From Solidesulfovibrio carbinolicus (GTDB lineage: Bacteria > Desulfobacterota > Desulfovibrionia > Desulfovibrionales > Desulfovibrionaceae), in assembly GCF_004135975.1 (NCBI RefSeq), contig NZ_CP026538.1, positions 806,001 through 870,000 on the forward strand: 64,000 nucleotides of DNA. Reading direction: 5' to 3'. Below the pieces are notes generated by a model that was not told the DNA's origin, ran no database searches, and saw nothing but the letters and a program-made list of their open reading frames with translations. Shown one piece after another: positions 1-64,000 of the stretch; position 1 is the first letter of the stretch; each line of letters begins with the position of its first letter. Position numbers and translations under genes: made by a program.

Positions 1-317
1 TCGATCTTCTGGATATGCAGCTGGCCGACCTTGAGAAAGCGAAAGGAAAGGTGTATAATGTCGGCGGCGGCAGGGAAACCAGCCTGTCGCTTCTGGAGAC
101 CACCCGCCTTTGCGAGCAGCTCACCGGCAACGCCATCGAGATACGGCGCGATCCGGTCAATCGGCCGGCCGACTTGGCCATTTACATCGGCGACAACCGC
201 CGGGTGACGGCCGACTATGGGTGGAAGCCCAAGCGCAGCGCGGAGACGGTCCTGACGGACCTCTTTGACTGGGTCCGCGACAACGAAGCGAGCCTGCGCA
301 CGCTCTCCGGCCTCTAG
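1..317 (+). CDS. NAD-dependent epimerase/dehydratase, C-terminal part (5' end outside window)
   Basis: The frame is open from the first bases of the window and ends at a TAG at 315-317, so only about 104 C-terminal residues are seen. The sequence KVYNVGGGRE followed by SLLETTRLCEQLTG, and later DYGWKPKRS, is the substrate-side lobe typical of extended short-chain dehydrogenases acting on nucleotide sugars (CDP-paratose/tyvelose or UDP-glucose 4-epimerase type). The Rossmann NAD-binding part and the YxxxK catalytic site lie upstream and cannot be checked. The product would make an activated sugar for surface polysaccharide. The exact substrate cannot be told from this tail. Confidence 0.75.
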   Translation, partial: DLLDMQLADLEKAKGKVYNVGGGRETSLSLLETTRLCEQLTGNAIEIRRDPVNRPADLAIYIGDNRRVTADYGWKPKRSAETVLTDLFDWVRDNEASLRTLSGL

Positions 318-383
318 GCGTTTCCCGCAGCCAGGAACGCCTCCAGGCCCGAGGCGCAGGTCGCCCCCCACGGAGGCGGACAC

Positions 384-1229
384 ATGGCGCAACGCAAGGT
401 CGACCACAACCGGATGCTGGCTGATGCCCGCACCATCCGGGAGAACATCAGCCGCGCCCGGGGGTATTTGCGGCGCGACGACTTCTACCGTTGTATCGAG
501 GCGGCCAACGACGCGCTGGTGCTCAAATCCACCAGCTCGGCCCTGGGCATGGGCCGGTCCGAGGTCGATCTGCTTTTCGTCGAGATGTGCGACGATTTCA
601 GCCGCCACCCGCGCGTGATCGCTTTCCTGGAAGGCCTCGGCGTGAGTGGCGGCCCATTTTTGCGCTACAAGTCCGGTGACGAGACGCTGCTGATTAAAAA
701 GCTCACCGCTTTTCGCATCAAAATGGAAGAGCTGGAGGAGCATGCCGCCGCCAAGGAAGAAAAACGCCGCAACGCCCAGCGCGAGGAGTGGCTGGCCCTG
801 GGCCGGGAGTGCCTGGACCAGAAAAGCTTCCCCAAGGGCAAGGTCTACCTGCGCCGGCTGGTGGAAAACTACGGCGATGAGCCGGGCATGATCCGCGAAG
901 TCGGCAAGCTTTTCGCCGACGCCGGGCTGTTGCCCGAAGCCTCGGAAATGTTCATGCTGGCCATCGAACGCTTCCCCTCCGACCAGCAGGCCTGGCGCAT
1001 GGCCATCGACGCCTGGGACGCCCTGGGCGAATTCAAACAGGCCGAGGCCCTCTACCTCGACGCCGTCAAAACCTTCGGCGGCCACCCCATGACCTTCCTC
1101 AACATCGCCAAGTTCTACCTGAAATGGCACAAGAAAGACGACGCCTATGACTACGCCCAACGCGCGCTGGACCTGGACGCCACATTGGCGGAGGCCAAGG
1201 CTATCCAGGACGCCATTGAGAATCGTTGA
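384..1229 (+). CDS. TPR-repeat protein
   Basis: 281 residues, starting at an ATG preceded by GGAGG (about 365-380). The N-terminal half is helical, with a charged stretch near residues 115-135 (EELEEHAAAKEEKRRNAQRE) likely to form a coiled coil. From about residue 130 there are degenerate tetratricopeptide units, for example GKVYLRRLVENYGDEP, PEASEMFMLAIERFPSD, KQAEALYLDAVKTFGGHP and DDAYDYAQRALDLDATLAEA. There is no signal peptide, so it is likely cytoplasmic. TPR arrays are protein-interaction scaffolds. The partner is unknown, and the gene follows the epimerase by 66 bases on the same strand. The family call is secure, the role is not. Confidence 0.75.
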   Translation: MAQRKVDHNRMLADARTIRENISRARGYLRRDDFYRCIEAANDALVLKSTSSALGMGRSEVDLLFVEMCDDFSRHPRVIAFLEGLGVSGGPFLRYKSGDETLLIKKLTAFRIKMEELEEHAAAKEEKRRNAQREEWLALGRECLDQKSFPKGKVYLRRLVENYGDEPGMIREVGKLFADAGLLPEASEMFMLAIERFPSDQQAWRMAIDAWDALGEFKQAEALYLDAVKTFGGHPMTFLNIAKFYLKWHKKDDAYDYAQRALDLDATLAEAKAIQDAIENR

Positions 1230-1567
1230 GGGGAGCGGGGCGAGAAGAGAAGAGCGGAGAAGAGCAGAGGAAGAGGCCTCCGGGCGGTTCGCGAGGTCGG
1301 GGAGTGGCAGGAACTTCTCGCCCAAGTCGGAAGTCGCCACGGTTTTCGGTTTTGAAAATGCAGAGAGCGTCATGCAGCGGTACGGTCTGGAGAAGGCGAT
1401 CAAGCGCCAGCATCGCCTGCGGTGAATTAGTCCAGCCAAAACCTGTATGCCAACCATTCAAAACATCCTGAAGCATGCCTGGACTGTCGGTTCCTCGGTA
1501 CGAGATCACTCTCTATCGTTAGCGAAAGCATCAAGTCGCACAAGATGGGCTATGTTCATTGGGAAGG
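1230..1567. other. Gene-free stretch with a partial intergenic repeat and an unrecognised coding relic
   Basis: About 1230-1292 is purine-rich on the plus strand. On the minus strand it reads GGAGGC followed by a CTCTTC-rich pyrimidine tract, matching the right flank of the dispersed repeat seen at 53619-53720. About 1330-1425 could encode a short fragment (VFGFENAESVMQRYGLEKA) ending at 1425, but it has no start or ribosome-binding site. From about 1430 the base composition becomes clearly more AT-rich. I see no promoter or RNA gene. Confidence 0.4.
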
Positions 1568-2389
1568 CTATCGGGTCAAAATAAACAGGCCGCTGCCAAA
1601 ACTCAATGAAGGACTATACAGTTTGTACAAGCCCAGCTCGTGAAGCGAGTCCGCATTTTTAAGCCATGGAAGATACTGAACAATAGTCCCAAAAGAGACA
1701 TCGTCTTGTGTCAATTCAATCCAGGCGCCTTTGAATGAATATCCAGTCCCAAAATGTTTGCCGAACTCATTAGGACGAACAATTCGTGCAGTCGAAGGGT
1801 CATTCCTATTAGAAAACTCCAACATTAGAGGGATGTCATATCCATGAAGCTCCCGTCTCTGCCCAGCTACATTAGTGTTCCCAGTAATTTTCTCTATAGG
1901 CCATTTGAACACGGATTGTGCAAGAGAATCAAGATCACCAGACGTTCCAGCTTCGCCAAAACGTAGTGTGACAACGACATGCCTTTTCTGCCCAAGGTCA
2001 ATAAAGATCGCCTCTGCCTTAACTCTCGTTGAAACCGGAGGAGAGCTGGGATTCCAATGAACGAACTTCGGCGTAATAGTCACCTGGACAACATTCGATC
2101 CTGTCTTTAATCCTTCTGGCGTTTCAACTTCGACGATTATTTTGTATTTTATAACGGTTGTCGTCAGCGCATCGCTCACGATCTTTCCGCCCGATACGAA
2201 CAACCTCGGGCCGGCAACGAGAATGAGGATTGTCAGAAAAATCCATCGCAACAAAGAGACGCGCCAAAACAAAAGCATTGCTATAAATGAAAAGATAGAT
2301 ATGGCAATCTGGGCGTGAAGGCCAATGATGGTATGCAGCAGCGCTGCATACATCCAGATATAACTTACGAAATCACTGCCCTGTAACAT
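1568..2389 (-). CDS. Hypothetical membrane-anchored protein (low-GC orphan)
   Basis: 273 residues from the ATG at 2389; a TTG at 2398 would add three residues. No convincing Shine-Dalgarno sequence precedes either. Two or three hydrophobic segments lie within the first 70 residues (for example IAISIFSFIAMLLFW and WIFLTILILVAG), followed by a soluble domain of about 200 residues rich in beta-forming sequence. Near residue 225 there is WIELTQDD. No cysteine or recognisable catalytic motif is present. Codon and base use is much more AT-rich than in neighbouring genes, which suggests recent acquisition. It lies just downstream of a broken hlyD fragment. I do not recognise a function. Confidence 0.55.
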   Translation of the reverse strand: MLQGSDFVSYIWMYAALLHTIIGLHAQIAISIFSFIAMLLFWRVSLLRWIFLTILILVAGPRLFVSGGKIVSDALTTTVIKYKIIVEVETPEGLKTGSNVVQVTITPKFVHWNPSSPPVSTRVKAEAIFIDLGQKRHVVVTLRFGEAGTSGDLDSLAQSVFKWPIEKITGNTNVAGQRRELHGYDIPLMLEFSNRNDPSTARIVRPNEFGKHFGTGYSFKGAWIELTQDDVSFGTIVQYLPWLKNADSLHELGLYKLYSPSLSFGSGLFILTR

Positions 2390-2420
2390 GCTTACCAACG
2401 TCGTTGCGGCAAGTTATTGT

Positions 2421-2750
2421 CTACCGCAGTATTATAGAGTTGCGCGACCATTTTTGCCTGAGCCCCCCGGTGAGCCAGTCCCATGTCTCATACATTCCAA
2501 GCGTCTCCACGGGCATCAGTTGCCCATGGAGTTTCGTTTTGACCTGCCCATGTCCAAACCTTCGAGGATTGGATACAGGAAATACTCAATGACGCGGCGC
2601 TTGCCAACAGTGATTTCAGCGGAAAGGGTCAGTCGGGGATGCCCGGAAAATCGGGCGGCAGATTCTTGAGCTCCGCGCTGGGGACGGGCGGGAGGATGAT
2701 CCTGGCGCGAACGGTCAGCGTGTCGCCCAGGGCCTTTGTTTGTGGAAGTG
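2421..2750 (-). pseudogene. Truncated and frameshifted hlyD (membrane fusion protein) C-terminus
   Basis: On the minus strand one frame reads LTVRARIILPP...LKNLPPDFPGIP and then hits TGA at about 2628-2630. A second frame continues from about 2632 as LTLSAEITVGKRRVIEY, then YPILEGLD, to a stop at 2421. Placed end to end the two match the HlyD C-terminus, including the intact one in this window (at 59035-60402: GPDFRLLPGMTVSAEI, then VGKRRVATY and DPVIRGL). The join needs a net frameshift inside the PG(M/I)P motif. No start codon or N-terminal two thirds remain; the upstream edge abuts mnmE. This is a decayed type I secretion adaptor, probably left by a rearrangement. Confidence 0.7.
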
Positions 2751-2796
2751 GGCCTTGCTGATGGCCTTGGCCGTTGCGTTTCTTACGCCGTGCTTG

Positions 2797-4188
2797 TCAT
2801 TTCCCGATGCAGAACCGGTCGAAGACGGCGTTTAACACGTCGTCGGGCGTGGTCTCGCCGGTGATGTCGGCGACCAGCCCGGCGGCCGTCTCCAGGCGCA
2901 CGCCCATGAGGTCGTAGGGGATGCCGGCGGTGATGTCCTCGGCCAGGGCGGCCAGCTCGGCCCGGGCGGCAGAGAGCGCTGCCGCCTCGCGGTCGCTGGG
3001 GGCCGGCGTGTCCGGTTCGGGCGGGCCGGCCTCGGCGGTCAGCATGGCCCGGATGGCGGCCACAAGGCCGGTGAGGCCGTGGCCGGTGCGCGAGGACACG
3101 GCCACGCCCTGGATGCCGCGCCCGGCAAGCGCGGCCAACGGCGCGGGCTCGGCCGGCGGCAGATCGGCCTTGGTGGCAACGAGCAGCACCTTGCCCGGCC
3201 CCAGCTCGGCCAGCACGGCCTCGGCCTCGGCGTCCGGCACGTAAGGCGTCGAGCCGTCCACCACGTATAGTCCCAGCGTGGCCCGCCGGGCCTTTTCCAG
3301 GCCGCGCTTTTTGCCCATGTCCTCAATGGCGTCGTCGGTGGCCCGCAGCCCGGCCGTGTCGGTCAGGCGCACGGGCAGGCCGTCGAGGTCCAGGCTCTCT
3401 TCCAGATAATCGCGGGTGGTGCCGGGCAGTTCCGTCACGATGGCCCGGTCCGTGCCGAGCAGCGCGTTAAAAAGGCTCGACTTGCCAGCGTTGACCTTGC
3501 CGAAAAGGGCCACTGTCGCGCCCTGTCGGTAGGGCGCGGCCCGCCCTTCGGCTTCGAGCAGGGCGTCGATGCGGGCAACAGCCGCCGCCACGCCGTCGGC
3601 AAAGGCCTCGCGCGGCAGGCATTCCACTTCTTCTTCCGGAAAATCCACGGCCAGACAGATGCCGGCCAGGAGATCGGCCAGGGCTTGCCCCAGTTCCCGG
3701 GCCGCCTCGCCCATGCCGCCGGTCAGGCGATTTAGCGCCAGATCGGCCTGGACCGCGCCCCGGGCGGCGATGAGTTCGGCCACGGCCTCGGCCTGGGACA
3801 GGTCCAGTCGGCCGTTTAAAAAGGCGCGTTTGGTGAATTCCCCGGCTTCGGCCGGCCGCGCGCCCAGGGCGTAAGCGGCGGAAAGCACGGCGGCGAGCAC
3901 GGCCGGGGAGCCGTGGCAGAAAAGCTCGGCCGTGTCCTCGCCAGTGTAGCTGCCCGGGCCGGGCATGAAGGCGGCCATGCCTTCGTCGAGGAGCCTGCCC
4001 CCGGGCGCGTGAAAGGTCCCGTGGTGCAGTCGGTAGGGCCTAAGGCCCGAAAAGTCCGGCCGGGGCGACCGAAAGAGCTTTTCGGCCACGTCCCGGGCGG
4101 CCGGGCCGCTCACACGAATAATGCCGACGCCGCCGCGACCCGGTGGGGTCGCGACGGCGGCGATGGTGTCGGAAGGCTGAGGACGCAT
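2797..4188 (-). CDS. mnmE: tRNA uridine-5-carboxymethylaminomethyl GTPase MnmE
   Basis: 463 residues, the usual family length. MnmE with MnmG modifies the wobble uridine (U34) of certain tRNAs in a GTP- and folate-dependent reaction. Visible features: N-terminal folate-binding region opening DTIAAVATPPGRGGVGIIRVSG; central G domain with P-loop GKVNAGKSS near residue 230, potassium-binding and switch loops around LPGTTRDYLEES, G3 motif DTAGLR and G4 motif ATKAD; and the invariant C-terminal FCIGK with its cysteine. It lies 6 bases downstream of the aminotransferase gene on the same strand, so the two are probably cotranscribed. Confidence 0.97.
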   Translation of the reverse strand: MRPQPSDTIAAVATPPGRGGVGIIRVSGPAARDVAEKLFRSPRPDFSGLRPYRLHHGTFHAPGGRLLDEGMAAFMPGPGSYTGEDTAELFCHGSPAVLAAVLSAAYALGARPAEAGEFTKRAFLNGRLDLSQAEAVAELIAARGAVQADLALNRLTGGMGEAARELGQALADLLAGICLAVDFPEEEVECLPREAFADGVAAAVARIDALLEAEGRAAPYRQGATVALFGKVNAGKSSLFNALLGTDRAIVTELPGTTRDYLEESLDLDGLPVRLTDTAGLRATDDAIEDMGKKRGLEKARRATLGLYVVDGSTPYVPDAEAEAVLAELGPGKVLLVATKADLPPAEPAPLAALAGRGIQGVAVSSRTGHGLTGLVAAIRAMLTAEAGPPEPDTPAPSDREAAALSAARAELAALAEDITAGIPYDLMGVRLETAAGLVADITGETTPDDVLNAVFDRFCIGK

Positions 4189-4194
4189 GGGGTC

Positions 4195-5403
4195 TTAGGC
4201 GCTCGGTCCAGCCGGGCAGGCGGGCGTTTCCAGGAGCTTTTCGATGGCCCGGCCCATGCGACGGATGCCTTCCACGATGCGCTCGGGTTCGGCGTTGGAG
4301 AAGTTGAGCCGCATGGTGCGCTGGCCCGAGCCGTCCACGAAAAACGGCTCGCCGGGCACGAAGGCGACCTTTTCCTTGATGCACAGGTCGAACAAGGCAA
4401 AGGCCGAGCAGCCCTCGGGCAGGGTGACCCACAGGAACATGCCGCCCTCGGGTTCGGTATATTGCACACCTTCGGGGAATTCGGCCTTGATGCGTTCGAC
4501 CATGAGGTCGCGCTGGGTCCCGTAGGCGGCCTTGATGGTGGCGATGTGGGCGTCGAGGTCGTTGTCGGCCAGGTACTGCACGAGGATGCGCTGCACCAGG
4601 GTCGAACAGTGGAGGTCCGAGGCCTGCTTGGCCGTGACGAGCTTGGGCAGGGAGTCGGGATCGGCCACCACCCAGCCCAGGCGCAGGCCCGGGGCGGCGA
4701 TCTTGGAAAACGTGCCGAGCAGATAGCGGTCCTGGGTCATGAAGGCCGACACCGGCGGCAGGGCCTCGCCCATAAACCGCAGTTCGCCGTAGGGGTCGTC
4801 CTCGACGAAAATGGCGTCGGACACGCGCATGGCCTCGGCCACGGCCCGGCGGGCGGTGAGCGAATAGGTCAGGCCCGAGGGATTTTGGAAATTGGGCACG
4901 GCGTAGAACATCTTGGCCTGCTGGCGGGTCAGCACGTCCACGAGGCGGTCGATGTCCGGGCCTTCGGGACCAAGGGGAACGCCGGCAAAAGTCGGCTCGA
5001 AGACCGAGAAGGCCTGGATGGCCCCGATGTAGCCGGGCAGCTCCACGCCGACCACGTCGCCGGGGTCGAGGAAGACCTTGCCCAAGAGATCCAGGCTTTG
5101 CTGGGAGCCGTTGGTGATAAGGATCGTGGCCGGATCAATGTCCAGGCCGCGCTTGGTCTTGTAGCGGTCGGCTATCCATTGGCGCAGGGCCGGTTCGCCT
5201 TCGGTGACGGAGTACTGCAGGGCAGCGGGGCCGTTTTCGGCCAATACCCGGGCGGCGGCGGCGGCGATGGGGCCGGTGGGAAAGAGGTCGGGCTTGGGCA
5301 GGCCGCCGGCAAAGGAGATGATGGACGGATCGGCGGTGACCTTGAGGATTTCCCGGATAAACGAGCGGCGCACCTGGGACATGCGTTTGGCGAAAGCGGG
5401 CAC
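4195..5403 (-). CDS. PLP-dependent aminotransferase (class I/II, 2-aminoadipate/aromatic type)
   Basis: 402 residues from a GTG at 5403 with a strong AAGGAGG upstream. The fold-type I aminotransferase motifs are present: IISFAGGLPKPDLFP at the N-terminus, TNGSQQSLDLLGK, the YAVPNFQNPSG substrate loop, EDDPYGELRF, and the PLP lysine in LLGTFSKIAAPGLRLGW. The C-terminal domain has the carboxylate-binding arginine region (MRLNFSN). This subfamily (LysN / KAT II / MocR-catalytic-like) transfers amino groups between 2-oxoglutarate and 2-aminoadipate, leucine or aromatic amino acids. The substrate cannot be fixed from sequence alone. It forms a tight pair with mnmE. Confidence 0.9.
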   Translation of the reverse strand: MPAFAKRMSQVRRSFIREILKVTADPSIISFAGGLPKPDLFPTGPIAAAAARVLAENGPAALQYSVTEGEPALRQWIADRYKTKRGLDIDPATILITNGSQQSLDLLGKVFLDPGDVVGVELPGYIGAIQAFSVFEPTFAGVPLGPEGPDIDRLVDVLTRQQAKMFYAVPNFQNPSGLTYSLTARRAVAEAMRVSDAIFVEDDPYGELRFMGEALPPVSAFMTQDRYLLGTFSKIAAPGLRLGWVVADPDSLPKLVTAKQASDLHCSTLVQRILVQYLADNDLDAHIATIKAAYGTQRDLMVERIKAEFPEGVQYTEPEGGMFLWVTLPEGCSAFALFDLCIKEKVAFVPGEPFFVDGSGQRTMRLNFSNAEPERIVEGIRRMGRAIEKLLETPACPAGPSA

Positions 5404-5529
5404 GGCGTGAGCCTCCTTGGGTTGTTGGAGGGCCGCGACGTTCTGGCGGGCGACAGGCCGCCAGACGCGGCCGGTCGCCCCATGATAGCCTGGAAGGTTG
5501 CCCGAGGAAAGATTTTTCCGCGTCCCGGA

Positions 5530-6882
5530 TCAGGCTCCCGGGATGGGGCCGCCCAGAACGAACTCCAGCCGGACCAGGGCTTGCTGTTCGGCCAAGAGCG
5601 CCTGGTTGTGGCGCAGCCGTTCGCGCAAAAGCTCCAAGGATGCCTCCAGGGCGGTCAGCTCCGAAAGCTGCATGGCCCCGGCGTAGGTTCCGGCCCACTT
5701 GGCCGCCCGGGCGGCCGGGGGCAGCACGCCCGTTTCCAGGGCCTCGGCCGTGGCCCTGGCCAATCCGGCTTCCTCCAGGGCGCGCAGGGCCTCCTCGGCG
5801 GCCCGCCCCCTGGCCTCCTCCACCAGCCGGGCGGCCTGCCGTCGCAGGTGGTCGGCCTTGGCCTTTTGGGCCTGGTTCTGGTCGAAAAGCGGCAGCCGCA
5901 CCGACGCGCCCGGGCCGACGGTCCGGTTGCTTTCGATGTCGAGGTCGTAGCCCAGGCCGATGTCGAAGTCCCGCAGCCACCGGATGTTTTCCAGGGCCAC
6001 GCCGCTTTGGGCGGCCTTTTCGGCGAAGGTCGCGGCCTGGACGGCCAGATTGTGGGCCTTAGCATAGGCCGAGGCCTCGCCGGCCGGGGGCAGGGGCACG
6101 GCCTTGGCCGGAACCTCGCCGGCGATGTCCAAGGGCTGGGCCGGGTCGAGGCCGGTCAGCCGGGCCAGCCGGGCCTTGGCCACCTGGAGCCTGGCCCGCA
6201 GTTCGGCGGTTTCCAGGCCCGCCTTGGCCGTGCCGGCTTCCAGAGCGGCCACCCGGGCGTCATCGGCCAGCCCAAAGGATCGGTAGTATTTGGCGGCCTC
6301 GGACAGTTTCTTCACCTGTCCGGCCACCTCGCCGCCAAGGGTCAGGGCGCGCTTGGCGTAGGCCACCTCCAGCCAGGCCAGCCGGGCTTCCCGGGCGGTC
6401 TCGCAGGCCCTTAGTCCCACCAGCAGGATGTCGCGTTCGAGTTCGGCCTGGGCCTTGGCCGTGCGGTCCTTCACCTGGGCCAGATCGGACACCGAGGTCA
6501 TGGCCGTGGCGGCCAGACTGCCCAGGGGACCGCCGGCGAATAGCGGGAACCCGAACAGCACGGCCAGGGACGGATTCTGGGGCAGCCCGGCCTGGACCAC
6601 CTCGGATCGGGCCACGCCGATGTCCTCGAACCGGGCCTGGACGCCGGGGTTGTTGACCAGGGCCAGACGCACGGCGTCGGAGAGCGTCATGCCCCGGGCG
6701 GCCACGGCGGCGGCTTGCCCGGCCACGGCCGCGTCGTCCTCGGGGGTGCGCCGCCACAGGGGCTGGACCCCTTCGCGTTCGGCCACCACGGCAGCCATTT
6801 TGGCGAAATCGGCCGCCGGCTCCACCTTGGCGCAGCCGGCGGCCAGGAAAACGAGCAGCAGGGGCAGGAAGGCGCGTCCCAT
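5530..6882 (-). CDS. TolC-family outer-membrane efflux lipoprotein
   Basis: 450 residues. The N-terminus is a lipoprotein signal (LPLLLVFLAAGCAK; lipobox LAAGC), so the mature protein is probably lipid-anchored like CusC/OprM. Two internally similar halves, rich in alanine-rich coiled helices, begin at about residues 60 and 260 (LSDAVRLALVNNPGVQARFEDIG; AKAHNLAVQAATFAEKAAQSG). These are the outer-membrane-factor repeats that form the trimeric export duct. It lies 2 bases downstream of the multicopper oxidase gene on the same strand. No RND pump or adaptor gene is adjacent. Context suggests metal, probably copper, efflux or detoxification; the family call is firm, the substrate is inferred. 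Confidence 0.85.
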   Translation of the reverse strand: MGRAFLPLLLVFLAAGCAKVEPAADFAKMAAVVAEREGVQPLWRRTPEDDAAVAGQAAAVAARGMTLSDAVRLALVNNPGVQARFEDIGVARSEVVQAGLPQNPSLAVLFGFPLFAGGPLGSLAATAMTSVSDLAQVKDRTAKAQAELERDILLVGLRACETAREARLAWLEVAYAKRALTLGGEVAGQVKKLSEAAKYYRSFGLADDARVAALEAGTAKAGLETAELRARLQVAKARLARLTGLDPAQPLDIAGEVPAKAVPLPPAGEASAYAKAHNLAVQAATFAEKAAQSGVALENIRWLRDFDIGLGYDLDIESNRTVGPGASVRLPLFDQNQAQKAKADHLRRQAARLVEEARGRAAEEALRALEEAGLARATAEALETGVLPPAARAAKWAGTYAGAMQLSELTALEASLELLRERLRHNQALLAEQQALVRLEFVLGGPIPGA

Positions 6883-6884
6883 GG

Positions 6885-8261
6885 CTAGTTGCCTCCGTGG
6901 CCTTGGTGGCTGTCATGTCCGGCCTGGGCCGGGGCTTTCGCGTCATGCCCGCCGTGTCCGGCCTGGGCCGGGGCGTGTCCGGCGTCATGCCCGCCCTCGG
7001 CAGCGGCCACCTCGAAAAGCATGGTCATGCCGCCCATGGGCATGACACCCATGGGCACGGCGGCGTGGGCGTTCACGGTGTGGTGCAGCTTGTGGCAGTG
7101 CAGGTGCCAGTAACCAGGATAATGGAAGGTGAATTCCACGTCGCGCACGGTCCCGGGGGCCACATTGACGGTGTTGCCCGGCCATTGGGCCGATTCCGGG
7201 ATGGGGCCGCCCTCGGTGCCGGTGACGCGCCAGGTGACGCCGTGGAGGTGGATGGGATGGGCGTGCATGTTGGACAGGTTGGCGATCCGCAGGCGCACGG
7301 TCTGGCCGACCCTGGCCGTCAGCACGTCGGTGGACGGCGCGGCCTTGCCGTTTATCGTGAACCAGTTGGGGTCGGTGGAGGTCACGTCCACGTGCTCGTT
7401 GCCGGGATAGAAAAACCACTCCTGCAGGAGCAGGCCGTAGTCGCGGTCCACCCGGCGCGTGCCGTCGGCCGGATGGCTGATGAAAAAGCCGCCAAGGCCC
7501 ATGCCCACCTGCTTTTTCTCGTTAAACGAGGAGTGGTACATGAACGTGCCGACCTGGTTGACGGTGAATTCGTAAACGAAGCTCTGGCCTGGGCGGATGG
7601 GCGGCTGGGTCAGTCCCCCGACGCCGTCCTGGTCGTTGGGGATCTCCAGGCCGTGCCAGTGGACGCTGGTGGCCTCGGGCAGCTCGTTTTTGACGATGAT
7701 CCGCACTCGGTCGCCCTGGATGACCTCGATGGCCGGGCCGGGCATGGAGCCGTTGAATCCCCAGAGCTTGGCCGGCTTGGGGATGTCCATGCCGTGCATG
7801 GCCCCCTTGGCCTTGTGCCAGCGGTCCCACAGCGAGCCTGGGCGCGGCGGCCCGTCGAGCAGCAGCCGGGTCACGGGCTGGGCCGTCAGGCGAAAGACCT
7901 TGACCTCGCCGTCGCGCTCAAAGCCCAGGCTGGGGATATGGGGTGTGATGACCTCGCCCTCGCCCTTGCCGGTCAGCGGCGGGGGCGGGGTGATGGTCAC
8001 GGCCGGATCGCGCCAGGGAAAGATGACGCCGCCGTGGCCGCCATGTCCGCCTGGACCGGCCGGTCCGGCCGGCATGGCACGGCCGGCGTGGGGAGCGGAC
8101 TTGGCCAGGGCCGGGGCGGCGGCCAGCATTGGGGCCAGGGCGGCCAGGGAGAGGAAGCGGCGGCGCGCCGGCCGCGTGCCGGCCGCGTCGTCGGGCGTGT
8201 TGTCGGGCGTGTCCGGGCGACGTGGCAGCCGGGAAGCGAGACGGTGGAAAAAACCGGCCAT
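6885..8261 (-). CDS. Tat-exported multicopper oxidase with His-rich C-terminal tail
   Basis: 458 residues from the ATG at 8261, chosen because AAGGAG lies 8 bases upstream; the frame runs further but without a start signal. A twin-arginine signal (ARRRFLSLAALAP) occurs near residue 40. Cupredoxin copper ligands are visible: HWHGLEIP, FMYHSSF, HAHPIHLHG and the HLHCHKLHH cluster followed by a Met-rich stretch, as in CueO/CopA-like oxidases. The last 36 residues are His-rich with a duplicated HAPAQAGH/KAPAQAGH unit, mirrored as a direct repeat at DNA level, likely to bind metal. It probably oxidises Cu(I) in the periplasm. It is the first gene of a pair with the TolC-family lipoprotein. Confidence 0.9.
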   Translation of the reverse strand: MAGFFHRLASRLPRRPDTPDNTPDDAAGTRPARRRFLSLAALAPMLAAAPALAKSAPHAGRAMPAGPAGPGGHGGHGGVIFPWRDPAVTITPPPPLTGKGEGEVITPHIPSLGFERDGEVKVFRLTAQPVTRLLLDGPPRPGSLWDRWHKAKGAMHGMDIPKPAKLWGFNGSMPGPAIEVIQGDRVRIIVKNELPEATSVHWHGLEIPNDQDGVGGLTQPPIRPGQSFVYEFTVNQVGTFMYHSSFNEKKQVGMGLGGFFISHPADGTRRVDRDYGLLLQEWFFYPGNEHVDVTSTDPNWFTINGKAAPSTDVLTARVGQTVRLRIANLSNMHAHPIHLHGVTWRVTGTEGGPIPESAQWPGNTVNVAPGTVRDVEFTFHYPGYWHLHCHKLHHTVNAHAAVPMGVMPMGGMTMLFEVAAAEGGHDAGHAPAQAGHGGHDAKAPAQAGHDSHQGHGGN

Positions 8262-8338
8262 GGGAACTCCTTGCCTGGGGCGGGAACTGTTTCCTACCAT
8301 TGTAAGCAACAATTCGCCGCGAAAGGCAAGGGCCGCGT

Positions 8339-9337
8339 TCAGCCGACGAGGGTACGCCAAATACCGGCCAGCGCCTCCTGCTGGGCCTGCGGCCCATAGG
8401 CCGCCGCCGTGGCCGCCGCGTTCTCCAGGGCCGCAGTCAAGGCCGGGCCGCCTTCGTTCCAAAGCTTCGCCGCCGCCTCCAGACACAGCGTCGCCCCGAA
8501 AACGTCATTGTCGGCGGCGTAAAAGCCGTTGCCGCCCCAGGGGACGTCGCGCAGGTGAACCGACGGGACGTAGCCGCCCGGGCCGATGGGGCGCATGTAG
8601 TCGAAGCCGCCGAAGCCGGCAAAGCCGGCCACGACGCAGCCGCAGGCAAATGCCTCCAGGGGCGGCAGCGGGCAGCCCTCGGGAAAGCCCGTAGCCAGAA
8701 ACACGTGGCAGCCGCGCAGGGCCTGGGCCACGCCCTGGCGCGTAAGCCCCTCGATGGCCGCCCATTCGAGGGCCAGCCCGGTCCGGACGGCCCGGGCCGT
8801 GGTGGTCTGGCGGATCATGGCCGCCAGGGCCTTGTTCTTGCGCGGCATGTAACCGACGCGTACCGGGTCAGGAGCCGGCTTTTGGGCGGGCGGGAAAAAG
8901 AGCGCCGGGTCAATGGCCGGGCGCAGCACCGGCGGCAGGGTTCCGGTCGCCAGTTCGATATAGCGGGCCACCGGGTCGGACACGGCGAGAAAAGAAACCG
9001 GCAGCCGGTCCCAAGTCACGCCGCCCGGCAGGCCGTTGTGGAAGTAGGCCCAGTTCTGGCAGTAGACCAGACAGCGCGCCCCGGCGGCCAGCCCCGGGGC
9101 CAGGGCGTTGGGCCAGCCCTCGGGCACGACGTAGACGTCGTCCGGGGTCAGGCCGGCGGCGTCCAGCCCGACCGTCGGCAGTCCCGGCGGCAGGGCCAGG
9201 GGCGGGGCGGACGGATCGCGAAGGACCAGGGCCACGTCCTGGCCCAGCCCGGCCAGCCCGGCCGCGACCTCGGCCAGCACGGCCAGCCCTCCGGAAACCG
9301 TTTTAAGCGGCGGCAGGAAAATAAACGTACGCGTCAA
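8339..9337 (-). CDS. Glycosyltransferase (GT-B, family 1/4-like)
   Basis: 332 residues from a TTG at 9337 preceded by GGGAGG; the codon at 9400 has no ribosome-binding site. The start LTRTFIFLPPLKTVSGGLAVL has the N-terminal glycine-rich loop of GT-B transferases. Further motifs are YVVPEGWPNALAPGL, LAVSDPVARYI, VGYMPRKNKAL and the C-terminal nucleotide-sugar site GFPEGCPLPPLEAFACGCVV, with the E-x7-E-like arrangement of family 4. It is soluble, probably acting at the cytoplasmic membrane face in surface glycan assembly. Divergent from the phosphofructokinase gene, 92 bases away. The acceptor and sugar are unknown. Confidence 0.85.
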   Translation of the reverse strand: MTRTFIFLPPLKTVSGGLAVLAEVAAGLAGLGQDVALVLRDPSAPPLALPPGLPTVGLDAAGLTPDDVYVVPEGWPNALAPGLAAGARCLVYCQNWAYFHNGLPGGVTWDRLPVSFLAVSDPVARYIELATGTLPPVLRPAIDPALFFPPAQKPAPDPVRVGYMPRKNKALAAMIRQTTTARAVRTGLALEWAAIEGLTRQGVAQALRGCHVFLATGFPEGCPLPPLEAFACGCVVAGFAGFGGFDYMRPIGPGGYVPSVHLRDVPWGGNGFYAADNDVFGATLCLEAAAKLWNEGGPALTAALENAAATAAAYGPQAQQEALAGIWRTLVG

Positions 9338-9429
9338 AAGGCCTCCCAAGGCCGGTTGCCGGGAACCGGGCAAAAGGCTACGACCCCAATGATCGTCCAA
9401 CGCTTTTTCTGATGCCGCAAGGAGTCCTC

Positions 9430-10758
9430 ATGCGCAACACCCAGGACGCCGCCCTGATCGAACGCCTCACCCCGGCCGACGCGGCCGTGCCCCAGCTCGG
9501 CCAGGCCGCCTGCGACAGCCCCAAGTGTTCCGGGGCCTTTATCGAAGACGAATCCGGAGTGCTGGTCGGCATCAGCCGCCATAATCTGGCCGACCCCCAG
9601 GCCGTGCCGGTCTTTTTCGAGGAAGCCGGCCCGCGCCGCCAGCTCTTTTTTGCGCCCCACAAGACCAAGGTGGCCGTGGTCACCTGCGGCGGCGTGTGCC
9701 CGGGCATCAACGACGTCATCCGCTCCATCGTCATGGAGGCCCATCACCACTACGGCGTGGCCGCGGTGCTTGGCATCCGCTACGGCCTTCGCGGCTTCAT
9801 CCCGGCCTGCCGCCACGACGTCATGGAGTTGACCCCGGACGCCGTGGCCGAGATCCACGAATTCGGCGGCACGATCCTTGGCTCCTCGCGCGGCCCCCAG
9901 GCCGTGGACGAGATCGTGGACGCCATGGAGCGCCTGGGCATCGGCTTTTGCGTCTTCATCGGCGGCGTGGGCACCATGCGCGCCGCCTCGGCCATCATGG
10001 CCGAGATCACGGCCCGCGAACTGCCCATGGGCGTGGTGTGCATCCCCAAAACCGTGGACAACGACATTCATTTCGTCTCGCGCACTTTCGGCTTCGCCAC
10101 CGCCGTGGAGCAGGCCGCCGAAGCCATTGCCTGCGCCCATGTCGAGGCTTCGGGCGCGCCCTACGGCATCGGGCTGGTCAAGCTCATGGGCCGGCAGTCG
10201 GGATTTATCGCCGCCGAGGCCAGCATGGGGCTTAAGCACGTCAACATGGTGCTGGTGCCCGAGGATCTGTTTGCCCTGGAGGGGCCGGGCGGGGTGCTGG
10301 ACGTGCTGGAAAAGCGCCTGCGTTCCCGGGGCCATGCCGTCATCGTGGCGGCCGAGGGCGGCGGGCAGCATCTCGTGGACGACACCGGCCGGTTCGACCC
10401 CTCGGGCAATCCGGTGCTCGGCGATTTCTGCGGCCTGCTCGCCGCGCGCATCAAGGCCCACTGTAAGGCGGCCGGATTGCCCATCACGCTCAAGGCCATC
10501 GACCCCAGCTACATCATCCGCTCCGTGCCGGCCAACACCGCCGATGCCGTCTACTGCGGCTTTCTGGGGCGTCTGGCCGTCCACGCCGGCATGGCCGGCA
10601 AGACCGGGCTCATGATCGGCTCGGTCAACGACCGCTTCGTCCATGTGCCGTTGCCGCTCGTCACCGGCGAGCGCAAGCGCGTGGACATCGCCTCGGACTA
10701 TTGGCAGGCCGTGCTCGATTCCACGGGCCAGCCGCGTTTTGCCCAGGCCGGGGGCTGA
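9430..10758 (+). CDS. pfkA: 6-phosphofructokinase (TP0108-type) with altered GGDG motif
   Basis: 442 residues from the ATG at 9430, with AAGGAG 6 bases upstream; an in-frame ATG at 9412 is less likely. It phosphorylates fructose 6-phosphate using ATP or pyrophosphate. Motifs: nucleotide loop CGGVCPGINDVIRS, GTILGSSRGPQ, catalytic PKTVDNDI (the acid-base aspartates are present), and LMGRQSGFIA. The metal/nucleotide motif normally read as GGDG is IGGVGTM here, valine at about residue 180 (GTG at 9967). The length and N-terminal extension match the long PFK clade of spirochaetes, plants and deltaproteobacteria. Phosphoryl donor is not resolved. A strong terminator follows. Confidence 0.88.
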   Translation: MRNTQDAALIERLTPADAAVPQLGQAACDSPKCSGAFIEDESGVLVGISRHNLADPQAVPVFFEEAGPRRQLFFAPHKTKVAVVTCGGVCPGINDVIRSIVMEAHHHYGVAAVLGIRYGLRGFIPACRHDVMELTPDAVAEIHEFGGTILGSSRGPQAVDEIVDAMERLGIGFCVFIGGVGTMRAASAIMAEITARELPMGVVCIPKTVDNDIHFVSRTFGFATAVEQAAEAIACAHVEASGAPYGIGLVKLMGRQSGFIAAEASMGLKHVNMVLVPEDLFALEGPGGVLDVLEKRLRSRGHAVIVAAEGGGQHLVDDTGRFDPSGNPVLGDFCGLLAARIKAHCKAAGLPITLKAIDPSYIIRSVPANTADAVYCGFLGRLAVHAGMAGKTGLMIGSVNDRFVHVPLPLVTGERKRVDIASDYWQAVLDSTGQPRFAQAGG

Positions 10759-10808
10759 TGCCCGGCTTAGGGCTCTTGAATCCGCATCCAAACGGCGCTA
10801 CGCCAGCA

Positions 10809-10845
10809 GCGGCCGGAAGGCGATCCTTCCGGCCGCCCGGTTTTG
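10809..10845 (+). terminator. Intrinsic terminator after phosphofructokinase gene
   Basis: A perfect 12-bp stem (GCGGCCGGAAGG at 10809-10820 with its complement at 10825-10836), tetraloop CGAT, followed by CCGGTTTT. It isolates pfkA from cobT, whose ribosome-binding site lies just beyond. Confidence 0.75.
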
Positions 10846-10865
10846 CATCCCCAAAAGGAGTCTCC

Positions 10866-11930
10866 ATGTCCCGCGTTTTGTCTGAAGTCCTGGCCGCCGT
10901 GCGGCCCGTGGACCAGTCGCTTTTTCCCGTGGCCGCCGTCCATCTCGACAACCTCACCAAACCGCGCGGCAGCCTGGGACGCCTGGAAGAACTGGCGGCC
11001 CGGCTGTTCGTCATCAGCGGTGGCGTCAAGCCGACCGTTGACCCGGCCCGCATCTACGTCTGCGCCGGAGACCACGGCGTGGCCGCCGAGGGCGTGAGCC
11101 TTTTTCCGCAGGAAGTCACCCGCCAGATGGTGGCCAATTTCCTGGCCGGCGGCGCGGGCATCAACGTCCTGGCCGCCACCGCCGGCATCGACCTGCGGGT
11201 GGTGGACGCCGGCTGCCTGGGCGAACCCTTCGCCCCTCATCCCCGGTTCGCCGGCGCGCGGGTGGCCTCGGGCACGGCCAATCTGGCCGAGGCCCCGGCC
11301 ATGACCCGGGAGCAGTGCGAGGGGGCGCTTTTGCTTGGCGTGTCCCTGGCCGAGGCCGCCGCCGCCGAAGGTGTGCGAGCCCTGGGCACGGGCGACATGG
11401 GCATCGCCAACACCACGCCGTCCACCGCGCTTTTTTGCGCCTATCTCGGCCTTTCCCCGGCCGAGATCACCGGCCCGGGCACGGGTCTGGACGCCGGAGG
11501 CGTGGGCCGCAAGGCGGCCATCGTGGCCAAGGGGCTTGCCCTGCACGCGGACGTCGTGGCCGGCGGCGACCCCGTGGCCGTCCTGGCCTGCCTGGGCGGC
11601 CTGGAAATCGCCTGCCTGGCCGGGCTGGTCATCGGCGCGGCCGCCTGCCGGCTGCCCATCGCCGTGGACGGCTTCATTTCCACCGCCGCCTACGTGGCCG
11701 CCCGGGCCATCTGTCCCACCGTGGCCGACTACGCCGTCATCAGCCACGCCTCGGCCGAGCCGGGCTACGCCCCGATCATGGCCGCCCTGGACCAAAAGCC
11801 GCTTTTGGACCTCGGCCTGCGCCTGGGCGAAGGCACCGGCGCGGCCCTGGCCCTGTTCCTCATGCGCTCGGCCTGCAATATCTACAACGATATGGCGACC
11901 TTCGCCTCGGCCGGCGTGAGCGAAGGGTAG
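10866..11930 (+). CDS. cobT: Nicotinate-nucleotide-dimethylbenzimidazole phosphoribosyltransferase CobT
   Basis: 354 residues, the standard length, from the ATG at 10866 with AAAAGGAG upstream. CobT transfers phosphoribose from nicotinate mononucleotide to the lower-ligand base, activating it for cobalamin nucleotide-loop assembly. Visible motifs: LDNLTKPRGSLGRLEELA near the start, YVCAGDHGVAAEGVS, the GTGDMGIANTTPS active-site loop, and the C-terminal SAEPGYAPIMAAL and GEGTGAALALFL with the catalytic glutamate region. No other cobalamin gene adjoins it, and the 20 bases after the upstream terminator are too short for a cobalamin riboswitch. Confidence 0.96.
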   Translation: MSRVLSEVLAAVRPVDQSLFPVAAVHLDNLTKPRGSLGRLEELAARLFVISGGVKPTVDPARIYVCAGDHGVAAEGVSLFPQEVTRQMVANFLAGGAGINVLAATAGIDLRVVDAGCLGEPFAPHPRFAGARVASGTANLAEAPAMTREQCEGALLLGVSLAEAAAAEGVRALGTGDMGIANTTPSTALFCAYLGLSPAEITGPGTGLDAGGVGRKAAIVAKGLALHADVVAGGDPVAVLACLGGLEIACLAGLVIGAAACRLPIAVDGFISTAAYVAARAICPTVADYAVISHASAEPGYAPIMAALDQKPLLDLGLRLGEGTGAALALFLMRSACNIYNDMATFASAGVSEG

Positions 11931-11998
11931 GGGGAGAGAAGAGGGAAGAAGGAGGATGCCCCCGGCCCCCCCGATTGGAGAAAAGGGTAAAGGGGGCT
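11931..11998 (-). repeat. Dispersed GC-rich intergenic repeat, copy 2
   Basis: On the minus strand it reads CCCTTTACCCTTTTCTCCAA, then a run of G, GGGGGCATC and a pyrimidine tract. This is the same order of blocks as the copies at 45012-45080 and 53619-53720 (CCCTTTGACCCTTTCCCC, ATTTGGGGGGTC, GGGGGCCTC, pyrimidine tract). The internal palindrome arm is shorter here. Confidence 0.55.
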
Positions 11999-12190
11999 GG
12001 CGGGGAGGCCGGTTGCGCTCCGGGGCAGGCTGGTCGCTGGCCTTGCCTGGGGCGGATGCCGGCGTCGCCGAGACAGCCGGAGACCTGGCCAGGGGGGTGC
12101 GTACAAGGCATTCCACAGCCGTCTCTGCCCCTGCGGCAAGCGATAATAAAAAATGGTTCTCGGCTGTTCTTCCTGTCCCGAACAAACGTC

Positions 12191-12222
12191 AACGCCGCCT
12201 CGGATCGCTCCGGGCGGCGTTT
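12191..12222 (-). terminator. Hairpin, probable terminator of the glycan operon
   Basis: AACGCCGCC pairs with GGCGGCGTT around an inner CGGA/TCCG stem and TCGC loop, with a single bulge. It lies 24 bases beyond the stop of the last glycan gene. The U-tract on the minus strand is poor, so efficiency is uncertain. Confidence 0.45.
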
Positions 12223-12245
12223 AGAATTCGAGGCGACTTGCGCCT

Positions 12246-13388
12246 TCAATCCTCCAGCCGGTACGGCCCTTCATAAAACGCCTCGCCTTCCATGTCGGCG
12301 ACAAAACGCACGCGCGCAGCCGGGATAAGGTGGTCGGCGGCATCGGCCGGCTGGCCAAGACTGCTTCGATCCACCGGCTCGGGCGGTTGATGCTGGGGGG
12401 CGTCGCGCGGGATGATCCGCCACACCGGGCTTTGTTGGTAAATGGGCAGACAGTGAGCGGTGTTGGCCGTTTGGATGTAGCGCGGCGACCAGGTGTGGTC
12501 CTTGGCTTCGGGGTTGAGAAAATGCAGTTCCGGCAGATCGCTGACCAGTCGGGCCGTGAACAGCGGCGGTCTGGGCTTTTGCAAAAGCAGCGGCGGACTG
12601 GCCGGATCGGCCAGGAGCTCCGGTCCCAGCCAGCGCAAAAACGCGGCCACGTCGGCTCCGGCCGGGGTTTGGACGAAATAGGGCCCGACCGCCGTGGTCG
12701 TCGCCGGAGTCAGGCCGTAGCGCGCCCCGGCCAGGATGCGCCGAGCCAGGGCCAGATCGGCCGCGTCGTCGATGTCCAGGGTTTCGGTCAGGCCGACGTC
12801 GAGGCGGTACTCCCGCTCGCCCAGGCGATAGCCCATGTACATGGCTTGAAATCTCGGGGTTTCCCGCCGCCAGAGCATGTAGCTTGTGGAGGAAAACCGC
12901 AGCAGATTGGGAAAGCCGGCAAAAACCGGGGCAAAGCCGCTGGCCGCGGGGTAGAAGTAGTCGCGGTCCCAGTGCTGTTCGGGCCGCACGGCCTGGACGC
13001 GCAGGGCGTGGCCGGTGTGGATGGCGGCGGCGGCTTCGCGCAGCCGGTCGGCCGTGCGAAAAGGGAAGGTCGGCATGAAAAGTCCAAGCCATTGGAGGTC
13101 GGGCCGATTTTCGGCGTAGTGCTCGGCCACCAGATGCAAGGGCGCATCGTCCCCGGCCAGGGACTCGGGGCGCATGAGCACCGAAACGGCCTCGGCCGGA
13201 TACCGCGAACGCACCATCTCGGCCACGACCGGGCTTTCCGTGGACACCGTGACGTCGGCGAACACGCCGCTAGAAAGCAGCACGTCCAGGGTGCGGCAGA
13301 CCAGCGGCACGCCGCCGAGTTCGATGATGTTCTTGCCGGGCAGCCGCTTGGAGCCCATGCGGGCCGGAACCAACGCGCCGATGCGCAT
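12246..13388 (-). CDS. CMP-sialate synthetase-like cytidylyltransferase with C-terminal extension
   Basis: 380 residues from the ATG at 13388, which has GGAAGG 9 bases upstream; an ATG at 13397 overlapping the previous stop (ATGA) is the alternative. The N-terminal 230 residues match acylneuraminate cytidylyltransferases (NeuA/PseF family): IGALVPARMGSKRLPGKNI nucleotide loop, DVTVSTESP, and LPTF-like FMPTFPFRTADRLREA. It would activate a nonulosonic or related acidic sugar with CTP. The last ~150 residues (from about YGLTPATTTAVGPYF) are not part of the usual fold and I do not recognise them. Last gene of a three-gene coupled operon of glycan enzymes. Confidence 0.8.
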   Translation of the reverse strand: MRIGALVPARMGSKRLPGKNIIELGGVPLVCRTLDVLLSSGVFADVTVSTESPVVAEMVRSRYPAEAVSVLMRPESLAGDDAPLHLVAEHYAENRPDLQWLGLFMPTFPFRTADRLREAAAAIHTGHALRVQAVRPEQHWDRDYFYPAASGFAPVFAGFPNLLRFSSTSYMLWRRETPRFQAMYMGYRLGEREYRLDVGLTETLDIDDAADLALARRILAGARYGLTPATTTAVGPYFVQTPAGADVAAFLRWLGPELLADPASPPLLLQKPRPPLFTARLVSDLPELHFLNPEAKDHTWSPRYIQTANTAHCLPIYQQSPVWRIIPRDAPQHQPPEPVDRSSLGQPADAADHLIPAARVRFVADMEGEAFYEGPYRLED

Positions 13389-13393
13389 GGCGC

Positions 13394-16042
13394 TCATCCT
13401 TCCTTGTCGGGCCAAAGCGCGGCCCGGTGCTTATCCAGGGCGGCCCGCGCCTCGCCCAGGTATTGCTCGTGACCGATCACGGCCCGATTGGCCCCGTGGC
13501 GGCGGTAGCCGCCAAGGAGCCTGTCCACGACGACCAGGGGGGCGCGGGCGAAAAAGCGCAGCCACAGCTCGAAATCCCCGGCCAGGGGAAAGGCCGGATC
13601 GAAGCCGCCGCCGGCCGCAAGCCACAAATCCCGCGAAAAAAACGTGCTCTCCTGCTGGATAAAGGCCCGGAAGTCGCCGCCGTAGAAGATGTCCGGCGAC
13701 CACTCGGGCAGGTCGGGCCGCACCCAGTCGAGTCTGCCCGCGGCGTCGAAAGCGGTGGGCCGGCCGGTGATCCAGCGGGCGGCGGGGTCGGACAGGAAGG
13801 CGTCGGCGACCTTGAAAAGCGCCAGGGGATGGAGCAGGTCGTCGGCGTTGAGCCAGCCCAGGATGTCGGCGTGGCTGCCGGCCAGGCCTTCGGCCACGGC
13901 CGGATAGTGGCCGGCGTCGGGTCGGGAGCGCCAGCCGGCCAGGTGGCGGGCCTGGCGGCGGATGAGGGCCGGCGACCCGTCGCGGCTGCCGCCGTCCAGG
14001 ACTAGGTAGGCGAGGTTGGGGTAATTTTGCGACAGCACGCTGTCCAGGGCCGCTTCCAGAAACGGGGCCTGATTGAGGGACGGCGTGACCAGCCCGATGG
14101 CCGGCAGCGGCCTGCGGGAGAGGATTTCCGGCAGCCCGAGGGTGGTTACGGCGTCGCGGGCGACCTGGACGGCCGGGGCGTGGCCGGCGGCGTCGGCCGC
14201 CGGGGGCTGGAGCGGCAGTTCCTCGACCGTGAAGAACAGGTTCCAGGAAAAGGCCCGGCCGAAGGCGGCAAAGGGGACGCCGGTGATGGGCCGCCAGTTG
14301 CGCTCGTAGGCGGCCTGGGAAAGATAGTGCCAATCCGGGTCGGCCAGGGCGTCGCCAAAGGCGGCCAGCTCGTCGCGCCGCCCGAGAAGCGCCAGCAGGT
14401 AGGGCAGAAAGCCGCTCGTCCAGTGGCCGCCCGGCTTGGCCACCACGTCGAAGAGGTGGAGGTGAAAGCCTGCGGGCTTGCCCAGACGGGCCAGATCCCC
14501 GGCCATGGCCCGCCAGGCGTCCGGGGCCTCGGGCACGTGTTCCAGGGCCGAGACCGAGATCACGGCGTCGAAAGCGCCATCCGGCAATTGGGGGGAATAA
14601 TCTCCCAGTCCGGCCCGCACCAGCCGGCCGGGATGGTCGGCAGGCACGGCGGTCGGACCATTGCCGGCCCCGGCCAGGGGATCGAGGTTGGTGTAGTCGA
14701 AGCGCCGGGCCAGGGCCTGGCCAAGGGGCGAGACGCCGCCGCCGATCTCCAGCACTCGCGCTCCCTCGGGCAACGAGGCGTAAAGCACCTGCCAGGCGAG
14801 CTGGTGCTGGTAGTATTTGAGATCGGCCAGGCCGGCATCGCGGAAAACGAGTTCCGGCGGCGGCGAGAAGGCCGCGAAATGACTTTTTTTCGAATACCGC
14901 CAGGGAGCAAAATCCCGGCCCGAGGCCAAGGGCGGCCAAGGGTGGCCGGTTGCCGCCAGCTGGCGCTCCCGGCGGCCGGCCTGGACGGCTTCGGGCAGGG
15001 CGACGGCGACAAAACGCCGGCCCGGCCCGTCCAGGGACAATTCCGGCTGGCGGCGCACCGAAGCCGGATCGGCCAGCAGCCGCGCATAGGCCGCGACATA
15101 GTGTTCCACCCGGGTCTTGGCGGAAAAATGGCGCATCAGCCAGTCCCGGCCGGCCAGGCCCAGGTCCTCGGCGGCGGCGGGATCGTCCAGCAGTCCGGCA
15201 ATGACCGGCCCGGCTTCTTCCAGACGCACGTTTAAAAAGGGGCAGCGCGGCGTGCCGGCAAAGGCGGCCAAAAGCTCCAGGCAGCGGCCGTCGAGAAAGG
15301 ACAAGACCGGCTTGGCCATGGCCAGCCCTTCCAGGCCCGTCAGATGGTAGCTGCCGCTGGCCAGATCGTCGATGACGACGCGTGCGCGGCGTTTGCGGGC
15401 CAGGGCCTGGGCCAGGGGCAGGCCCGTGACCAGGTCCGACGTGACGCCGCGCTGCCGGGCCAGCCGGGCCAGCAAGGCCCGGACCTCGGGGGCGGCCTTG
15501 GTGTTCCAGCGGTCCTCGAAGGCCCCGACCGCCTTGGTGTGGCTGAAAAAGACGTCCACGGCCGGCGGCGCGTCGGCCGGCTGATAGGCCGGTTCGTCCT
15601 CGGGCACGAAGTTGGGCACGATAAGGGCGCGCGGGTAGAGCCGTTCGGGATACTGGGCAATGACCAGGGCGGGCAGGGGATCGGCCAAAAGCGCCTGGAC
15701 GGCAATGCCCATGGTGCCGGCCACCAGGGCCGGGGTACTGTGGAACTGCCGCACCACGGCCGCGCCACGTTTGGCCAGGGCGGCGAAGTCGATGGGCGAA
15801 AAGGTGGTCGAGGTCAGGTCAAGGTAATTGTGCAGATGGAGGATGTCGGCGGTCTCGGCCAGGGCCAGGGCGGCGGCGGGGTCGTCGGCCAGAACCACGT
15901 CGCGGCCGAACAGGCCATAATCCACAGGTTCGATCAGCCGGGCGTCCAGACCGGCATGGCGGGCCTGGGCGCGAACCAGCCGCAGGGGCATTCCGGCCAG
16001 GGGCGAGGCCGAGAAGTGGACCACGCGCAGGGGACAGCTCAT
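13394..16042 (-). CDS. Three-domain glycosyltransferase / methyltransferase / glycosyltransferase protein
   Basis: 882 residues. Residues 1-330 form a GT-B-like region (VVHFSASPLAGMPLRLVRAQ, HLHNYLDLTSTTF, RQFHSTPALVAGT, LTGLEGLAMAKPVLSF). Residues about 400-570 are a SAM-dependent methyltransferase (VLEIGGGVSPLGQALA motif I, FDAVISVSALEHVPEAPDAW). Residues about 640-870 are a family 2 GT-A transferase (IGLVTPSLNQAPFLEAALDS, LDGGSRDGS, ILGWLNADDLLHP, the DxD equivalent NADD, and LAGDFELWLRFF). Start overlaps the previous gene's stop by ATGA. It likely builds and methylates a surface or flagellar glycan from one polypeptide. Confidence 0.85.
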   Translation of the reverse strand: MSCPLRVVHFSASPLAGMPLRLVRAQARHAGLDARLIEPVDYGLFGRDVVLADDPAAALALAETADILHLHNYLDLTSTTFSPIDFAALAKRGAAVVRQFHSTPALVAGTMGIAVQALLADPLPALVIAQYPERLYPRALIVPNFVPEDEPAYQPADAPPAVDVFFSHTKAVGAFEDRWNTKAAPEVRALLARLARQRGVTSDLVTGLPLAQALARKRRARVVIDDLASGSYHLTGLEGLAMAKPVLSFLDGRCLELLAAFAGTPRCPFLNVRLEEAGPVIAGLLDDPAAAEDLGLAGRDWLMRHFSAKTRVEHYVAAYARLLADPASVRRQPELSLDGPGRRFVAVALPEAVQAGRRERQLAATGHPWPPLASGRDFAPWRYSKKSHFAAFSPPPELVFRDAGLADLKYYQHQLAWQVLYASLPEGARVLEIGGGVSPLGQALARRFDYTNLDPLAGAGNGPTAVPADHPGRLVRAGLGDYSPQLPDGAFDAVISVSALEHVPEAPDAWRAMAGDLARLGKPAGFHLHLFDVVAKPGGHWTSGFLPYLLALLGRRDELAAFGDALADPDWHYLSQAAYERNWRPITGVPFAAFGRAFSWNLFFTVEELPLQPPAADAAGHAPAVQVARDAVTTLGLPEILSRRPLPAIGLVTPSLNQAPFLEAALDSVLSQNYPNLAYLVLDGGSRDGSPALIRRQARHLAGWRSRPDAGHYPAVAEGLAGSHADILGWLNADDLLHPLALFKVADAFLSDPAARWITGRPTAFDAAGRLDWVRPDLPEWSPDIFYGGDFRAFIQQESTFFSRDLWLAAGGGFDPAFPLAGDFELWLRFFARAPLVVVDRLLGGYRRHGANRAVIGHEQYLGEARAALDKHRAALWPDKEG

Positions 16043-17721
16043 GGCGCGGTCTCTTTTGCGGGCAGGACTATCCCCCGCTCAGCCAGGGCGGCGGCCAGGC
16101 GTCCGTCCGGATCGGCGGCGGCCAGCCGGCGGGCGAACCGGGCCGTCTGGCCTTGGGCCATGGCTGCCTGGGCGGCGACCAGGGCTTCCTCGACGCCTGG
16201 CTCGCGGCGAAACGCGGCCAGATTGGCCAGGGCCAGTTCCAGGCCCAGGGACCAATCGCCGGGGCGGTGAAGGGAGAGATTGGAGAGCAAGCCCACCCGG
16301 TCGGCCTGGGTGCCGGGATGGCGGCGCAGGATGGCGGCCAGCCGGCGGTCGGGCTCCAGGGCCTCGGGGCGCAGCAGCTTGGCTGCGATCAGGCATTCGG
16401 CGGCGTTGTCCGGCACAAGCTGCTTGGGGTCAAAGGTCGTGCCCGGGGCGGCGTGGCGGACGGCACCTTCCAGGGCGGCGGCGAAAAAGACCAGGGCGTC
16501 GAAGGGGTCGTCCAGCCGGGCGGCCCGGGCCTTGCCGGTCGCGCCCACAAAGGCGGCGTAGGCCCGGCGGGCGGCCTCGGGGTCGCCAAGCCGGTAGCCG
16601 GCCAGGCAGGCCACGGCGGCCACATGGGGGTTTGCCCGCAGATCCGGCCGGGCCAGACAGGCTCCGGCCAGGTGGGCGTAGAGATCCCGGCTGCCCAACC
16701 CGGCGGCGGTGTGGAGCAGGGCGGCGGCCACGGCGGGCGTGGGCGGGGCGGCGGACAGGCGTTCCCAGATTTCCGGCGCGCCAAGGGGCAGATGCCCCGC
16801 CCGCCACAGGGCGAAAAGGGTCAGGGCCAGGGCCTCCCGGGTCTGGGGACCGGTGGCCGGCCTGCCCGGCGAGGCGGCGGCCGCCTCGGCCAGCGCCAGC
16901 AGAGCCTGGGCCCGGTGGCGGGGCAGGTGGCGGTCGGCCACGGCGGCGTGGGCGGCCCGGCCCATGGCCTCGGCTGCTTCGGGATGGCGGGCCAGGAAGC
17001 GTATCTGCTCGTCGAGTTCCAGCACGTCGTCGTAGTAAAGCGCCTCGCGCCCCGGGACGAACAGCCTCTCCACGCCGGGCGGCTGGCGTTCGGTCACCGG
17101 CAGGCAGCCGCTGGAGGCGGCTTCGAACAGGCGCTGGTTGACCTCGCCGGCGATGCACTCGTTGGGGCAGGCCCGGGCGTCGTCGTAGACGGCGGCCAGG
17201 GCCGGGCCGTGGGCGTCCTGACAGGGGACAAGCCCGGCGGCGGCGAGGTGTTCGGCGAACCAGGCCCGGCGGCGGCGGTGTGGGGTGATGCGGCCCACGA
17301 AGGCCAGGGCGTGGCGGCGGTCGGCAAAGGGCACAAAGGGCCGAATTGTGCCGTGCCAGGTGATCCAGGCCGTGCGCGGCCAGCCGGCTTCGGCCAAGGG
17401 GACGGCCTGCTGGGGCTGGGTGGAGGCGACGGCGTCAAAAAGCCGGGCGTAATGGCGTTGCCAGAAGCCATTGAGGTGCGGATCGCGGGCCCAAAAAAGG
17501 GTCGGGCATGGGGCGGCCTCGACATCGGTCAGGATGACCCGTTTCCCCAGATGCTCCTGGTGGATGACGCAGTCCGGCGGCTCGGGCAGTCCGGCCAGGA
17601 GCTGCGGCAGGCTGACGACGCCGGCCGGCGGGTCGAGAGTGGTTGCGGCGATGCCCAGCCCGGCAAAGGCCGAGTCCAGGGAGGAGTGGATGAGACAGAC
17701 GTTGCGTATCCGGGCGGCCAT
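16039..17721 (-). CDS. Glycosyltransferase with DUF3880/CgeB-like domain and C-terminal helical region
   Basis: 560 residues from the ATG at 17721. A GTG at 17844 would add 41 basic residues, and neither has a clear ribosome-binding site, so the start is uncertain. The first ~300 residues resemble CgeB-type GT-B transferases: CVIHQEHLGKRVI, LFWARDPHLNGFW, ALAFVGRITPHRRRRAWF, CPNECIAGEVNQRLFEAAS with GCLPVTE, then LYYDDVLELDEQIRFLARH. The remaining ~260 residues are Ala-rich helical repeats, possibly TPR-like. It heads the operon and overlaps the three-domain protein by ATGA, so the two are translationally coupled. Confidence 0.75.
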   Translation of the reverse strand: MAARIRNVCLIHSSLDSAFAGLGIAATTLDPPAGVVSLPQLLAGLPEPPDCVIHQEHLGKRVILTDVEAAPCPTLFWARDPHLNGFWQRHYARLFDAVASTQPQQAVPLAEAGWPRTAWITWHGTIRPFVPFADRRHALAFVGRITPHRRRRAWFAEHLAAAGLVPCQDAHGPALAAVYDDARACPNECIAGEVNQRLFEAASSGCLPVTERQPPGVERLFVPGREALYYDDVLELDEQIRFLARHPEAAEAMGRAAHAAVADRHLPRHRAQALLALAEAAAASPGRPATGPQTREALALTLFALWRAGHLPLGAPEIWERLSAAPPTPAVAAALLHTAAGLGSRDLYAHLAGACLARPDLRANPHVAAVACLAGYRLGDPEAARRAYAAFVGATGKARAARLDDPFDALVFFAAALEGAVRHAAPGTTFDPKQLVPDNAAECLIAAKLLRPEALEPDRRLAAILRRHPGTQADRVGLLSNLSLHRPGDWSLGLELALANLAAFRREPGVEEALVAAQAAMAQGQTARFARRLAAADPDGRLAAALAERGIVLPAKETAP

Positions 17722-18029
17722 GGCTGGGGGAGGTTTGTCCCGCGCCCGGCGGGCCTTGGCGAGACGTTTGAGCGGTTTGGCCCGTTTGGGCGTCCGGCCG
17801 CCGTGGCTGGCCTGGCCGGTTGCCGTCCTGTGTCGGAAATCCACCCGGCCCGTGTCCGGCCCCGGTTCGTGTCACCGGCGCCGTTCCTGGCGGCCCCAAG
17901 GCCTCGGTTCCGGCTCTCCCCGCCACAGGCCCGTCAGGTCCTTACGCCACAGCGGGCGCTTGGCGCTGCCTGGCCGCGAGCATGCGGCTTTCCCGGAAAC
18001 CGGCGGCCGTATTTTCCAGGGGACGCGGC

Positions 18030-18338
18030 CTAGACCACGACCACGGAATTTTCGCAGTCGCCAAAGGGGCTGAAGGCGTACTTGTCGGCCTCGGGGTCGC
18101 TGATCCAGACTTCCCCGTCAATCAGATAACGGAACTGGTATTCGCGGCCGGCGGGCAAATCGAGGGTGGCGGAAAACGAGCCGTCCTTCTGGCGGCGCAT
18201 GGGCGCGGCGGCCACGTCCCAGTCGTTGAATTCGCCGACAAGATGGACGCCGGAGGCGTTTTTGGCCTGTTCCTTGGTCAAGGCGAAGGTGACCTTGCAC
18301 ACGGGTTTGCTTTTGAGCGGCTTTTTTTTCAGCGACAT
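18030..18338 (-). CDS. Small CBM48/isoamylase-N glycogen-binding protein
   Basis: 102 residues from the ATG at 18338, with AAGGAGAG upstream. After a Lys-rich start (MSLKKKPLKSKP) comes one early-set domain: VTFALTKEQAKNASGVHLVG, EFNDWDVAAAPMRRQKDG, PAGREYQFRYLIDGEVWISD, PEADKYAFSPFG. These are the hallmark strands of CBM48 modules found in glycogen-branching enzymes and AMPK beta subunits. As a stand-alone domain it has no catalytic part. It is cytoplasmic and probably binds glycogen or a related alpha-glucan, perhaps as an adaptor. Immediate neighbours do not include glycogen enzymes. Confidence 0.85.
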   Translation of the reverse strand: MSLKKKPLKSKPVCKVTFALTKEQAKNASGVHLVGEFNDWDVAAAPMRRQKDGSFSATLDLPAGREYQFRYLIDGEVWISDPEADKYAFSPFGDCENSVVVV

Positions 18339-18476
18339 ATTCTCTCCTTGGGGCGACGGCTCCAAGCCGACTGGACGGCCGGCGGCACGGCGCAATGTGG
18401 AGGCATAGCCAGGAGGTATCCCCTCCGGGCGGCGAAGTAAAATCTTTTTTGGGAAGATCGCGTCACGCCGCCAGGT

Positions 18477-18872
18477 TTATAGGACGGATTCCTTTTTGAG
18501 CGTTTCCAGCATGGCCGCCAGATGCAGGGGCTTGGTGAAATAGCAGGTGGCGTTGCCCCGGAAAAACGAAGTGGCCACATTTTTGACGTCGTCATGACAG
18601 GTGATCATCACAACCTTGGCTTCCTGGCCCGGGGCCACGGCGCGGGCGCGTTCCAGTTCGCGGATGGCGGCCAGGGCGGCGTGGCCGTCCATGACCGGCA
18701 TCTGGATGTCCATGAAGACGACGCCAAACGGCTTGCCGTCGTTCAAGGCCAGGGTGAAAAGATCCACGCCCTCGCGGCCGTTGCCGGCGCAGACGCACTC
18801 GCCGAACGGGGCCAGGGTGGCCCTCAGGGTGAGCTGGGAGAGCGGATCGTCGTCCACGATGAGAATTTTCAT
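18477..18872 (-). CDS. Single-domain response regulator (CheY-like)
   Basis: 131 residues from the ATG at 18872, with AAGGGGGC upstream. Receiver signature residues are all visible: acidic pair in ILIVDDDPLS, phospho-acceptor aspartate in VVFMDIQMPVMDG, the conserved threonine in VVMITCHDD and the lysine in CYFTKPLHL. There is no output domain, so it would act by protein-protein contact or as a phosphate sink. No kinase is directly adjacent; several orphan kinases lie 10-30 kb away in the window. Confidence 0.92.
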   Translation of the reverse strand: MKILIVDDDPLSQLTLRATLAPFGECVCAGNGREGVDLFTLALNDGKPFGVVFMDIQMPVMDGHAALAAIRELERARAVAPGQEAKVVMITCHDDVKNVATSFFRGNATCYFTKPLHLAAMLETLKKESVL

Positions 18873-19076
18873 GGCGCCCCCTTGCAATCGGTCTGCCTAA
18901 GCAGGCAATCCGCTTCATGTGATGCCAAAAAAGCGTTGGCGACGCAAGGCCGGCCGGCAATACCCGGAGGGCGCACCGCAAGGCTGGATTTTTTCGGCGC
19001 TGGGCACTAGGATGACAGGCGGCCCGGCCAGCCCCGTCATGGGGCGGCCCTTTTCCCTTGGCAAACGGATGCGACT

Positions 19077-19786
19077 ATGCGAGCTGTGCTGTTCAAATTG
19101 GCGGTTGTGCCGCTGACGTTTTTTTTCTCCAGCCTGTGCTGGCTGACCGCGCGCCTTGGCCGCGACGGGCGGCTGTCCCATGCCGTGGAGTGCCTGTGGG
19201 CCAGGTGCCTCGTCTGGACGTCCGGCGTCCGGCTCGAAGTCGATCTGTCGGCCCTTGATCCCGGCCAGACCTATATTTTCATGGCCAACCACCAAAGCCA
19301 CATGGACATCCCGATCCTGTTCGCAGCGCTGCCCGGCTGGAATTTCCGCTTTCTGGCCAAGGAAAGCCTGTTCAAAATTCCGGTCTTCGGCCCGGCCATG
19401 CGCCGCATGGGCCACGTGGCCATCGACCGGGGCAACCGGCGCAAGGCCATGGAATCCATCCAGGAAGCCGTGGACCTCGTTTCCCGGGGCATCGGCCTGT
19501 TGGTCTTTCCCGAAGGCACCCGGTCCATGGATTATTCGAAGCTTCAGGAATTCAAGACCGGCGGCATGATCGTGGCGCTCAAGTGCCAGGCTCAGGTGGC
19601 CCCGCTGGTGCTCGTGGGGTCCGGGGGGGTGCTGCCCAAGCACGGCCGCCGGTTGACCCCGGGCGTGGTGCGGGTGCGGGCCTTGCCGCCCTTTGACGCC
19701 GCCGCCCTGTATACGCTCAAGGAACGAGAAAATTTCAAAAACGACCTCTGGGACCGCATGGACGCGGCCTATCAGGAGATGCGCGC

Positions 19787-19790
<4 letters not shown>
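19077..19790 (+). CDS. plsC: 1-acyl-sn-glycerol-3-phosphate acyltransferase
   Basis: 237 residues. PlsC acylates lysophosphatidic acid at sn-2 to give phosphatidic acid at the inner membrane. A hydrophobic N-terminal anchor (LAVVPLTFFFSSLCWL) is followed by block I NHQSHMD (catalytic H72 and D77), block II around FLAKESLFKIPVFG, block III FPEGTRS, and block IV around VAPLVLVGSG. The ribosome-binding site is weak. The stop overlaps the RNase J start by ATGA, so the two are coupled and phospholipid synthesis is linked to RNA processing in one operon. Confidence 0.94.
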
Positions 19791-21442
<1,652 letters not shown>

Positions 21443-21458
21443 CGCGGGAGAACCGTTC

Positions 21459-22232
21459 ATGAAGGTCTTGCGGGTGCGCCATGGCGACGCCGCCTTTTAT
21501 GCCCAGCTGCTCATGGAGCAAAACGCCGTGCGCTGCCTGGACAAGACCCTTGGCCTGGACGCGCCCATCCCCCTGGCCGAGGTGGCGGTGCTGGCCCCGG
21601 TGACGCCTTCGAAGGTGATCTGCGCCGCCGGCAACTTCCGCGACCGGCTGCGCGAGATGGGCCGCGATCCGTCCGATGGGCCCATGCTTTTTTTAAAGCC
21701 GCCCTCGGCCGTCATCGGTTCGGGCCAGGCCATCGTGCTGCCGCGCGCCTCGGCCCGGGTCGAGGCCGAATGCGAACTGGCCCTGGTCATGGGCCGGGCC
21801 TGCCGCAACGTGGCCCCGGCCGACGTGCCCAAGCATCTTTTTGGCCTCAGCTGCGCCAACGACGTCACGGCCGTGGACCTGCGCGAGCGCGACGAAACCC
21901 TGGGCCGGGCCAAGGGCTACGACACCTTCGCTCCCATCGGGCCCTGGATCGAGACCGAGCTCGGCGATCCGGCGAGCCTGACCCTGCGCCTGCTGATAAA
22001 CGGCCAGACCGTGCAGACGGGGTCCTGCGCCGACATGGCCGTGGGGCCTTTCGAGCTGGTGAGCTTCGTCTCCTCGGTGATGACCCTTCTGCCCGGCGAC
22101 GTGATCCTGGCCGGTTCGCCGGCCCGGCCGTGTCCGCTGGCCCCGGGCGACGAGGCCCGGGTGGAGATTGACGGGGTGGGGGTGCTCATCAATCCGGTGC
22201 GGGCCGAAGGCGAGGCCGCGCCCCTGCAGTAG
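21459..22232 (+). CDS. Fumarylacetoacetate hydrolase-family protein
   Basis: 257 residues from the ATG at 21459, with GGGAG upstream, 16 bases after the RNase J stop and so cotranscribed. The FAH fold is indicated by [24 protein letters not shown], the metal-binding [43 protein letters not shown] and the terminal [15 protein letters not shown]. The family cleaves or decarboxylates 2-oxo acid ring-fission products, and many members act as oxaloacetate decarboxylases/tautomerases. The usual TGTPxGV motif reads AGSPARP. The substrate is unknown. Confidence 0.88.
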
Positions 22233-22260
22233 GAAATTCGCGTCCGGTCCGTCCGGGCGC

Positions 22261-22289
22261 TTGCCTTTTCGAGAAAAGCGGACTACAAG
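22261..22289 (+). promoter_or_regulatory. Sigma70-type promoter for rpsB-tsf
   Basis: TTGCCT at 22261-22266 and TACAAG at 22284-22289 with a 17-base spacer, about 98 bases upstream of rpsB. Position and spacing fit a housekeeping promoter. Confidence 0.5.
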
Positions 22290-22386
22290 CCGCAGTTCTC
22301 CAAACACGCACGCCCCGCGAGCCAATCCTGGGTGCCGGATGGTCCGGCCCAAATTCCGGGGCGGAGGGAAAACCCAAGGAGTTCCC

Positions 22387-23163
22387 ATGCCTTACGTTAC
22401 CATGAAGCAGCTGCTTGAGACTGGCGTCCACTTCGGACACCAGACCCGTCGCTGGAATCCCAAGATGCGCCCGTTCATCTTCGGGGCCAGAAACGGCATC
22501 CACATCATCGACCTGCAGCAGACCGTCAAGCTGTACCAGAAGGCCCACGACTTCATTTCCAACGTCGTCGCCGGCGGCGGCCGGGTCATCTTTGTGGGCA
22601 CCAAGCGCCAGGCCCAGGAGTCGGTGAAAAAGGAAGCCGAGCGCGTCGGCCAGTTTTCCGTCACCAACCGTTGGATGGGCGGCATGCTCACCAACTTCCA
22701 GACCATCAAAAAGAGCATCGACCGCATGAAGACCCTCGAACGCATGTTCGAGGACGGCTCCATCAAGCGCTTCCCCAAAAAGGAAATCGTCATGATGGGC
22801 CGCGAAGTGGGCAAGCTCAACGATAACCTGGGCGGCATCAAGCACATGGATCGCCTGCCCCAGGCCGCGTTCATCATCGACCCCAAGCGCGAAGAGATCG
22901 CCGTGCAGGAATGCCGCAAGCTCGGCATCCCCATCGTGGCCGTGGTGGACACCAACTGCGATCCCGACGTCATCGACTACGTGATCCCGGGCAACGACGA
23001 CGCCATCCGGGCCATCAAGCTTTTTGCCGCCAGCATCGCCGAAGCCTGCATGGAAGGCGCTGCCCAGAACAAGGACGACGAGCCGGTCGCGGACAAGGAC
23101 GAAAAGCCCGAAGCCGCCCCGGTCGATGAAGCCGAAACCGCTACCGAAACCACCGGCGAGTAG
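22387..23163 (+). CDS. rpsB: 30S ribosomal protein S2
   Basis: 258 residues from the ATG at 22387, with AAGGAG 5 bases upstream. Typical S2: [93 protein letters not shown] and [13 protein letters not shown]. An acidic C-terminal tail of about 30 residues ([19 protein letters not shown]) extends beyond the core. Sits in the conserved rpsB-tsf-pyrH-frr-uppS order. Confidence 0.98.
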
Positions 23164-23175
23164 GAGGATTCCCCT

Positions 23176-23778
23176 ATGTCGGCTATTTCCGCTGCCAGCG
23201 TGAAGGCCCTGCGCGACAAAACCGGCGCGGGCATGATGGATTGCAAGAAGGCTCTTGGCGAGTGCAACGGCGATGAAGAAAAGGCTGTTGCCTGGCTGCG
23301 CGAGAAGGGGCTGTCCAAGGCCCAGAAGCGCGCCGGCCGCGCCACCTCGGAAGGGGTGGTTGGCTCCTACATCCACTCCAACGGCAAGCTCGGCGTCATG
23401 GTCGAGATCAAGTGCGAGACCGACTTTGTCGCCCGCTCCGAGCGCTTTTTGGAGTTCGCGAAAAACGTGGCCATGCAGATCGCCGCGGCCAACCCGGTGT
23501 GCGTGACTCCCGAGGAAGTGCCGGCGGACCTGCTGGCCAAGGAACGCGAGATCTTTAAAAACCAGGCCATGGAAGAGGGCAAGCCCGAAGCCATCGCCGA
23601 GAAGATCGTCGACGGGCGGGTCAAGAAGCTCTACAAGGAAATCTGCCTGTTGGAACAGCCGTTTATCAAAGACGACAAGGTCACCATCAAGGACCTGATG
23701 AACGAACTCGTCGGCGTCATCGGCGAGAACGTCCAGATCGGGCGCTTTAGCCGCATGGCCCTGGGCGAGGACGCCTAG
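23176..23778 (+). CDS. tsf: Elongation factor Ts
   Basis: 200 residues, the short form found in many deltaproteobacteria. It exchanges GDP for GTP on EF-Tu. N-terminal UBA-like domain (SVKALRDKTGAGMMDCKKAL, EKAVAWLREKGLSKA), then the core with the TDFVARSERF motif that contacts EF-Tu, and the conserved LLEQPFIKDDKVTI. Follows rpsB by 12 bases with AGGAGG, and ends at a strong terminator. Confidence 0.97.
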   Translation: MSAISAASVKALRDKTGAGMMDCKKALGECNGDEEKAVAWLREKGLSKAQKRAGRATSEGVVGSYIHSNGKLGVMVEIKCETDFVARSERFLEFAKNVAMQIAAANPVCVTPEEVPADLLAKEREIFKNQAMEEGKPEAIAEKIVDGRVKKLYKEICLLEQPFIKDDKVTIKDLMNELVGVIGENVQIGRFSRMALGEDA

Positions 23779-23798
23779 GCGGCCACGCACCGCTGATC

Positions 23799-23826
23799 AA
23801 ACGGGCCGCAAGGCCCGTTTTTTTTG
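23799..23826 (+). terminator. Intrinsic terminator after tsf
   Basis: AAACGGGCC (23799-23807), loop GCAA, GGCCCGTTT (23812-23820) continuing into a run of T to 23825. Textbook Rho-independent terminator separating rpsB-tsf from pyrH. Confidence 0.9.
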
Positions 23827-24084
23827 AGTCGCAGAGCGAACCCGCCAGGGTTTCGCTTGCATCGCGGCCCGATGCGGGCAAGATGGCGCAACCGCCCTGC
23901 CGGGCGGACGCCGCCTTGCCCCATCGGACACGCCGCCAACGGTTGTCGTCTGTTCGGGAGGGGGCGGACGGCCCGGAGGCGGCCTACGGCCGACCGGAGC
24001 GCCAGGCGGGGGATCGTCCGCGTCGTCGCGCTTCCGGACCTGGCCGGCCATGGACCGACACCCTTCCCCTTCAGGAGACGTCCC
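23827..24084 (+). other. Leader region of pyrH
   Basis: GC-rich and without an open frame carrying a start signal. Must hold the pyrH promoter, but I find no confident -35/-10 pair. No riboswitch-like structure recognised. Confidence 0.4.
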
Positions 24085-24807
24085 ATGTCGAAATTGCGGT
24101 TTTCCCAGGTTTTGCTTAAGATCAGCGGCGAGGCGTTGGCTGGCGGCCGGCCGTTTGGCATCGACAACCAGACCATCACGAATTTTTGCCGGGAGATCGT
24201 GTCGGCAACCGAAAAGGGGGCCAGGATCTCCCTGGTCATCGGCGGCGGCAACATTTTTCGCGGCGTCTCGGAGCAGGCCGCGGGCATGGATCGGTCCTCG
24301 GCCGACTACATGGGGATGCTGGCCACGGTGTTAAACGCCCTGGCCGTGCAGGAGGGCCTGGAGAAGCAGGGATTGTCCACCCGCGTCATGTCGGCCATCA
24401 CCATGCGCGAGGTCTGCGAGCCCTACATCCGCCGCCGCGCCCTGCACCACCTGGACAAGGGCCGGGTGGTGATCTGCGCCGCCGGCACGGGCAATCCGTA
24501 TTTCACCACGGACACGGCCGCGGCGCTGCGGGCCATGGAACTCAAAAGCGAGGCCATCCTCAAGGGCACCAAGGTCGACGGCGTGTACGACAAGGACCCG
24601 GCCAAACACGCCGACGCCGTGAAATTCGACGAGTTGACCTACATGGACGTGCTGGAAAAGCGGCTGCGGGTCATGGACACCACGGCCATCAGCCTGGCCA
24701 TGGACAACAACATGCCCATCGTGGTCTTTAATATGTTTACCGCTGGAAATCTGAGCCGGGTGCTGGCCGGCGAACCTGTCGGCACCGTCGTCAAAGGAGG
24801 CCAATAA
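24085..24807 (+). CDS. pyrH: Uridylate kinase
   Basis: 240 residues from the ATG at 24085, with CAGGAGA upstream. It phosphorylates UMP to UDP; bacterial-type amino-acid-kinase fold, hexameric. Motifs: [40 protein letters not shown], the [13 protein letters not shown] stretch, [33 protein letters not shown] and the terminal [15 protein letters not shown]. The distal part of the conserved translation/division gene cluster. Confidence 0.97.
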
Positions 24808-24808
24808 C

Positions 24809-25363
24809 ATGCAGACCGTGCTCAAGGACGCTGAAGATCGGATGAAAAAGGCGCTGGCCGCCCTGGACAAGGAGTTTTCCCGTCTGCGTACCGGACGGGC
24901 CACGACTTCGCTCCTCGACGGCGTGCGCGTGGACTATTACGGCACCGCGACCCAGCTCGACCAGCTGGCCTCGGTGGCCACCCCCGACAGCCGCACCATC
25001 ACCATCCAGCCCTGGGACCGCAAGGCTTTCGCCGACATCGAGAAGGCCATCCTCAAGTCGGGCCTGGGCCTGACGCCGGTCAACGACGGCAAGATCATCC
25101 GCATTTCCATTCCGCCGCTGACCGAAGACCGCCGCAAGGATCTGGTCAAGGTGGCCAAGAAGTACGTCGAGGAAGCCAAGGTGGCCATGCGCAACGTGCG
25201 TCGCGACGCCAACGAGCTGCTCAAGAAAAAGAAGAACGACAAGGCCATCAGCGAAGACGATCAGCGCAAGGGCCAGGACGACGTGCAAAAGCTCACCGAC
25301 AACTACATCGTCAAAACCGATGAGGCCTTTTCCAAGAAGGAAAAGGAAATCATGGAGATCTAG
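24809..25363 (+). CDS. frr: Ribosome recycling factor
   Basis: 184 residues from an ATG with AAAGGAGG at 24793-24800. RRF with EF-G splits post-termination ribosomes. Conserved blocks: [93 protein letters not shown] and [11 protein letters not shown]. It follows pyrH by one base. Confidence 0.97.
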
Positions 25364-25365
25364 CC

Positions 25366-26085
25366 CTGGACGTCCAGAAGCTTCCGCTGCCCCGGCATGT
25401 GGCCGTCATCATGGACGGCAACGGCCGCTGGGCCACCATGCGCGGGCTGCCGCGCAGCGAGGGACACCGGGCCGGCGTGGAGTCGGCCCGGGGCATCGTC
25501 ACGCGCTGCCGGGAACTCGGCATCGGACACCTGACGCTCTATACCTTCTCCAAGGAGAACTGGGGCCGGCCGGCCGACGAGGTCAAATTCCTCTTCGACC
25601 TGCTGGTGCGTTTCCTGACCAAGGAACTGGACACGCTTTTGGCCCAGTCCATCCGCTTTAAGGTACTTGGCGAGCTGGACGAGTTGCCCCTGGCCGCGCG
25701 CACGGTGCTGTCACGGGTCATCGCCAAGACGGCCCACTGCGAGGCCATGACGCTCAATCTGGCCCTCAACTATTCCGGCCGCGAGGAGATTTTGCGGGCC
25801 TGCCGCAGGCTTTTGGCCAAGGGACTGGCTGCCGAGGCCGTCACCGAGGAAGCCCTGGCCGCCGAGCTCTACACCGTCGGCCAGCCCGACCCGGACCTCA
25901 TCATCCGCACCAGCGGCGAGATGCGTTTGTCCGGCTATCTGCTGTGGCAGTCGGCCTACAGCGAATTTGCCTTCCCCGAGACGCTGTGGCCGGACTTCAC
26001 CCCGGCCTGTCTTGACGCCATCCTGGCCGACTACTGCAATCGCACACGCCGTTTCGGCCTGACCGGCGAACAGATCCAATCCTAG
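25366..26085 (+). CDS. uppS: Undecaprenyl diphosphate synthase (isoprenyl transferase), start uncertain
   Basis: About 229-239 residues. It condenses isopentenyl units onto farnesyl diphosphate to make the lipid carrier for peptidoglycan and O-antigen. Motifs: VAVIMDGNGRWA (catalytic aspartate), TLYTFSKENWGRP, LNYSGREEI, PDLIIRTSGEMRLSGYLLWQSAY and EFAFPETLWPDF. The only standard initiator in frame is GTG at 25399, which lacks a ribosome-binding site and would remove the conserved LPRH preceding VAVIMDG. A CTG at 25366 with GGAGAT upstream keeps it, and an in-frame stop at 25321 limits the choice. I list the CTG start with low certainty. Last gene of the cluster. Confidence 0.85.
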   Translation: MDVQKLPLPRHVAVIMDGNGRWATMRGLPRSEGHRAGVESARGIVTRCRELGIGHLTLYTFSKENWGRPADEVKFLFDLLVRFLTKELDTLLAQSIRFKVLGELDELPLAARTVLSRVIAKTAHCEAMTLNLALNYSGREEILRACRRLLAKGLAAEAVTEEALAAELYTVGQPDPDLIIRTSGEMRLSGYLLWQSAYSEFAFPETLWPDFTPACLDAILADYCNRTRRFGLTGEQIQS

Positions 26086-26118
26086 CTTTTTCCCGAGCGA
26101 CCCGGGCAGGATAACTTT

Positions 26119-26172
26119 GGGGCCGTTGGCGCTCCCGGCTTTGGCCGGAAGCGCCAACGGCCCCGTTTTTTT
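26119..26172 (+). terminator. Intrinsic terminator after uppS
   Basis: A 15-bp perfect stem (26119-26133 with 26150-26164), a secondary CCGGC/GCCGG pairing in the loop, then a run of seven T. Confidence 0.92.
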
Positions 26173-26270
26173 GCGGCGGCGCAAGGCGTCAACCGCGCTT
26201 GCCCCGCTCCGTTTATCCCACGCATCCGCGCCTGACCCACCCGCTAGTGGCTCCCCCGCCCGTCACAGAC

Positions 26271-26310
26271 GGCCAGGGGGTCCGGGGGGATTAGCCCCCC
26301 GGCGGGTCAC
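26271..26310 (+). repeat. Dispersed GC-rich intergenic repeat, copy 3
   Basis: GGGGGTCCGGGGGGATTAGC followed by CCCCCCGGCGGG. Same GGGGGGTC / GGGGGG-loop-CCCCCC core as the copies at 31023 and 45012, with a diverged right flank. Lies just beyond the MCP stop. Confidence 0.55.
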
Positions 26311-26349
26311 GGGCAGCGCCCGTGCGGATCCGGGCAGCGCCCTGCCCTG

Positions 26350-28218
26350 TTACGTCAGGGCCCGGGGGGCGGCGCGGCCTTCGCGTTCGAGTTCTTCCAT
26401 GAGCGCGGCCAGCTCCTGGGTTTGGCCGGCCAGTTCGGCCACGGCCCGGGAGGCGTCGGCCAGGGTGCGGGAGCTGGCTTCGGCCGTGGCGCTGACGGCT
26501 TCCACCGAGCGGTTGATTTCCTCGCTGGTGGCGGATTGTTGTTCGGCCGCCGTGGCGATGGAGCGCACCTGGTCGGAGGCGTTTTCCACCAGGGTGACGA
26601 TGCTGGAAAGCGCCTCGCCGGCGGCGGCGGCCAGGGAGGTGGCCTTTTCCACGGCTCCGGCGGCGGCGTCCACGTTGCCGACGTTGCGCCGGGCGCCGTC
26701 CTGGATGCCGCGGATGGCGTCGCCGACTTCCTTGGTGGCGGTCATGGTCTTTTCGGCGAGCTTGCGCACCTCGTCGGCCACCACGGCGAAGCCGCGTCCG
26801 GCGTCGCCGGCCCGGGCGGCCTCGATGGCGGCATTGAGCGCCAAGAGGTTGGTCTGATCGGCGATGTCGGAGATGACGTTCATGATGGCCCCGATGTCCT
26901 GAGCCTGCTTGCCCAGCGCCCCCATATCCGCCTTGAGGCTTTGGGCCTGGCGCTCCACGGCGCCGATGGCGGCCACCACTTCTTTCACCACGCCCGAGCC
27001 GTCCACGGCCTTGGAGCGGGCCGTCTCGGCGGTCTGCGAAGCGGATGAGGCGTTTCTGGCGACCTCCAGGACGGTGGCGTTCATTTCTTCCATGGCCGTG
27101 GCGGTTTCGGCCATGCGCCGGGACTGGTCTTCGGCTCCCTGGCTGGATTCGGCGATGCGGGTGGCCAACTCGGCCGAGGTGGAATCGACGACGGACACCA
27201 CGCCGCCCAGGCGGGCGGCAGCGTGGGCCAGGCCTTCGGCCCGGGCTTGTTCGGCCTTGCGGGTGGCGTCCTCGGCCAGCCGGGTGGCGGCCTCGGCGGC
27301 CCGGGCCTTTTCCTCGGCTTCCTTGGTCTTGGTTTCGATGGCGGCCATGTTGTCGCGCAGGGTGGCCACCATGGCGTTGAGGGCGGCCTGCATCCGGGCG
27401 GCCTCGTCGTTGCCGACGGCGTCCAGGCGTACGGACAGGTCGCCGGCGGCGCACTGCATGGCGGCCTGGGTGGTCTGGCGGATGGGGCCGGTGACGGAGG
27501 CCATGATGACGAGGCACAGGCCGATGAGGATGGCCAGCCCCAGACCACAGGCCACGGCGATGGCGGTCAGGGCGTCGCGGATGCGGGCGGCGTTGTCGGC
27601 CTTGATGGCGGCCTTGGTGCGCTCGACGTTGTCGATGTACACGCCCGTGCCGAGCCAGAGGTCGGTGCCGGGGATGGCGACGGCGTAGGCGAGCTTGGGC
27701 TGGTCGCCGGCCCCGGGCTTGGGGAAGACGTATTCCACAAAGCCGCCGGCGGCGGCCGCCTTGGCGAGTTCGCGAACAAAATACACGTTGTTTTTGTCTT
27801 TCAGGTCGCCCAGATCCTTGCCCTGGTTCTGTTTGGCCGGGGGCAGGGCGATGTTGACCGTGCCTTGGTAGACGAAGAAGTAGCCGGATTTGTCGTCCTC
27901 GAAGCGGAAGGCATCGACCATGTTGCGGATGATGTCGTAGCGCTTATCCTTATCCGGCACATCCTTGATGATTGCGGCAATGGCCTGGGCCATGCCGTTG
28001 GACGCAACGGCCAGCTTTTGCCGTTCGCCTTGCAGCATGATGGCCTGGGCGGCGGAGACAGTGTGGTCTTCAAGACGCTGCAGCTCGCGGGAGAACGTGA
28101 GAATCATGCCGGCCGTGAACAGGGCGAACAGCGCCAGCAGCAGGACAAAGCGCCAGGAGAGGGAGAAACGGCGCAAGACGCCAAACGCGCCGCCGGAACC
28201 GGAAGGTTGTACAGCCAC
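26350..28218 (-). CDS. Methyl-accepting chemotaxis protein with single Cache_2 sensor
   Basis: 622 residues from a GTG at 28218, chosen for the GGAGG 7 bases upstream. First membrane helix at about residues 20-42 ([19 protein letters not shown]), then a periplasmic sCache_2 domain ending in the diagnostic [19 protein letters not shown], a second membrane helix ([19 protein letters not shown]), HAMP, a long coiled coil, and the signalling tip around residues 450-490 ([34 protein letters not shown]). It presumably senses a small carboxylate-like ligand, as many sCache_2 receptors do, and controls CheA. No C-terminal CheR-docking pentapeptide is evident. Confidence 0.93.
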
Positions 28219-28274
28219 GAAAGGCCTCCGCACGCGGGATGTCGCAGGTTGGAGAAGGGTAAATCTGGCTGGAA

Positions 28275-28303
28275 CACTACGGGAAAGGCCAGGACATGGC
28301 AAC
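28275..28303 (-). promoter_or_regulatory. Possible sigma70-type promoter for the MCP gene
   Basis: Minus strand TTGCCA (28303-28298), 17-base spacer, TAGTGT (28280-28275), 57 bases upstream of the GTG start and downstream of the last array terminator. Confidence 0.35.
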
Positions 28304-28336
28304 GCGCGGCCGGGAACAAGAGATCCTGGCATTTCT

Positions 28337-28373
28337 AAAAAGGCGGCCCCCGCCGGGGAAGCGGGGGCCTTTC
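28337..28373 (-). terminator. Array terminator C
   Basis: Minus strand stem GGCCCCCGC / GCGGGGGCC around loop UUCCCCG, then CGCCTTTTT. Same design as the two other terminators upstream. Confidence 0.8.
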
Positions 28374-28467
28374 AAGGAGGGAGGAGAGCATGTACGGTCA
28401 CGCCGTTTGCCGGTTGCCTGCCGGGGCGGCGTTGACGTCCGGGCCTGAGGGGTGGCCTGGGCCGTCA
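28337..28467 (-). ncRNA. Candidate small RNA C of a tandem array
   Basis: Third unit on the minus strand, about 130 nt if it starts shortly after the TTATCT box at 28480-28474. It contains a GGCC-ACCCCUCA-GGCC hairpin (28457-28442), a CUCUCCUCCCUCCUUG tract (28388-28373) complementary to Shine-Dalgarno sequences, and an intrinsic terminator with T-run (stem 28369-28345, U-tract 28341-28337). No convincing reading frame. Existence and 5' end are inferred from conservation with units A and B. Confidence 0.5.
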
Positions 28468-28471
28468 AGAC

Positions 28472-28518
28472 GAAGATAAGACCGGAGCATGAAAACGGCA
28501 TGGAGGGGAGATGAATTC
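28472..28518 (-). promoter_or_regulatory. Conserved upstream box of unit C
   Basis: Minus strand GAATTCAT, 7 bases, CCATGCCGTTTTCATG, then CTTATCTTCG. The same string of blocks precedes unit B at 28727-28684. TTATCT is a plausible -10. No textbook -35 is present, so the conserved GAATTCAT/CCATG block may be an activator site. Confidence 0.45.
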
Positions 28519-28533
28519 GGCGACGGGTTGGAC

Positions 28534-28566
28534 AAAAGGAAACCCCCGCCGGGGAGCGGGGGTTTC
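28534..28566 (-). terminator. Array terminator B
   Basis: Minus strand 11-bp stem GAAACCCCCGC / GCGGGGGTTTC around UCCCCG, followed by CTTTTG. Confidence 0.8.
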
Positions 28567-28678
28567 GCTGTCGAGGAGGGGGAGAACAGGCTTCCGGCTG
28601 CGGGAGGGGACCGCCCCGGGGGCCGTGTGTTTGGCGGCAAGTGCAGGGGCCGGAGGGGGTGGCCGTCTGCCGTTGATG
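28534..28678 (-). ncRNA. Candidate small RNA B of a tandem array
   Basis: Second unit on the minus strand, about 145 nt. Two hairpins present C-rich loops: GGCC-ACCCCCUCC-GGCC (28664-28648) and GCGG-UCCCCUC-CCGC (28614-28600). A CUCCCCCUCCUCG tract (28584-28572) precedes the terminator. Structure and sequence parallel units A and C. Confidence 0.5.
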
Positions 28679-28683
28679 AGAGA

Positions 28684-28727
28684 GATAATCCCCGCCCATG
28701 AAACGGCCATGGCTGCTCCATGAATTC
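28684..28727 (-). promoter_or_regulatory. Conserved upstream box of unit B
   Basis: Minus strand GAATTCAT, 7 bases, CCATGGCCGTTTCATG, then GATTATCTC. Matches the box before unit C nearly base for base, with the same distance to the TTATCT element. It follows terminator A by about 30 bases. Confidence 0.45.
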
Positions 28728-28757
28728 CAGCTTAGAATTCGTTTTTCGCCCCGCCCC

Positions 28758-28791
28758 AAAAAGGAAGCCCCCGCCGGGGAGCGGGGGCTTC
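28758..28791 (-). terminator. Array terminator A
   Basis: Minus strand 11-bp stem GAAGCCCCCGC / GCGGGGGCTTC around UCCCCG, followed by CTTTTT. It would also end transcription from the kinase operon upstream. Confidence 0.85.
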
Positions 28792-28914
28792 GTTCAAGGA
28801 GGGGGAGAGCGTCCTTGGGACCGCCTGAGGATGGGAGGGGCCATCCGGTATGGCGAAACAAGGCTGAGGGTTTTGTCTTGGGTGTCTCGTCCGGGCGTTT
28901 CCGCCTCGTTCGAT
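28758..28914 (-). ncRNA. Candidate small RNA A of a tandem array
   Basis: First unit on the minus strand, about 157 nt if it starts after TATACA (28926-28921). It has the hairpin GGAUGG-CCCCUC-CCAUCC (28846-28829), the CUCUCCCCCUCCUUGAACGA tract (from 28809) and a terminator. The upstream box is less similar to those of B and C (TTCACG then TATACA). Confidence 0.5.
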
Positions 28915-28970
28915 GGCTACTGTATAGGAGGGGGACGTGAAGTGGGAATGGCCGCAGGATGAACGATAAT

Positions 28971-30350
28971 TTAACTTTTGGTCCGCCCGGCCGGGAAGGC
29001 CAGGGTGACGCGCAGGCCGGGGCTGTTGTCGCCCAGGCGCAGCTCGGCCTGATGCAGGCCGGCGGCGGCGGCGACCAGGGACAGGCCCAGGCCGCTGCCC
29101 GGGGTGTTGCGGCTCGATTCCAGGCGGGTGAAGCGCTCCAGGACGAATTCGCGGTGTTCGGGGGGGATGCCCGGGCCGGTGTCGGCCACGGTGAGTTCCG
29201 GGCCGGCCGGGCCGGTCGTGAGCGACAGGGTCACCCGGCCGCCGTCCGGGGTATATTTGACGGCGTTGTCCAGGAGGTTGGCCAGGGCCTGGGAGAGCAG
29301 GTGGCGGTTGCCGGGCACGGTTACCTGGGGGGTGAGGTCCACTTCCAGGAGCAGGCCGGCCTCTTCGGCCACGGGTTCGTAGAGTTCGGCGGCGTCGGCG
29401 GCCAGGCTCGTCAGGTCGATGTCGGTGAAATCCTGGCGGCGGGCCCCGGATTCGGCCTGGGCGATGGTCAAAAGCGCGTTGAAGGTCTGCAGCAGTCCGT
29501 CGATCTCGGTGATGGCCCGTTCCAGGGCCTGGCGGCAGGTCTCGGGTTCCAGGGGGCGGGTTAGGGTGATCTCCAGCCCCGAGCGGATGCGGTTTAAGGG
29601 GCCGCGCAGGTCGTGGGCGATGTTGTTGGAGACTTGCTTGACGCCGTCCATGAGGCGGCCGATCTGGTCGAGCATGGCGTTTAAGTTCTCGGCCAGGCGG
29701 TCGAATTCGTCGCCGGCCCCCCGGGTGGGGATGCGGCGGGTCAGGTCGCCGTTCATGATCTCCCGGCTGGCCTTGGTGATGACGTCGATGCGCTTGAGCA
29801 TCCAGCGGCTGGTCAACACGCCGCCGGCTCCGCCGAGAACGACGGTGAGGAGCATCCCCCAGATGAGCGCGTCGACGATGAGCCGCTCGACCTTGACCCG
29901 CTCGGACACGTCGCGGCCGACCACCAGATGGAAGTTGCCGGGCAGCAGGAAGTAGCGCATGCGCACCCGGCGCGGTTCGAAGTTCTCGGTGTCCTCCAGG
30001 GTGGCGTCGAACCAGCCCGAGCCGGTGTCCTTGAACTTGGGCCAGTCGGGCAGGTTGCCGGCCAGGGGATTGAACTTCCAGTCGGTGAGGAGATAGACGC
30101 TCGATCCGGCCTTGTCCTTGGCCACGCGGGACTTGATGACGCGGATAAGCCCGGTCAGCCCGAGCTGGCTGTACTGTTCGGCCAGCCCCTGGATCTCGGC
30201 GTTGATGGTCTCGTCGGTCTGGCGTTCCATGAAGCCGGCCGTGGACGAATAGATGAACCACAACAGCACCAGCACCGACAGGCCGAAGGCGGCCATGTGC
30301 AGGATGGACAGGCGCAGGGTGGAGGAACGCAGGATCTTAGTGGCTATCAC
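28971..30350 (-). CDS. Two-component sensor histidine kinase
   Basis: 459 residues from a GTG at 30350 inside the 3' end of the regulator gene (14-base overlap). Membrane helix at about 15-35 (AFGLSVLVLLWFIY), periplasmic sensor of about 120 residues, second helix near 165-185, HAMP, HisKA with the phospho-acceptor histidine in NNIAHDLRGPLNRIRSGLE near residue 245, and HATPase_c boxes NLLDNAVKYTPDGG (N), VADTGPGIPPEHREFV (G1) and GSGLGLSLV (G2). Envelope-sensing type, partner of the OmpR-family regulator directly upstream. The signal is unknown. Confidence 0.93.
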   Translation of the reverse strand: MIATKILRSSTLRLSILHMAAFGLSVLVLLWFIYSSTAGFMERQTDETINAEIQGLAEQYSQLGLTGLIRVIKSRVAKDKAGSSVYLLTDWKFNPLAGNLPDWPKFKDTGSGWFDATLEDTENFEPRRVRMRYFLLPGNFHLVVGRDVSERVKVERLIVDALIWGMLLTVVLGGAGGVLTSRWMLKRIDVITKASREIMNGDLTRRIPTRGAGDEFDRLAENLNAMLDQIGRLMDGVKQVSNNIAHDLRGPLNRIRSGLEITLTRPLEPETCRQALERAITEIDGLLQTFNALLTIAQAESGARRQDFTDIDLTSLAADAAELYEPVAEEAGLLLEVDLTPQVTVPGNRHLLSQALANLLDNAVKYTPDGGRVTLSLTTGPAGPELTVADTGPGIPPEHREFVLERFTRLESSRNTPGSGLGLSLVAAAAGLHQAELRLGDNSPGLRVTLAFPAGRTKS

Positions 30351-31014
30351 GCAGGCTGTACCCGGCGCCGCGGATGGTGGAGAGAAGCGGCTTGTCGTGG
30401 CCCTTGTCGATTTTCTGGCGCAGCCGGCTCACATGGACGTCGATGACGTTGGTCTGGGGATCGAAGGAATAGTCCCAGACGTTTTCCAGCAGCATGGTGC
30501 GGGTGACCACATGGCCGGCGTGGCGCATGAGGTATTCCAGCAGGGCGAATTCCTTGGGCTTGAGTTCGATGGGCCGGCCGGCCCGGCGCACGGTGCGGCC
30601 GACCAGATCCATTTCCAGATCGGCCACCTTGAGCATGGTGTCCGGGGCATCGGAGCGGCCCCGGCGCAGCAGGGCCTCCAGCCGGGCCAGGAGTTCGGCA
30701 AAGGCGTAGGGCTTGACCAGATAGTCGTCGCCGCCGGCTTTGAGGCCCTTGACCCGGTCGTCCACGTCGCCCAGGGCCGAGAGGATGAGCACCGGGGCGG
30801 CGTTGCCGGCCGAGCGCATGGTCTTGACGATGGTCAGACCGTCGACGCCGGGGAGCATCCGGTCGACCACGCAGGCGTCGTAGGTTTCGGCGGCCACGCG
30901 GTAGAGGGCCTCGCGGCCGTCGGCCACATGGTCCACCACATAGCCTGATTCCTTGAGTCCCTTGACCAGATAGGCGGCGGCGTCCAGGTCGTCTTCCACG
31001 ATGAGTACGCGCAT
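30337..31014 (-). CDS. OmpR/PhoB-family response regulator
   Basis: 225 residues. Receiver with acidic pair in LIVEDDLDAA, phospho-acceptor D51 in CVVDRMLPGVDG, and lysine in YLVKPYAFAEL. C-terminal winged helix: LKPKEFALLEYLMRHAGHVV, then DPQTNVIDVHVSRLRQKID and TIRGAGYSL. Cognate of the overlapping kinase gene. Targets unknown, and no adjacent regulated transporter is obvious. Confidence 0.95.
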   Translation of the reverse strand: MRVLIVEDDLDAAAYLVKGLKESGYVVDHVADGREALYRVAAETYDACVVDRMLPGVDGLTIVKTMRSAGNAAPVLILSALGDVDDRVKGLKAGGDDYLVKPYAFAELLARLEALLRRGRSDAPDTMLKVADLEMDLVGRTVRRAGRPIELKPKEFALLEYLMRHAGHVVTRTMLLENVWDYSFDPQTNVIDVHVSRLRQKIDKGHDKPLLSTIRGAGYSLRDSH

Positions 31015-31022
31015 GCTGTTTT

Positions 31023-31080
31023 CCTTTACCCCGTTGGGGGGTCCGGGGGGATCATCCCCCCGGCCGCCGGAGGCATCTTT
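31023..31080 (+). repeat. Dispersed GC-rich intergenic repeat, copy 4 (inside a kinase 3' end)
   Basis: CCTTTACCCCGTTGGGGGGT, then CCGGGGGGATCATCCCCCCG and GCCGCCGGAGGC. The palindromic core GGGGGGATCATCCCCCC is at about 31045-31061. Read on the minus strand this element encodes the last residues of the hybrid kinase and its stop codon. Confidence 0.7.
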
Positions 31081-33071
31081 TCATTCTTGCCGCGCCTGGC
31101 GGCGACGCGGGCCAAAGCGGCGTCGAGTTCGTGCATGTCGATGGGTTTGGCCACGTAGTCGTCGAAACCGGCTTGGAGCATCCGTTCGCGGTAGCCTTTG
31201 ACGGCATGGGCGGTGAGCGCCACGGCCGGGGTGGCGGCGGCCGGTCCGAAGCGGGCCGGGTCGCGCAGCAGGGCCAGGGTGTCGGGACCGTCGAGTTCAG
31301 GCATTTCCACGTCCAGGAGCACGCAGTCGAAGGGGGTTTGGGCCAGGACGGCCAGGGCCTGGCGGCCGTTGTCCACGGCGGTGACCATGTGCCCCCGGCG
31401 TTCCAGGAGCCGCTTGGCCACGATCTGATTGATGTTGTTGTCCTCGACCAACAGCAGGCGAAGGGGGGTGACCGGTCCGCCTGGCCTGGCCGTGGCCGGG
31501 GGCGAAGGGGCGGCCTGGAGCGGGGCCTCGGGCAGGTCGAAGCCGGCGGTGAAGGAAAAGGTGCTTCCCCGGCCGGGGTCGGAAGCGACCCAGATGCGGC
31601 CGCCCATGAGGGTCACGAGGCTTTTGCTGATGGACAGCCCCAGGCCCGTGCCGCCGGCCCCCCGGTTGAGGCTGGCGTCGAGCTGGGTGAAATACTCGAA
31701 GATGCGGGCCTGCTTGTCGGTCGGGATGCCGATGCCGTCGTCGGAGACGTCGAAACGCAGGGACAGCGCGCCGGGCTTGCGGGGAGCGTCCGGGTCGAGG
31801 CCCACGGCCACGCGCACGAAGCCGTTTTTGGTGAATTTGAGGCCGTTGGACACGAGATTGGCCACGATCTGGGCCAGGCGGCCGGGATCGCCTAGCAGCT
31901 CGCCCGGCACGTCCGGGGCGATGTCCAGGGACAAGCGGTTGCCGCTGCGCGCGGCCGGGGCCTCAAAAAGGCGCAGGCACACGCCAAGGGCCTGGCCCAG
32001 GGAGAACCGGGAGCGGGCAAGCTCCATGCGCCCGGCCTCGATGCGGGAGAAATCGAGGATGTCGTTGATGATTTCCAGCAGATGCACGGCGGACTGGCGG
32101 GCCAGGTCGAGGTAGTCGCGCTGCTCGGGGGTGAGTTCGGTGGCCATGGCCAGTTCGATCATGCCCATGATGCCGTTCATGGGGGTGCGGATCTCATGGC
32201 TCATGGTGGCCAAAAACTGCGACTTGGCGCGGTTGGCGGCCTCGGCGGCCTCCATGGCCCGGGTGAGGCGCTGCCGGGTGCGCATGAGCTCGGTGACGTC
32301 GATCATGGCCTCGATGATGGACGGCGAGCCGGGCAGGCGGCGGGCGGTCTTGTACATGACGCGCTGGCCGGCCAGGGTGTTGACGAGGCATTCGCGCTCG
32401 CGCACCAGGCCGGACTCGTCGGCCAGGACCGGGCAGGTTTCCTTGTTGCACAGCGAATTCTTGCAGGACAGGCCCGTGGCGTCCTTGCCGAACAGCCGTT
32501 CGGCGGCGGGATTTTGGTATTCGAGGCGGCGGTCACCGTCGTCGCCCAGGCGCACCTTGACGATGGGGATGGGGGCGCTGTCCAGGACCATTTCCAGGTC
32601 GCGGCGGGCCAGCACGCTTTCGGTGACGTCCAGGACCAGAGCCTGGATGGCGACGACCCGGCCGGCGGCGTCGCGGCGTAGCTGGATGCGGTCGGTGACG
32701 TGGCGCACACGGCCGTCGGGGGGGCGCTGGCGGTAGTCCAGGGCAAAGGCGTCGCGCCCTGCGTCGGCCGCCTCAAGCAGGGCCGCCTCGACCCGGTCCC
32801 GGTCATCGGGATGGATGAGATCCCAGGGCGAGCGTCGGCCCGAGAGCAACTCCTCGCGGGAAAAGCCGAACCGGTCGATGTTGGAGGACACGTAGGCGAC
32901 CGGCCCGGGCCGGCCGTCCTTGACGGCGTAGCGGATCAGGTAGGCCGGGCTGGCTTCCAGGATGAGCCGGGCCATGTCGGCGTCGGAAAGGTCTTCCCCG
33001 TCCGGGGCCGGGGCCGCGTCGGCCGGGCGTGGCGGTACGGGGGCAAGGTCGTCGTCGGCAGGGTCGATCAT
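31026..33071 (-). CDS. Cytoplasmic hybrid sensor kinase (PAS-PAS-HisKA-HATPase-receiver)
   Basis: 681 residues from the ATG at 33071; the frame stays open upstream but without a start signal. No membrane helix. PAS 1 near residues 30-150 ([33 protein letters not shown]), PAS 2 near 160-270 with a Cys-rich stretch ([16 protein letters not shown]) that could bind metal or sense redox, HisKA ([20 protein letters not shown]), HATPase_c ([29 protein letters not shown]), and a C-terminal receiver ([34 protein letters not shown]). The final ~15 residues ([17 protein letters not shown]) come from the intergenic repeat. Partner unknown. Confidence 0.9.
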
Positions 33072-33257
33072 AAACGGCACCCATGGTGGACGGCGACCGA
33101 AGGGTTGCGGCGTCCGCGTCCAGCGTTGGTATATGCCAAGGCGGGAGCCTTGGAAAGAGGCACTGGGCGCGGTTTCTTTTTGGTCGCTTTGCGGGTATGT
33201 CCCGGTTCGTATATGCTGCACACGTCGCCCGGCACGGACCGGGCCCAAGGAGCCGAT

Positions 33258-34535
33258 ATGGACCGTCGTGAAGCGGGGTTGTGGAAGACGATGCGAAGCC
33301 TGGGACTGGCCGTCGCGGCGGCGTTTTGGCTGACGGCCGCCCTGGTTCCGGCGGCCCTGGCCCAGAAGGCCGGGCCGTTGACCTTTGGCGTGCTGCTGCC
33401 GATTACCGGCCCCCTGGCCGAATTCGGCAAGACGTCCAAGGTCGCCCTGGAGTTGGCCCAGGCCGACATCAACGCCTATCTGGCCGCTTCGGGCCAGGGC
33501 GGGACAGCGACGTTTCTGATCGAGAACACCGGCGGCAGCCCGGAGCAGGCGCTGGAAAAGCTCAAGTCCCTGGCCGGGCGCGGGGTGCGGGCGGTCCTTG
33601 GCCCCTATTCCGACGACGAGGCCGAGGCCTGCCTGGAATTCGCCGACAAAAACAACATCGTGCTCATAAGCCAGGGCAGCTCCGGCCCGTTTCTCTCCAA
33701 AAAAGGCGACAACCTGTTTCGCCTTTCGCCCTCGGACACCTATCAGGCCGAGGCGGTCACCGGGCTGATGCGCCAGGAAGGCGTGACGGCGGTGGTTCCC
33801 TTGTGGCGGGCCGACCGGTTTGGCGACGACATGGTGGTGCACGTCAAGGCGCGCTTCAAGCAGCTTGGCGGCGCGGCCCTGCCCGGATCGCGCTATGCGG
33901 CCGACCGCAAGGATTTCGCGCCCATCCTCGACGATCTGGCCAAGCAGCTGGCCCAGGCCCAGCGGACCGGCGCGTCGGCCAAGGCGGCCATCTATTTCGC
34001 CGGCGGCGAGGAGCTCGTGCCCATCCTCAAGGCGGCGGCCAAGCGGCCGGAGCTGGTCAGCGTGGGCTGGTACGGCTCCAGCGCCACGGCCATGCTCGAC
34101 GCCATCGCCAAGGACCCGGAGAGCGCGGCGGCGGCCATGAAGGTGCGTTTGGCCAGTCCCCGCTACGGCGAGGGCGGAGCCAACGTCTACGGACTCATCG
34201 AACGGCGCATCCAGGAAAAGACCGACACCTTCCCCGACGCCGAGAGCGTGGCCGCGTACGACGCGGCCTGGGCGGCTTTTTTCACGGCCCAGGCCGTGGG
34301 CGGCACGTCGGATTTCGCCCGGTTCAAGCAGGGGCTGGTCCAGACCTGCGAGCGCATGTACGGGGCCACCGGCTGGCTGGCCCTCAATGAGCACGGCGAC
34401 CGGCGCGAGGACTGGGATTTCGATTTTTGGGTGTTGCGCACGGAAAACGGCAAGCCGTTCTGGGAAAAAGCGGCCCGTTACCAGTTCGAACCGGGCACGG
34501 CCAAGGAGCTGTTCCTGAGTTCGGGCAAGAAGTAG
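33258..34535 (+). CDS. Periplasmic binding protein of the Leu/Ile/Val (Peripla_BP_6) family
   Basis: 425 residues from the ATG at 33258, with AAGGAG 5 bases upstream. An N-terminal signal peptide (LGLAVAAAFWLTAALVPAAL, cleavage after ALA-Q) leads to a type I binding fold: LTFGVLLPITGPLAEFGKTS, ENTGGSPEQALEKLKSLAGR, VLGPYSDDEAEACLEFAD, ISQGSSGPFLS, RLSPSDTYQAEAVTGLM. No permease or ATPase gene is near, and it is divergent from the hybrid kinase by 186 bases. It may serve a remote transporter or a sensory role. The ligand is probably an amino acid, amide or similar. Confidence 0.88.
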   Translation: MDRREAGLWKTMRSLGLAVAAAFWLTAALVPAALAQKAGPLTFGVLLPITGPLAEFGKTSKVALELAQADINAYLAASGQGGTATFLIENTGGSPEQALEKLKSLAGRGVRAVLGPYSDDEAEACLEFADKNNIVLISQGSSGPFLSKKGDNLFRLSPSDTYQAEAVTGLMRQEGVTAVVPLWRADRFGDDMVVHVKARFKQLGGAALPGSRYAADRKDFAPILDDLAKQLAQAQRTGASAKAAIYFAGGEELVPILKAAAKRPELVSVGWYGSSATAMLDAIAKDPESAAAAMKVRLASPRYGEGGANVYGLIERRIQEKTDTFPDAESVAAYDAAWAAFFTAQAVGGTSDFARFKQGLVQTCERMYGATGWLALNEHGDRREDWDFDFWVLRTENGKPFWEKAARYQFEPGTAKELFLSSGKK

Positions 34536-34559
34536 CCGGCTCCCTGCTCATGAAATGCG

Positions 34560-34595
34560 ACGGCCCGCCCCGGGAGAACCGGGACGGGCCGTTTT
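34560..34595. terminator. Bidirectional terminator between binding protein and kinase genes
   Basis: ACGGCCCG (34560-34567) pairs with CGGGCCGT (34585-34592), with an inner CCCGG/CCGGG stem, followed by TTTTGC on the plus strand. Sits between convergent genes ending at 34535 and 34606. Confidence 0.7.
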
Positions 34596-34605
34596 GCGTG
34601 GCGGG

Positions 34606-36798
34606 CTATTCATCCAGCTCCAGCGGCACGGTCAGGTAGACGTCGGTGCCCTGGCCGGGGCGGCTGTCCATGCAGATGCCGCCGCCCATGAGGCCGACCA
34701 GCCGGCGGGCGATGGCCAGCCCCAGTCCCAGGCCGCCGAAACGGCGCGAGGCCGAGGCATCCTCCTGGGTAAACGGTTCGAAAATATACTCCAGCTTGGC
34801 GTCGGTCACGCCCATGCCCGTGTCCGAGACCATGGCCAAAAGCCCCCAACGCTCGCCGTCCGGCCCGGACGTCAGCCGGCCGCCCAAAAACAGCCGGGCC
34901 TCGCCGCCCATGGTGAAGCGCACGGCATTGCTCATGAGATTGGCCAGGGCCTGGGTGAGGCGCGCCGCGTCGCCGATAAGCGTCGCCGGCAGGTCGGGCG
35001 AGATGTCGACCGCCAGGGTGACGCCCTTGGCCTTGGCCACGTCGGTGAACCGCCCGGCCACCTCCATGGCGACCAGCCCCGGAGAAAACGGCTGGCGGCG
35101 CAGCACCACCCGGTTGGCTTCCAGGCTGGCGTAGTCGAGCATGGCGGCGATGACCTCAAGCATGGTCTGGCCGGACTTGACGGCCTGGACCAGCCCAGCC
35201 TGGGTCGGGGCGGGCAGTTCGCAGCCCTGGGCGTGTTCGAGCATCCCGAGCATGATGTTCAGCGGGGTCCGCAGCTCGTGGGACAGCACGGCTAAAAATT
35301 CGGTCTTGGCCCGGCTGACGGCCTCGGCGGCCTTGCGGGCCCGGGTCAGATCATCGGCCCGCTTGCGCTCGGTGACGTCCATGGCCAGGCAGACCACGCC
35401 TTCCTCGCCGGCCTCCTGGCCGCGCAAGAGCGCCAGGGACACCAGCACCGAAAGCGTGCGGCCGTCCTTGCCGCACAGGGTTTTTTCCAGGCCCGTCATG
35501 CCGCCGGAGGCCAGCAGCTCCGTCACCGGGGCCGTGGTCAGGAAGGTGCCCAAGGGGTCGCCAGGGGGGAAAAGACTGGTGGCCGGCCGGCCGACGAGTT
35601 CCTCCGGGGCGTAGCCGAGCATGTCGCTGCCGGCCCGGTTGCACAGGCGCACGCGGCCTTCCCGGTCAATGACCCACAGGGCCTCGTTGACGTGGGACAG
35701 GATGCGTTCCAGGGACTGCTTGGCCTGGGCCAGGCCTTCCCGGGAAGCGATCAACCCCTCGGCCATGGCGTTAAAGGCTACAGCCAGTTCTCGGGTTTCG
35801 GCCGGGCCGGCCACCGGGGCGCGCACCGACAGGTTGCCGTGGGCAATGGCCCGCGCGGCCTGCCCCAGCCGGGCCAGGGGCCGGGTCAGGCCGCGCGTCC
35901 ACCAATACGAGGCCAGAAAGGCCAGGAACGCCGACGCGGCCGCCACGGCGGCGGTCCACAGGCCCAGTTCGGTCGTCGTTTCGTCCACTATCCGGTGCAG
36001 GGGTGCGGCCACCACCACCGACAGTCCATGCAGCCCCACCGAGGCCGTGCCGAGGATGTTCGGCTGCCCGGCGAAGTCGCCGGTTGCGGCCCGCTCCCCG
36101 CCCAGAACCAGCAGCTTGGCCACGGTCTCGGGCAGGGGTGTCCGGCTCAGTGCGCCGTCCTCGCCATCGGACGGCAGAAGCAGGCCGCCGTCGTGGGCCA
36201 GTCCGGCCACGCCGCCATGTTCCAGGTGCAAGGATCGGAGCGGGGCGGTGAGTTCGGACAGGGGAAGCGTGACCAGGAAGACGCCAAGGGGAACGCCAAA
36301 CGCATCAAGGCGGGCTTGGGCAAGGGCCAGCCAGGCATCCCGGCCGTCGGCGGACAGTCGCAGGGCCGTGACTACCGTGCCGGGAGCGGCCATGGCGTCG
36401 GCCGCCAGGGCCGTGTCGCCGGCCGGCGACAGCGCGTCGGTAAAGCCCGTGCGGGTGGCGGCATATTCCTGTACGCCGTGGGCATTGATGAAGGCGATGG
36501 TGGCAAAGGCAAAACGGTGCTGGCCGAAAAGCGCCTGCAGGATGTGATAATCGCGCACGGCGGCGAAGCGGTCAAGCTCGCGGGCTCCGGCCAGCAAGCG
36601 CAGCCGGTTTTCCCCCTGGGTGATGGCCAAGGCCGTTTCCCGGGCCAGTCCGGCGGCCACAAGGCGCATCTTTTCTTGTTCTTCCCGTTCCAAAATCGAC
36701 GTGGCCAGATGAAACATGCCGCCACCAAGGAACAAGGTCAAAAGCGCCACCAGGGCCAACTGGCCCATGAGCACCTGTGTCTTGATGGAGCGGATCAT
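34606..36798 (-). CDS. Membrane sensor kinase (Cache-HAMP-PAS-HisKA-HATPase)
   Basis: 730 residues. Membrane helix at 8-30 (MGQLALVALLTLFLGGGMF), a periplasmic double-Cache-like region of about 260 residues, second helix near 285-305 (AAVAAASAFLAFLASYWW), HAMP (GLTRPLARLGQAARAIAHG), PAS (ILSHVNEALWVIDREGRVRL), HisKA (FLAVLSHELRTPLNIMLGML) and HATPase_c (NLMSNAVRFTMGG, SDTGMGVTDAKL, GGLGLGLAIARRL). No receiver. Its ATG overlaps the stop of the PstS-like gene (TGATG), so a soluble binding protein and the sensor are made together and may form one sensing unit. Confidence 0.9.
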   Translation of the reverse strand: MIRSIKTQVLMGQLALVALLTLFLGGGMFHLATSILEREEQEKMRLVAAGLARETALAITQGENRLRLLAGARELDRFAAVRDYHILQALFGQHRFAFATIAFINAHGVQEYAATRTGFTDALSPAGDTALAADAMAAPGTVVTALRLSADGRDAWLALAQARLDAFGVPLGVFLVTLPLSELTAPLRSLHLEHGGVAGLAHDGGLLLPSDGEDGALSRTPLPETVAKLLVLGGERAATGDFAGQPNILGTASVGLHGLSVVVAAPLHRIVDETTTELGLWTAAVAAASAFLAFLASYWWTRGLTRPLARLGQAARAIAHGNLSVRAPVAGPAETRELAVAFNAMAEGLIASREGLAQAKQSLERILSHVNEALWVIDREGRVRLCNRAGSDMLGYAPEELVGRPATSLFPPGDPLGTFLTTAPVTELLASGGMTGLEKTLCGKDGRTLSVLVSLALLRGQEAGEEGVVCLAMDVTERKRADDLTRARKAAEAVSRAKTEFLAVLSHELRTPLNIMLGMLEHAQGCELPAPTQAGLVQAVKSGQTMLEVIAAMLDYASLEANRVVLRRQPFSPGLVAMEVAGRFTDVAKAKGVTLAVDISPDLPATLIGDAARLTQALANLMSNAVRFTMGGEARLFLGGRLTSGPDGERWGLLAMVSDTGMGVTDAKLEYIFEPFTQEDASASRRFGGLGLGLAIARRLVGLMGGGICMDSRPGQGTDVYLTVPLELDE

Positions 36799-37673
36799 CA
36801 GGGCGCGGCGGGCTTGACGGGGCTGGGCAGGCAGCCCAGGCGGGCCATGAGGGACAGGGCGTCGGGGCCGGACAGGAATTGGAGAAACCGGGCAGCGGCC
36901 GGGGACAGCGGCGGTTTGTAGGCCAGGCCAAAGGGGATGACGAGTCGGTAGCTGCCCCGGCCGACGTTTTCCAGGGTCGGGGCGACGCCGTCCAGGGCCA
37001 AGGGCACGAGGTTGGTGGCGGTCATGGCCGCCAGGGAAAAATAGCCGATGGCTCCGGGATGTCCGGCCACCAGGGCCACGGCCTCGGGTGTGGTGTAGGC
37101 CACGGCCTGGTCGCGGCAGCCGTTGGCCTCGAAACCGGGGATGGCGGCATTTATCAGTTCCCGGGAGGTTTCCGGGGTTTCGCGGCAGACCCGGGCCACG
37201 GGCAAGTCCGGGCCGCCCAGTGCCGACCAGTTCTTGACGTGGCCGGCAAAGATCGCCTGGGCCTGGGCGTTCGTGACGTCCTTGACGCCGGTCACCGAGG
37301 GATGGACGGCGAAGACCACGGGGGGGGCGGCGAAAACGATTTGGGTGAGGCCCGCCGCGATTTCGTCGTCACGCAGCGGCCGGGCCGTGCGGGCCAGTTC
37401 GGCCTTGCCGCCGATAACCAGCCGCAGGCCGGCGGTGGTGCCCACGGAGTCGGGAACCTCCACCGTGATGTCGGGATTGTCGCGCCTGAAGCGCTCGGCC
37501 AAAAGACGCAGCAGGTCCTGGCTGTCGCCCGTGCCCGGGATGGTCAGGACGGTCTCTCCGGCGGCCCCGGCCATCGGCGGGCATAGCCCGGCAAGCCCGC
37601 TAAGGCCGGCCAACGTGGGCAGCACGGCCAGGAACAAGAAACGCGCCAAGCGCGAAAACGGGGCGCAAACCAT
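36798..37673 (-). CDS. PstS-like periplasmic substrate-binding protein coupled to a kinase
   Basis: 291 residues from the ATG at 37673, with GGAGGAG upstream. Signal peptide (FLFLAVLPTLAGLSGLAGL). PBP-like_2 fold of the PstS family: LTIPGTGDSQDLLRLLAERF, VPDSVGTTAGLRLVIGGKAE, NAQAQAIFAGHVKNWSALGG, VCRETPETSRELINAA, ALVAGHPGAIGYFSLAAM. The phosphate-binding loop is not the classic GSG/TGS sequence, so the ligand may differ. No Pst permease is adjacent. Context points to ligand presentation to the downstream kinase rather than uptake. Confidence 0.83.
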   Translation of the reverse strand: MVCAPFSRLARFLFLAVLPTLAGLSGLAGLCPPMAGAAGETVLTIPGTGDSQDLLRLLAERFRRDNPDITVEVPDSVGTTAGLRLVIGGKAELARTARPLRDDEIAAGLTQIVFAAPPVVFAVHPSVTGVKDVTNAQAQAIFAGHVKNWSALGGPDLPVARVCRETPETSRELINAAIPGFEANGCRDQAVAYTTPEAVALVAGHPGAIGYFSLAAMTATNLVPLALDGVAPTLENVGRGSYRLVIPFGLAYKPPLSPAAARFLQFLSGPDALSLMARLGCLPSPVKPAAP

Positions 37674-37685
37674 GGCTCCTCCGGG

Positions 37686-38096
37686 TCAGGCCGGCCTGGA
37701 TCCTTTGTCCAAGGCGGCGTACAGGATCGCCAGCAGCCCCCACAGGGCGGCTGTGGCGGCCAGGGTAAACACGGCCAGGCGCACCCGCGTCGACGTCAGG
37801 CCGGCTAGGGCTTCTCGGTGTCGGGCCGCCACGGCCGAGAGATCGAACCGGGGGCCGAGGCGGGCCGCGAAATCCACGGCCAGGCGCTCGTAGGCCCGGT
37901 CCCAGTCGCCGCCGGCGGCGGCGGGATCGGGCAGAAACGTCTTGTCGGCGGCGTTGACGGTCAATATCGCCAGCCGGTAGCGCTGTTCGGACAGCTTCTC
38001 CGGGGTCGGCCAGTCGGCCCGGGCCGTGGCCAGGGCCACGACGAACCAGCCGGCCCCGGCCAGCAGGAACAGGCGCTTGCGGACAGCCGGACTCAA
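37686..38096 (-). CDS. Hypothetical small membrane protein
   Basis: 136 residues from a TTG at 38096 that overlaps the RNase R stop (TTGA). One hydrophobic helix near residues 8-27 (LFLLAGAGWFVVALATA, possibly an uncleaved signal), a soluble middle of ~75 residues, and a C-terminal membrane helix at about 106-128 (LAVFTLAATAALWGLLAIL). No motif recognised. It lies between rnr and the PstS-like/kinase pair on one strand, so it may belong to that sensory unit as an accessory membrane protein. That is inference. Confidence 0.6.
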   Translation of the reverse strand: MSPAVRKRLFLLAGAGWFVVALATARADWPTPEKLSEQRYRLAILTVNAADKTFLPDPAAAGGDWDRAYERLAVDFAARLGPRFDLSAVAARHREALAGLTSTRVRLAVFTLAATAALWGLLAILYAALDKGSRPA

Positions 38097-40309
38097 CGCC
38101 GCCTCCGCCGTCCCTTGCGCTTGACCGAAGGCACGGCCAGGGGCGCTTCGCCGCCTTCAATGAGCGTCAGATCCACGGCCAGCCGGCCGAGGTCCACGCC
38201 GGAGAGTTCCACCGACACCGGCTGGCCCAGGCGGAAGCGCCGGCCGGTGCGTTCGCCCAGCAGTTCGTGGCGCTCGGCGTTGTGCTGGTAGTAGTCGTCG
38301 GACAGGCTCGACAGGCGCACCATGCCCTCGGCCATGACTTCCTTGAGTTCCACCCAAAAGCCGAAGTCGGCGATGGAGCCGATGACGCCGGTGAATTCCC
38401 GGCCCACCTTGTCGGCCAGAAAGAGCACCGTCACGCGCTTTAAGATCTCGCGCTCGGCCTCCATGGCCACCCGCTCGCGGCGGCTGATGTGCTCGGCCAC
38501 CTTGGGCAGTTTGGAGGCGAGCTTGGCCGGCGCGCCCTTGCCCGAGGCCACGGCCTTGAGCGACCTATGGACGACCAGATCGGCGTAGCGGCGAATGGGT
38601 GAAGTGAAGTGGCAGTAGCAGGTGGAGGCCAGGCCGAAGTGGCCGTCGTTTTTGGGCGAATAGGAAGCCTGCATCATGGTGCGCAGGGCCAGTCGGCTGA
38701 CCAGGAAATCGACGTCGGAGCCCGAGGCGTCGCGCAGCACGGCCGACAGGTCGCCGGCGCCGGGCTTGACCGGCAGCTTGGTGGCCATGTCGGTGGTGGC
38801 CAGGAGCTTGAACAGCGCTTCCAGCTTGGCCGGGTCCGGTTCGGGGTGGACGCGGTAGAGCACAGGCGCTTCGCGTTCGGTGAGGTAGCGGGCCACGGCC
38901 TCGTTGGCCGCGACCATGAATTCCTCGACGAGCTGGTGGCCGAAGTGGTGGGCCTTGGGCCGGATGTCCTCGGCCTCGCCCTGGAGATTGAACAGGATTT
39001 CCGGTTCGGGCAGGTCGAAATCGAGGTTGCCCCGGGCGGCGCGCACCTCGTGGATGGCCCGGGCCAGGACCTCGGCCGTCTCCAGCAGCGGCAGGATCTT
39101 GCCGAGGTTTTTACGCTCGTCCTCGTCGCCCAGAAACAGCGCCCGGTTGACCTGGGAATAGGTGAGCCGGGCCTTGCTTTCGATGACGGCCGGATAGAAG
39201 TCGGTGCGCCCGGGCACGCCCTTGGCCGTGAAATCGATCTCGGCCACCACGGCCAGGCGCGGCACGTGGGGATTTAAGCTGCACAGCCCGTTGGAGATGC
39301 GCTCGGGCAGCATGGGTTCCACGGACTGGGGGAAGTAGTACGAGTTGCCGCGCTCCAGGGCTTCCTTGTCCAGGGCCGAGCCCTCGGGCACGTAGTGGGA
39401 GACGTCGGCGATGGCCACGAACAGCGTGAAGGCCCGGCCGCGCTTTTTGACGTACACGGCGTCGTCGAAGTCCCGGGCCTTGGCTCCGTCGATGGTGACG
39501 AACGGCAGGGCGCGCAGATCCTTGCGCCCCGCGAAGTCGGCCTCGCCGGGCTGTTCGGGCAGGGCCTCGGCCTCGCGCAGCACCTTGGGCGGGAAGGGGC
39601 CGGGGATGTCGTGGTTGAGCTTGACCAGCCGTTCCTGCACGGACACGTCGCCCTGGGCCCCGAGCAGCTCCAGGCCACGGCCGGAGTAGAGCTTGTATTC
39701 GAGCTTTTCGCCGATGTGCACCTGCATGACGTCGTCGGCCATGGGGTCACGGCCGCCGTCTTTCGGCAGGAAGTCCACCATGAAGCTCATGGTGTGGCGG
39801 GGGTCGGTGGGGCGGCACAGGTACAGGTCCGAGGCCATGCGCTTGACCACCCGGCAGGGCAGGGTGACCACGCCGTGTTCGATGACGCGGGCGATGCGGC
39901 CTTCGTGGTTCTTGTCCTTGCGTTCCCGGGTGACGGCGGCCACGACCCGGTCGCCGTGCCAGGCGTCGCCCAGGTCCTTGGGGTGGATGAAGATGTCCTT
40001 GCGCCGTTTGTCCTCGGGCAGGACGTAACCCACGCCCGAACGGCTGATTTCCAGGGTTCCGGTCACCAGGTGCATGCTTTCGACGAGGCCGAAACCCCGG
40101 CGGACGCGTATGATCTTGCCGGCCTCGAGCAGTTCGTCGAGGGCGGCGAGGACATCGTGCATCTTGGCGCGCGGCGCGCCGAGCTGGCGCAGCAAATCCT
40201 TTTCGCCAAGGGGCTTGCCGCTTTCGCGGAAAACCCGGGCCACGGCGGCGGCGTCGATGCCTGTGCCCGGCGCTTTTTTGGCGTCTTTTTTCTTTCTCTT
40301 GGTCGTCAT
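38093..40309 (-). CDS. rnr: Ribonuclease R
   Basis: 738 residues from the ATG at 40309, with GGAGGAA upstream. Processive 3'-5' exoribonuclease that degrades structured RNA. Lys-rich N-terminus, winged-helix region (AVARVFRESGKPLGEKDLLR), cold-shock domains (VGYVLPEDKRRKDIFIHPKD), RNB catalytic domain with the metal-binding acidic cluster in IDGAKARDFDDAVYVKKRG, then RNSYYFP-like GNSYYFPQSVEPMLPERISN and FTSPIRRYADLVVHR, S1 domain (FTGVIGSIADFGFWVEL) and a basic tail ending KRKGRRRRR. Confidence 0.95.
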   Translation of the reverse strand: MTTKRKKKDAKKAPGTGIDAAAVARVFRESGKPLGEKDLLRQLGAPRAKMHDVLAALDELLEAGKIIRVRRGFGLVESMHLVTGTLEISRSGVGYVLPEDKRRKDIFIHPKDLGDAWHGDRVVAAVTRERKDKNHEGRIARVIEHGVVTLPCRVVKRMASDLYLCRPTDPRHTMSFMVDFLPKDGGRDPMADDVMQVHIGEKLEYKLYSGRGLELLGAQGDVSVQERLVKLNHDIPGPFPPKVLREAEALPEQPGEADFAGRKDLRALPFVTIDGAKARDFDDAVYVKKRGRAFTLFVAIADVSHYVPEGSALDKEALERGNSYYFPQSVEPMLPERISNGLCSLNPHVPRLAVVAEIDFTAKGVPGRTDFYPAVIESKARLTYSQVNRALFLGDEDERKNLGKILPLLETAEVLARAIHEVRAARGNLDFDLPEPEILFNLQGEAEDIRPKAHHFGHQLVEEFMVAANEAVARYLTEREAPVLYRVHPEPDPAKLEALFKLLATTDMATKLPVKPGAGDLSAVLRDASGSDVDFLVSRLALRTMMQASYSPKNDGHFGLASTCYCHFTSPIRRYADLVVHRSLKAVASGKGAPAKLASKLPKVAEHISRRERVAMEAEREILKRVTVLFLADKVGREFTGVIGSIADFGFWVELKEVMAEGMVRLSSLSDDYYQHNAERHELLGERTGRRFRLGQPVSVELSGVDLGRLAVDLTLIEGGEAPLAVPSVKRKGRRRRR

Positions 40310-40434
40310 GGTTCCTCCGGCATTGCGCGCTCCCCATGCTGTATATCCCCATGGCCCGGGGCACAAGCATGGCGGGGCGTTGCCGGCGTTTTTCGGTCAT
40401 GCTAGCAGAAGCCAGGACGAACCAAGGAGGCGTC

Positions 40435-40803
40435 ATGGTCCCTTTTGCCTGCCGGTTGTTGGGCGAGATTCGCTATCCCGAGGACTATTCCTTCGAGCGG
40501 GTGGCGGCCATTGAAACGGAAATCGGGGCGGTTTTGGAAGATGCGCTGGCTTCTTTGGGCGTGGCGCGGGTGGAAGTCGCGCCGGGTCCGGAGTCGCTGA
40601 CCTTTGAAGTGGCCTGCGACGCCTGCTCTTCCGAAGAAGGCGCGGCGGTGTGCGAGGCGATCTTGCCCTTGGTCGATGACGGCCCCCTTGGCCGGGTGGT
40701 GGTGATGCGGTCGGCTGACGAGCCGATTACGGTCTACTACTTTTGCGGCGAAAATCTGGACGAGGTGTCGGTGGAGCGGCCGACCTGCTCGGTGGCCGAA
40801 TGA
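40435..40803 (+). CDS. Conserved-looking hypothetical protein
   Basis: 122 residues, acidic, from an ATG preceded by AAGGAGG. No signal or membrane segment. It has two closely spaced cysteines (VACDACSSEEGAAVC) and a third Cys-containing segment VYYFCGENLDE near the C-terminus, ending VERPTCSVAE. The cysteines could bind metal, though spacing is not a standard finger. Lies in its own unit between divergent rnr and convergent YgjP-like gene. Function unknown; coding is supported by the ribosome-binding site and codon use. Confidence 0.65.
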   Translation: MVPFACRLLGEIRYPEDYSFERVAAIETEIGAVLEDALASLGVARVEVAPGPESLTFEVACDACSSEEGAAVCEAILPLVDDGPLGRVVVMRSADEPITVYYFCGENLDEVSVERPTCSVAE

Positions 40804-40807
40804 GCCG

Positions 40808-41644
40808 TCAGTCGGTCGCCCCCAGCCAGCCCGGCAGATAGTGTCGCGCCGAGGCCAGCTTGGCGTCAAGGACCCGGCAGCCCGGGACATGCTCCTCGAC
40901 AAGGGCCCAGAACCGGGCCGAGTGGTTGAGCTCCCTGGTGTGGCACAGCTCGTGGACCAGCACCAGCCGGCACAACTCCCACGGCAGAAACGCCAGCGTA
41001 AAATTGAGGCTGATGCGGCCCCGGGCCGTGCAGCTGCCCCAGCGGGTGCGCTGGGCGCGGATGGTCGCGCCGGCGAAGGGCAGGCCCGTCTCCTGGCTGA
41101 CCCGGGCCAGGGCGTCCTTTAAGAGCATCCCGCCCCGGTCGCGGCAAAACATGGTCAGTACGCCGGCCACGGCGCCCATGTCGTCCACCGCTCCGGTGAC
41201 CAGCAGCGATTCCGGCCCGCGCACCGTCAACAGACAGCCGTCGCGGGCGCGCGCGGCATAGGCCACGTCCCACTGCCGGTCAAAGGCCGTGAGCACGATC
41301 CTCTCCGGCCGCAGGGCGGCCGCTCCCGGCTGCGGGGGCGTCCCCTCGGCGGCCAGCCGGTCCCAGGCGGCGGCGATCCAGGCGCTTCTGGCCCCGACCG
41401 CCTCGGCCAGACGCGAGGGCGGCAGCCCGACCGGCATGGTGATGACCAGCCCCTGGCCGGGGATCAGGCGCAGCACCACGTTTTTGGCCCGGGCGTTTTC
41501 CCGCACCGCCACCGGCATGGGGCGCGGCAGCCGGGCGGCGGCCAGGGCGGCCGCGCCGGCCGCGTCAAAGGGCGGGCGGCGTCTGGCCGGGCAGGCCCGA
41601 ACCGGCCCGGAATGCGGCTTGGGGGTTGTGTTCGCGCGCGTCAA
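40808..41644 (-). CDS. YgjP-like (DUF45, M48-related) metal-dependent hydrolase
   Basis: 278 residues from a TTG at 41644 with AGGAGGG upstream. The zinc site HELCHTRELNH (HExxH plus a third histidine) near residue 229 and the conserved RWGSCTARGRISLNF before it define the YgjP/WrbA-unrelated DUF45 family. The N-terminal half carries the usual beta-rich KNVVLRLIPGQGLVITMP. Members are predicted SprT-like or M48-like peptidases of unknown substrate. Soluble and convergent with the 122-residue hypothetical gene, 4 bases from its stop. Confidence 0.85.
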   Translation of the reverse strand: MTRANTTPKPHSGPVRACPARRRPPFDAAGAAALAAARLPRPMPVAVRENARAKNVVLRLIPGQGLVITMPVGLPPSRLAEAVGARSAWIAAAWDRLAAEGTPPQPGAAALRPERIVLTAFDRQWDVAYAARARDGCLLTVRGPESLLVTGAVDDMGAVAGVLTMFCRDRGGMLLKDALARVSQETGLPFAGATIRAQRTRWGSCTARGRISLNFTLAFLPWELCRLVLVHELCHTRELNHSARFWALVEEHVPGCRVLDAKLASARHYLPGWLGATD

Positions 41645-41715
41645 CGTCTACCCTCCTGCGGGCCGCATAGTCGGCCGCACGGCCGGCCGTCAAGGGTTGG
41701 CCCAAGGAGCTTTTA

Positions 41716-43086
41716 ATGCCTGTCACGCGCCTGCGCCTTGCCGCGTATGCCTTGTTGTTGGCTTTGCTGCTTGCCTTTGGCTGCGCCCCGAAAACGCCCG
41801 TCGCGCCGCCCGTCGCGCCGGCCGTGGTCAAGGGCCAGGGCGAGGTCGAGGACCTGCGCGTCCTGCCCCAGGACTTAAACGCCTACCTCGGCCCCGACGC
41901 CGACAAGCCGCTTTTCTCCCAGGAACAGACCGCCTTGCGCATGGAAGGCTTTCTCCAGGAATGGACCAAGCCCTGGTACCTGACCAAGCCCAGCCCCCAG
42001 CGCAAGGATGTGGAAAAGATCTTCCGCGCTTATGAAAAGCATCCCGGCTTCGGCCCCCGGGGCGCGCGCCACGAACCGGGTTCGGCCGGGGCGCTCCTGG
42101 CCGCCGCCGGCCTGGGCAACTTCCCCAACAACGTGCGCAAGGCCATCACGGTCAAAAACACCAACCAGCGCGGGATGCCGACCAACGAGCCGCGCTTTCT
42201 CGACCCAAGCAAGCCCGGCGAAGGCTATCCCTTCGACTATCTGCAACATACCTCCCTGCCGCCGGGAACGCCCCTTTACGTCATCCACGCCAGCCGCGAC
42301 GGCTCCTGGGTCTATACCGAATCGGCCCTGACCCACGGCTGGATGCCGGCGGCGGACATGGCCTACGTGGACGACGCCGTCATGCGGGCCTTTACCACGC
42401 CGCGTCTGGCCGCCGTCATTCGCGACAACGTCATGGTCGCCGAGATCGGCCAGGGCGTGGACATCGGCGCGGTCTTTCCCCTGGCCGGGCCTCCCGGGTC
42501 CGGGGGCGTCACGGTGCTCGTGCCGGTGCGCGGCGCGTCGGGCCTGGCCGAGCTCAAACAGGTTCGCCTGCCGGCCGGTACGGCCGTGCCCATGCCCATG
42601 GTCATGACCCCGCGCAACGTGGCCAGCGTCGGCAACCAGATGATGCGCCAGCCCTACGGCTGGGGCGGCCTGGACGACCGGCGCGACTGTTCGGCCCTCA
42701 CCCACGACCTGTTTACGCCCTTTGGCATCTACCTGCCCCGCAACTCGGCCAGCCAGGCCGCTTATGGCGGTTCGGTGCCCCTTGGCGACCTGCCCGGCGA
42801 CCAGAAAGAGGCGGCCATCATCCACCAGGGCATTCCGTTTGCCACCCTGGCCTACATGCCCGGCCACATCCTGGTCTATGTCGGCCAGTACAAGGGCCAT
42901 CCGGTGATGTTCCACAACATGTGGGGTTTTCGGACTTTTGGCGAGAACGGCCGCGACGGCCGGCTGGTGGTGGGCCGGGCGGTGGTGACCACGCTGCGGG
43001 CCGGCGAGGAAGTGCCGGCCGTGGGGCCCAGCCATATTCTGCTCAACAAGGTGCGCTCCCTTTCCATCCTGAGCCGCCCCTACTGA
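41716..43086 (+). CDS. NlpC/P60 peptidoglycan-hydrolase lipoprotein with SH3b domains
   Basis: 456 residues from the ATG at 41716, with AAGGAG upstream. Lipoprotein signal LLLALLLAFGCAPK. After a Pro-rich linker come the family's N-terminal helical domain and two SH3b-type barrels (TPLYVIHASRDGSWVYTES; AVIRDNVMVAEIGQGVDIG), then the NlpC/P60 domain with catalytic cysteine about residue 325 in GWGGLDDRRDCSALTHDLF and histidine in MPGHILVYVGQY. The same architecture is known from a structurally solved D. vulgaris endopeptidase. It would cut the gamma-D-Glu-diamino acid bond of muropeptides in the periplasm. Confidence 0.93.
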   Translation: MPVTRLRLAAYALLLALLLAFGCAPKTPVAPPVAPAVVKGQGEVEDLRVLPQDLNAYLGPDADKPLFSQEQTALRMEGFLQEWTKPWYLTKPSPQRKDVEKIFRAYEKHPGFGPRGARHEPGSAGALLAAAGLGNFPNNVRKAITVKNTNQRGMPTNEPRFLDPSKPGEGYPFDYLQHTSLPPGTPLYVIHASRDGSWVYTESALTHGWMPAADMAYVDDAVMRAFTTPRLAAVIRDNVMVAEIGQGVDIGAVFPLAGPPGSGGVTVLVPVRGASGLAELKQVRLPAGTAVPMPMVMTPRNVASVGNQMMRQPYGWGGLDDRRDCSALTHDLFTPFGIYLPRNSASQAAYGGSVPLGDLPGDQKEAAIIHQGIPFATLAYMPGHILVYVGQYKGHPVMFHNMWGFRTFGENGRDGRLVVGRAVVTTLRAGEEVPAVGPSHILLNKVRSLSILSRPY

Positions 43087-43106
43087 TAGCGCCCGCGGAG
43101 GACGTG

Positions 43107-43544
43107 ATGGGTAATCTATTCGCCTGGATAAGCCTGTGTTTCTGCGGCGGCGTGTTCGGCGCGCTGGCCAACAGCGTGCTGGTGTGGATGGCCGGGGCTT
43201 ACGGCTGGACAGCGGCCATGGGGGTGGCCATCGCCCCGGAGTGGACCTTGCCGTGGCTGTATCAGCGCCTTGTCTGGGGCGGGCTGTGGGGGCTGGTCTT
43301 TGCGCCGCGCTTCATGCCCAATTCCTGCTTGTGGCGCGGGCTTCTGGTGAGCATTGGGCCGACCTTGGCCCAGTTGCTGATCGTGTTCCCCAACCAGCTC
43401 GGCAAGGGCTACTGGGGGCTGGAGCTTGGCAACCTGACGCCGCTTGTGGTGGTGGTCGCCAACGCGGTCTGGGGATGGGCGGCGGCCGCCTGGATCATGG
43501 GCGGCGACGACAACCGGCACGGCTACGGCCGGCGGCTGCGGTAG
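43107..43544 (+). CDS. Hypothetical integral membrane protein
   Basis: 145 residues from the ATG at 43107, with GGAGG upstream, 20 bases after the NlpC/P60 gene. Four hydrophobic segments: WISLCFCGGVFGALANSVLV, a second around YQRLVWGGLWGLVFA, LLVSIGPTLAQLLIV, and LVVVVANAVWGWAAAAWI. A conserved-looking loop contains PNQLGKGYWGLELG. Resembles small uncharacterised inner-membrane proteins of sulfate reducers. No function assigned. Confidence 0.75.
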   Translation: MGNLFAWISLCFCGGVFGALANSVLVWMAGAYGWTAAMGVAIAPEWTLPWLYQRLVWGGLWGLVFAPRFMPNSCLWRGLLVSIGPTLAQLLIVFPNQLGKGYWGLELGNLTPLVVVVANAVWGWAAAAWIMGGDDNRHGYGRRLR

Positions 43545-43748
43545 TGACGCGCTCGTTCATGAAGGCGAGGGATCTTTCGAAGAACAAGTACTGGTTTTGC
43601 GTTGTTGTTCGCGAAACGCCACATGTTTCTTTCGTGGTCGCGACAGCAGGACGGCGGATATGGGGCCGCCGCGCTTGAAGAGGTTTGACATCAGCGTCGG
43701 CGCGCAGCATATTCTCCCGAGAACCCCACGCGGCTTACGGAGGATGTC

Positions 43749-44966
43749 ATGGCTGGCAGTTCTTCAGGCGTCACTATCGAGCGTATTGATGACCTCTATT
43801 ACAAAACGACGTTGGATTTCACCACGCAGTCGCATTTTGCGGTCGGACAGGCCTACGCGCAAGCCATCGTCGATATTTTTCCTGCCTACGGTGCCGTAGT
43901 CGACAACTTCCTGTACCTTTCGGCCGTTTCCTCGCCGACGCATCCGGAGTTGCCGGAACTCGTCGCCAAGGCGTACGACCTCGCCGTCGGGATGCCCTCA
44001 TCGTATAAAGACGAACTGGCCGGCATGATGACGGTCTTTTCCTCTCCCGTGGACCGTCTTGGCGACGGTGTCTTGTCCGCCAATGAACTGCTGGTTTTCC
44101 AAGTCGTGCATGACGTCGTGGACCCGGGCAGTTGTTCCGCCGGAGCGGTGTTTGCCGGGGCTTCCGCCACGGGGGCGACCATCGTCGGGCGCAACTTCGA
44201 CTGGTACGACATGCCAGGCGTCTCGTCGCTGCACAATGTCCAGCTTTACGTCAACGGCGACGAGGCCAACGACATCGTGGGCATAGGCCTGCTCGGACAG
44301 CTCTTCCCAGCGTCGGTTTTCAGCGAGAAGCACCTCTCGGGCGCGCTGCTCGACAGCGACATGCACCGCGACTACTTCACGACGCAAGGGGCCACATCCT
44401 ACCCGGCCGATTTTCGCTACGCTTTTGAACAGCAGGACACCCTGGAAGGCGTGAGCCAGTATCTGCTCAGTCAAACCAACACCCATTCCTACATCGGCTT
44501 TTTGGCCGACGTGGAGACGGCGGTGGTGCTGGAAAACGATTTGGAACATCCGGCGTCGCGGGGGCTGCGCACGGCCGAATCGCCGCTGCGCGAAGGGGCC
44601 GTCTGGGAGGTGTCCGGGGCCGTGGCGGCGGTGAACTCGTTTTTGTTGCCCGGCACGACGGACAACTTTACGGATGATCCGGCGAATCAACGGCGTTTTG
44701 CAAGCTATCGGACGCTTTTTGAGGCGGAATTCGCCGAAAATGGCCTGCTTGACATGCAGGATATACAAAACATCGTGTCCTATGCCGGGACCGACGGCAT
44801 CGCCAAGAATTCCGGCGCGATCTACCGTGCGACCAACGACTATCCCACCTATCAGTCGTACATCCTCGACATGGGTTCGTTACGGCTTGTCGCCAATTTC
44901 GGCCCGACCGACGGCAACCCGCCGCAGCCGGCATACGTTCAGGTCTTCGCCGCGAGTCCGTTCTAA
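43749..44966 (+). CDS. Ntn-hydrolase of the C45 (acyl-CoA:6-APA acyltransferase / linear amide hydrolase) superfamily
   Basis: 405 residues from the ATG at 43749, with GGAGG upstream. The key segment SCSAGAVFAGASATGATIVG followed by RNFDWYD (Cys129, Arg148, Asn149, Asp151) is the N-terminal-nucleophile arrangement of C45 and choloylglycine-type hydrolases, in which autocleavage exposes the cysteine. It hydrolyses linear amides; the substrate is unknown. Residues 1-128 would be the released or retained alpha chain. No signal peptide is visible. Base use is somewhat less GC-rich than in neighbours. Single-gene unit followed by an intergenic repeat. Confidence 0.8.
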   Translation: MAGSSSGVTIERIDDLYYKTTLDFTTQSHFAVGQAYAQAIVDIFPAYGAVVDNFLYLSAVSSPTHPELPELVAKAYDLAVGMPSSYKDELAGMMTVFSSPVDRLGDGVLSANELLVFQVVHDVVDPGSCSAGAVFAGASATGATIVGRNFDWYDMPGVSSLHNVQLYVNGDEANDIVGIGLLGQLFPASVFSEKHLSGALLDSDMHRDYFTTQGATSYPADFRYAFEQQDTLEGVSQYLLSQTNTHSYIGFLADVETAVVLENDLEHPASRGLRTAESPLREGAVWEVSGAVAAVNSFLLPGTTDNFTDDPANQRRFASYRTLFEAEFAENGLLDMQDIQNIVSYAGTDGIAKNSGAIYRATNDYPTYQSYILDMGSLRLVANFGPTDGNPPQPAYVQVFAASPF

Positions 44967-45011
44967 CGAAGGTCATTTGGGCTTTCCAACCGCCACAGAT
45001 CCAATACACGC

Positions 45012-45080
45012 CCACCCCCCCTTTAAACCACTCTCCATTTGGGGGGTCCGGGGGCCTCAGGCCCCCGGCCGCCGGAGCAT
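45012..45080 (+). repeat. Dispersed GC-rich intergenic repeat, copy 5
   Basis: CCCCCTTTAAACC, CTCCATTTGGGGGGTCC, palindrome GGGGGCCTCAGGCCCCC (45050-45066), GGCCGCCGGAGC. Most complete copy together with that at 53619-53720. Confidence 0.75.
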
Positions 45081-45119
45081 TCCTCCTGCTGTAAATACCA
45101 TGCTAAGATAGTGTTGAAT

Positions 45120-45151
45120 TATTAACACATAACTGACGTTATGTGTTAATA
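45120..45151. repeat. AT-rich perfect inverted repeat (14-bp arms)
   Basis: TATTAACACATAAC, spacer TGAC, GTTATGTGTTAATA. It stands between convergent genes ending at 44966 and 45157, in otherwise GC-rich DNA, and lacks a U-tract on either strand, so it is a poor intrinsic terminator. A protein-binding or recombination site is possible. Confidence 0.8.
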
Positions 45152-45156
45152 TGGCC

Positions 45157-46557
45157 TCACCTCGCCCTATCCCGAATAATAGCCTTGGCCGGGATCAGGC
45201 CGGTGGCCGCCGCCGACACGATGTTGCCGGCCACGCCCGGCCCGTCGCCGGCCACGTACATGCCGCCGATGGCCGTTTCCAGGTCCTTGGTGGTGTCGAT
45301 CTGGGTGGCGAAGAACTTGATCTCCGGCGCGTAGAGCAAGGTCTCGTCGTTGGCCACGCCCGGGGCCACGGCGTTTAACTGCTCCAGGCCGTCCACGATG
45401 TTGGCCACGATGCGCTCGGGCAGGGCCATGGCGATGTCGCCGCAGGTGACCGAGGTCAGGGTCGGCTCGACGCTGCCCCGGCGGATACGGCTCCAGGTGC
45501 TTCTGCGGCCGCGCTTGAGGTCGCCGAAACGCTGGAGGATGGGGTTGCCGCCGCCGATCATGGTGGCCAGCCGGCCGATGGCCTCGCCGTATGCCTGGTT
45601 GTCCGAGACCGGGTCGTTTAAGACGACCTTGGAGAGAAAGGCGAAGTTGGAGCTGTCCGACTTGGCGTCCATGTAGGCGTGGCCGTTGACGCACACGAAG
45701 TCCTGGTAGTTCTCCAGGGCCACGAAACCGCCCTGGTTGGTGCAAAAGGTCCGGGTCTGGTCGTCGTATTTGCGGGTGCGCACGAAAAAGGTCGGATCGT
45801 AGATCACGTCGGTGATGTCGGACAGGATTTCGCTGTGCACCTCCACCCGCACCCCGACCTCAATGCCGCGCTGGCTGTAGGGCAGGCCGTGGCGGCGGGC
45901 GAGCTGGCCCATCCACTCCGCCCCCACCCGGCCCGGAGCCAGGATGGCGGCCGGAGCCGTGTAGGTCGCCTTGTCCGTGACCACGCCGGCCAGCCGGCCG
46001 CCTTCCACCACGATGTCGCGCACGGTCTCGCCGGTGGCGATGACGACGCCCTTTTCCTCCAGCCCCTTGGCCATGGCCCCGATGTGGGCCGGCAGATGGT
46101 CGCTGCCCAGATGCTTCTGGCGAATGAGCAGCAGCTCGATGCCGAGCTTGCGGGCTTCCTTGCGGATGGCCTTGGCCCGGTCCATGTCCGTGGGATAGAC
46201 TTGGCCGTCCATGCCCAGGCTCGTGAACACGGCCTCGGTCTCCTCAATCAGCGCATTGGCCGCCGACAGGGGCATGAACTGGGTCAGGTCGGTCTTGCCG
46301 AGCTTGGGGATGAAATTGAGCTTGCCGTCGGAAAAAAGCCCGGCCCCGCCGATGCCCGAGAGGATGTTGCAGGGCTTGCATTTGACGCAGTCGGCCCGGC
46401 CCTTGAGGGGGCAGCGGCGCTTGGCCGGGGCCTTGCCTTTTTCCAGCAGCAGCACGGACAGGTTGGAGTGGTTGCACAGGTAATGGGCCGCGAAAAGCCC
46501 GGCCGGGCCGCCGCCGACCACAATGACGTCGAATTCGGTGCGCGTGGACTGGGACAC
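45157..46557 (-). CDS. FAD-dependent oxidoreductase of the COG2509 family
   Basis: 466 residues from a GTG at 46557, with GGAGG upstream; the open frame continues 1.5 kb further but that is antisense to the next gene. Dinucleotide-binding loop VIVVGGGPAGLFAAHYL at the N-terminus, then a Cys-rich segment GRADCVKCKPCNILSGIGGA that may hold a cluster or disulfide, ILAPGRVGAEWMGQLA, GIEVGVRVEVHSEIL, and C-terminal FAD contacts YVAGDGPGVAGNIVSAAATG. Related to uncharacterised dehydrogenases of the GG/HI0933 superfamily. The redox substrate is unknown. Confidence 0.87.
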   Translation of the reverse strand: MSQSTRTEFDVIVVGGGPAGLFAAHYLCNHSNLSVLLLEKGKAPAKRRCPLKGRADCVKCKPCNILSGIGGAGLFSDGKLNFIPKLGKTDLTQFMPLSAANALIEETEAVFTSLGMDGQVYPTDMDRAKAIRKEARKLGIELLLIRQKHLGSDHLPAHIGAMAKGLEEKGVVIATGETVRDIVVEGGRLAGVVTDKATYTAPAAILAPGRVGAEWMGQLARRHGLPYSQRGIEVGVRVEVHSEILSDITDVIYDPTFFVRTRKYDDQTRTFCTNQGGFVALENYQDFVCVNGHAYMDAKSDSSNFAFLSKVVLNDPVSDNQAYGEAIGRLATMIGGGNPILQRFGDLKRGRRSTWSRIRRGSVEPTLTSVTCGDIAMALPERIVANIVDGLEQLNAVAPGVANDETLLYAPEIKFFATQIDTTKDLETAIGGMYVAGDGPGVAGNIVSAAATGLIPAKAIIRDRAR

Positions 46558-46842
46558 GGGAAACCTCCGCAAAAAACCCCGCGCGCGGCGGGGGATGGTA
46601 CGGACATACAGGGGAGCGGGGCGTCTTGGCAAGGCGTGGGAGGGGCGGCCAGGCCCGGCGCGTTGTCCGGCGGACACGGCCAGCCGGCTCCCGACGGTCC
46701 GACAGGAAGGGCAGGTTCGTGGTGGCGGGATGTGCTCGCGGTTCTTTTGCTTTGCACCGCAATGGTGTAGGCTTGTGACAGGCGTGAAGTCGGCGCGGGA
46801 AGTCGCGCGCCCGAAACCGGAGGGCGGCGGCGGGGAGGTCAC

Positions 46843-48060
46843 ATGACCCGGCAGCGAATACTGTTCGTCGACGATGATCCGCAACTGCTCGGCGGCTTGC
46901 GGCGGATGCTGTGGGATCGGCGCGAGGTTTGGGACATGCGTTTCGCCGAGGGCGGGGCGGCGGCCCTGGCCATGCTGGAGGCGGCCCCGGCCGATCTGGT
47001 CGTGTCCGATGTGCGGATGCCGGGCATGGACGGGCCGGAACTCCTGGAGCAGGTGCGGCTTCGCTGGCCGGCCACGGTGCGCATGATCCTGTCGGGCCAC
47101 TCGGACCGGGATTTCGTGGTGCGCGCCATCAAGCCCGCCCACCAGTTTTTGTCCAAGCCTTGCACGCCCCAGGAACTGCGGGCGGCCATCGAACGGGTGC
47201 TGGGGCTTCGCGACATTTTCACCGACAAGCGCCTGTGCGAGGCCGTGGCCCGCCTCGACGCCCTGCCGGTGCTGCCGGCGGCTTTCGCCGAACTGACCGA
47301 GGAACTGCGCTCGCCCAATGCCTCGCCGCGCAGCCTTGGCGACATCCTCGACCGCGACGCCGGACTGGCCGCCGGGCTGCTCAAGCTCGTCAACTCCTCC
47401 TTTTTCGGCCTGGCCCGGCGGGTCTCCTCCACCGAGCAGGCCGTCACGCTGCTTGGCCTGGACACGGTGCGGGCGCTGGTCCTGTCCCATGGCCTTTTTT
47501 CCCGGTTCGACGCCGGGCGCTATCCCGGGTTCACCTTGTCGGGGCTGTGGAACCACAGCCTGGGCACGGCCCGGCTGGCCCAGGGCATCGCCCGCCAGGA
47601 AGGCGCGCCCAAAAACATGCTCGACGCCTGTTTCATGGCCGGGCTGGTCCATGATGTGGGCAAGCTCATCCTGGCCGAGCTGTTCGAGCCGGAATACCTC
47701 CGGGCGCTTTCCCTGTCCCGGGAGCGCAATATGCCCATTTTCGATGCGGAAATGGAAGTCTTCGGGGTGTCTCATGCCGGCGTCGGCGCGTATTTGCTGG
47801 GGCTTTGGGGGTTCGAGGAGCGGGTGGTCCTGGGCGTGGCCCGCCATCATCAACCCGAGGCGGCCGGACCGGACGCCTCGCTGGCCGTGGCCGCCGTCCA
47901 CGCCGCCAACGCCCTGGAGCACGAACTGGTGGTCATAAACAGCCACTATGCTCCTCATGTCGTGAGCGAAGAGGCCCTGGCCGCCCTGGGCTTTGACGGG
48001 CGGCTCCAGGCCTGGCGCGAGGCCGGCCTTGATCTCTTGAGCCAAGGAGCGCAGCCTTGA
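46843..48060 (+). CDS. Response regulator with HDOD output domain
   Basis: 405 residues from the ATG at 46843, with GGGGAGG upstream. Receiver (ILFVDDDPQLLGG, VVSDVRMPGMDGPE with the phospho-acceptor aspartate, FLSKPCTPQEL) followed by an HDOD domain from about residue 140: LPVLPAAFAELTEELRSP, LLKLVNSSFFGLARRVSS, AVTLLGLDTVRALVLSHGLF, FMAGLVHDVGKLILAELF. HDOD proteins lack the full HD nuclease triad and act in c-di-GMP or stress signalling. Its stop overlaps the TTG start of the next regulator, so they act together. Confidence 0.9.
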   Translation: MTRQRILFVDDDPQLLGGLRRMLWDRREVWDMRFAEGGAAALAMLEAAPADLVVSDVRMPGMDGPELLEQVRLRWPATVRMILSGHSDRDFVVRAIKPAHQFLSKPCTPQELRAAIERVLGLRDIFTDKRLCEAVARLDALPVLPAAFAELTEELRSPNASPRSLGDILDRDAGLAAGLLKLVNSSFFGLARRVSSTEQAVTLLGLDTVRALVLSHGLFSRFDAGRYPGFTLSGLWNHSLGTARLAQGIARQEGAPKNMLDACFMAGLVHDVGKLILAELFEPEYLRALSLSRERNMPIFDAEMEVFGVSHAGVGAYLLGLWGFEERVVLGVARHHQPEAAGPDASLAVAAVHAANALEHELVVINSHYAPHVVSEEALAALGFDGRLQAWREAGLDLLSQGAQP

Positions 48061-49211
48061 ACAAGCGGGTGCTTTTCATCGACGACGACGAACGCATCCT
48101 GGCCGGTTTCCGGCGCAACCTCCACAGCCATTTCGAGGTGGACGTCGCCGTGGGCCCCGAGGCAGGGCTTGCCAAGGTGCGCGACAATCCGCCCTATGCC
48201 GTGGTGGTGTCCGACCTGCGGATGCCGGGCATGGACGGCATCGCCGTGCTGGCCAAGGTGCGCGAGCTGCGGCCCGACACCGTGCGCGTGATGCTGACCG
48301 GTTTCGCTGAACTGGAGGCGGCCATCGCGGCCGTCAACGAGGGCAACATCTTCCGGTTTCTGACCAAGCCCTGCGAGACCGGCTATCTCATCGGCGCGCT
48401 GACCGCCGCCGTGGAGCAATACCGCCTGGTCATGGCCGAGCGGGAGCTGCTCGAAGGCACGCTTCGCGGCAGCCTCAAGATGCTCTCGGAAGTGCTGTCG
48501 CTGTTGCGGCCGGAGGTCTACGGCCGGGCGGCCCGCATCGCGCCCTACGTGCGGCCCCTGGCCAAGCTGTGTGGCGATCCCGCCCCCTGGCAGACGGAAG
48601 TGGCGGCCATGCTGTGCCTGATGGGCTACATCGTCCTGCCCGAGGGGGTGGTCTCCAAGGTGGAGCGGGGCCGGCAGCTCTCGGCCGACGACGCCGCCGT
48701 CTACCGTCAGCACGCCGAGGTGGCGGCCAAGCTCGTGGCCAACATCCCCCGCATGGGGCATGTGGCCAAGTCCATCGCCTATCAGGAAAAAAATTTTGAC
48801 GGCACGGGCTTTCCCGAGGGCGGCCCGACGGGCAAGGAGCTGCCGCTGGGGGCGCGCATCCTGCGGGTGTTGCTCGACTTCGACCGCCTGACCGGGGCCG
48901 GGCTGGCCAAGGCAGAGGCCTACAAATCCCTCAAGCAGACAACCGGCCTGTACGATCCCGACGTGCTGGCCGCCCTGGGCGAGGTGCTTGGTGAGGAAGG
49001 CCGCTACGTCATCGTCAAGATGGCCATCAAGAACCTGCGCGAGGGCATGGTGCTGGCCGAGGACATTTTCGTGACCCGGGGCGGCCAGGTGATGAAGGTG
49101 CTGCCCAAGGGCTACGAACTCTCCGACGTGGCCCTGGCCCACATCACCAAACTCGCCCGCTACGACAGCATCACCGATCCGGTGAAAGTCATCGTGCCTT
49201 CGGACGTCTGA
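48057..49211 (+). CDS. Response regulator with degenerate HD-GYP-like output
   Basis: 384 residues from a TTG at 48057 (TTGA overlap; AAGGAG upstream). Receiver: VLFIDDDERILAGFRR, VVVSDLRMPGMDG, FRFLTKPCETGYL. The output resembles RpfG-type HD-GYP proteins (IAYQEKNFDGTGFPEGGPTG corresponds to the GYP segment), but the LLHDIGKI catalytic block is replaced by MLCLMGYIVLPEG near residue 187, so the metal-binding His-Asp pair is absent. It probably does not hydrolyse c-di-GMP and may act as a binding or partner protein for the preceding HDOD regulator. Confidence 0.85.
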   Translation: MNKRVLFIDDDERILAGFRRNLHSHFEVDVAVGPEAGLAKVRDNPPYAVVVSDLRMPGMDGIAVLAKVRELRPDTVRVMLTGFAELEAAIAAVNEGNIFRFLTKPCETGYLIGALTAAVEQYRLVMAERELLEGTLRGSLKMLSEVLSLLRPEVYGRAARIAPYVRPLAKLCGDPAPWQTEVAAMLCLMGYIVLPEGVVSKVERGRQLSADDAAVYRQHAEVAAKLVANIPRMGHVAKSIAYQEKNFDGTGFPEGGPTGKELPLGARILRVLLDFDRLTGAGLAKAEAYKSLKQTTGLYDPDVLAALGEVLGEEGRYVIVKMAIKNLREGMVLAEDIFVTRGGQVMKVLPKGYELSDVALAHITKLARYDSITDPVKVIVPSDV

Positions 49212-49258
49212 CGGCCAGGCATGGCGGCCGGTTCCATCTTTCGTGGAGGCAAACGCGG

Positions 49259-49663
49259 TTACGCCCGCCGGGGCCGGCCCGGCGACAGGGGCCTTGCCGG
49301 AGGCGGGCCGAAGTGGTTGGCCGTGCGCCGCAGGGCCGGCAGCACGCCGCCGTGGCCCCGACGCAGGACGAGTAGGCACACGACCAAGAGCACCGGCGGC
49401 ACGACCAGCAGCACATGGAGCAGATCGCAGCCGAGCACAAAGCGCCACACTGCGGTCGGCAGATCGTCCCTGGGCATGGCGCTTAAATCGAAATTGAGGA
49501 AATCCGGCAGGATGCCATAGATCGTGGTGTCCGGCCAGACGCCGTAGAGCTGCTGCCAGCCGACCTTGAACAGGGCCACCAGCAGCGAGCCGACAGCCCA
49601 GAGCACCAGCAGGCAGGCGGCGGCAAAAGCCGCCAGGCGTTCAAACGGATCGGCGTCGGCCAT
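49259..49663 (-). CDS. Hypothetical small membrane protein
   Basis: 134 residues from the ATG at 49663. Two membrane helices: FAAACLLVLWAVGSLLVALF and CDLLHVLLVVPPVLLVVCLL, separated by a ~45-residue polar loop (VWPDTTIYGILPDFLNFD). The C-terminus is basic and Pro-rich. Ribosome-binding site is weak. Convergent with the HD regulator. No homologous function recognised. Confidence 0.55.
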   Translation of the reverse strand: MADADPFERLAAFAAACLLVLWAVGSLLVALFKVGWQQLYGVWPDTTIYGILPDFLNFDLSAMPRDDLPTAVWRFVLGCDLLHVLLVVPPVLLVVCLLVLRRGHGGVLPALRRTANHFGPPPARPLSPGRPRRA

Positions 49664-49819
49664 GGTCCCTTCCCGGCCGCGCCCAGGCGCGGCGCAAGAA
49701 ATAAAGCAAGAATAATGCCTGCCGGCAACGCCAGCGTAGGCCTCGCTGGCTCCAACATCGCGCCGGCCAAGGCCGGTCTGGAGGCGTTCAGGTACGGCCG
49801 GCGCGTCCGGCCTTGGGCG

Positions 49820-52387
<2,568 letters not shown>

Positions 52388-52751
52388 GGCGTTCCTGGCG
52401 TTGGCGATACGGGGCCTGACAATGTGACAGTATGACCCTTTTTGGGCAGTGGGGCAAGCAGGCGCGCCGGCCGGGAACAGTGAAAAAAATATTCCCTGCC
52501 GCCGGGGCGTCGGGGGCAGCCAAGCGCACGTGGCGCTTCGAAAGGCCGGGCGGCGGCTTTGCGGACCCGGCGTCACGCCATAAAAGGCGTTTCGTGACTT
52601 TTGGTTGCCGGATCGGCCGTATTGACACTCGGCCGATCCTTCTTCACCCTCCGGGCGTTTTCACCGACCAAAAGGACGCCGGGCCGGGGACGAGGCGCGG
52701 CCTTGCCGTGTCTGCCGTCGGCCTTTTGCGTCAGCATAACAAGGAGTCGCC
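52388..52751. other. Intergenic region between hybrid kinase and DUF169 gene
   Basis: 364 bases with two inverted repeats: an imperfect GTCACG...CGTGAC at about 52572-52598 and a perfect 10-bp pair at 52610-52639. No reading frame with a start signal. Divergent promoters must lie here. Confidence 0.5.
52610..52639 (+). promoter_or_regulatory. Perfect inverted repeat, possible operator of the DUF169 gene
   Basis: GGATCGGCCG, 10-base spacer TATTGACACT, CGGCCGATCC. The spacer contains TTGACA, a consensus -35, though no matching -10 sits 17 bases on. It lies 113 bases upstream of the ATG at 52752. Could be an operator or an attenuator stem. Confidence 0.45.
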
Positions 52752-53552
52752 ATGAACGCGATGTCGTACGGGGATATGCAGAAGGCGTTGATGGATGAGC
52801 TGCGGCTCATGCACTATCCTATCGCCATCAAGTATTTTTTTGACCAAGCCGAGCTGGACGCCTTCAAGGCCGAGAAGGAGTATTACCTGCCGGCCAAGGC
52901 CTTGACCTTTTGCCAGGCCGAGCTTGGCGCGCGCATGGAGGGCATCACCGTCCTTATGGGGCCGGAGCAGCTGGGCTGTTCCAACGCCAAGTGCGGTTTC
53001 GGCTGGAAGGAGATCGACGCGGCCGAGATCAAGGGCCATCTCAAATACGTGCGCGACCTGGAGCAGGCCGAGAAGTTCGTGCGCAGCAAGCCGCGCCTGT
53101 CCGGCAAGCTTTTGGCCGTGGCCGTCTCGCCCCTGGCCGACACCATGTTCGCGCCCGACGTGGTGCATTTCTACTGCGACAACATGCAGGCCTACCATCT
53201 GGTCGTGGACTGGATGGCGGCCCTGGACAAGCATCCGCTGCGTCCCAACATGACCATCAACTCGGCGGCCTGCGCCGGCAACGTCCATGTGTTCAACACC
53301 GGCGAGGCCAACGTGTTTCTGGCCTGCAGCGGCAGCTACAACGCCGGCAAGACCGAGCGCGGCGAGATCAACGTGGGCATTCCGGGCGCGGACATCGGCA
53401 AGGTCGTGGCCCAGCTCATGGCGCGCAAGGAAGCCACGGGCGGCGCGGCCCTGACCCGCACCGGCCATCCTTTCCCCGGAGCCGACATCTGCAAGAACTG
53501 TCCGCTGATCGTCTTCAAGAAGGGCAAGGCCCCGGCCGAGGCCGATTCGTAG
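52752..53552 (+). CDS. DUF169-family protein
   Basis: 266 residues from the ATG at 52752, with AAGGAG upstream. DUF169 proteins are common in sulfate reducers, methanogens and clostridia; function unknown. Seen: IAIKYFFDQAELDAF, AKALTFCQAELGARMEG, CSNAKCGFGW, VVHFYCDNMQAYHLVV, SAACAGNVHVFNTGEANVFL, ACSGSYNAGKTERGEINVGI, and a C-terminal ICKNCPLIVF. The eight or so cysteines in CxxxxC and CxxC settings suggest a metal or cluster site. A strong terminator follows. Confidence 0.88.
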   Translation: MNAMSYGDMQKALMDELRLMHYPIAIKYFFDQAELDAFKAEKEYYLPAKALTFCQAELGARMEGITVLMGPEQLGCSNAKCGFGWKEIDAAEIKGHLKYVRDLEQAEKFVRSKPRLSGKLLAVAVSPLADTMFAPDVVHFYCDNMQAYHLVVDWMAALDKHPLRPNMTINSAACAGNVHVFNTGEANVFLACSGSYNAGKTERGEINVGIPGADIGKVVAQLMARKEATGGAALTRTGHPFPGADICKNCPLIVFKKGKAPAEADS

Positions 53553-53575
53553 TTTTGCCGCCCCGCGCGGCAGTA

Positions 53576-53609
53576 AAAAGGCGGTCCCCAACGCGGGGCC
53601 GCCTTTTTT
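53576..53609. terminator. Intrinsic terminator after DUF169 gene
   Basis: AAAGGCGG (53577-53584) pairs with CCGCCTTT (53599-53606), with an inner CCCC/GGGG stem; flanked by A and T runs, so it can work in both directions. Confidence 0.88.
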
Positions 53610-53618
53610 CTTTTTTCC

Positions 53619-53720
53619 CGGGGGTTGCCCCCTTTGACCCTTTCCCCATTTGGGGGGTCTGGGGGCCTCAGGCCCCCAGCCGCCGGAGGCCGCTTCTCTT
53701 CTCTTTTCTTCTTATTTTTC
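53619..53720 (+). repeat. Dispersed GC-rich intergenic repeat, copy 6
   Basis: CCCCTTTGACCCTTTCCCC, ATTTGGGGGGTC, palindrome GGGGGCCTCAGGCCCCC, AGCCGCCGGAGGC, then a long pyrimidine tract (CTTCTCTTCTCTTTTCTTC). The longest copy; gives the reference layout. Confidence 0.75.
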
Positions 53721-53722
53721 AA

Positions 53723-53944
53723 CTAAATAGACGTGCGCACAATAGCCCCCAGGCCGGTGTCGAGGAAGTGGGTGGTGATGGCCTTGGGGTCGGAGGTGTC
53801 CGGCACGTTGGAACCCATGCGCGGGGACAGGCGCTCGATGGCGTAGTGGTCCGCGCCAAGGGCGGCCACCATGTCGGCGGTGGAGGAGCCGTCGAAGCGG
53901 GTGAGGAACAGGGCGCGGTCCCACATGCGGTCGGAGATGGACAT
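53723..53944 (-). CDS. Small hypothetical protein
   Basis: 73 residues from the ATG at 53944, with GGGAG upstream. No signal peptide or membrane helix. Sequence includes MWDRALFLTRFDGSSTADMV and DTGLGAIVRTSI. No motif recognised. Coding potential is supported by the ribosome-binding site and by codon use like neighbouring genes; the repeat copy begins right at its stop. Confidence 0.5.
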   Translation of the reverse strand: MSISDRMWDRALFLTRFDGSSTADMVAALGADHYAIERLSPRMGSNVPDTSDPKAITTHFLDTGLGAIVRTSI

Positions 53945-54087
53945 GGCTGACTCCCGATCGGCTTGTCCGTAAGATAGTGCGGCCGGGCGCGGCCGGCAAG
54001 GGAATTGGGGATATTTCGGCGAATTGGCAGTGGCCTGGCCGGGGCGAAAGCGGCCCGGGAGCCCTGGCGGCGGGCCGCATGGCGGCT

Positions 54088-54103
54088 TGGCACGTTTCTG
54101 GCT
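54088..54103 (+). promoter_or_regulatory. Sigma54-type promoter of the Pro/Tyr-rich secreted protein gene
   Basis: TGGCACGTTTCTGGCT: GG and GC separated by 10 bases, differing from the TGGCACG-N4-TTGCW consensus at one position. 42 bases upstream of the ATG at 54145. A near-identical site precedes the 205-residue protein gene on the other strand. Confidence 0.65.
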
Positions 54104-54144
54104 GATGGGAGGCCAAACGCCTCGTAACGGGGAGGAACATCGCC

Positions 54145-54411
54145 ATGCGACGCACGCTTATCCTACTTGCCATATTATGTTTGCTGACCGCCTTGCCGGC
54201 GGCCCGGGCGGAAGCCTTCACCATCGTCACCCCCGGGTTTGCCGTGAGCGTGCCGCTTTATGCCGCGCCTGCTCCGGTGTATGTCGCGCCGCCGCCGCCG
54301 GTGTATGTGGCTCCGGCCTACGCGCCGCCGGTGGTGGTCGCGCCGGCCTATCCCGGGCCGGTCTATGTGGGGCCGGGCTATCCGCTGCCCCCGCCGCCGC
54401 CGCGCTGGTAA
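54145..54411 (+). CDS. Small secreted Pro/Val/Tyr-rich repeat protein
   Basis: 88 residues from the ATG at 54145, with GGGGAGG upstream. A cleavable signal peptide (LILLAILCLLTALPAARA) is followed by short repeats of the form PVYVAPP / PAYAPPVVV / PGPVYVGPGY and a PPPPPRW end. Such YVAP-type sequences occur in small exported proteins of proteobacteria; they are extended and probably surface or periplasmic. Expected to be controlled by the sigma54-type promoter and ends at a strong terminator. Confidence 0.75.
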   Translation: MRRTLILLAILCLLTALPAARAEAFTIVTPGFAVSVPLYAAPAPVYVAPPPPVYVAPAYAPPVVVAPAYPGPVYVGPGYPLPPPPPRW

Positions 54412-54461
54412 GGCGTCGGCCGCCGGCCGGCCGTGACCGGCGGGCCTTGGACCAGACGGTA

Positions 54462-54497
54462 AGCCCCCGTCGTCCGGCGGACGACGGGGGCTTGTTG
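54462..54497. terminator. Bidirectional terminator between two sigma54-type units
   Basis: A 14-bp perfect stem AAGCCCCCGTCGTC / GACGACGGGGGCTT (54462-54475, 54481-54494) with a 5-base loop. T-rich on the plus side (TTGTTG); convergent genes end at 54411 and 54508. Confidence 0.75.
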
Positions 54498-54507
54498 CTT
54501 GGGTCGG

Positions 54508-55125
54508 CTAGGCGGCCAGGAGCTGGGCCTTGTCCTGGCTGGCCTGGGCCACCGAGGCGCTGCTTGTGCTGGTCGTGGCCAGTCCGGTCTGGTCGCGGTA
54601 GGCCACGGATTCGCCGGTGGCGGCCGTTGCGGCAGTTTCCGTCGTTGCGCCGGCCGCCGTGGTCGAGGCCGTGCCCGCCACGGTGGCGGAATCGCTCTTC
54701 GTGTCCACGGCTTCGGCCACGTCCTTGGCCTGGTCCACGATGGTCTCCACGTACTGCGTGCCGGTGGCTACCGTGTTGGAGATGTAGTTGCTCGCCGTGG
54801 CCACCGTGTCCTTGGTCCATTCGTAGGCGGTTGTCGCCCGTTCGGTCACGTAGCTCACCGCCTGGCTGATCTTCTCTGCGGCCGCCGATCCCGTGGAGCT
54901 GGCGATGTCGGCCACCATGCTCTTCACCGTCGAGACCGTCTCCTGGACGTAGCTGACCGCCGTGGACACCTTGTCCGCCACCCAGTTGGCGGCGGTGGAC
55001 ACCGTCGTGGCCGCCCAGCTTACCGCCGAACCTACCGTGGACACCAGCGTACCCACCGAGGACGTCGCGCCGACCGCCGTCTTCACCGCCGAGGCCACCT
55101 TGGAGAAAAAGGACTTAAAGCTCAT
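54508..55125 (-). CDS. Amphipathic-repeat protein (Ala/Thr/Ser/Val-rich, phasin- or LEA-like)
   Basis: 205 residues from the ATG at 55125, with GGGAGGG upstream. After MSFKSFFSKVASAVKTAVGA come about ten irregular 11-residue units with the pattern hydrophobic-S/T-x-V, such as TVGSAVSWAATTVST, AANWVADKVSTAVSY, VQETVSTVKSMVADI, TTAYEWTKDTVATAS and NYISNTVATGTQYVETIVDQ. These predict long amphipathic helices of the kind that coat lipid or polymer granules (apolipoprotein, perilipin, phasin, LEA). The last ~60 residues are low-complexity Thr/Ala/Ser. No signal peptide. Preceded by a sigma54-type promoter. Function inferred only from composition. Confidence 0.75.
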   Translation of the reverse strand: MSFKSFFSKVASAVKTAVGATSSVGTLVSTVGSAVSWAATTVSTAANWVADKVSTAVSYVQETVSTVKSMVADIASSTGSAAAEKISQAVSYVTERATTAYEWTKDTVATASNYISNTVATGTQYVETIVDQAKDVAEAVDTKSDSATVAGTASTTAAGATTETAATAATGESVAYRDQTGLATTSTSSASVAQASQDKAQLLAA

Positions 55126-55188
55126 TTGGACACCCTCCCATGGTTGATGCGTTGTTGTTGGCTTCCGTGCCGTGTTTGCCTCTCCTTG

Positions 55189-55204
55189 AGCCAGAAGCGT
55201 GCCA
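55189..55204 (-). promoter_or_regulatory. Sigma54-type promoter of the amphipathic-repeat protein gene
   Basis: Minus strand TGGCACGCTTCTGGCT, one base different from the site at 54088-54103. The following transcript starts also match (GAGGC-AAAC in both). 64 bases upstream of the ATG at 55125. Confidence 0.65.
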
Positions 55205-55428
55205 GATGGTAACATGCTGATTTAACAGGGTCGTCATGGGGAGGGACTGCCTCGCGCCGCAACGAAGCGAGGCAGGGGCTGGGGGGTTTTGGGGCAGCGG
55301 CCGGGCAGGGCGCGGGGCAAGGGGAGGGCGGCGCGCCCACACCCGGCGCAAACCGGGACGTGGGCTCCTTGGCGGCTAAGGGCGGCCGGCAAGGGCGGTT
55401 TCACCGGTTGCCGGCCGCCAGCTTCGAA

Positions 55429-55457
55429 TTGCCGACGAATCCGAAACCCGTTACAAT
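55429..55457 (+). promoter_or_regulatory. Sigma70-type promoter of the secretion operon
   Basis: TTGCCG (55429-55434), 17-base spacer, TACAAT (55452-55457), 76 bases upstream of the activator gene start. Confidence 0.6.
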
Positions 55458-55533
55458 ATCAAGCGCAAAGGCGTAAGCGCCCGGCCGGCCGCAACCCGCG
55501 GCCGGGGCTTGGCCGACCTGATCAGGAGGTCTG

Positions 55534-56898
55534 ATGCAGCCGTCCCCGCTTGCCCTGACGCCCGAGATGTCCGCGCGCCTGACGCGTTTTGCCGTGCTTG
55601 TGTCCGACGCCGCTTACGAGGCCGCCGCCGAGGAACTGGCCGCCTGCCGCAAACTCTGCGACAAGCTGCCCGGCCGGCCCAAGGCCGCCGGCGATCTTAT
55701 TGAGGGCATGGACCGGATGCTCGGCTACGTGCGCGACCGGGAGCAGCTCCTGGAAGACGCCGTGGACCGTCTCGACACCTCCCACGAAGAACTTGCCCGC
55801 ATCGGCCGCCAGCTCAAGATCGAAAACGCGGCGCTCAAAAGCCAGCTGCGCCAGAATTTTTCCCCGGCCCGGGTCATCGGGGCCAGCCCGCGCATGGCCC
55901 GGGTGCTTCAGCTGGCCCAGCGCGTGGCCGAGACCACCGTCAACGTGCTCATCACCGGCGAGACCGGCACGGGCAAGGAAATGGTGGCCAAGGTGGTGCA
56001 TTATTCCGGCCGCCGCCGCCATGGCCCGTTTATGGCCGTCAACTGTACGGCCGTGCCGGAAACGCTTTTTGAGAGCGAGTTTTTCGGCATCGAAAAAGGC
56101 GTGGCCACGGGGGTGGAAAAGCGCCGGGGCATCATCGAAGGGGCTTCTGGAGGGACGCTTTTTCTCGACGAGATCGGCGACATGAGCGAGGCCAGCCAGG
56201 CCAAGATCCTGCGTGTGCTGGAGCTTGGCGAGGTGACGCCGGTGGGCGGCCGGGGGCCGGTATCCGTGGATTTACGCCTGGTCTCGGCCACCAACCGCGA
56301 TCTGCGCCAGGACATCGAGACCGGCCGGTTTCGCCGCGACCTGTTCTACCGGATCAAGGTCGTCCACCTGGAGCTGCCGCCCCTTCGGGAGCGCGCCGAC
56401 GACATTCCGCTTCTGGCCGAGAATTTCCTGGCCACCTTCGCCCGCAACATGGGCCGGGGCAAGCTGGTCTTTTCCAAGCGCGCCCGCGAGGCCCTCATGG
56501 AATACGCCTGGCCCGGCAACATCCGCGAACTGGAAAACGAGGTCGAGCGGGCCGTGGCCCTGGCCTACACCGAAACCATTCACGTTGAAGACCTCTCCCG
56601 CGACGTGCGTAACGCCAAGGCCCGCCGGCCCCAACCGGCCGCCGAGACCTTCCGGCCGGCCGCCGAGGTCGGCCGGCTGCGCGCCCTGGAGCGCGAGGCC
56701 ATTGAGGCCTGTCTGGCCGAATGCTCGGGCAACCGCACCCAGGCCGCCCGCAAGCTCGGCATCAGCCGCGAGAGTCTGCGCCGCAAGCTCAAGCTGCTCT
56801 ATCCGGCCGCAGGCGACGAAGCGGCGGAGGCTGGCGACGATCTGGACGCCGCAGCGGCCGCCGTGGTCCTGCGGCCGGGAAGTTTTCGTGACGACTAG
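55534..56898 (+). CDS. Sigma54-dependent Fis-type activator with variant GAFTGA loop
   Basis: 454 residues from an ATG with AGGAGG upstream. Residues 1-110 are helical and of unknown sensing type (no receiver, PAS or GAF signature). AAA+ domain: VLITGETGTGKEMVAKVVHY (Walker A near 141), FESEFFGIEKGVATGVEKRR where the sigma54-contact loop reads GVATGV instead of GAFTGA (about residue 188), GTLFLDEIGDM (Walker B), LRLVSATNRDL (sensor I), FRRDLFYRIKVVHLELPPLR (R finger region) and YAWPGNIRELENEVERAV (sensor II). C-terminal Fis helix-turn-helix: NRTQAARKLGISRESLRRKL. First gene of the secretion operon; likely regulator of the nearby sigma54-type promoters. Confidence 0.92.
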   Translation: MQPSPLALTPEMSARLTRFAVLVSDAAYEAAAEELAACRKLCDKLPGRPKAAGDLIEGMDRMLGYVRDREQLLEDAVDRLDTSHEELARIGRQLKIENAALKSQLRQNFSPARVIGASPRMARVLQLAQRVAETTVNVLITGETGTGKEMVAKVVHYSGRRRHGPFMAVNCTAVPETLFESEFFGIEKGVATGVEKRRGIIEGASGGTLFLDEIGDMSEASQAKILRVLELGEVTPVGGRGPVSVDLRLVSATNRDLRQDIETGRFRRDLFYRIKVVHLELPPLRERADDIPLLAENFLATFARNMGRGKLVFSKRAREALMEYAWPGNIRELENEVERAVALAYTETIHVEDLSRDVRNAKARRPQPAAETFRPAAEVGRLRALEREAIEACLAECSGNRTQAARKLGISRESLRRKLKLLYPAAGDEAAEAGDDLDAAAAAVVLRPGSFRDD

Positions 56899-59035
56899 CG
56901 CCGCCCTGGACGCCCTGGCCGTGGTCCTGCGCCACCATGGGATATCCACCACCAGCGCCGATCTCATCGCCCGCCACGGCCTGGCCGGCCGGCCCCTGCA
57001 CGTGGCCACGCTTTTGCGCATCGCCAAGGCCCTGGGCTTTGCCGCCAAGCGCCGCCGGCTGCCGCCGGCCGGGCTGCTCGAACTCGGCGAGGCCTACCCC
57101 TGCCTGGGGCTGGCCCGCGACGGCGGCGCGGCGGTCCTGTCCGGGGCGCGCCAAGGTCCGGACGGCGGGCGCGAACTGGTGCTCTACGACGCCGCCGGCG
57201 CGGCCGAGGGGGCCGCCTTCGTTTTTGTGCCCGAGGCCGAGGTCGCCGCGCGCCTGACCGGCGAGGTCCTGCTGTTCAAAAAACGCCGGGTGGAAGCCGG
57301 CGACGCCAAGCGCTTCAGCCTGTCCTGGTTCTGGCCCCAGGTGGCCCGGGAAAAGCGCATCTTTCTCGAAATCGCCGGCATCGCCTTTTTCATGCACGGC
57401 CTGGCCTTTGTCGTGCCGCTGTATTTCCAGGCCGTGGTGGACAAGGTGCTGGCCCACCACACCATTTCCACCCTCAACGTCCTGGGCCTGGGCGTGGTCG
57501 GGGCCATCCTCTTCGAAGGCGCCCTGCGCTATCTGCGCGAATTTCTGCTGCGTTTCGCCACCACCAAGATCGACTTGCGCCTGGCCATGGAGACGTTTGC
57601 CCACATGATCAAGCTGCCGCTGCCCTTTTTCGAGCGCAGCTTCGCGGGCGTGATCATCAAGCACATGCAGCAGACCGATCAGGTGCGCGAGTTTCTGACC
57701 GGCAATCTGCTGAACACGCTCCTCGACGCCTCTTCGCTCATTGTCTTCGTGCCCGTGCTTTTTTGCTACAGCCCGCGCCTGACCATGCTGGTGCTGGCCT
57801 TTGCCGTGGTCACGGCCGGGGCCATCGGGCTTATGGTCGGGCCGTTTCACCGCCGGCTCATGGCCCTGTACGCCGCCGAGGGCGAGCGGCAGGCCCTGCT
57901 CGTGGAAACCATCCACGGCATCGGCACCATCAAGAGCCTGGCCCTGGAAGGCGGCCGCCAGCGCCGCTGGGAGGAAGGCTCGGCCCTGGCCGTTTCCCGC
58001 AACTTCGACGTGCGCCGCATGTCGGCCCTGGGCAACGCGCTCATAAAGACCCTGGAGCGGCTCATGACCGTGGCCGTCATCTGGGTGGGGGCCTTGGGCG
58101 TTTTCGACGAGTCGCTGACCATGGGCGAACTTATCGCCTTCCAGATGTTGTCCCAGTCCGTGACCATGCCCCTTATCCGCATCGTGGAGCTGGTCCACGA
58201 ATACCAAAAGGTCCATCTGGCCGTGGAGATGCTGGGCGAAGTCATGAACCGCAAGCCCGAGGCGGGGCTTGTGCGCGGCGGGGCGCGGCCGCCCGTCGTC
58301 GGCGAAATCGTGGTCAGCCAGGCGCGCTTTGCTTATGTGCCGGGTGAACCGCCGGCCCTGGACGGCGTGTCCTTCACCGTGGCCCCGGGCGAGGTGCTTG
58401 GGGTGGTCGGGCGCAGTGGTTCGGGCAAGACCACGCTCACGCGCCTGATCCAGGGCCTGTATCCCCTGGGCGGCGGGCGCATCAGCTTCGACGGCACGCC
58501 CATAACCGACCTCGACGTGGTGCACCTGCGCCAGAACATCGGCGTGGTGCTCCAGGAGAATTTTATTTTCAGCGGCACCGTGCGCGACAACATCGCCGTC
58601 ACCCGGCCCACGGCCGATCTCGACGACGTGCGCCGCGCCGCAAAACTGGCCGGGGCCGACGAATTCATCGAGCGCCTGGCTTCTGGCTACGACACGGTGC
58701 TGGAGGAAAACGGCTCCAACCTCTCCGGCGGCCAGAAGCAGCGTCTGGCCATCGCCCGGGCGCTGCTCAAGGACCCGCGCATCATGATCTTCGACGAGGC
58801 CACCAGCGCCCTGGACCCGGAAAGCGAGGCCCGCATCCAGGAAAATCTCGACGGCATCGCCAAGGGCCGCACCACCATCATCGTGGCCCATCGGCTCTCC
58901 ACCCTGCGTAACGCCGATCGCATCATGGTGCTGGATCAAGGCCGCATCGTGGATATCGCCCCCCACGCCGAACTGCTGGAGCGCTGCGACATCTACCGCA
59001 CCCTCTGGGAGCGCCAGACCAAGGGGATGCGCTGA
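56888..59035 (+). CDS. Type I secretion ABC transporter (HlyB/LapB-type with C39-like domain)
   Basis: 715 residues from a GTG at 56888 overlapping the activator gene by 11 bases. Residues 1-125 form a C39-like domain (ALAVVLRHHGISTTSADLIA) without the catalytic cysteine, as in HlyB and LapB, so it docks but does not cleave the substrate. Then a six-helix membrane domain (FLEIAGIAFFMHGLAFVVPL, VVGAILFEGALRYL and others), and an ATPase with Walker A VVGRSGSGKTTLTRLI near 506, signature LSGGQKQRLAIARALL near 611, Walker B MIFDEATSALDPES and the H-loop IIVAHRLSTLRN. Exports an RTX/repeats-in-toxin or adhesin-like protein not found in the window. Confidence 0.95.
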   Translation: MTTSAALDALAVVLRHHGISTTSADLIARHGLAGRPLHVATLLRIAKALGFAAKRRRLPPAGLLELGEAYPCLGLARDGGAAVLSGARQGPDGGRELVLYDAAGAAEGAAFVFVPEAEVAARLTGEVLLFKKRRVEAGDAKRFSLSWFWPQVAREKRIFLEIAGIAFFMHGLAFVVPLYFQAVVDKVLAHHTISTLNVLGLGVVGAILFEGALRYLREFLLRFATTKIDLRLAMETFAHMIKLPLPFFERSFAGVIIKHMQQTDQVREFLTGNLLNTLLDASSLIVFVPVLFCYSPRLTMLVLAFAVVTAGAIGLMVGPFHRRLMALYAAEGERQALLVETIHGIGTIKSLALEGGRQRRWEEGSALAVSRNFDVRRMSALGNALIKTLERLMTVAVIWVGALGVFDESLTMGELIAFQMLSQSVTMPLIRIVELVHEYQKVHLAVEMLGEVMNRKPEAGLVRGGARPPVVGEIVVSQARFAYVPGEPPALDGVSFTVAPGEVLGVVGRSGSGKTTLTRLIQGLYPLGGGRISFDGTPITDLDVVHLRQNIGVVLQENFIFSGTVRDNIAVTRPTADLDDVRRAAKLAGADEFIERLASGYDTVLEENGSNLSGGQKQRLAIARALLKDPRIMIFDEATSALDPESEARIQENLDGIAKGRTTIIVAHRLSTLRNADRIMVLDQGRIVDIAPHAELLERCDIYRTLWERQTKGMR

Positions 59036-60402
59036 TGGCCAGGCGCAACATCCGGCCCGAGGCCATGGAGTTCCAACCCGACGCCGTGGCCGTGTCCGAG
59101 GGCGAACCGCCGGTCCAGGCCAGGATCGCCGTCTACGTCATCTTCGCCTGCCTGGTCTTCGGCGGGCTGTGGGCCTGGTTTTCCGAGCTCGACCGGGTGG
59201 TTTCGGCCGGCGGCATGCTCGTCACCCGGGTGCCGCCCATCGTGGTGCAGCCCCTGGAAACCGCCGTGGTGCGACAGATCAACGTGCGCCCCGGCGACGT
59301 GGTGCGGCGCGGGGCGGTGCTGGCCACCCTGGACCCGACCTTTGCCAGCGCCGACCTGGGGCAGTTGACCGCCAAGCGGCGGTTTCTTTCGGCCTTCGTG
59401 GTTCTGCTCGCCGCTGAACTGGACGGCAAGCCCTTGCCGGCCCTGGACGACAGCGCCATGGACGGCGAGGAAAAGGTGCGGCTCACCCTTTTCGCCATGC
59501 GCAAGGAGGAGTTTCGGGCCAAGGTCGAGGCCAACGACCGCGAGGTGGCCCTGCTTGAAGACGCCGTGGCCGCCAACGCGGCCGAGCGGGCGCGCCTGGG
59601 CGAACAGGCCAATCTGGCCAAGGAAATCGAGGGCATGTTCGGCAAGCTCGTGCCCGGCGGCGGGGCCAGCCGGCTGGAATACCTGGGTGCGCTGCGCGAA
59701 AAGCTGCGGGTGGACGATCTGGCCGCCAAGACCGAGGAAAAACGCGAACAGCTCATGGAACAGCTCAGCCGGGCCAGGATGGAGCGGCAGGCCTTTGTGA
59801 GCAACTGGCGGGCCCAGACCGCCACCCAGTTGCTCGAAGCCCGGCAAAATCTCGACGAGGTGGACCATTCCCTGGCCAAGGCCTCGCGGCGCAGCGAACT
59901 GGTGGAACTTGCCGCCGTGGCCGACGCCATCGTCAAGGAGGTCGCGCCGCTCTCCGAGGGTTCCATCGCCAAGGCGGCCGAGACCTTTTGCGTGCTGGTG
60001 CCCATCGGCGACGCCGACGGAGCCCTGGAGGCCGAAGTGTCCATCGCGGCGGCGGACATCGGCCATATCCGCGTCGGCAACGAGACTCGCCTGAAGCTTG
60101 CCGCCTATCCCTTTCAGCGCCATGGCTTTCTCGACGGCGTGGTGCGCATGGTCAGCCCCGACGCCTTTGTGGCCGAGGGCGCGGCCCCGGGCCACGAAGG
60201 CGGCCAGGACGGCGCGGGCGGGGTGCATTACAAGGCGCGCATCCGGCTCACCAAGACGACGCTGCGCGACGTGGGGCCGGATTTCCGCCTGCTGCCGGGC
60301 ATGACCGTGTCGGCGGAAATTCTCGTGGGCAAGCGCCGGGTGGCGACCTACATTCTCGATCCGGTGATTCGGGGGCTGCACGAAGCGTTAAACGAGCCGT
60401 AA
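59035..60402 (+). CDS. Type I secretion membrane fusion protein (HlyD family)
   Basis: 455 residues; ATG overlaps the transporter stop (TGATG). Short cytoplasmic N-terminus, one membrane helix near 30-48 (VYVIFACLVFGGLWAWF), lipoyl half (VPPIVVQPLETAVVRQINVR, PGDVVRRGAVLATLDP), a long coiled-coil hairpin (about 120-290), second lipoyl half and barrel, and the HlyD C-terminal signature LLPGMTVSAEILVGKRRV followed by YILDPVIRGL. It links the ABC exporter to an outer-membrane TolC-type duct. A broken copy of the same C-terminus lies at 2421-2750. Confidence 0.95.
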   Translation: MARRNIRPEAMEFQPDAVAVSEGEPPVQARIAVYVIFACLVFGGLWAWFSELDRVVSAGGMLVTRVPPIVVQPLETAVVRQINVRPGDVVRRGAVLATLDPTFASADLGQLTAKRRFLSAFVVLLAAELDGKPLPALDDSAMDGEEKVRLTLFAMRKEEFRAKVEANDREVALLEDAVAANAAERARLGEQANLAKEIEGMFGKLVPGGGASRLEYLGALREKLRVDDLAAKTEEKREQLMEQLSRARMERQAFVSNWRAQTATQLLEARQNLDEVDHSLAKASRRSELVELAAVADAIVKEVAPLSEGSIAKAAETFCVLVPIGDADGALEAEVSIAAADIGHIRVGNETRLKLAAYPFQRHGFLDGVVRMVSPDAFVAEGAAPGHEGGQDGAGGVHYKARIRLTKTTLRDVGPDFRLLPGMTVSAEILVGKRRVATYILDPVIRGLHEALNEP

Positions 60403-60430
60403 GACAACCATAACAGGGGAGGGTGGTCGT

Positions 60431-61639
60431 ATGCCGCGCCAGAATTGTTGCGTCCGTGGAGGGCCGTCTCGCGCGGCTTGGGCTCTGACCGTCCTGTATG
60501 GCGCTCTGGTCGCCGTGCTCCTGGTCGGACTGCCGGCGCCGGCCGCCCTGGCCGGGCCGTCGTCTTCCTGGGAGTTCGCCAAGGTCGGCTTAAGCGGCGC
60601 GCTCTATCCGTCGCTGATGCTCAACATCGCCAAGATGAAGCTGGAGATGCAGCACAATGACGACGAGCTTGGCGACCCCAACGGGCTTTTCGGCGTCTCG
60701 GTCGTCGCGCCCAGGGCCGGGGCCAAGGCCGTGGTGGAGCTGGTTTCCACCTCGCCCCTGGTCAACCCCGGGCGGGCGGAAGTGGTCCTGGCCCGCAAGG
60801 GCAAGAAATACATGGTCTATCCCTTCCTGACCTACGCCGACGCGATCCTGCTCAATCACCAGCCTATCCCCACGACCATGACGGCCCGGCTGTGGCTGGA
60901 CGGCGTCGCCCAGGGCGAGCGCACGGCCCGGGTGGTCATCGCCTCGGTCAACGACTGCGTGCACAGTTTCGACGATGACGACGACTACTACGACACCGAC
61001 TGGCTCTACGCCGCCTACGTCAACGAGAACCATCCGGCGGTGCAGCAGATCCTGCGGGAAGCCCTGGCCACGGGCGAGGTGTCGTCGTTTAGCGGCTATC
61101 AGGCCGACGCCCGGGGCGTGCGCAAGCAGGTAAAAGCCGTATGGCAGGCCCTGCGGCGGCGCGGCATCCGCTATTCGTCCATCAACCGCCCCTCGGCCAA
61201 GCCCGAAGGGGTGGGCGTGCAGCATGTGCGCCTTCTGGCCGAGGCCCTGGCCACCCGGCAGGCCAACTGCGTGGAAGGCAGCTGCCTGCTGGCCTCCGTA
61301 TTCTATAAAATCGGCCTGGACACCTCCCTGGTGTCGTTGCCCGAGCACATGCTCGTGGCCGTGAACCTCGACCCCAAGGGGCGGCAGCCGCTCTATCTGG
61401 AAACCACCATGCTCGACGACGGCTCCTTTGAGGAGGCGGCCGAGTCCGGCGGCGAGCAGGTGGCCCAGGCCCTGGAGCAGGCCCGCAAGGCCGCCGCCCG
61501 AAAAAAAGCCGGCAAAAGTACGGACGACGATGACGAAGAAGCCGTGAACTTCATTTCCATCCGCGAGATGCGTCAGGCCGGCGTGCTGCCGATTCCGGAC
61601 CCGGGCGCGGGTAGGGCTCCCTGGTCGCCGGCCAAATAA
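60431..61639 (+). CDS. Exported transglutaminase-like cysteine hydrolase of the secretion operon
   Basis: 402 residues from an ATG 29 bases after hlyD, with GGGGAGGG upstream. Signal peptide (LTVLYGALVAVLLVGLPAPA, cleavage near ALA-G). A beta-rich middle region is followed by a transglutaminase-like core: ANCVEGSCLLASVFYKIGLD (Cys280), SLPEHMLVAVNLD (His306) and LYLETTMLDDG (acidic third residue). An Asp-rich run FDDDDDYY near 178 may bind calcium. C-terminal charged linker KKAGKSTDDDDEE. Periplasmic transglutaminase-like proteases such as LapG process type I secreted adhesins; this gene's position suggests a similar role, but it is not an obvious LapG orthologue. Confidence 0.75.
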   Translation: MPRQNCCVRGGPSRAAWALTVLYGALVAVLLVGLPAPAALAGPSSSWEFAKVGLSGALYPSLMLNIAKMKLEMQHNDDELGDPNGLFGVSVVAPRAGAKAVVELVSTSPLVNPGRAEVVLARKGKKYMVYPFLTYADAILLNHQPIPTTMTARLWLDGVAQGERTARVVIASVNDCVHSFDDDDDYYDTDWLYAAYVNENHPAVQQILREALATGEVSSFSGYQADARGVRKQVKAVWQALRRRGIRYSSINRPSAKPEGVGVQHVRLLAEALATRQANCVEGSCLLASVFYKIGLDTSLVSLPEHMLVAVNLDPKGRQPLYLETTMLDDGSFEEAAESGGEQVAQALEQARKAAARKKAGKSTDDDDEEAVNFISIREMRQAGVLPIPDPGAGRAPWSPAK

Positions 61640-61701
61640 CCGGCCGCCAGGAGGCGGGGGACCGGCTTTGCCTGGGGCCCGTTGTGCGGTATGCTGCCCA
61701 G

Positions 61702-62232
61702 ATGCTGCGGATATCGATAGTGTGCTGTCTCCTGGCGATCCTGGCCGGGAGCGCGTTTGGGGCTGCCGGGCCTTGCCCGGGAGCGGCCGCCGACGATCCG
61801 GCCGGGCAGGCCGCCGTGGCCTTTGCCGCCCTTGGCAAAACGCCGCCCGACGCCGCCTTGGCGGTTTCGTGTCTGCAGGCCGCCGCCTCCCTTGGCGACC
61901 CCGGGGCCCAGGTCGTCCTGGGGCATCTGGCCGCCGCCGGCCTTGACGGACCGGTGGACCGGACCCGGGCCGCCGCCGCCTTCAGCCAGTCGGCCGCCGG
62001 GGGGTCGCCCCAGGGCTATCTGGCCATGGGGCTGGCCTTTGCCCGGGGGGACGGCGTGCCGGCCGAACCGTACTGGGCCTACTGGTTTTGCCGTCGGGCG
62101 GAGCTGGGAGGCGGGCTCTCCCCGGAGGAAGCGGCCCTGGCCGCCGCCACGGCCGCCGCGGCGTTGCCGCGTTTGCAGCCCCACGAACGCCGGGCCCTGG
62201 ACGCCAGCCTCAACCCCGGGAGCGTGCCGTGA
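61702..62232 (+). CDS. Exported Sel1-like repeat protein
   Basis: 176 residues from the ATG at 61702; a GTG at 61684 would add six. Neither has a good ribosome-binding site. Signal peptide ISIVCCLLAILAGSAFGAAG. Two or three Sel1-type units: ALAVSCLQAAASLGDPGAQV, GHLAAAGLDGPVDRTRAAAA, QSAAGGSPQGYLAMGLAFAR, GDGVPAEPYWAYWFCRRAEL. Cysteines in CPG, SCLQ and FCRR could form disulfides. Sel1 repeats mediate protein contacts. Its stop overlaps the GTG of the GT39-type gene (GTGA). Confidence 0.75.
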   Translation: MLRISIVCCLLAILAGSAFGAAGPCPGAAADDPAGQAAVAFAALGKTPPDAALAVSCLQAAASLGDPGAQVVLGHLAAAGLDGPVDRTRAAAAFSQSAAGGSPQGYLAMGLAFARGDGVPAEPYWAYWFCRRAELGGGLSPEEAALAAATAAAALPRLQPHERRALDASLNPGSVP

Positions 62233-64000
62233 GCGTCCCCGAAGCGTCGCCCCGACCCGGGGCCTTGCCTCCCCGCGTCGTCTGGACCTGGCTGGTCCTG
62301 CTCACCCTGGCCGGTCTGGCCCTGCGCCTGGCCGCCCTCGACGTCGTCGGCCTGTGGTGGGACGAATTCGTGACCCTTGGCCGGGCGGCCTGGCCCGTGC
62401 CGGATCTGCTGCGTTCCCTGGCCCACGAGGGGCCAAGCGACGTCAGCCTCGATTCCTCGCCGCCGCTGCTGCATCTGCTGGTCCATGCCAGCCTGGCGGT
62501 GTTCGGGCCGGGGGACGTGGCCGTCAAGCTGCCAAGCGTGGCGGCCGGCACGTTGACCATCCCGGTGGTCTGGCTGGTCGGCCGGCGTCTTTTTTCCGAC
62601 CGGGTAGCCCTGGCCGCCGCCGCCATGGCCGCCCTGGCCCTGTTTCCCGTCCATTATTCCCGCGAAGCCCGGCCTTATGCCCTGTATCTGCTGCTGGCCC
62701 TGACGGCCTTGGCCTGTCTGCTGCAGGCGCTTAAGCGGGGGCGCTGGCGTGATTTCGCGGCCTTTGGCGCCGCCGGCGTCGGGATGCTCTATGCCTCCTA
62801 CCTGGCTTCGGCCACCTTGGCCGCCTTGGGGCTGGTGGCCGGCTGGCGCATCGTGGAGACCGCCCGGGCAGGGGAGCGCCGTTTGGCCGGCCGGCTTCTG
62901 GGGCGCTTGAGCGCGGCTGTCCTGATCATGCTCGCGGCCTACGCGCCGTGGATGGAAGCCCACTGGTTCCAGATGCGCACCATCGCCGGCGTCGCGCCGC
63001 TGGCCCGGCGTCTGGAGGGCGTGAGCCTGGAGTCGGTCCTCAAAAGCTTTGCCGCCTGGCACTATCAGGGCGAGATCCCGTGGGTCGCCATGTTGACGGC
63101 CCTGGCCGCCTTGGGGGTTGTCCGTTTTCTGGCCATCGGTCGGGGCCGGTCCCTGGCGATTTTGGCCATTTGGTCCTTGACCGGCCTGGCCATGGCCGTG
63201 GCGCTGCCCACGAACATCAACGTGTCCATCCGCTATCTGGTCAATAATTACTATTTGTTCTGCTTTCTGGCGGCGGGCGGCATCGAGGCCCTGGCCGTCG
63301 CCTGCGGCCGGTGGGGGCGGGGGGCCTCTGGCGCGGCGCTGTGCGTCCTGTTGGGCGCGGCCGCCTGCGGGCCGACGTTGATGAGCTTTGATCTCTACGC
63401 CAAACGCGACAGCCCGAGCATCAAAAGCGTGCTGGCCGATCTCGTGGCGCAGCGCGTCAACATCGAGGCCATCCGCTACTACCGGCCCCGGCACCTCAAG
63501 ATCGTGGGCGACTGGTATCTGCGCGGCGCATTCCAGACCGCCGGCGACGCCTTTGACCGGCGCTACAAGCGGGCCTATTTTCTTTCGCCGGCCGACGATC
63601 CCGCTGCCGCGCCGTTGCCCGGTTCCCTGCCCGTGCGACGGACCTTTTGGGCCGACATCGCCAAGATCGGCCTGCCTAACCGGGCGCCGTTGCCCCTGGC
63701 CGCGCCCTACCGCAACCGTTTCAAGGATCTTTCGGTCCTGGCCGACGCCTACGAGCTGGAGAACATGACGCCCGACCTGGGTTACGGAACCCTGGCCCTT
63801 TATGATTGCCGCCTGCCGGGCCGGGCCGTCTTCGCCTTCGCCGCCGCCCCCGGAAGCCGGGCCGGCACGACGCGGACGGCCCTGCGCTTTGTCCTTCGCC
63901 AGGGGCAGGCCGCCCCGCCCGAGGGGCGCATTGTCGTGCGGGCCGGGACAACCCTGGAAAACACGCCTGTCCTGGCCACGGTGACAAGCGCGGATTTCCC
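62229..64000 (+). CDS. GT39/ArnT-type membrane glycosyltransferase (3' end outside window)
   Basis: Open from a GTG at 62229 (GTGA overlap with the Sel1 gene) to the window end, at least 590 residues. The first membrane helix (WLVLLTLAGLALRLAALDV) is followed by the periplasmic acidic motif GLWWDEFVTLGRAA, later LDSSPPLLHLLVHASLAVFG, and HYSREARPYALYLLLALTAL, the diagnostic pattern of polyprenyl-phosphate-sugar transferases (PMT_2, ArnT, GT83-like). Several further hydrophobic helices follow to about residue 380, then a soluble periplasmic C-terminal domain. It would move a sugar from a lipid carrier to a protein, lipid or glycan. Confidence 0.85.
   Translation, partial: MSVPEASPRPGALPPRVVWTWLVLLTLAGLALRLAALDVVGLWWDEFVTLGRAAWPVPDLLRSLAHEGPSDVSLDSSPPLLHLLVHASLAVFGPGDVAVKLPSVAAGTLTIPVVWLVGRRLFSDRVALAAAAMAALALFPVHYSREARPYALYLLLALTALACLLQALKRGRWRDFAAFGAAGVGMLYASYLASATLAALGLVAGWRIVETARAGERRLAGRLLGRLSAAVLIMLAAYAPWMEAHWFQMRTIAGVAPLARRLEGVSLESVLKSFAAWHYQGEIPWVAMLTALAALGVVRFLAIGRGRSLAILAIWSLTGLAMAVALPTNINVSIRYLVNNYYLFCFLAAGGIEALAVACGRWGRGASGAALCVLLGAAACGPTLMSFDLYAKRDSPSIKSVLADLVAQRVNIEAIRYYRPRHLKIVGDWYLRGAFQTAGDAFDRRYKRAYFLSPADDPAAAPLPGSLPVRRTFWADIAKIGLPNRAPLPLAAPYRNRFKDLSVLADAYELENMTPDLGYGTLALYDCRLPGRAVFAFAAAPGSRAGTTRTALRFVLRQGQAAPPEGRIVVRAGTTLENTPVLATVTSADF

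Follow-up and report, generated by a model that had tools for sequence, protein, structure and literature searches.

Three tandem candidate small RNAs with C-rich anti-Shine-Dalgarno-like segments next to a two-component system in Solidesulfovibrio

Among described small RNAs (sRNAs), the CcsR RNAs are C-rich and RoxS is present as a single copy in B. subtilis, while MicA and RybB are enterobacterial envelope-stress sRNAs with a link to degP. CpxQ, MicA and RybB are Hfq-dependent and are not known as C-rich anti-Shine-Dalgarno (anti-SD) RNAs.

NfeR1 carries anti-SD motifs on hairpins, acts independently of Hfq and uses these motifs redundantly on mRNAs (excerpt of PMC10746234). CcsR1-4 of Rhodobacter are several sRNAs in a row that take part in stress control; they are described as a single operon that is driven by RpoH, includes a protein gene and is processed by RNase E (excerpt of PMC10253847). 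RoxS, or RsaE, is a C-rich sRNA of Bacilli and staphylococci that is activated by a response regulator, with an NO/O2 signal arriving via ResDE/SrrAB, and that binds the ribosome-binding site; deletion of hfq is described as having little effect on it (excerpt of PMC4409812). CpxQ serves as an sRNA arm of the envelope-stress response (excerpt of PMC4817254), and in D. vulgaris the regulator DVU0679 targets Dv_sRNA2, which lies downstream of the regulator's own gene (excerpt of PMC3333781).

Here we analyzed a locus of Solidesulfovibrio carbinolicus within a stretch of 64,000 nucleotides (contig NZ_CP026538.1, positions 806,001 to 870,000), referred to below as the window, from whose first letter all coordinates are counted. 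In the open-licence literature we found no paper combining Solidesulfovibrio and sRNA, two that mention both magneticus RS-1 and small RNA, and by title none on this system among papers on Desulfovibrio, envelope stress, two-component regulation and DegP.

Layout and conservation of the array

Three minus-strand units, A, B and C (about 158, 143 and 131 nt), lie between a kinase gene and a chemoreceptor gene. In every unit a promoter box and a -10-like hexamer are followed by at least one hairpin whose loop is C-rich, then by a C-rich tract and a U-tract terminator (Table 1). A first-pass annotation of the sequence had correctly located the terminator stems, the C-rich tracts and the four hairpins with C-rich loops. 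The nearest NCBIfam model to the response regulator is cztR/silR/copR, at 255 bits and so below the cut-off of 279. A gene for a PAS-containing hybrid histidine kinase (31029-33101) immediately precedes the regulator gene in the same orientation, and the two may be co-transcribed.

Table 1. Features of the array and of the neighboring genes, in window coordinates
Feature	Position	Strand	Detail
Promoter box A	28936..28963	-	three repeats, TTCATC, GCCATT, TTCACG, spaced 11 bp
-10-like hexamer, unit A	28922..28927	-	CTATAC; TA step at fixed offset
sRNA unit A	28758..28915	-	start estimated from -10; end is the U-tract
Hairpin A1	28829..28846	-	loop CCCCUC
C-rich anti-SD-like tract, unit A	28794..28809	-	CTCTCCCCCTCCTTGA
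Terminator A	28764..28791	-	
Promoter box B	28698..28724	-	TTCATG, GCCATG, TTCATG, spaced 11 bp
-10-like hexamer, unit B	28683..28688	-	TTATCT; TA step at fixed offset
sRNA unit B	28534..28676	-	
Hairpin B1	28648..28664	-	loop ACCCCCUCC
Hairpin B2	28600..28614	-	loop UCCCCUC; single-sequence fold, missing from consensus fold
C-rich anti-SD-like tract, unit B	28571..28587	-	GTTCTCCCCCTCCTCGA
Terminator B	28539..28566	-	
Promoter box C	28489..28515	-	TTCATC, TCCATG, TTCATG, spaced 11 bp
-10-like hexamer, unit C	28474..28479	-	TTATCT; TA step at fixed offset
sRNA unit C	28337..28467	-	
Hairpin C1	28442..28457	-	CCCCUC in loop in 13/13 genomes; covarying stem
C-rich anti-SD-like tract, unit C	28370..28389	-	GCTCTCCTCCCTCCTTGAAA
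Terminator C	28345..28369	-	
MCP (chemoreceptor) gene	26350-28218	-	other edge of the array gap
Sensor histidine kinase gene	28971..30350	-	459 aa; Pfam HAMP, HisKA, HATPase_c
Response regulator gene	30337..31014	-	225 aa; OmpR/PhoB winged-helix class; Pfam Response_reg and Trans_reg_C

A DNA search placed the array right after the same kinase gene in 13 of 14 genus genomes, the fourteenth genome being 69% complete. All 13 have three units with a kinase homologue upstream of the sRNAs, and the closest named loci include S. magneticus UBA7700 and MBC34, S. aerotolerans, S. alcoholivorans and Desulfovibrio sp. DV. The last of these (L022) has about 110 bp extra between units A and B, unlike the other 12 genomes. 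Among 59 genomes of the genus, family and order, 14 had a match: the 13 array genomes and G042, in which the match was 27 bases long and terminator-like only. With its C-rich segments conserved in 13 of the 14 genus genomes, the locus appears to be what the first-pass annotation had proposed, a paralogous array of sRNA-like units.

In the sister genus we found one sRNA-like unit per locus (3/3 loci), with the same C-rich tract and with the box in front. A search of related genomes with a model built from the units had been suggested, and it recovered the array. Our model, R1, comprised tract and terminator and was run with strict filters on 348 genomes of the order, with 15 candidates scored per genome. 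It returned the 39 array units at 45.5-80.3 bits and the three sister copies at 48.5-54.8 bits (a match by construction); the next best was 44.4 bits, in G087, and all others scored 40.8 or less. No box was present at the other R1 matches (0/10 loci inspected). At L209 (G087), L210 (G162) and L212 (G125), near 1501-1560, a C-rich tract precedes a similar terminator in the absence of a box (44.4, 40.8 and 37.5 bits). C-rich 3' ends are thus not wholly confined to the array, and these three are possibly other C-rich 3' ends or sRNAs within the family.

In a tree of the units, A formed one clade (support 1.0), C formed one clade under midpoint rooting and B formed none, so the orthology of unit B rests on position. 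As the simplest account, a single ancestral sRNA would have given rise to three before the genus diversified.

The direct-repeat box and the adjacent two-component system

The promoter box follows the consensus TTCATG-N5-CCATG-N5-TTCATG, with repeats at 11 bp. It had been noted before units B and C, where it stands; it is not limited to them, as all three units have one, and that of unit A is diverged (TTCATC-N5-GCCATT-N5-TTCACG). The TA step of the -10 element lies at a single fixed distance from the box in all 39 units of the 13 genomes, a set in which the unit A box of G010 was positioned by hand. An exact CAT was present at repeats 1, 2 and 3 in 13, 9 and 8 of the 13 genomes for unit A, in 13, 13 and 11 for unit B and in 13, 13 and 13 for unit C. 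CAT-to-CAT spacings in the 13 gap sequences had two peaks, at 11 bp (65 occurrences) and at 22 bp (35 occurrences); every other spacing up to 40 bp occurred at most 8 times.

A strict box pattern matched 27 times in the 14 genus genomes, with 26 matches at the array. A relaxed pattern matched 39 times in the same genomes, 31 at the array and 8 scattered, while its reversed-pattern control gave 0; a spacing control, shortened by one base in its first interval, matched 4 times and never at the array, and its reversed version matched twice. At the tested strictness the box is close to private to the array locus, with weaker sites elsewhere possible. We also trained a matrix on the 39 array boxes, the window's own included; boxes A, B and C were the three best sites in the 64-kb window (31.6-37.9 bits), followed by a place at 7.8. 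No promoter box was found before the response regulator gene, where the best matrix site scored -16.1 bits.

The kinase had matches at E <= 1e-60 in 25 of 149 family genomes. Outside the array loci there were 17 such places, of which we examined 16: a paralogue in G011 and 15 loci from other genera. At the three sister-genus loci (about 65% identity), the top matrix site of about 18,000 positions stood before the sRNA in 3/3, at 28.2-29.3 bits, with the next at 5.7 or less. The gene degP directly followed the kinase gene in 8 of the 16 loci and lay about 1.4 kb further on in a ninth. Here the top site of about 18,000 positions preceded degP in 4 of the 9 loci (6.5-9.4 bits). Four more had a weak rank-3 site (-1.0 to -1.4 bits) at the presumed homologous position; in one of these, G128, the top site was another intergenic position, off the homologous one. 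The matrix failed at the degP locus of G028 (rank 14). We read these ranks at the sister sRNA and degP loci as footprint evidence that, within the family, links the box with this regulator. At one degP-bearing locus, L120 (G139:C28), the kinase orthologue reads across one TGA, by sequencing error or decay. At L128 (G011:C12) a second kinase gene, its product 38% identical, lies by a regulator gene and is followed by what by eye is an apparent transporter gene; the intergenic region there has no box (best -13.4 bits).

Outside the family, a degP homologue was present in at least 20 of 54 loci (L024-L077, mainly Acetobacteraceae), a lower bound obtained with flanks of 3 kb or less, and in 19 it was just upstream of the regulator gene. 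None of the 19 Acetobacteraceae-type degP loci had a matrix site above 1.4 bits (ranks 1 to 67). Because the association with degP extends this widely, the system is probably an envelope-stress one, and the sRNAs would belong to a degP-linked two-component system. Within Solidesulfovibrio the main degP (57-60% identical) is located elsewhere in 14/14 genomes. The 420 bp upstream of its alignment start held no clear box, with weak partial matches at 3/14 main copies and 0/16 other copies. As degP is found elsewhere and lacks a clear box, the sRNAs are no simple replacement of a lost gene. Some 380-420 bp upstream of the Solidesulfovibrio degP alignment start (L129-L142), a conserved ATGAA-N6-TTCAT palindrome was seen in 7 of the 8 regions printed, the eighth being cut there. 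It resembles an ATGAAC-N4-GTTCAT extension at some unit A boxes, and a divergent tRNA-Arg gene is close to it in both loci checked (L140, L131).

OmpR/PhoB-class regulators classically bind head-to-tail direct repeats about 11 bp apart. The box fits the adjacent regulator of this type as a predicted site; this candidate is conserved at the sRNA promoters and adjoins the kinase gene across genera. The PhoB box of D. vulgaris is likewise a direct repeat (excerpt of PMC3333781). We think it unlikely that a different regulator or a sigma factor reads the CAT repeats and that the adjacency of the two-component genes is incidental. Such a reading gains from the 19 Acetobacteraceae-type loci, where the box goes unrecognised near degP, and from the predicted status of regulator binding here, but it has to contend with a box that stands beside a related kinase gene in two sRNA-bearing genera and before degP in several more. 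The repeat geometry classic for the OmpR/PhoB class and the D. vulgaris parallel also argue against it.

RNA structure, pairing and coding potential

The C-rich loops and tracts are among the best-conserved portions of the unit alignments. Unit C keeps the loop CCCCUC and the tract parts CTCCTCCCTCCTT and CUCCUCCCUCCUU unchanged in 13/13 genomes; its tract is made of pyrimidines only, and CTCCTCCCTCCTTGA of this tract is also present in the three sister-genus copies. The loop of hairpin A1 reads CCCCTC in 12/13 genomes and TCCCTC in 1/13. We searched 2258 terminator-like sites, on both strands of 1.6 Mb of stretches plus the window, for a 12-nt all-pyrimidine run with CTCC within 24 nt upstream; 7 sites had both, and 3 of the 7 were the array units, which speaks against a chance arrangement. 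Unit A has a second conserved stretch at 28859-28871, approximately CCCTC(T/A)GCCTTG, which it has in common with the single sRNA of the sister genus (L113-L115).

Conservation of structure in related genomes, which the first-pass annotation had expected, was borne out for helices of units B and C; hairpin A1 showed no covariation in excess of shuffles, and B2 lay outside the consensus. Consensus-helix pairs changed on both sides numbered 6/22 in A, 7/16 in B and 5/14 in C. With structures derived from the same alignments, this two-sided count was reached by 0/500 shuffles for B and 1/500 for C, and further pair types in unit B showed no excess (406/500 shuffles). Pairing in the C1 stem amounted to 84%, compared with 65.5% for shuffles, and 0/20,000 shuffles reached this value. 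That test used 11 different arms drawn from the 13 genomes, with hand-set registers for three and with shared ancestry left in. Single-sequence folding energies were modestly below those of shuffles (z -2.6, -1.6 and -1.7 for A, B and C, the unit A fold omitting its last 9 nt), and because the z-scores are modest this folding is not our main evidence.

The conserved C-rich seed is complementary to GGAGG-type leaders, as in anti-SD sRNAs, and the unit C tract is unpaired in the centroid fold. Target prediction, another of the suggested checks, came out in two parts. Pairing energies favored real over shuffled leaders (-12.9 versus -10.8 kcal/mol, 601 genes), as they did for the 16S tail, and an enrichment of exported proteins failed to replicate. 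In the first set predicted pairing was stronger for the leaders of exported-like proteins (66 of the 601 genes, p 0.02), with all three tracts and with the 16S-tail control alike; the second set was null (51/526, p 0.72) and the pooled result was 117/1127, p 0.13. Pooled leader motifs differed between exported and other genes, with GGAGGG in 11/117 versus 44/1010 (p 0.02) and GGAGG in 39/117 versus 231/1010 (p 0.01), an enrichment that came only from the first set (second-set p 0.70 and 0.53, respectively). Gene calls for these tests came from a script of our own and are incomplete. With the second set null, we set the exported-protein result aside as evidence. Since the test did not replicate, we can only infer that the RNAs act on many mRNAs, as first proposed.

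Neither Hfq nor ProQ was found in the genus (0/14 genomes for each), and the same searches gave Hfq in 5/14 and ProQ in 1/14 control genomes. GC-rich pairing would therefore have to manage without them.

The units could be real sRNAs of this two-component system that titrate a factor binding C-rich RNA, such as Rho or a cold-shock-type protein. Such a role would suit RNAs that have more than one C-rich segment each, come in three copies and, in unit C, carry a pyrimidine-only tract, and it would also accord with the lack of a target class found. We nevertheless regard titration as quite improbable, because the CCCCUC loops are short and nearly invariant, and that of C1 sits on a covarying stem, as pairing seeds would. 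NfeR1, moreover, uses such motifs redundantly on mRNAs (excerpt of PMC10746234).

We give little credence to the idea that the units are 3'-UTR or leader elements, either terminators stacked so as to insulate the kinase operon or leader sequence of the downstream chemoreceptor gene. Unit A does start about 55 bases past the end of the kinase gene, terminator A would end kinase transcripts, and the MCP gene comes next in the window. Each unit, however, has its own conserved box and -10-like element, and it is the loops and tracts that are among the best-conserved parts. An MCP homologue was found near the array in 7/13 loci; of the other 6, four had about 1.3-1.5 kb of available flank past the array and two had about 2.3 kb. 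Because the array persists at these loci, it is independent of the adjoining MCP gene.

That the units encode small proteins is scarcely credible, and we rejected it. In the window, high G+C gives long frames through the array, and unit A has a 16-codon ATG frame in 6/13 genomes. The 16-codon frame, however, lacks a Shine-Dalgarno sequence in front and is absent in 7; no frame of 8 or more codons ends inside any of the 13 unit B copies; no frame is common to the units; the 194-aa window frame that spans the array is interrupted by 2 stops in G005, the closest relative; and helices covary in B and C. A conserved protein across the units, which would have spoken against the first-pass reading, was not found.

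Mode of action and comparison with known systems

The sequences show the units, the boxes, their conservation, the link to the kinase gene and the degP alternative, and no Hfq or ProQ was found in them. We consider the sRNA-like locus genuine and conserved and its regulatory link well supported. We infer its mode of action, that is, regulator binding, transcription, pairing to ribosome-binding sites and the envelope-stress signal. The reading that we favor, with moderate confidence, is that the two-component system next to the array has the three anti-SD sRNAs as its dedicated output and that these block ribosome-binding sites without Hfq or ProQ. Our confidence is slightly lowered by the C-rich 3' ends at a few other loci and by the weak rank-3 degP sites.

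In this mechanism the kinase would sense a disturbance, probably of the cell envelope, and phosphorylate the OmpR/PhoB-type regulator. The regulator would bind the three direct repeats, one helical turn (11 bp) apart, beside each -10 element and turn on every unit from that unit's own promoter. The resulting RNAs of about 130-160 nt would expose their CCCCUC-type loops and the CUCC-rich tract before the terminator, and these segments would pair with G-rich ribosome-binding sites and lower translation, with neither Hfq nor ProQ taking part. In several relatives the same system has degP, encoding a periplasmic protease/chaperone, where the sRNAs stand here.

A further proposal, which we hold tentatively and rate at somewhat less than even, is that in the Solidesulfovibrio lineage a degP-linked envelope-stress system switched its neighboring output from a protease gene to one anti-SD sRNA and then to three, creating an Hfq-free brake on translation under envelope stress. 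If true, this would be an example of a signaling system that has either a protease gene or regulatory RNA as its neighboring output, the one-sRNA and three-sRNA states both being extant today. It would also provide a tractable sRNA family in sulfate reducers without detected Hfq or ProQ, and would point to more than one origin of cuckoo-like anti-SD RNAs.

Comparison with Rfam, in a scan that covered window positions 27000-30000, left the units below the threshold of every family scored. The alpha-r14/cuckoo family (RF02344), the likeness drawn at the outset, gave unit A 24.3 bits (E 0.09) against a gathering score of 58.8, so membership is not borne out; mmgR/suhB RNA (RF00519) gave unit A 24.9 bits against 41, and the rnk_pseudo leader (RF01772) gave unit B 27.9 bits against 55. 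Eleven relative loci had no Rfam match at E <= 0.05. The alpha-r14 arrangement of three hairpins, each with an identical unpaired CCUCCUCCC, was not seen in the units: unit C has a single CUCCUCCC, which sits in a linker without pairing, and the motif of the upstream loops is CCCCUC.

The array resembles alpha-r14/NfeR1 and the cuckoo RNAs in design, as all have CCUCC-type anti-SD motifs exposed on hairpins with variable stems, and NfeR1 acts without Hfq, as the array RNAs would. It differs from them in its bacterial group, in a box fitting an OmpR/PhoB-type regulator and in the linker position of CUCCUCCC. Unlike CcsR1-4, which form one operon, the array units each have their own box, -10-like element and terminator. 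RoxS/RsaE and the array are both C-rich with a two-component link, predicted in the case of the array, and differ in hosts and signal. With CpxQ, MicA and RybB the array would have in common the role of an envelope-stress sRNA arm; the array has no Rfam match. The nearest precedent, likened by description, is Dv_sRNA2 with DVU0679, which comes from a related bacterium and involves one sRNA as against the three of this array.
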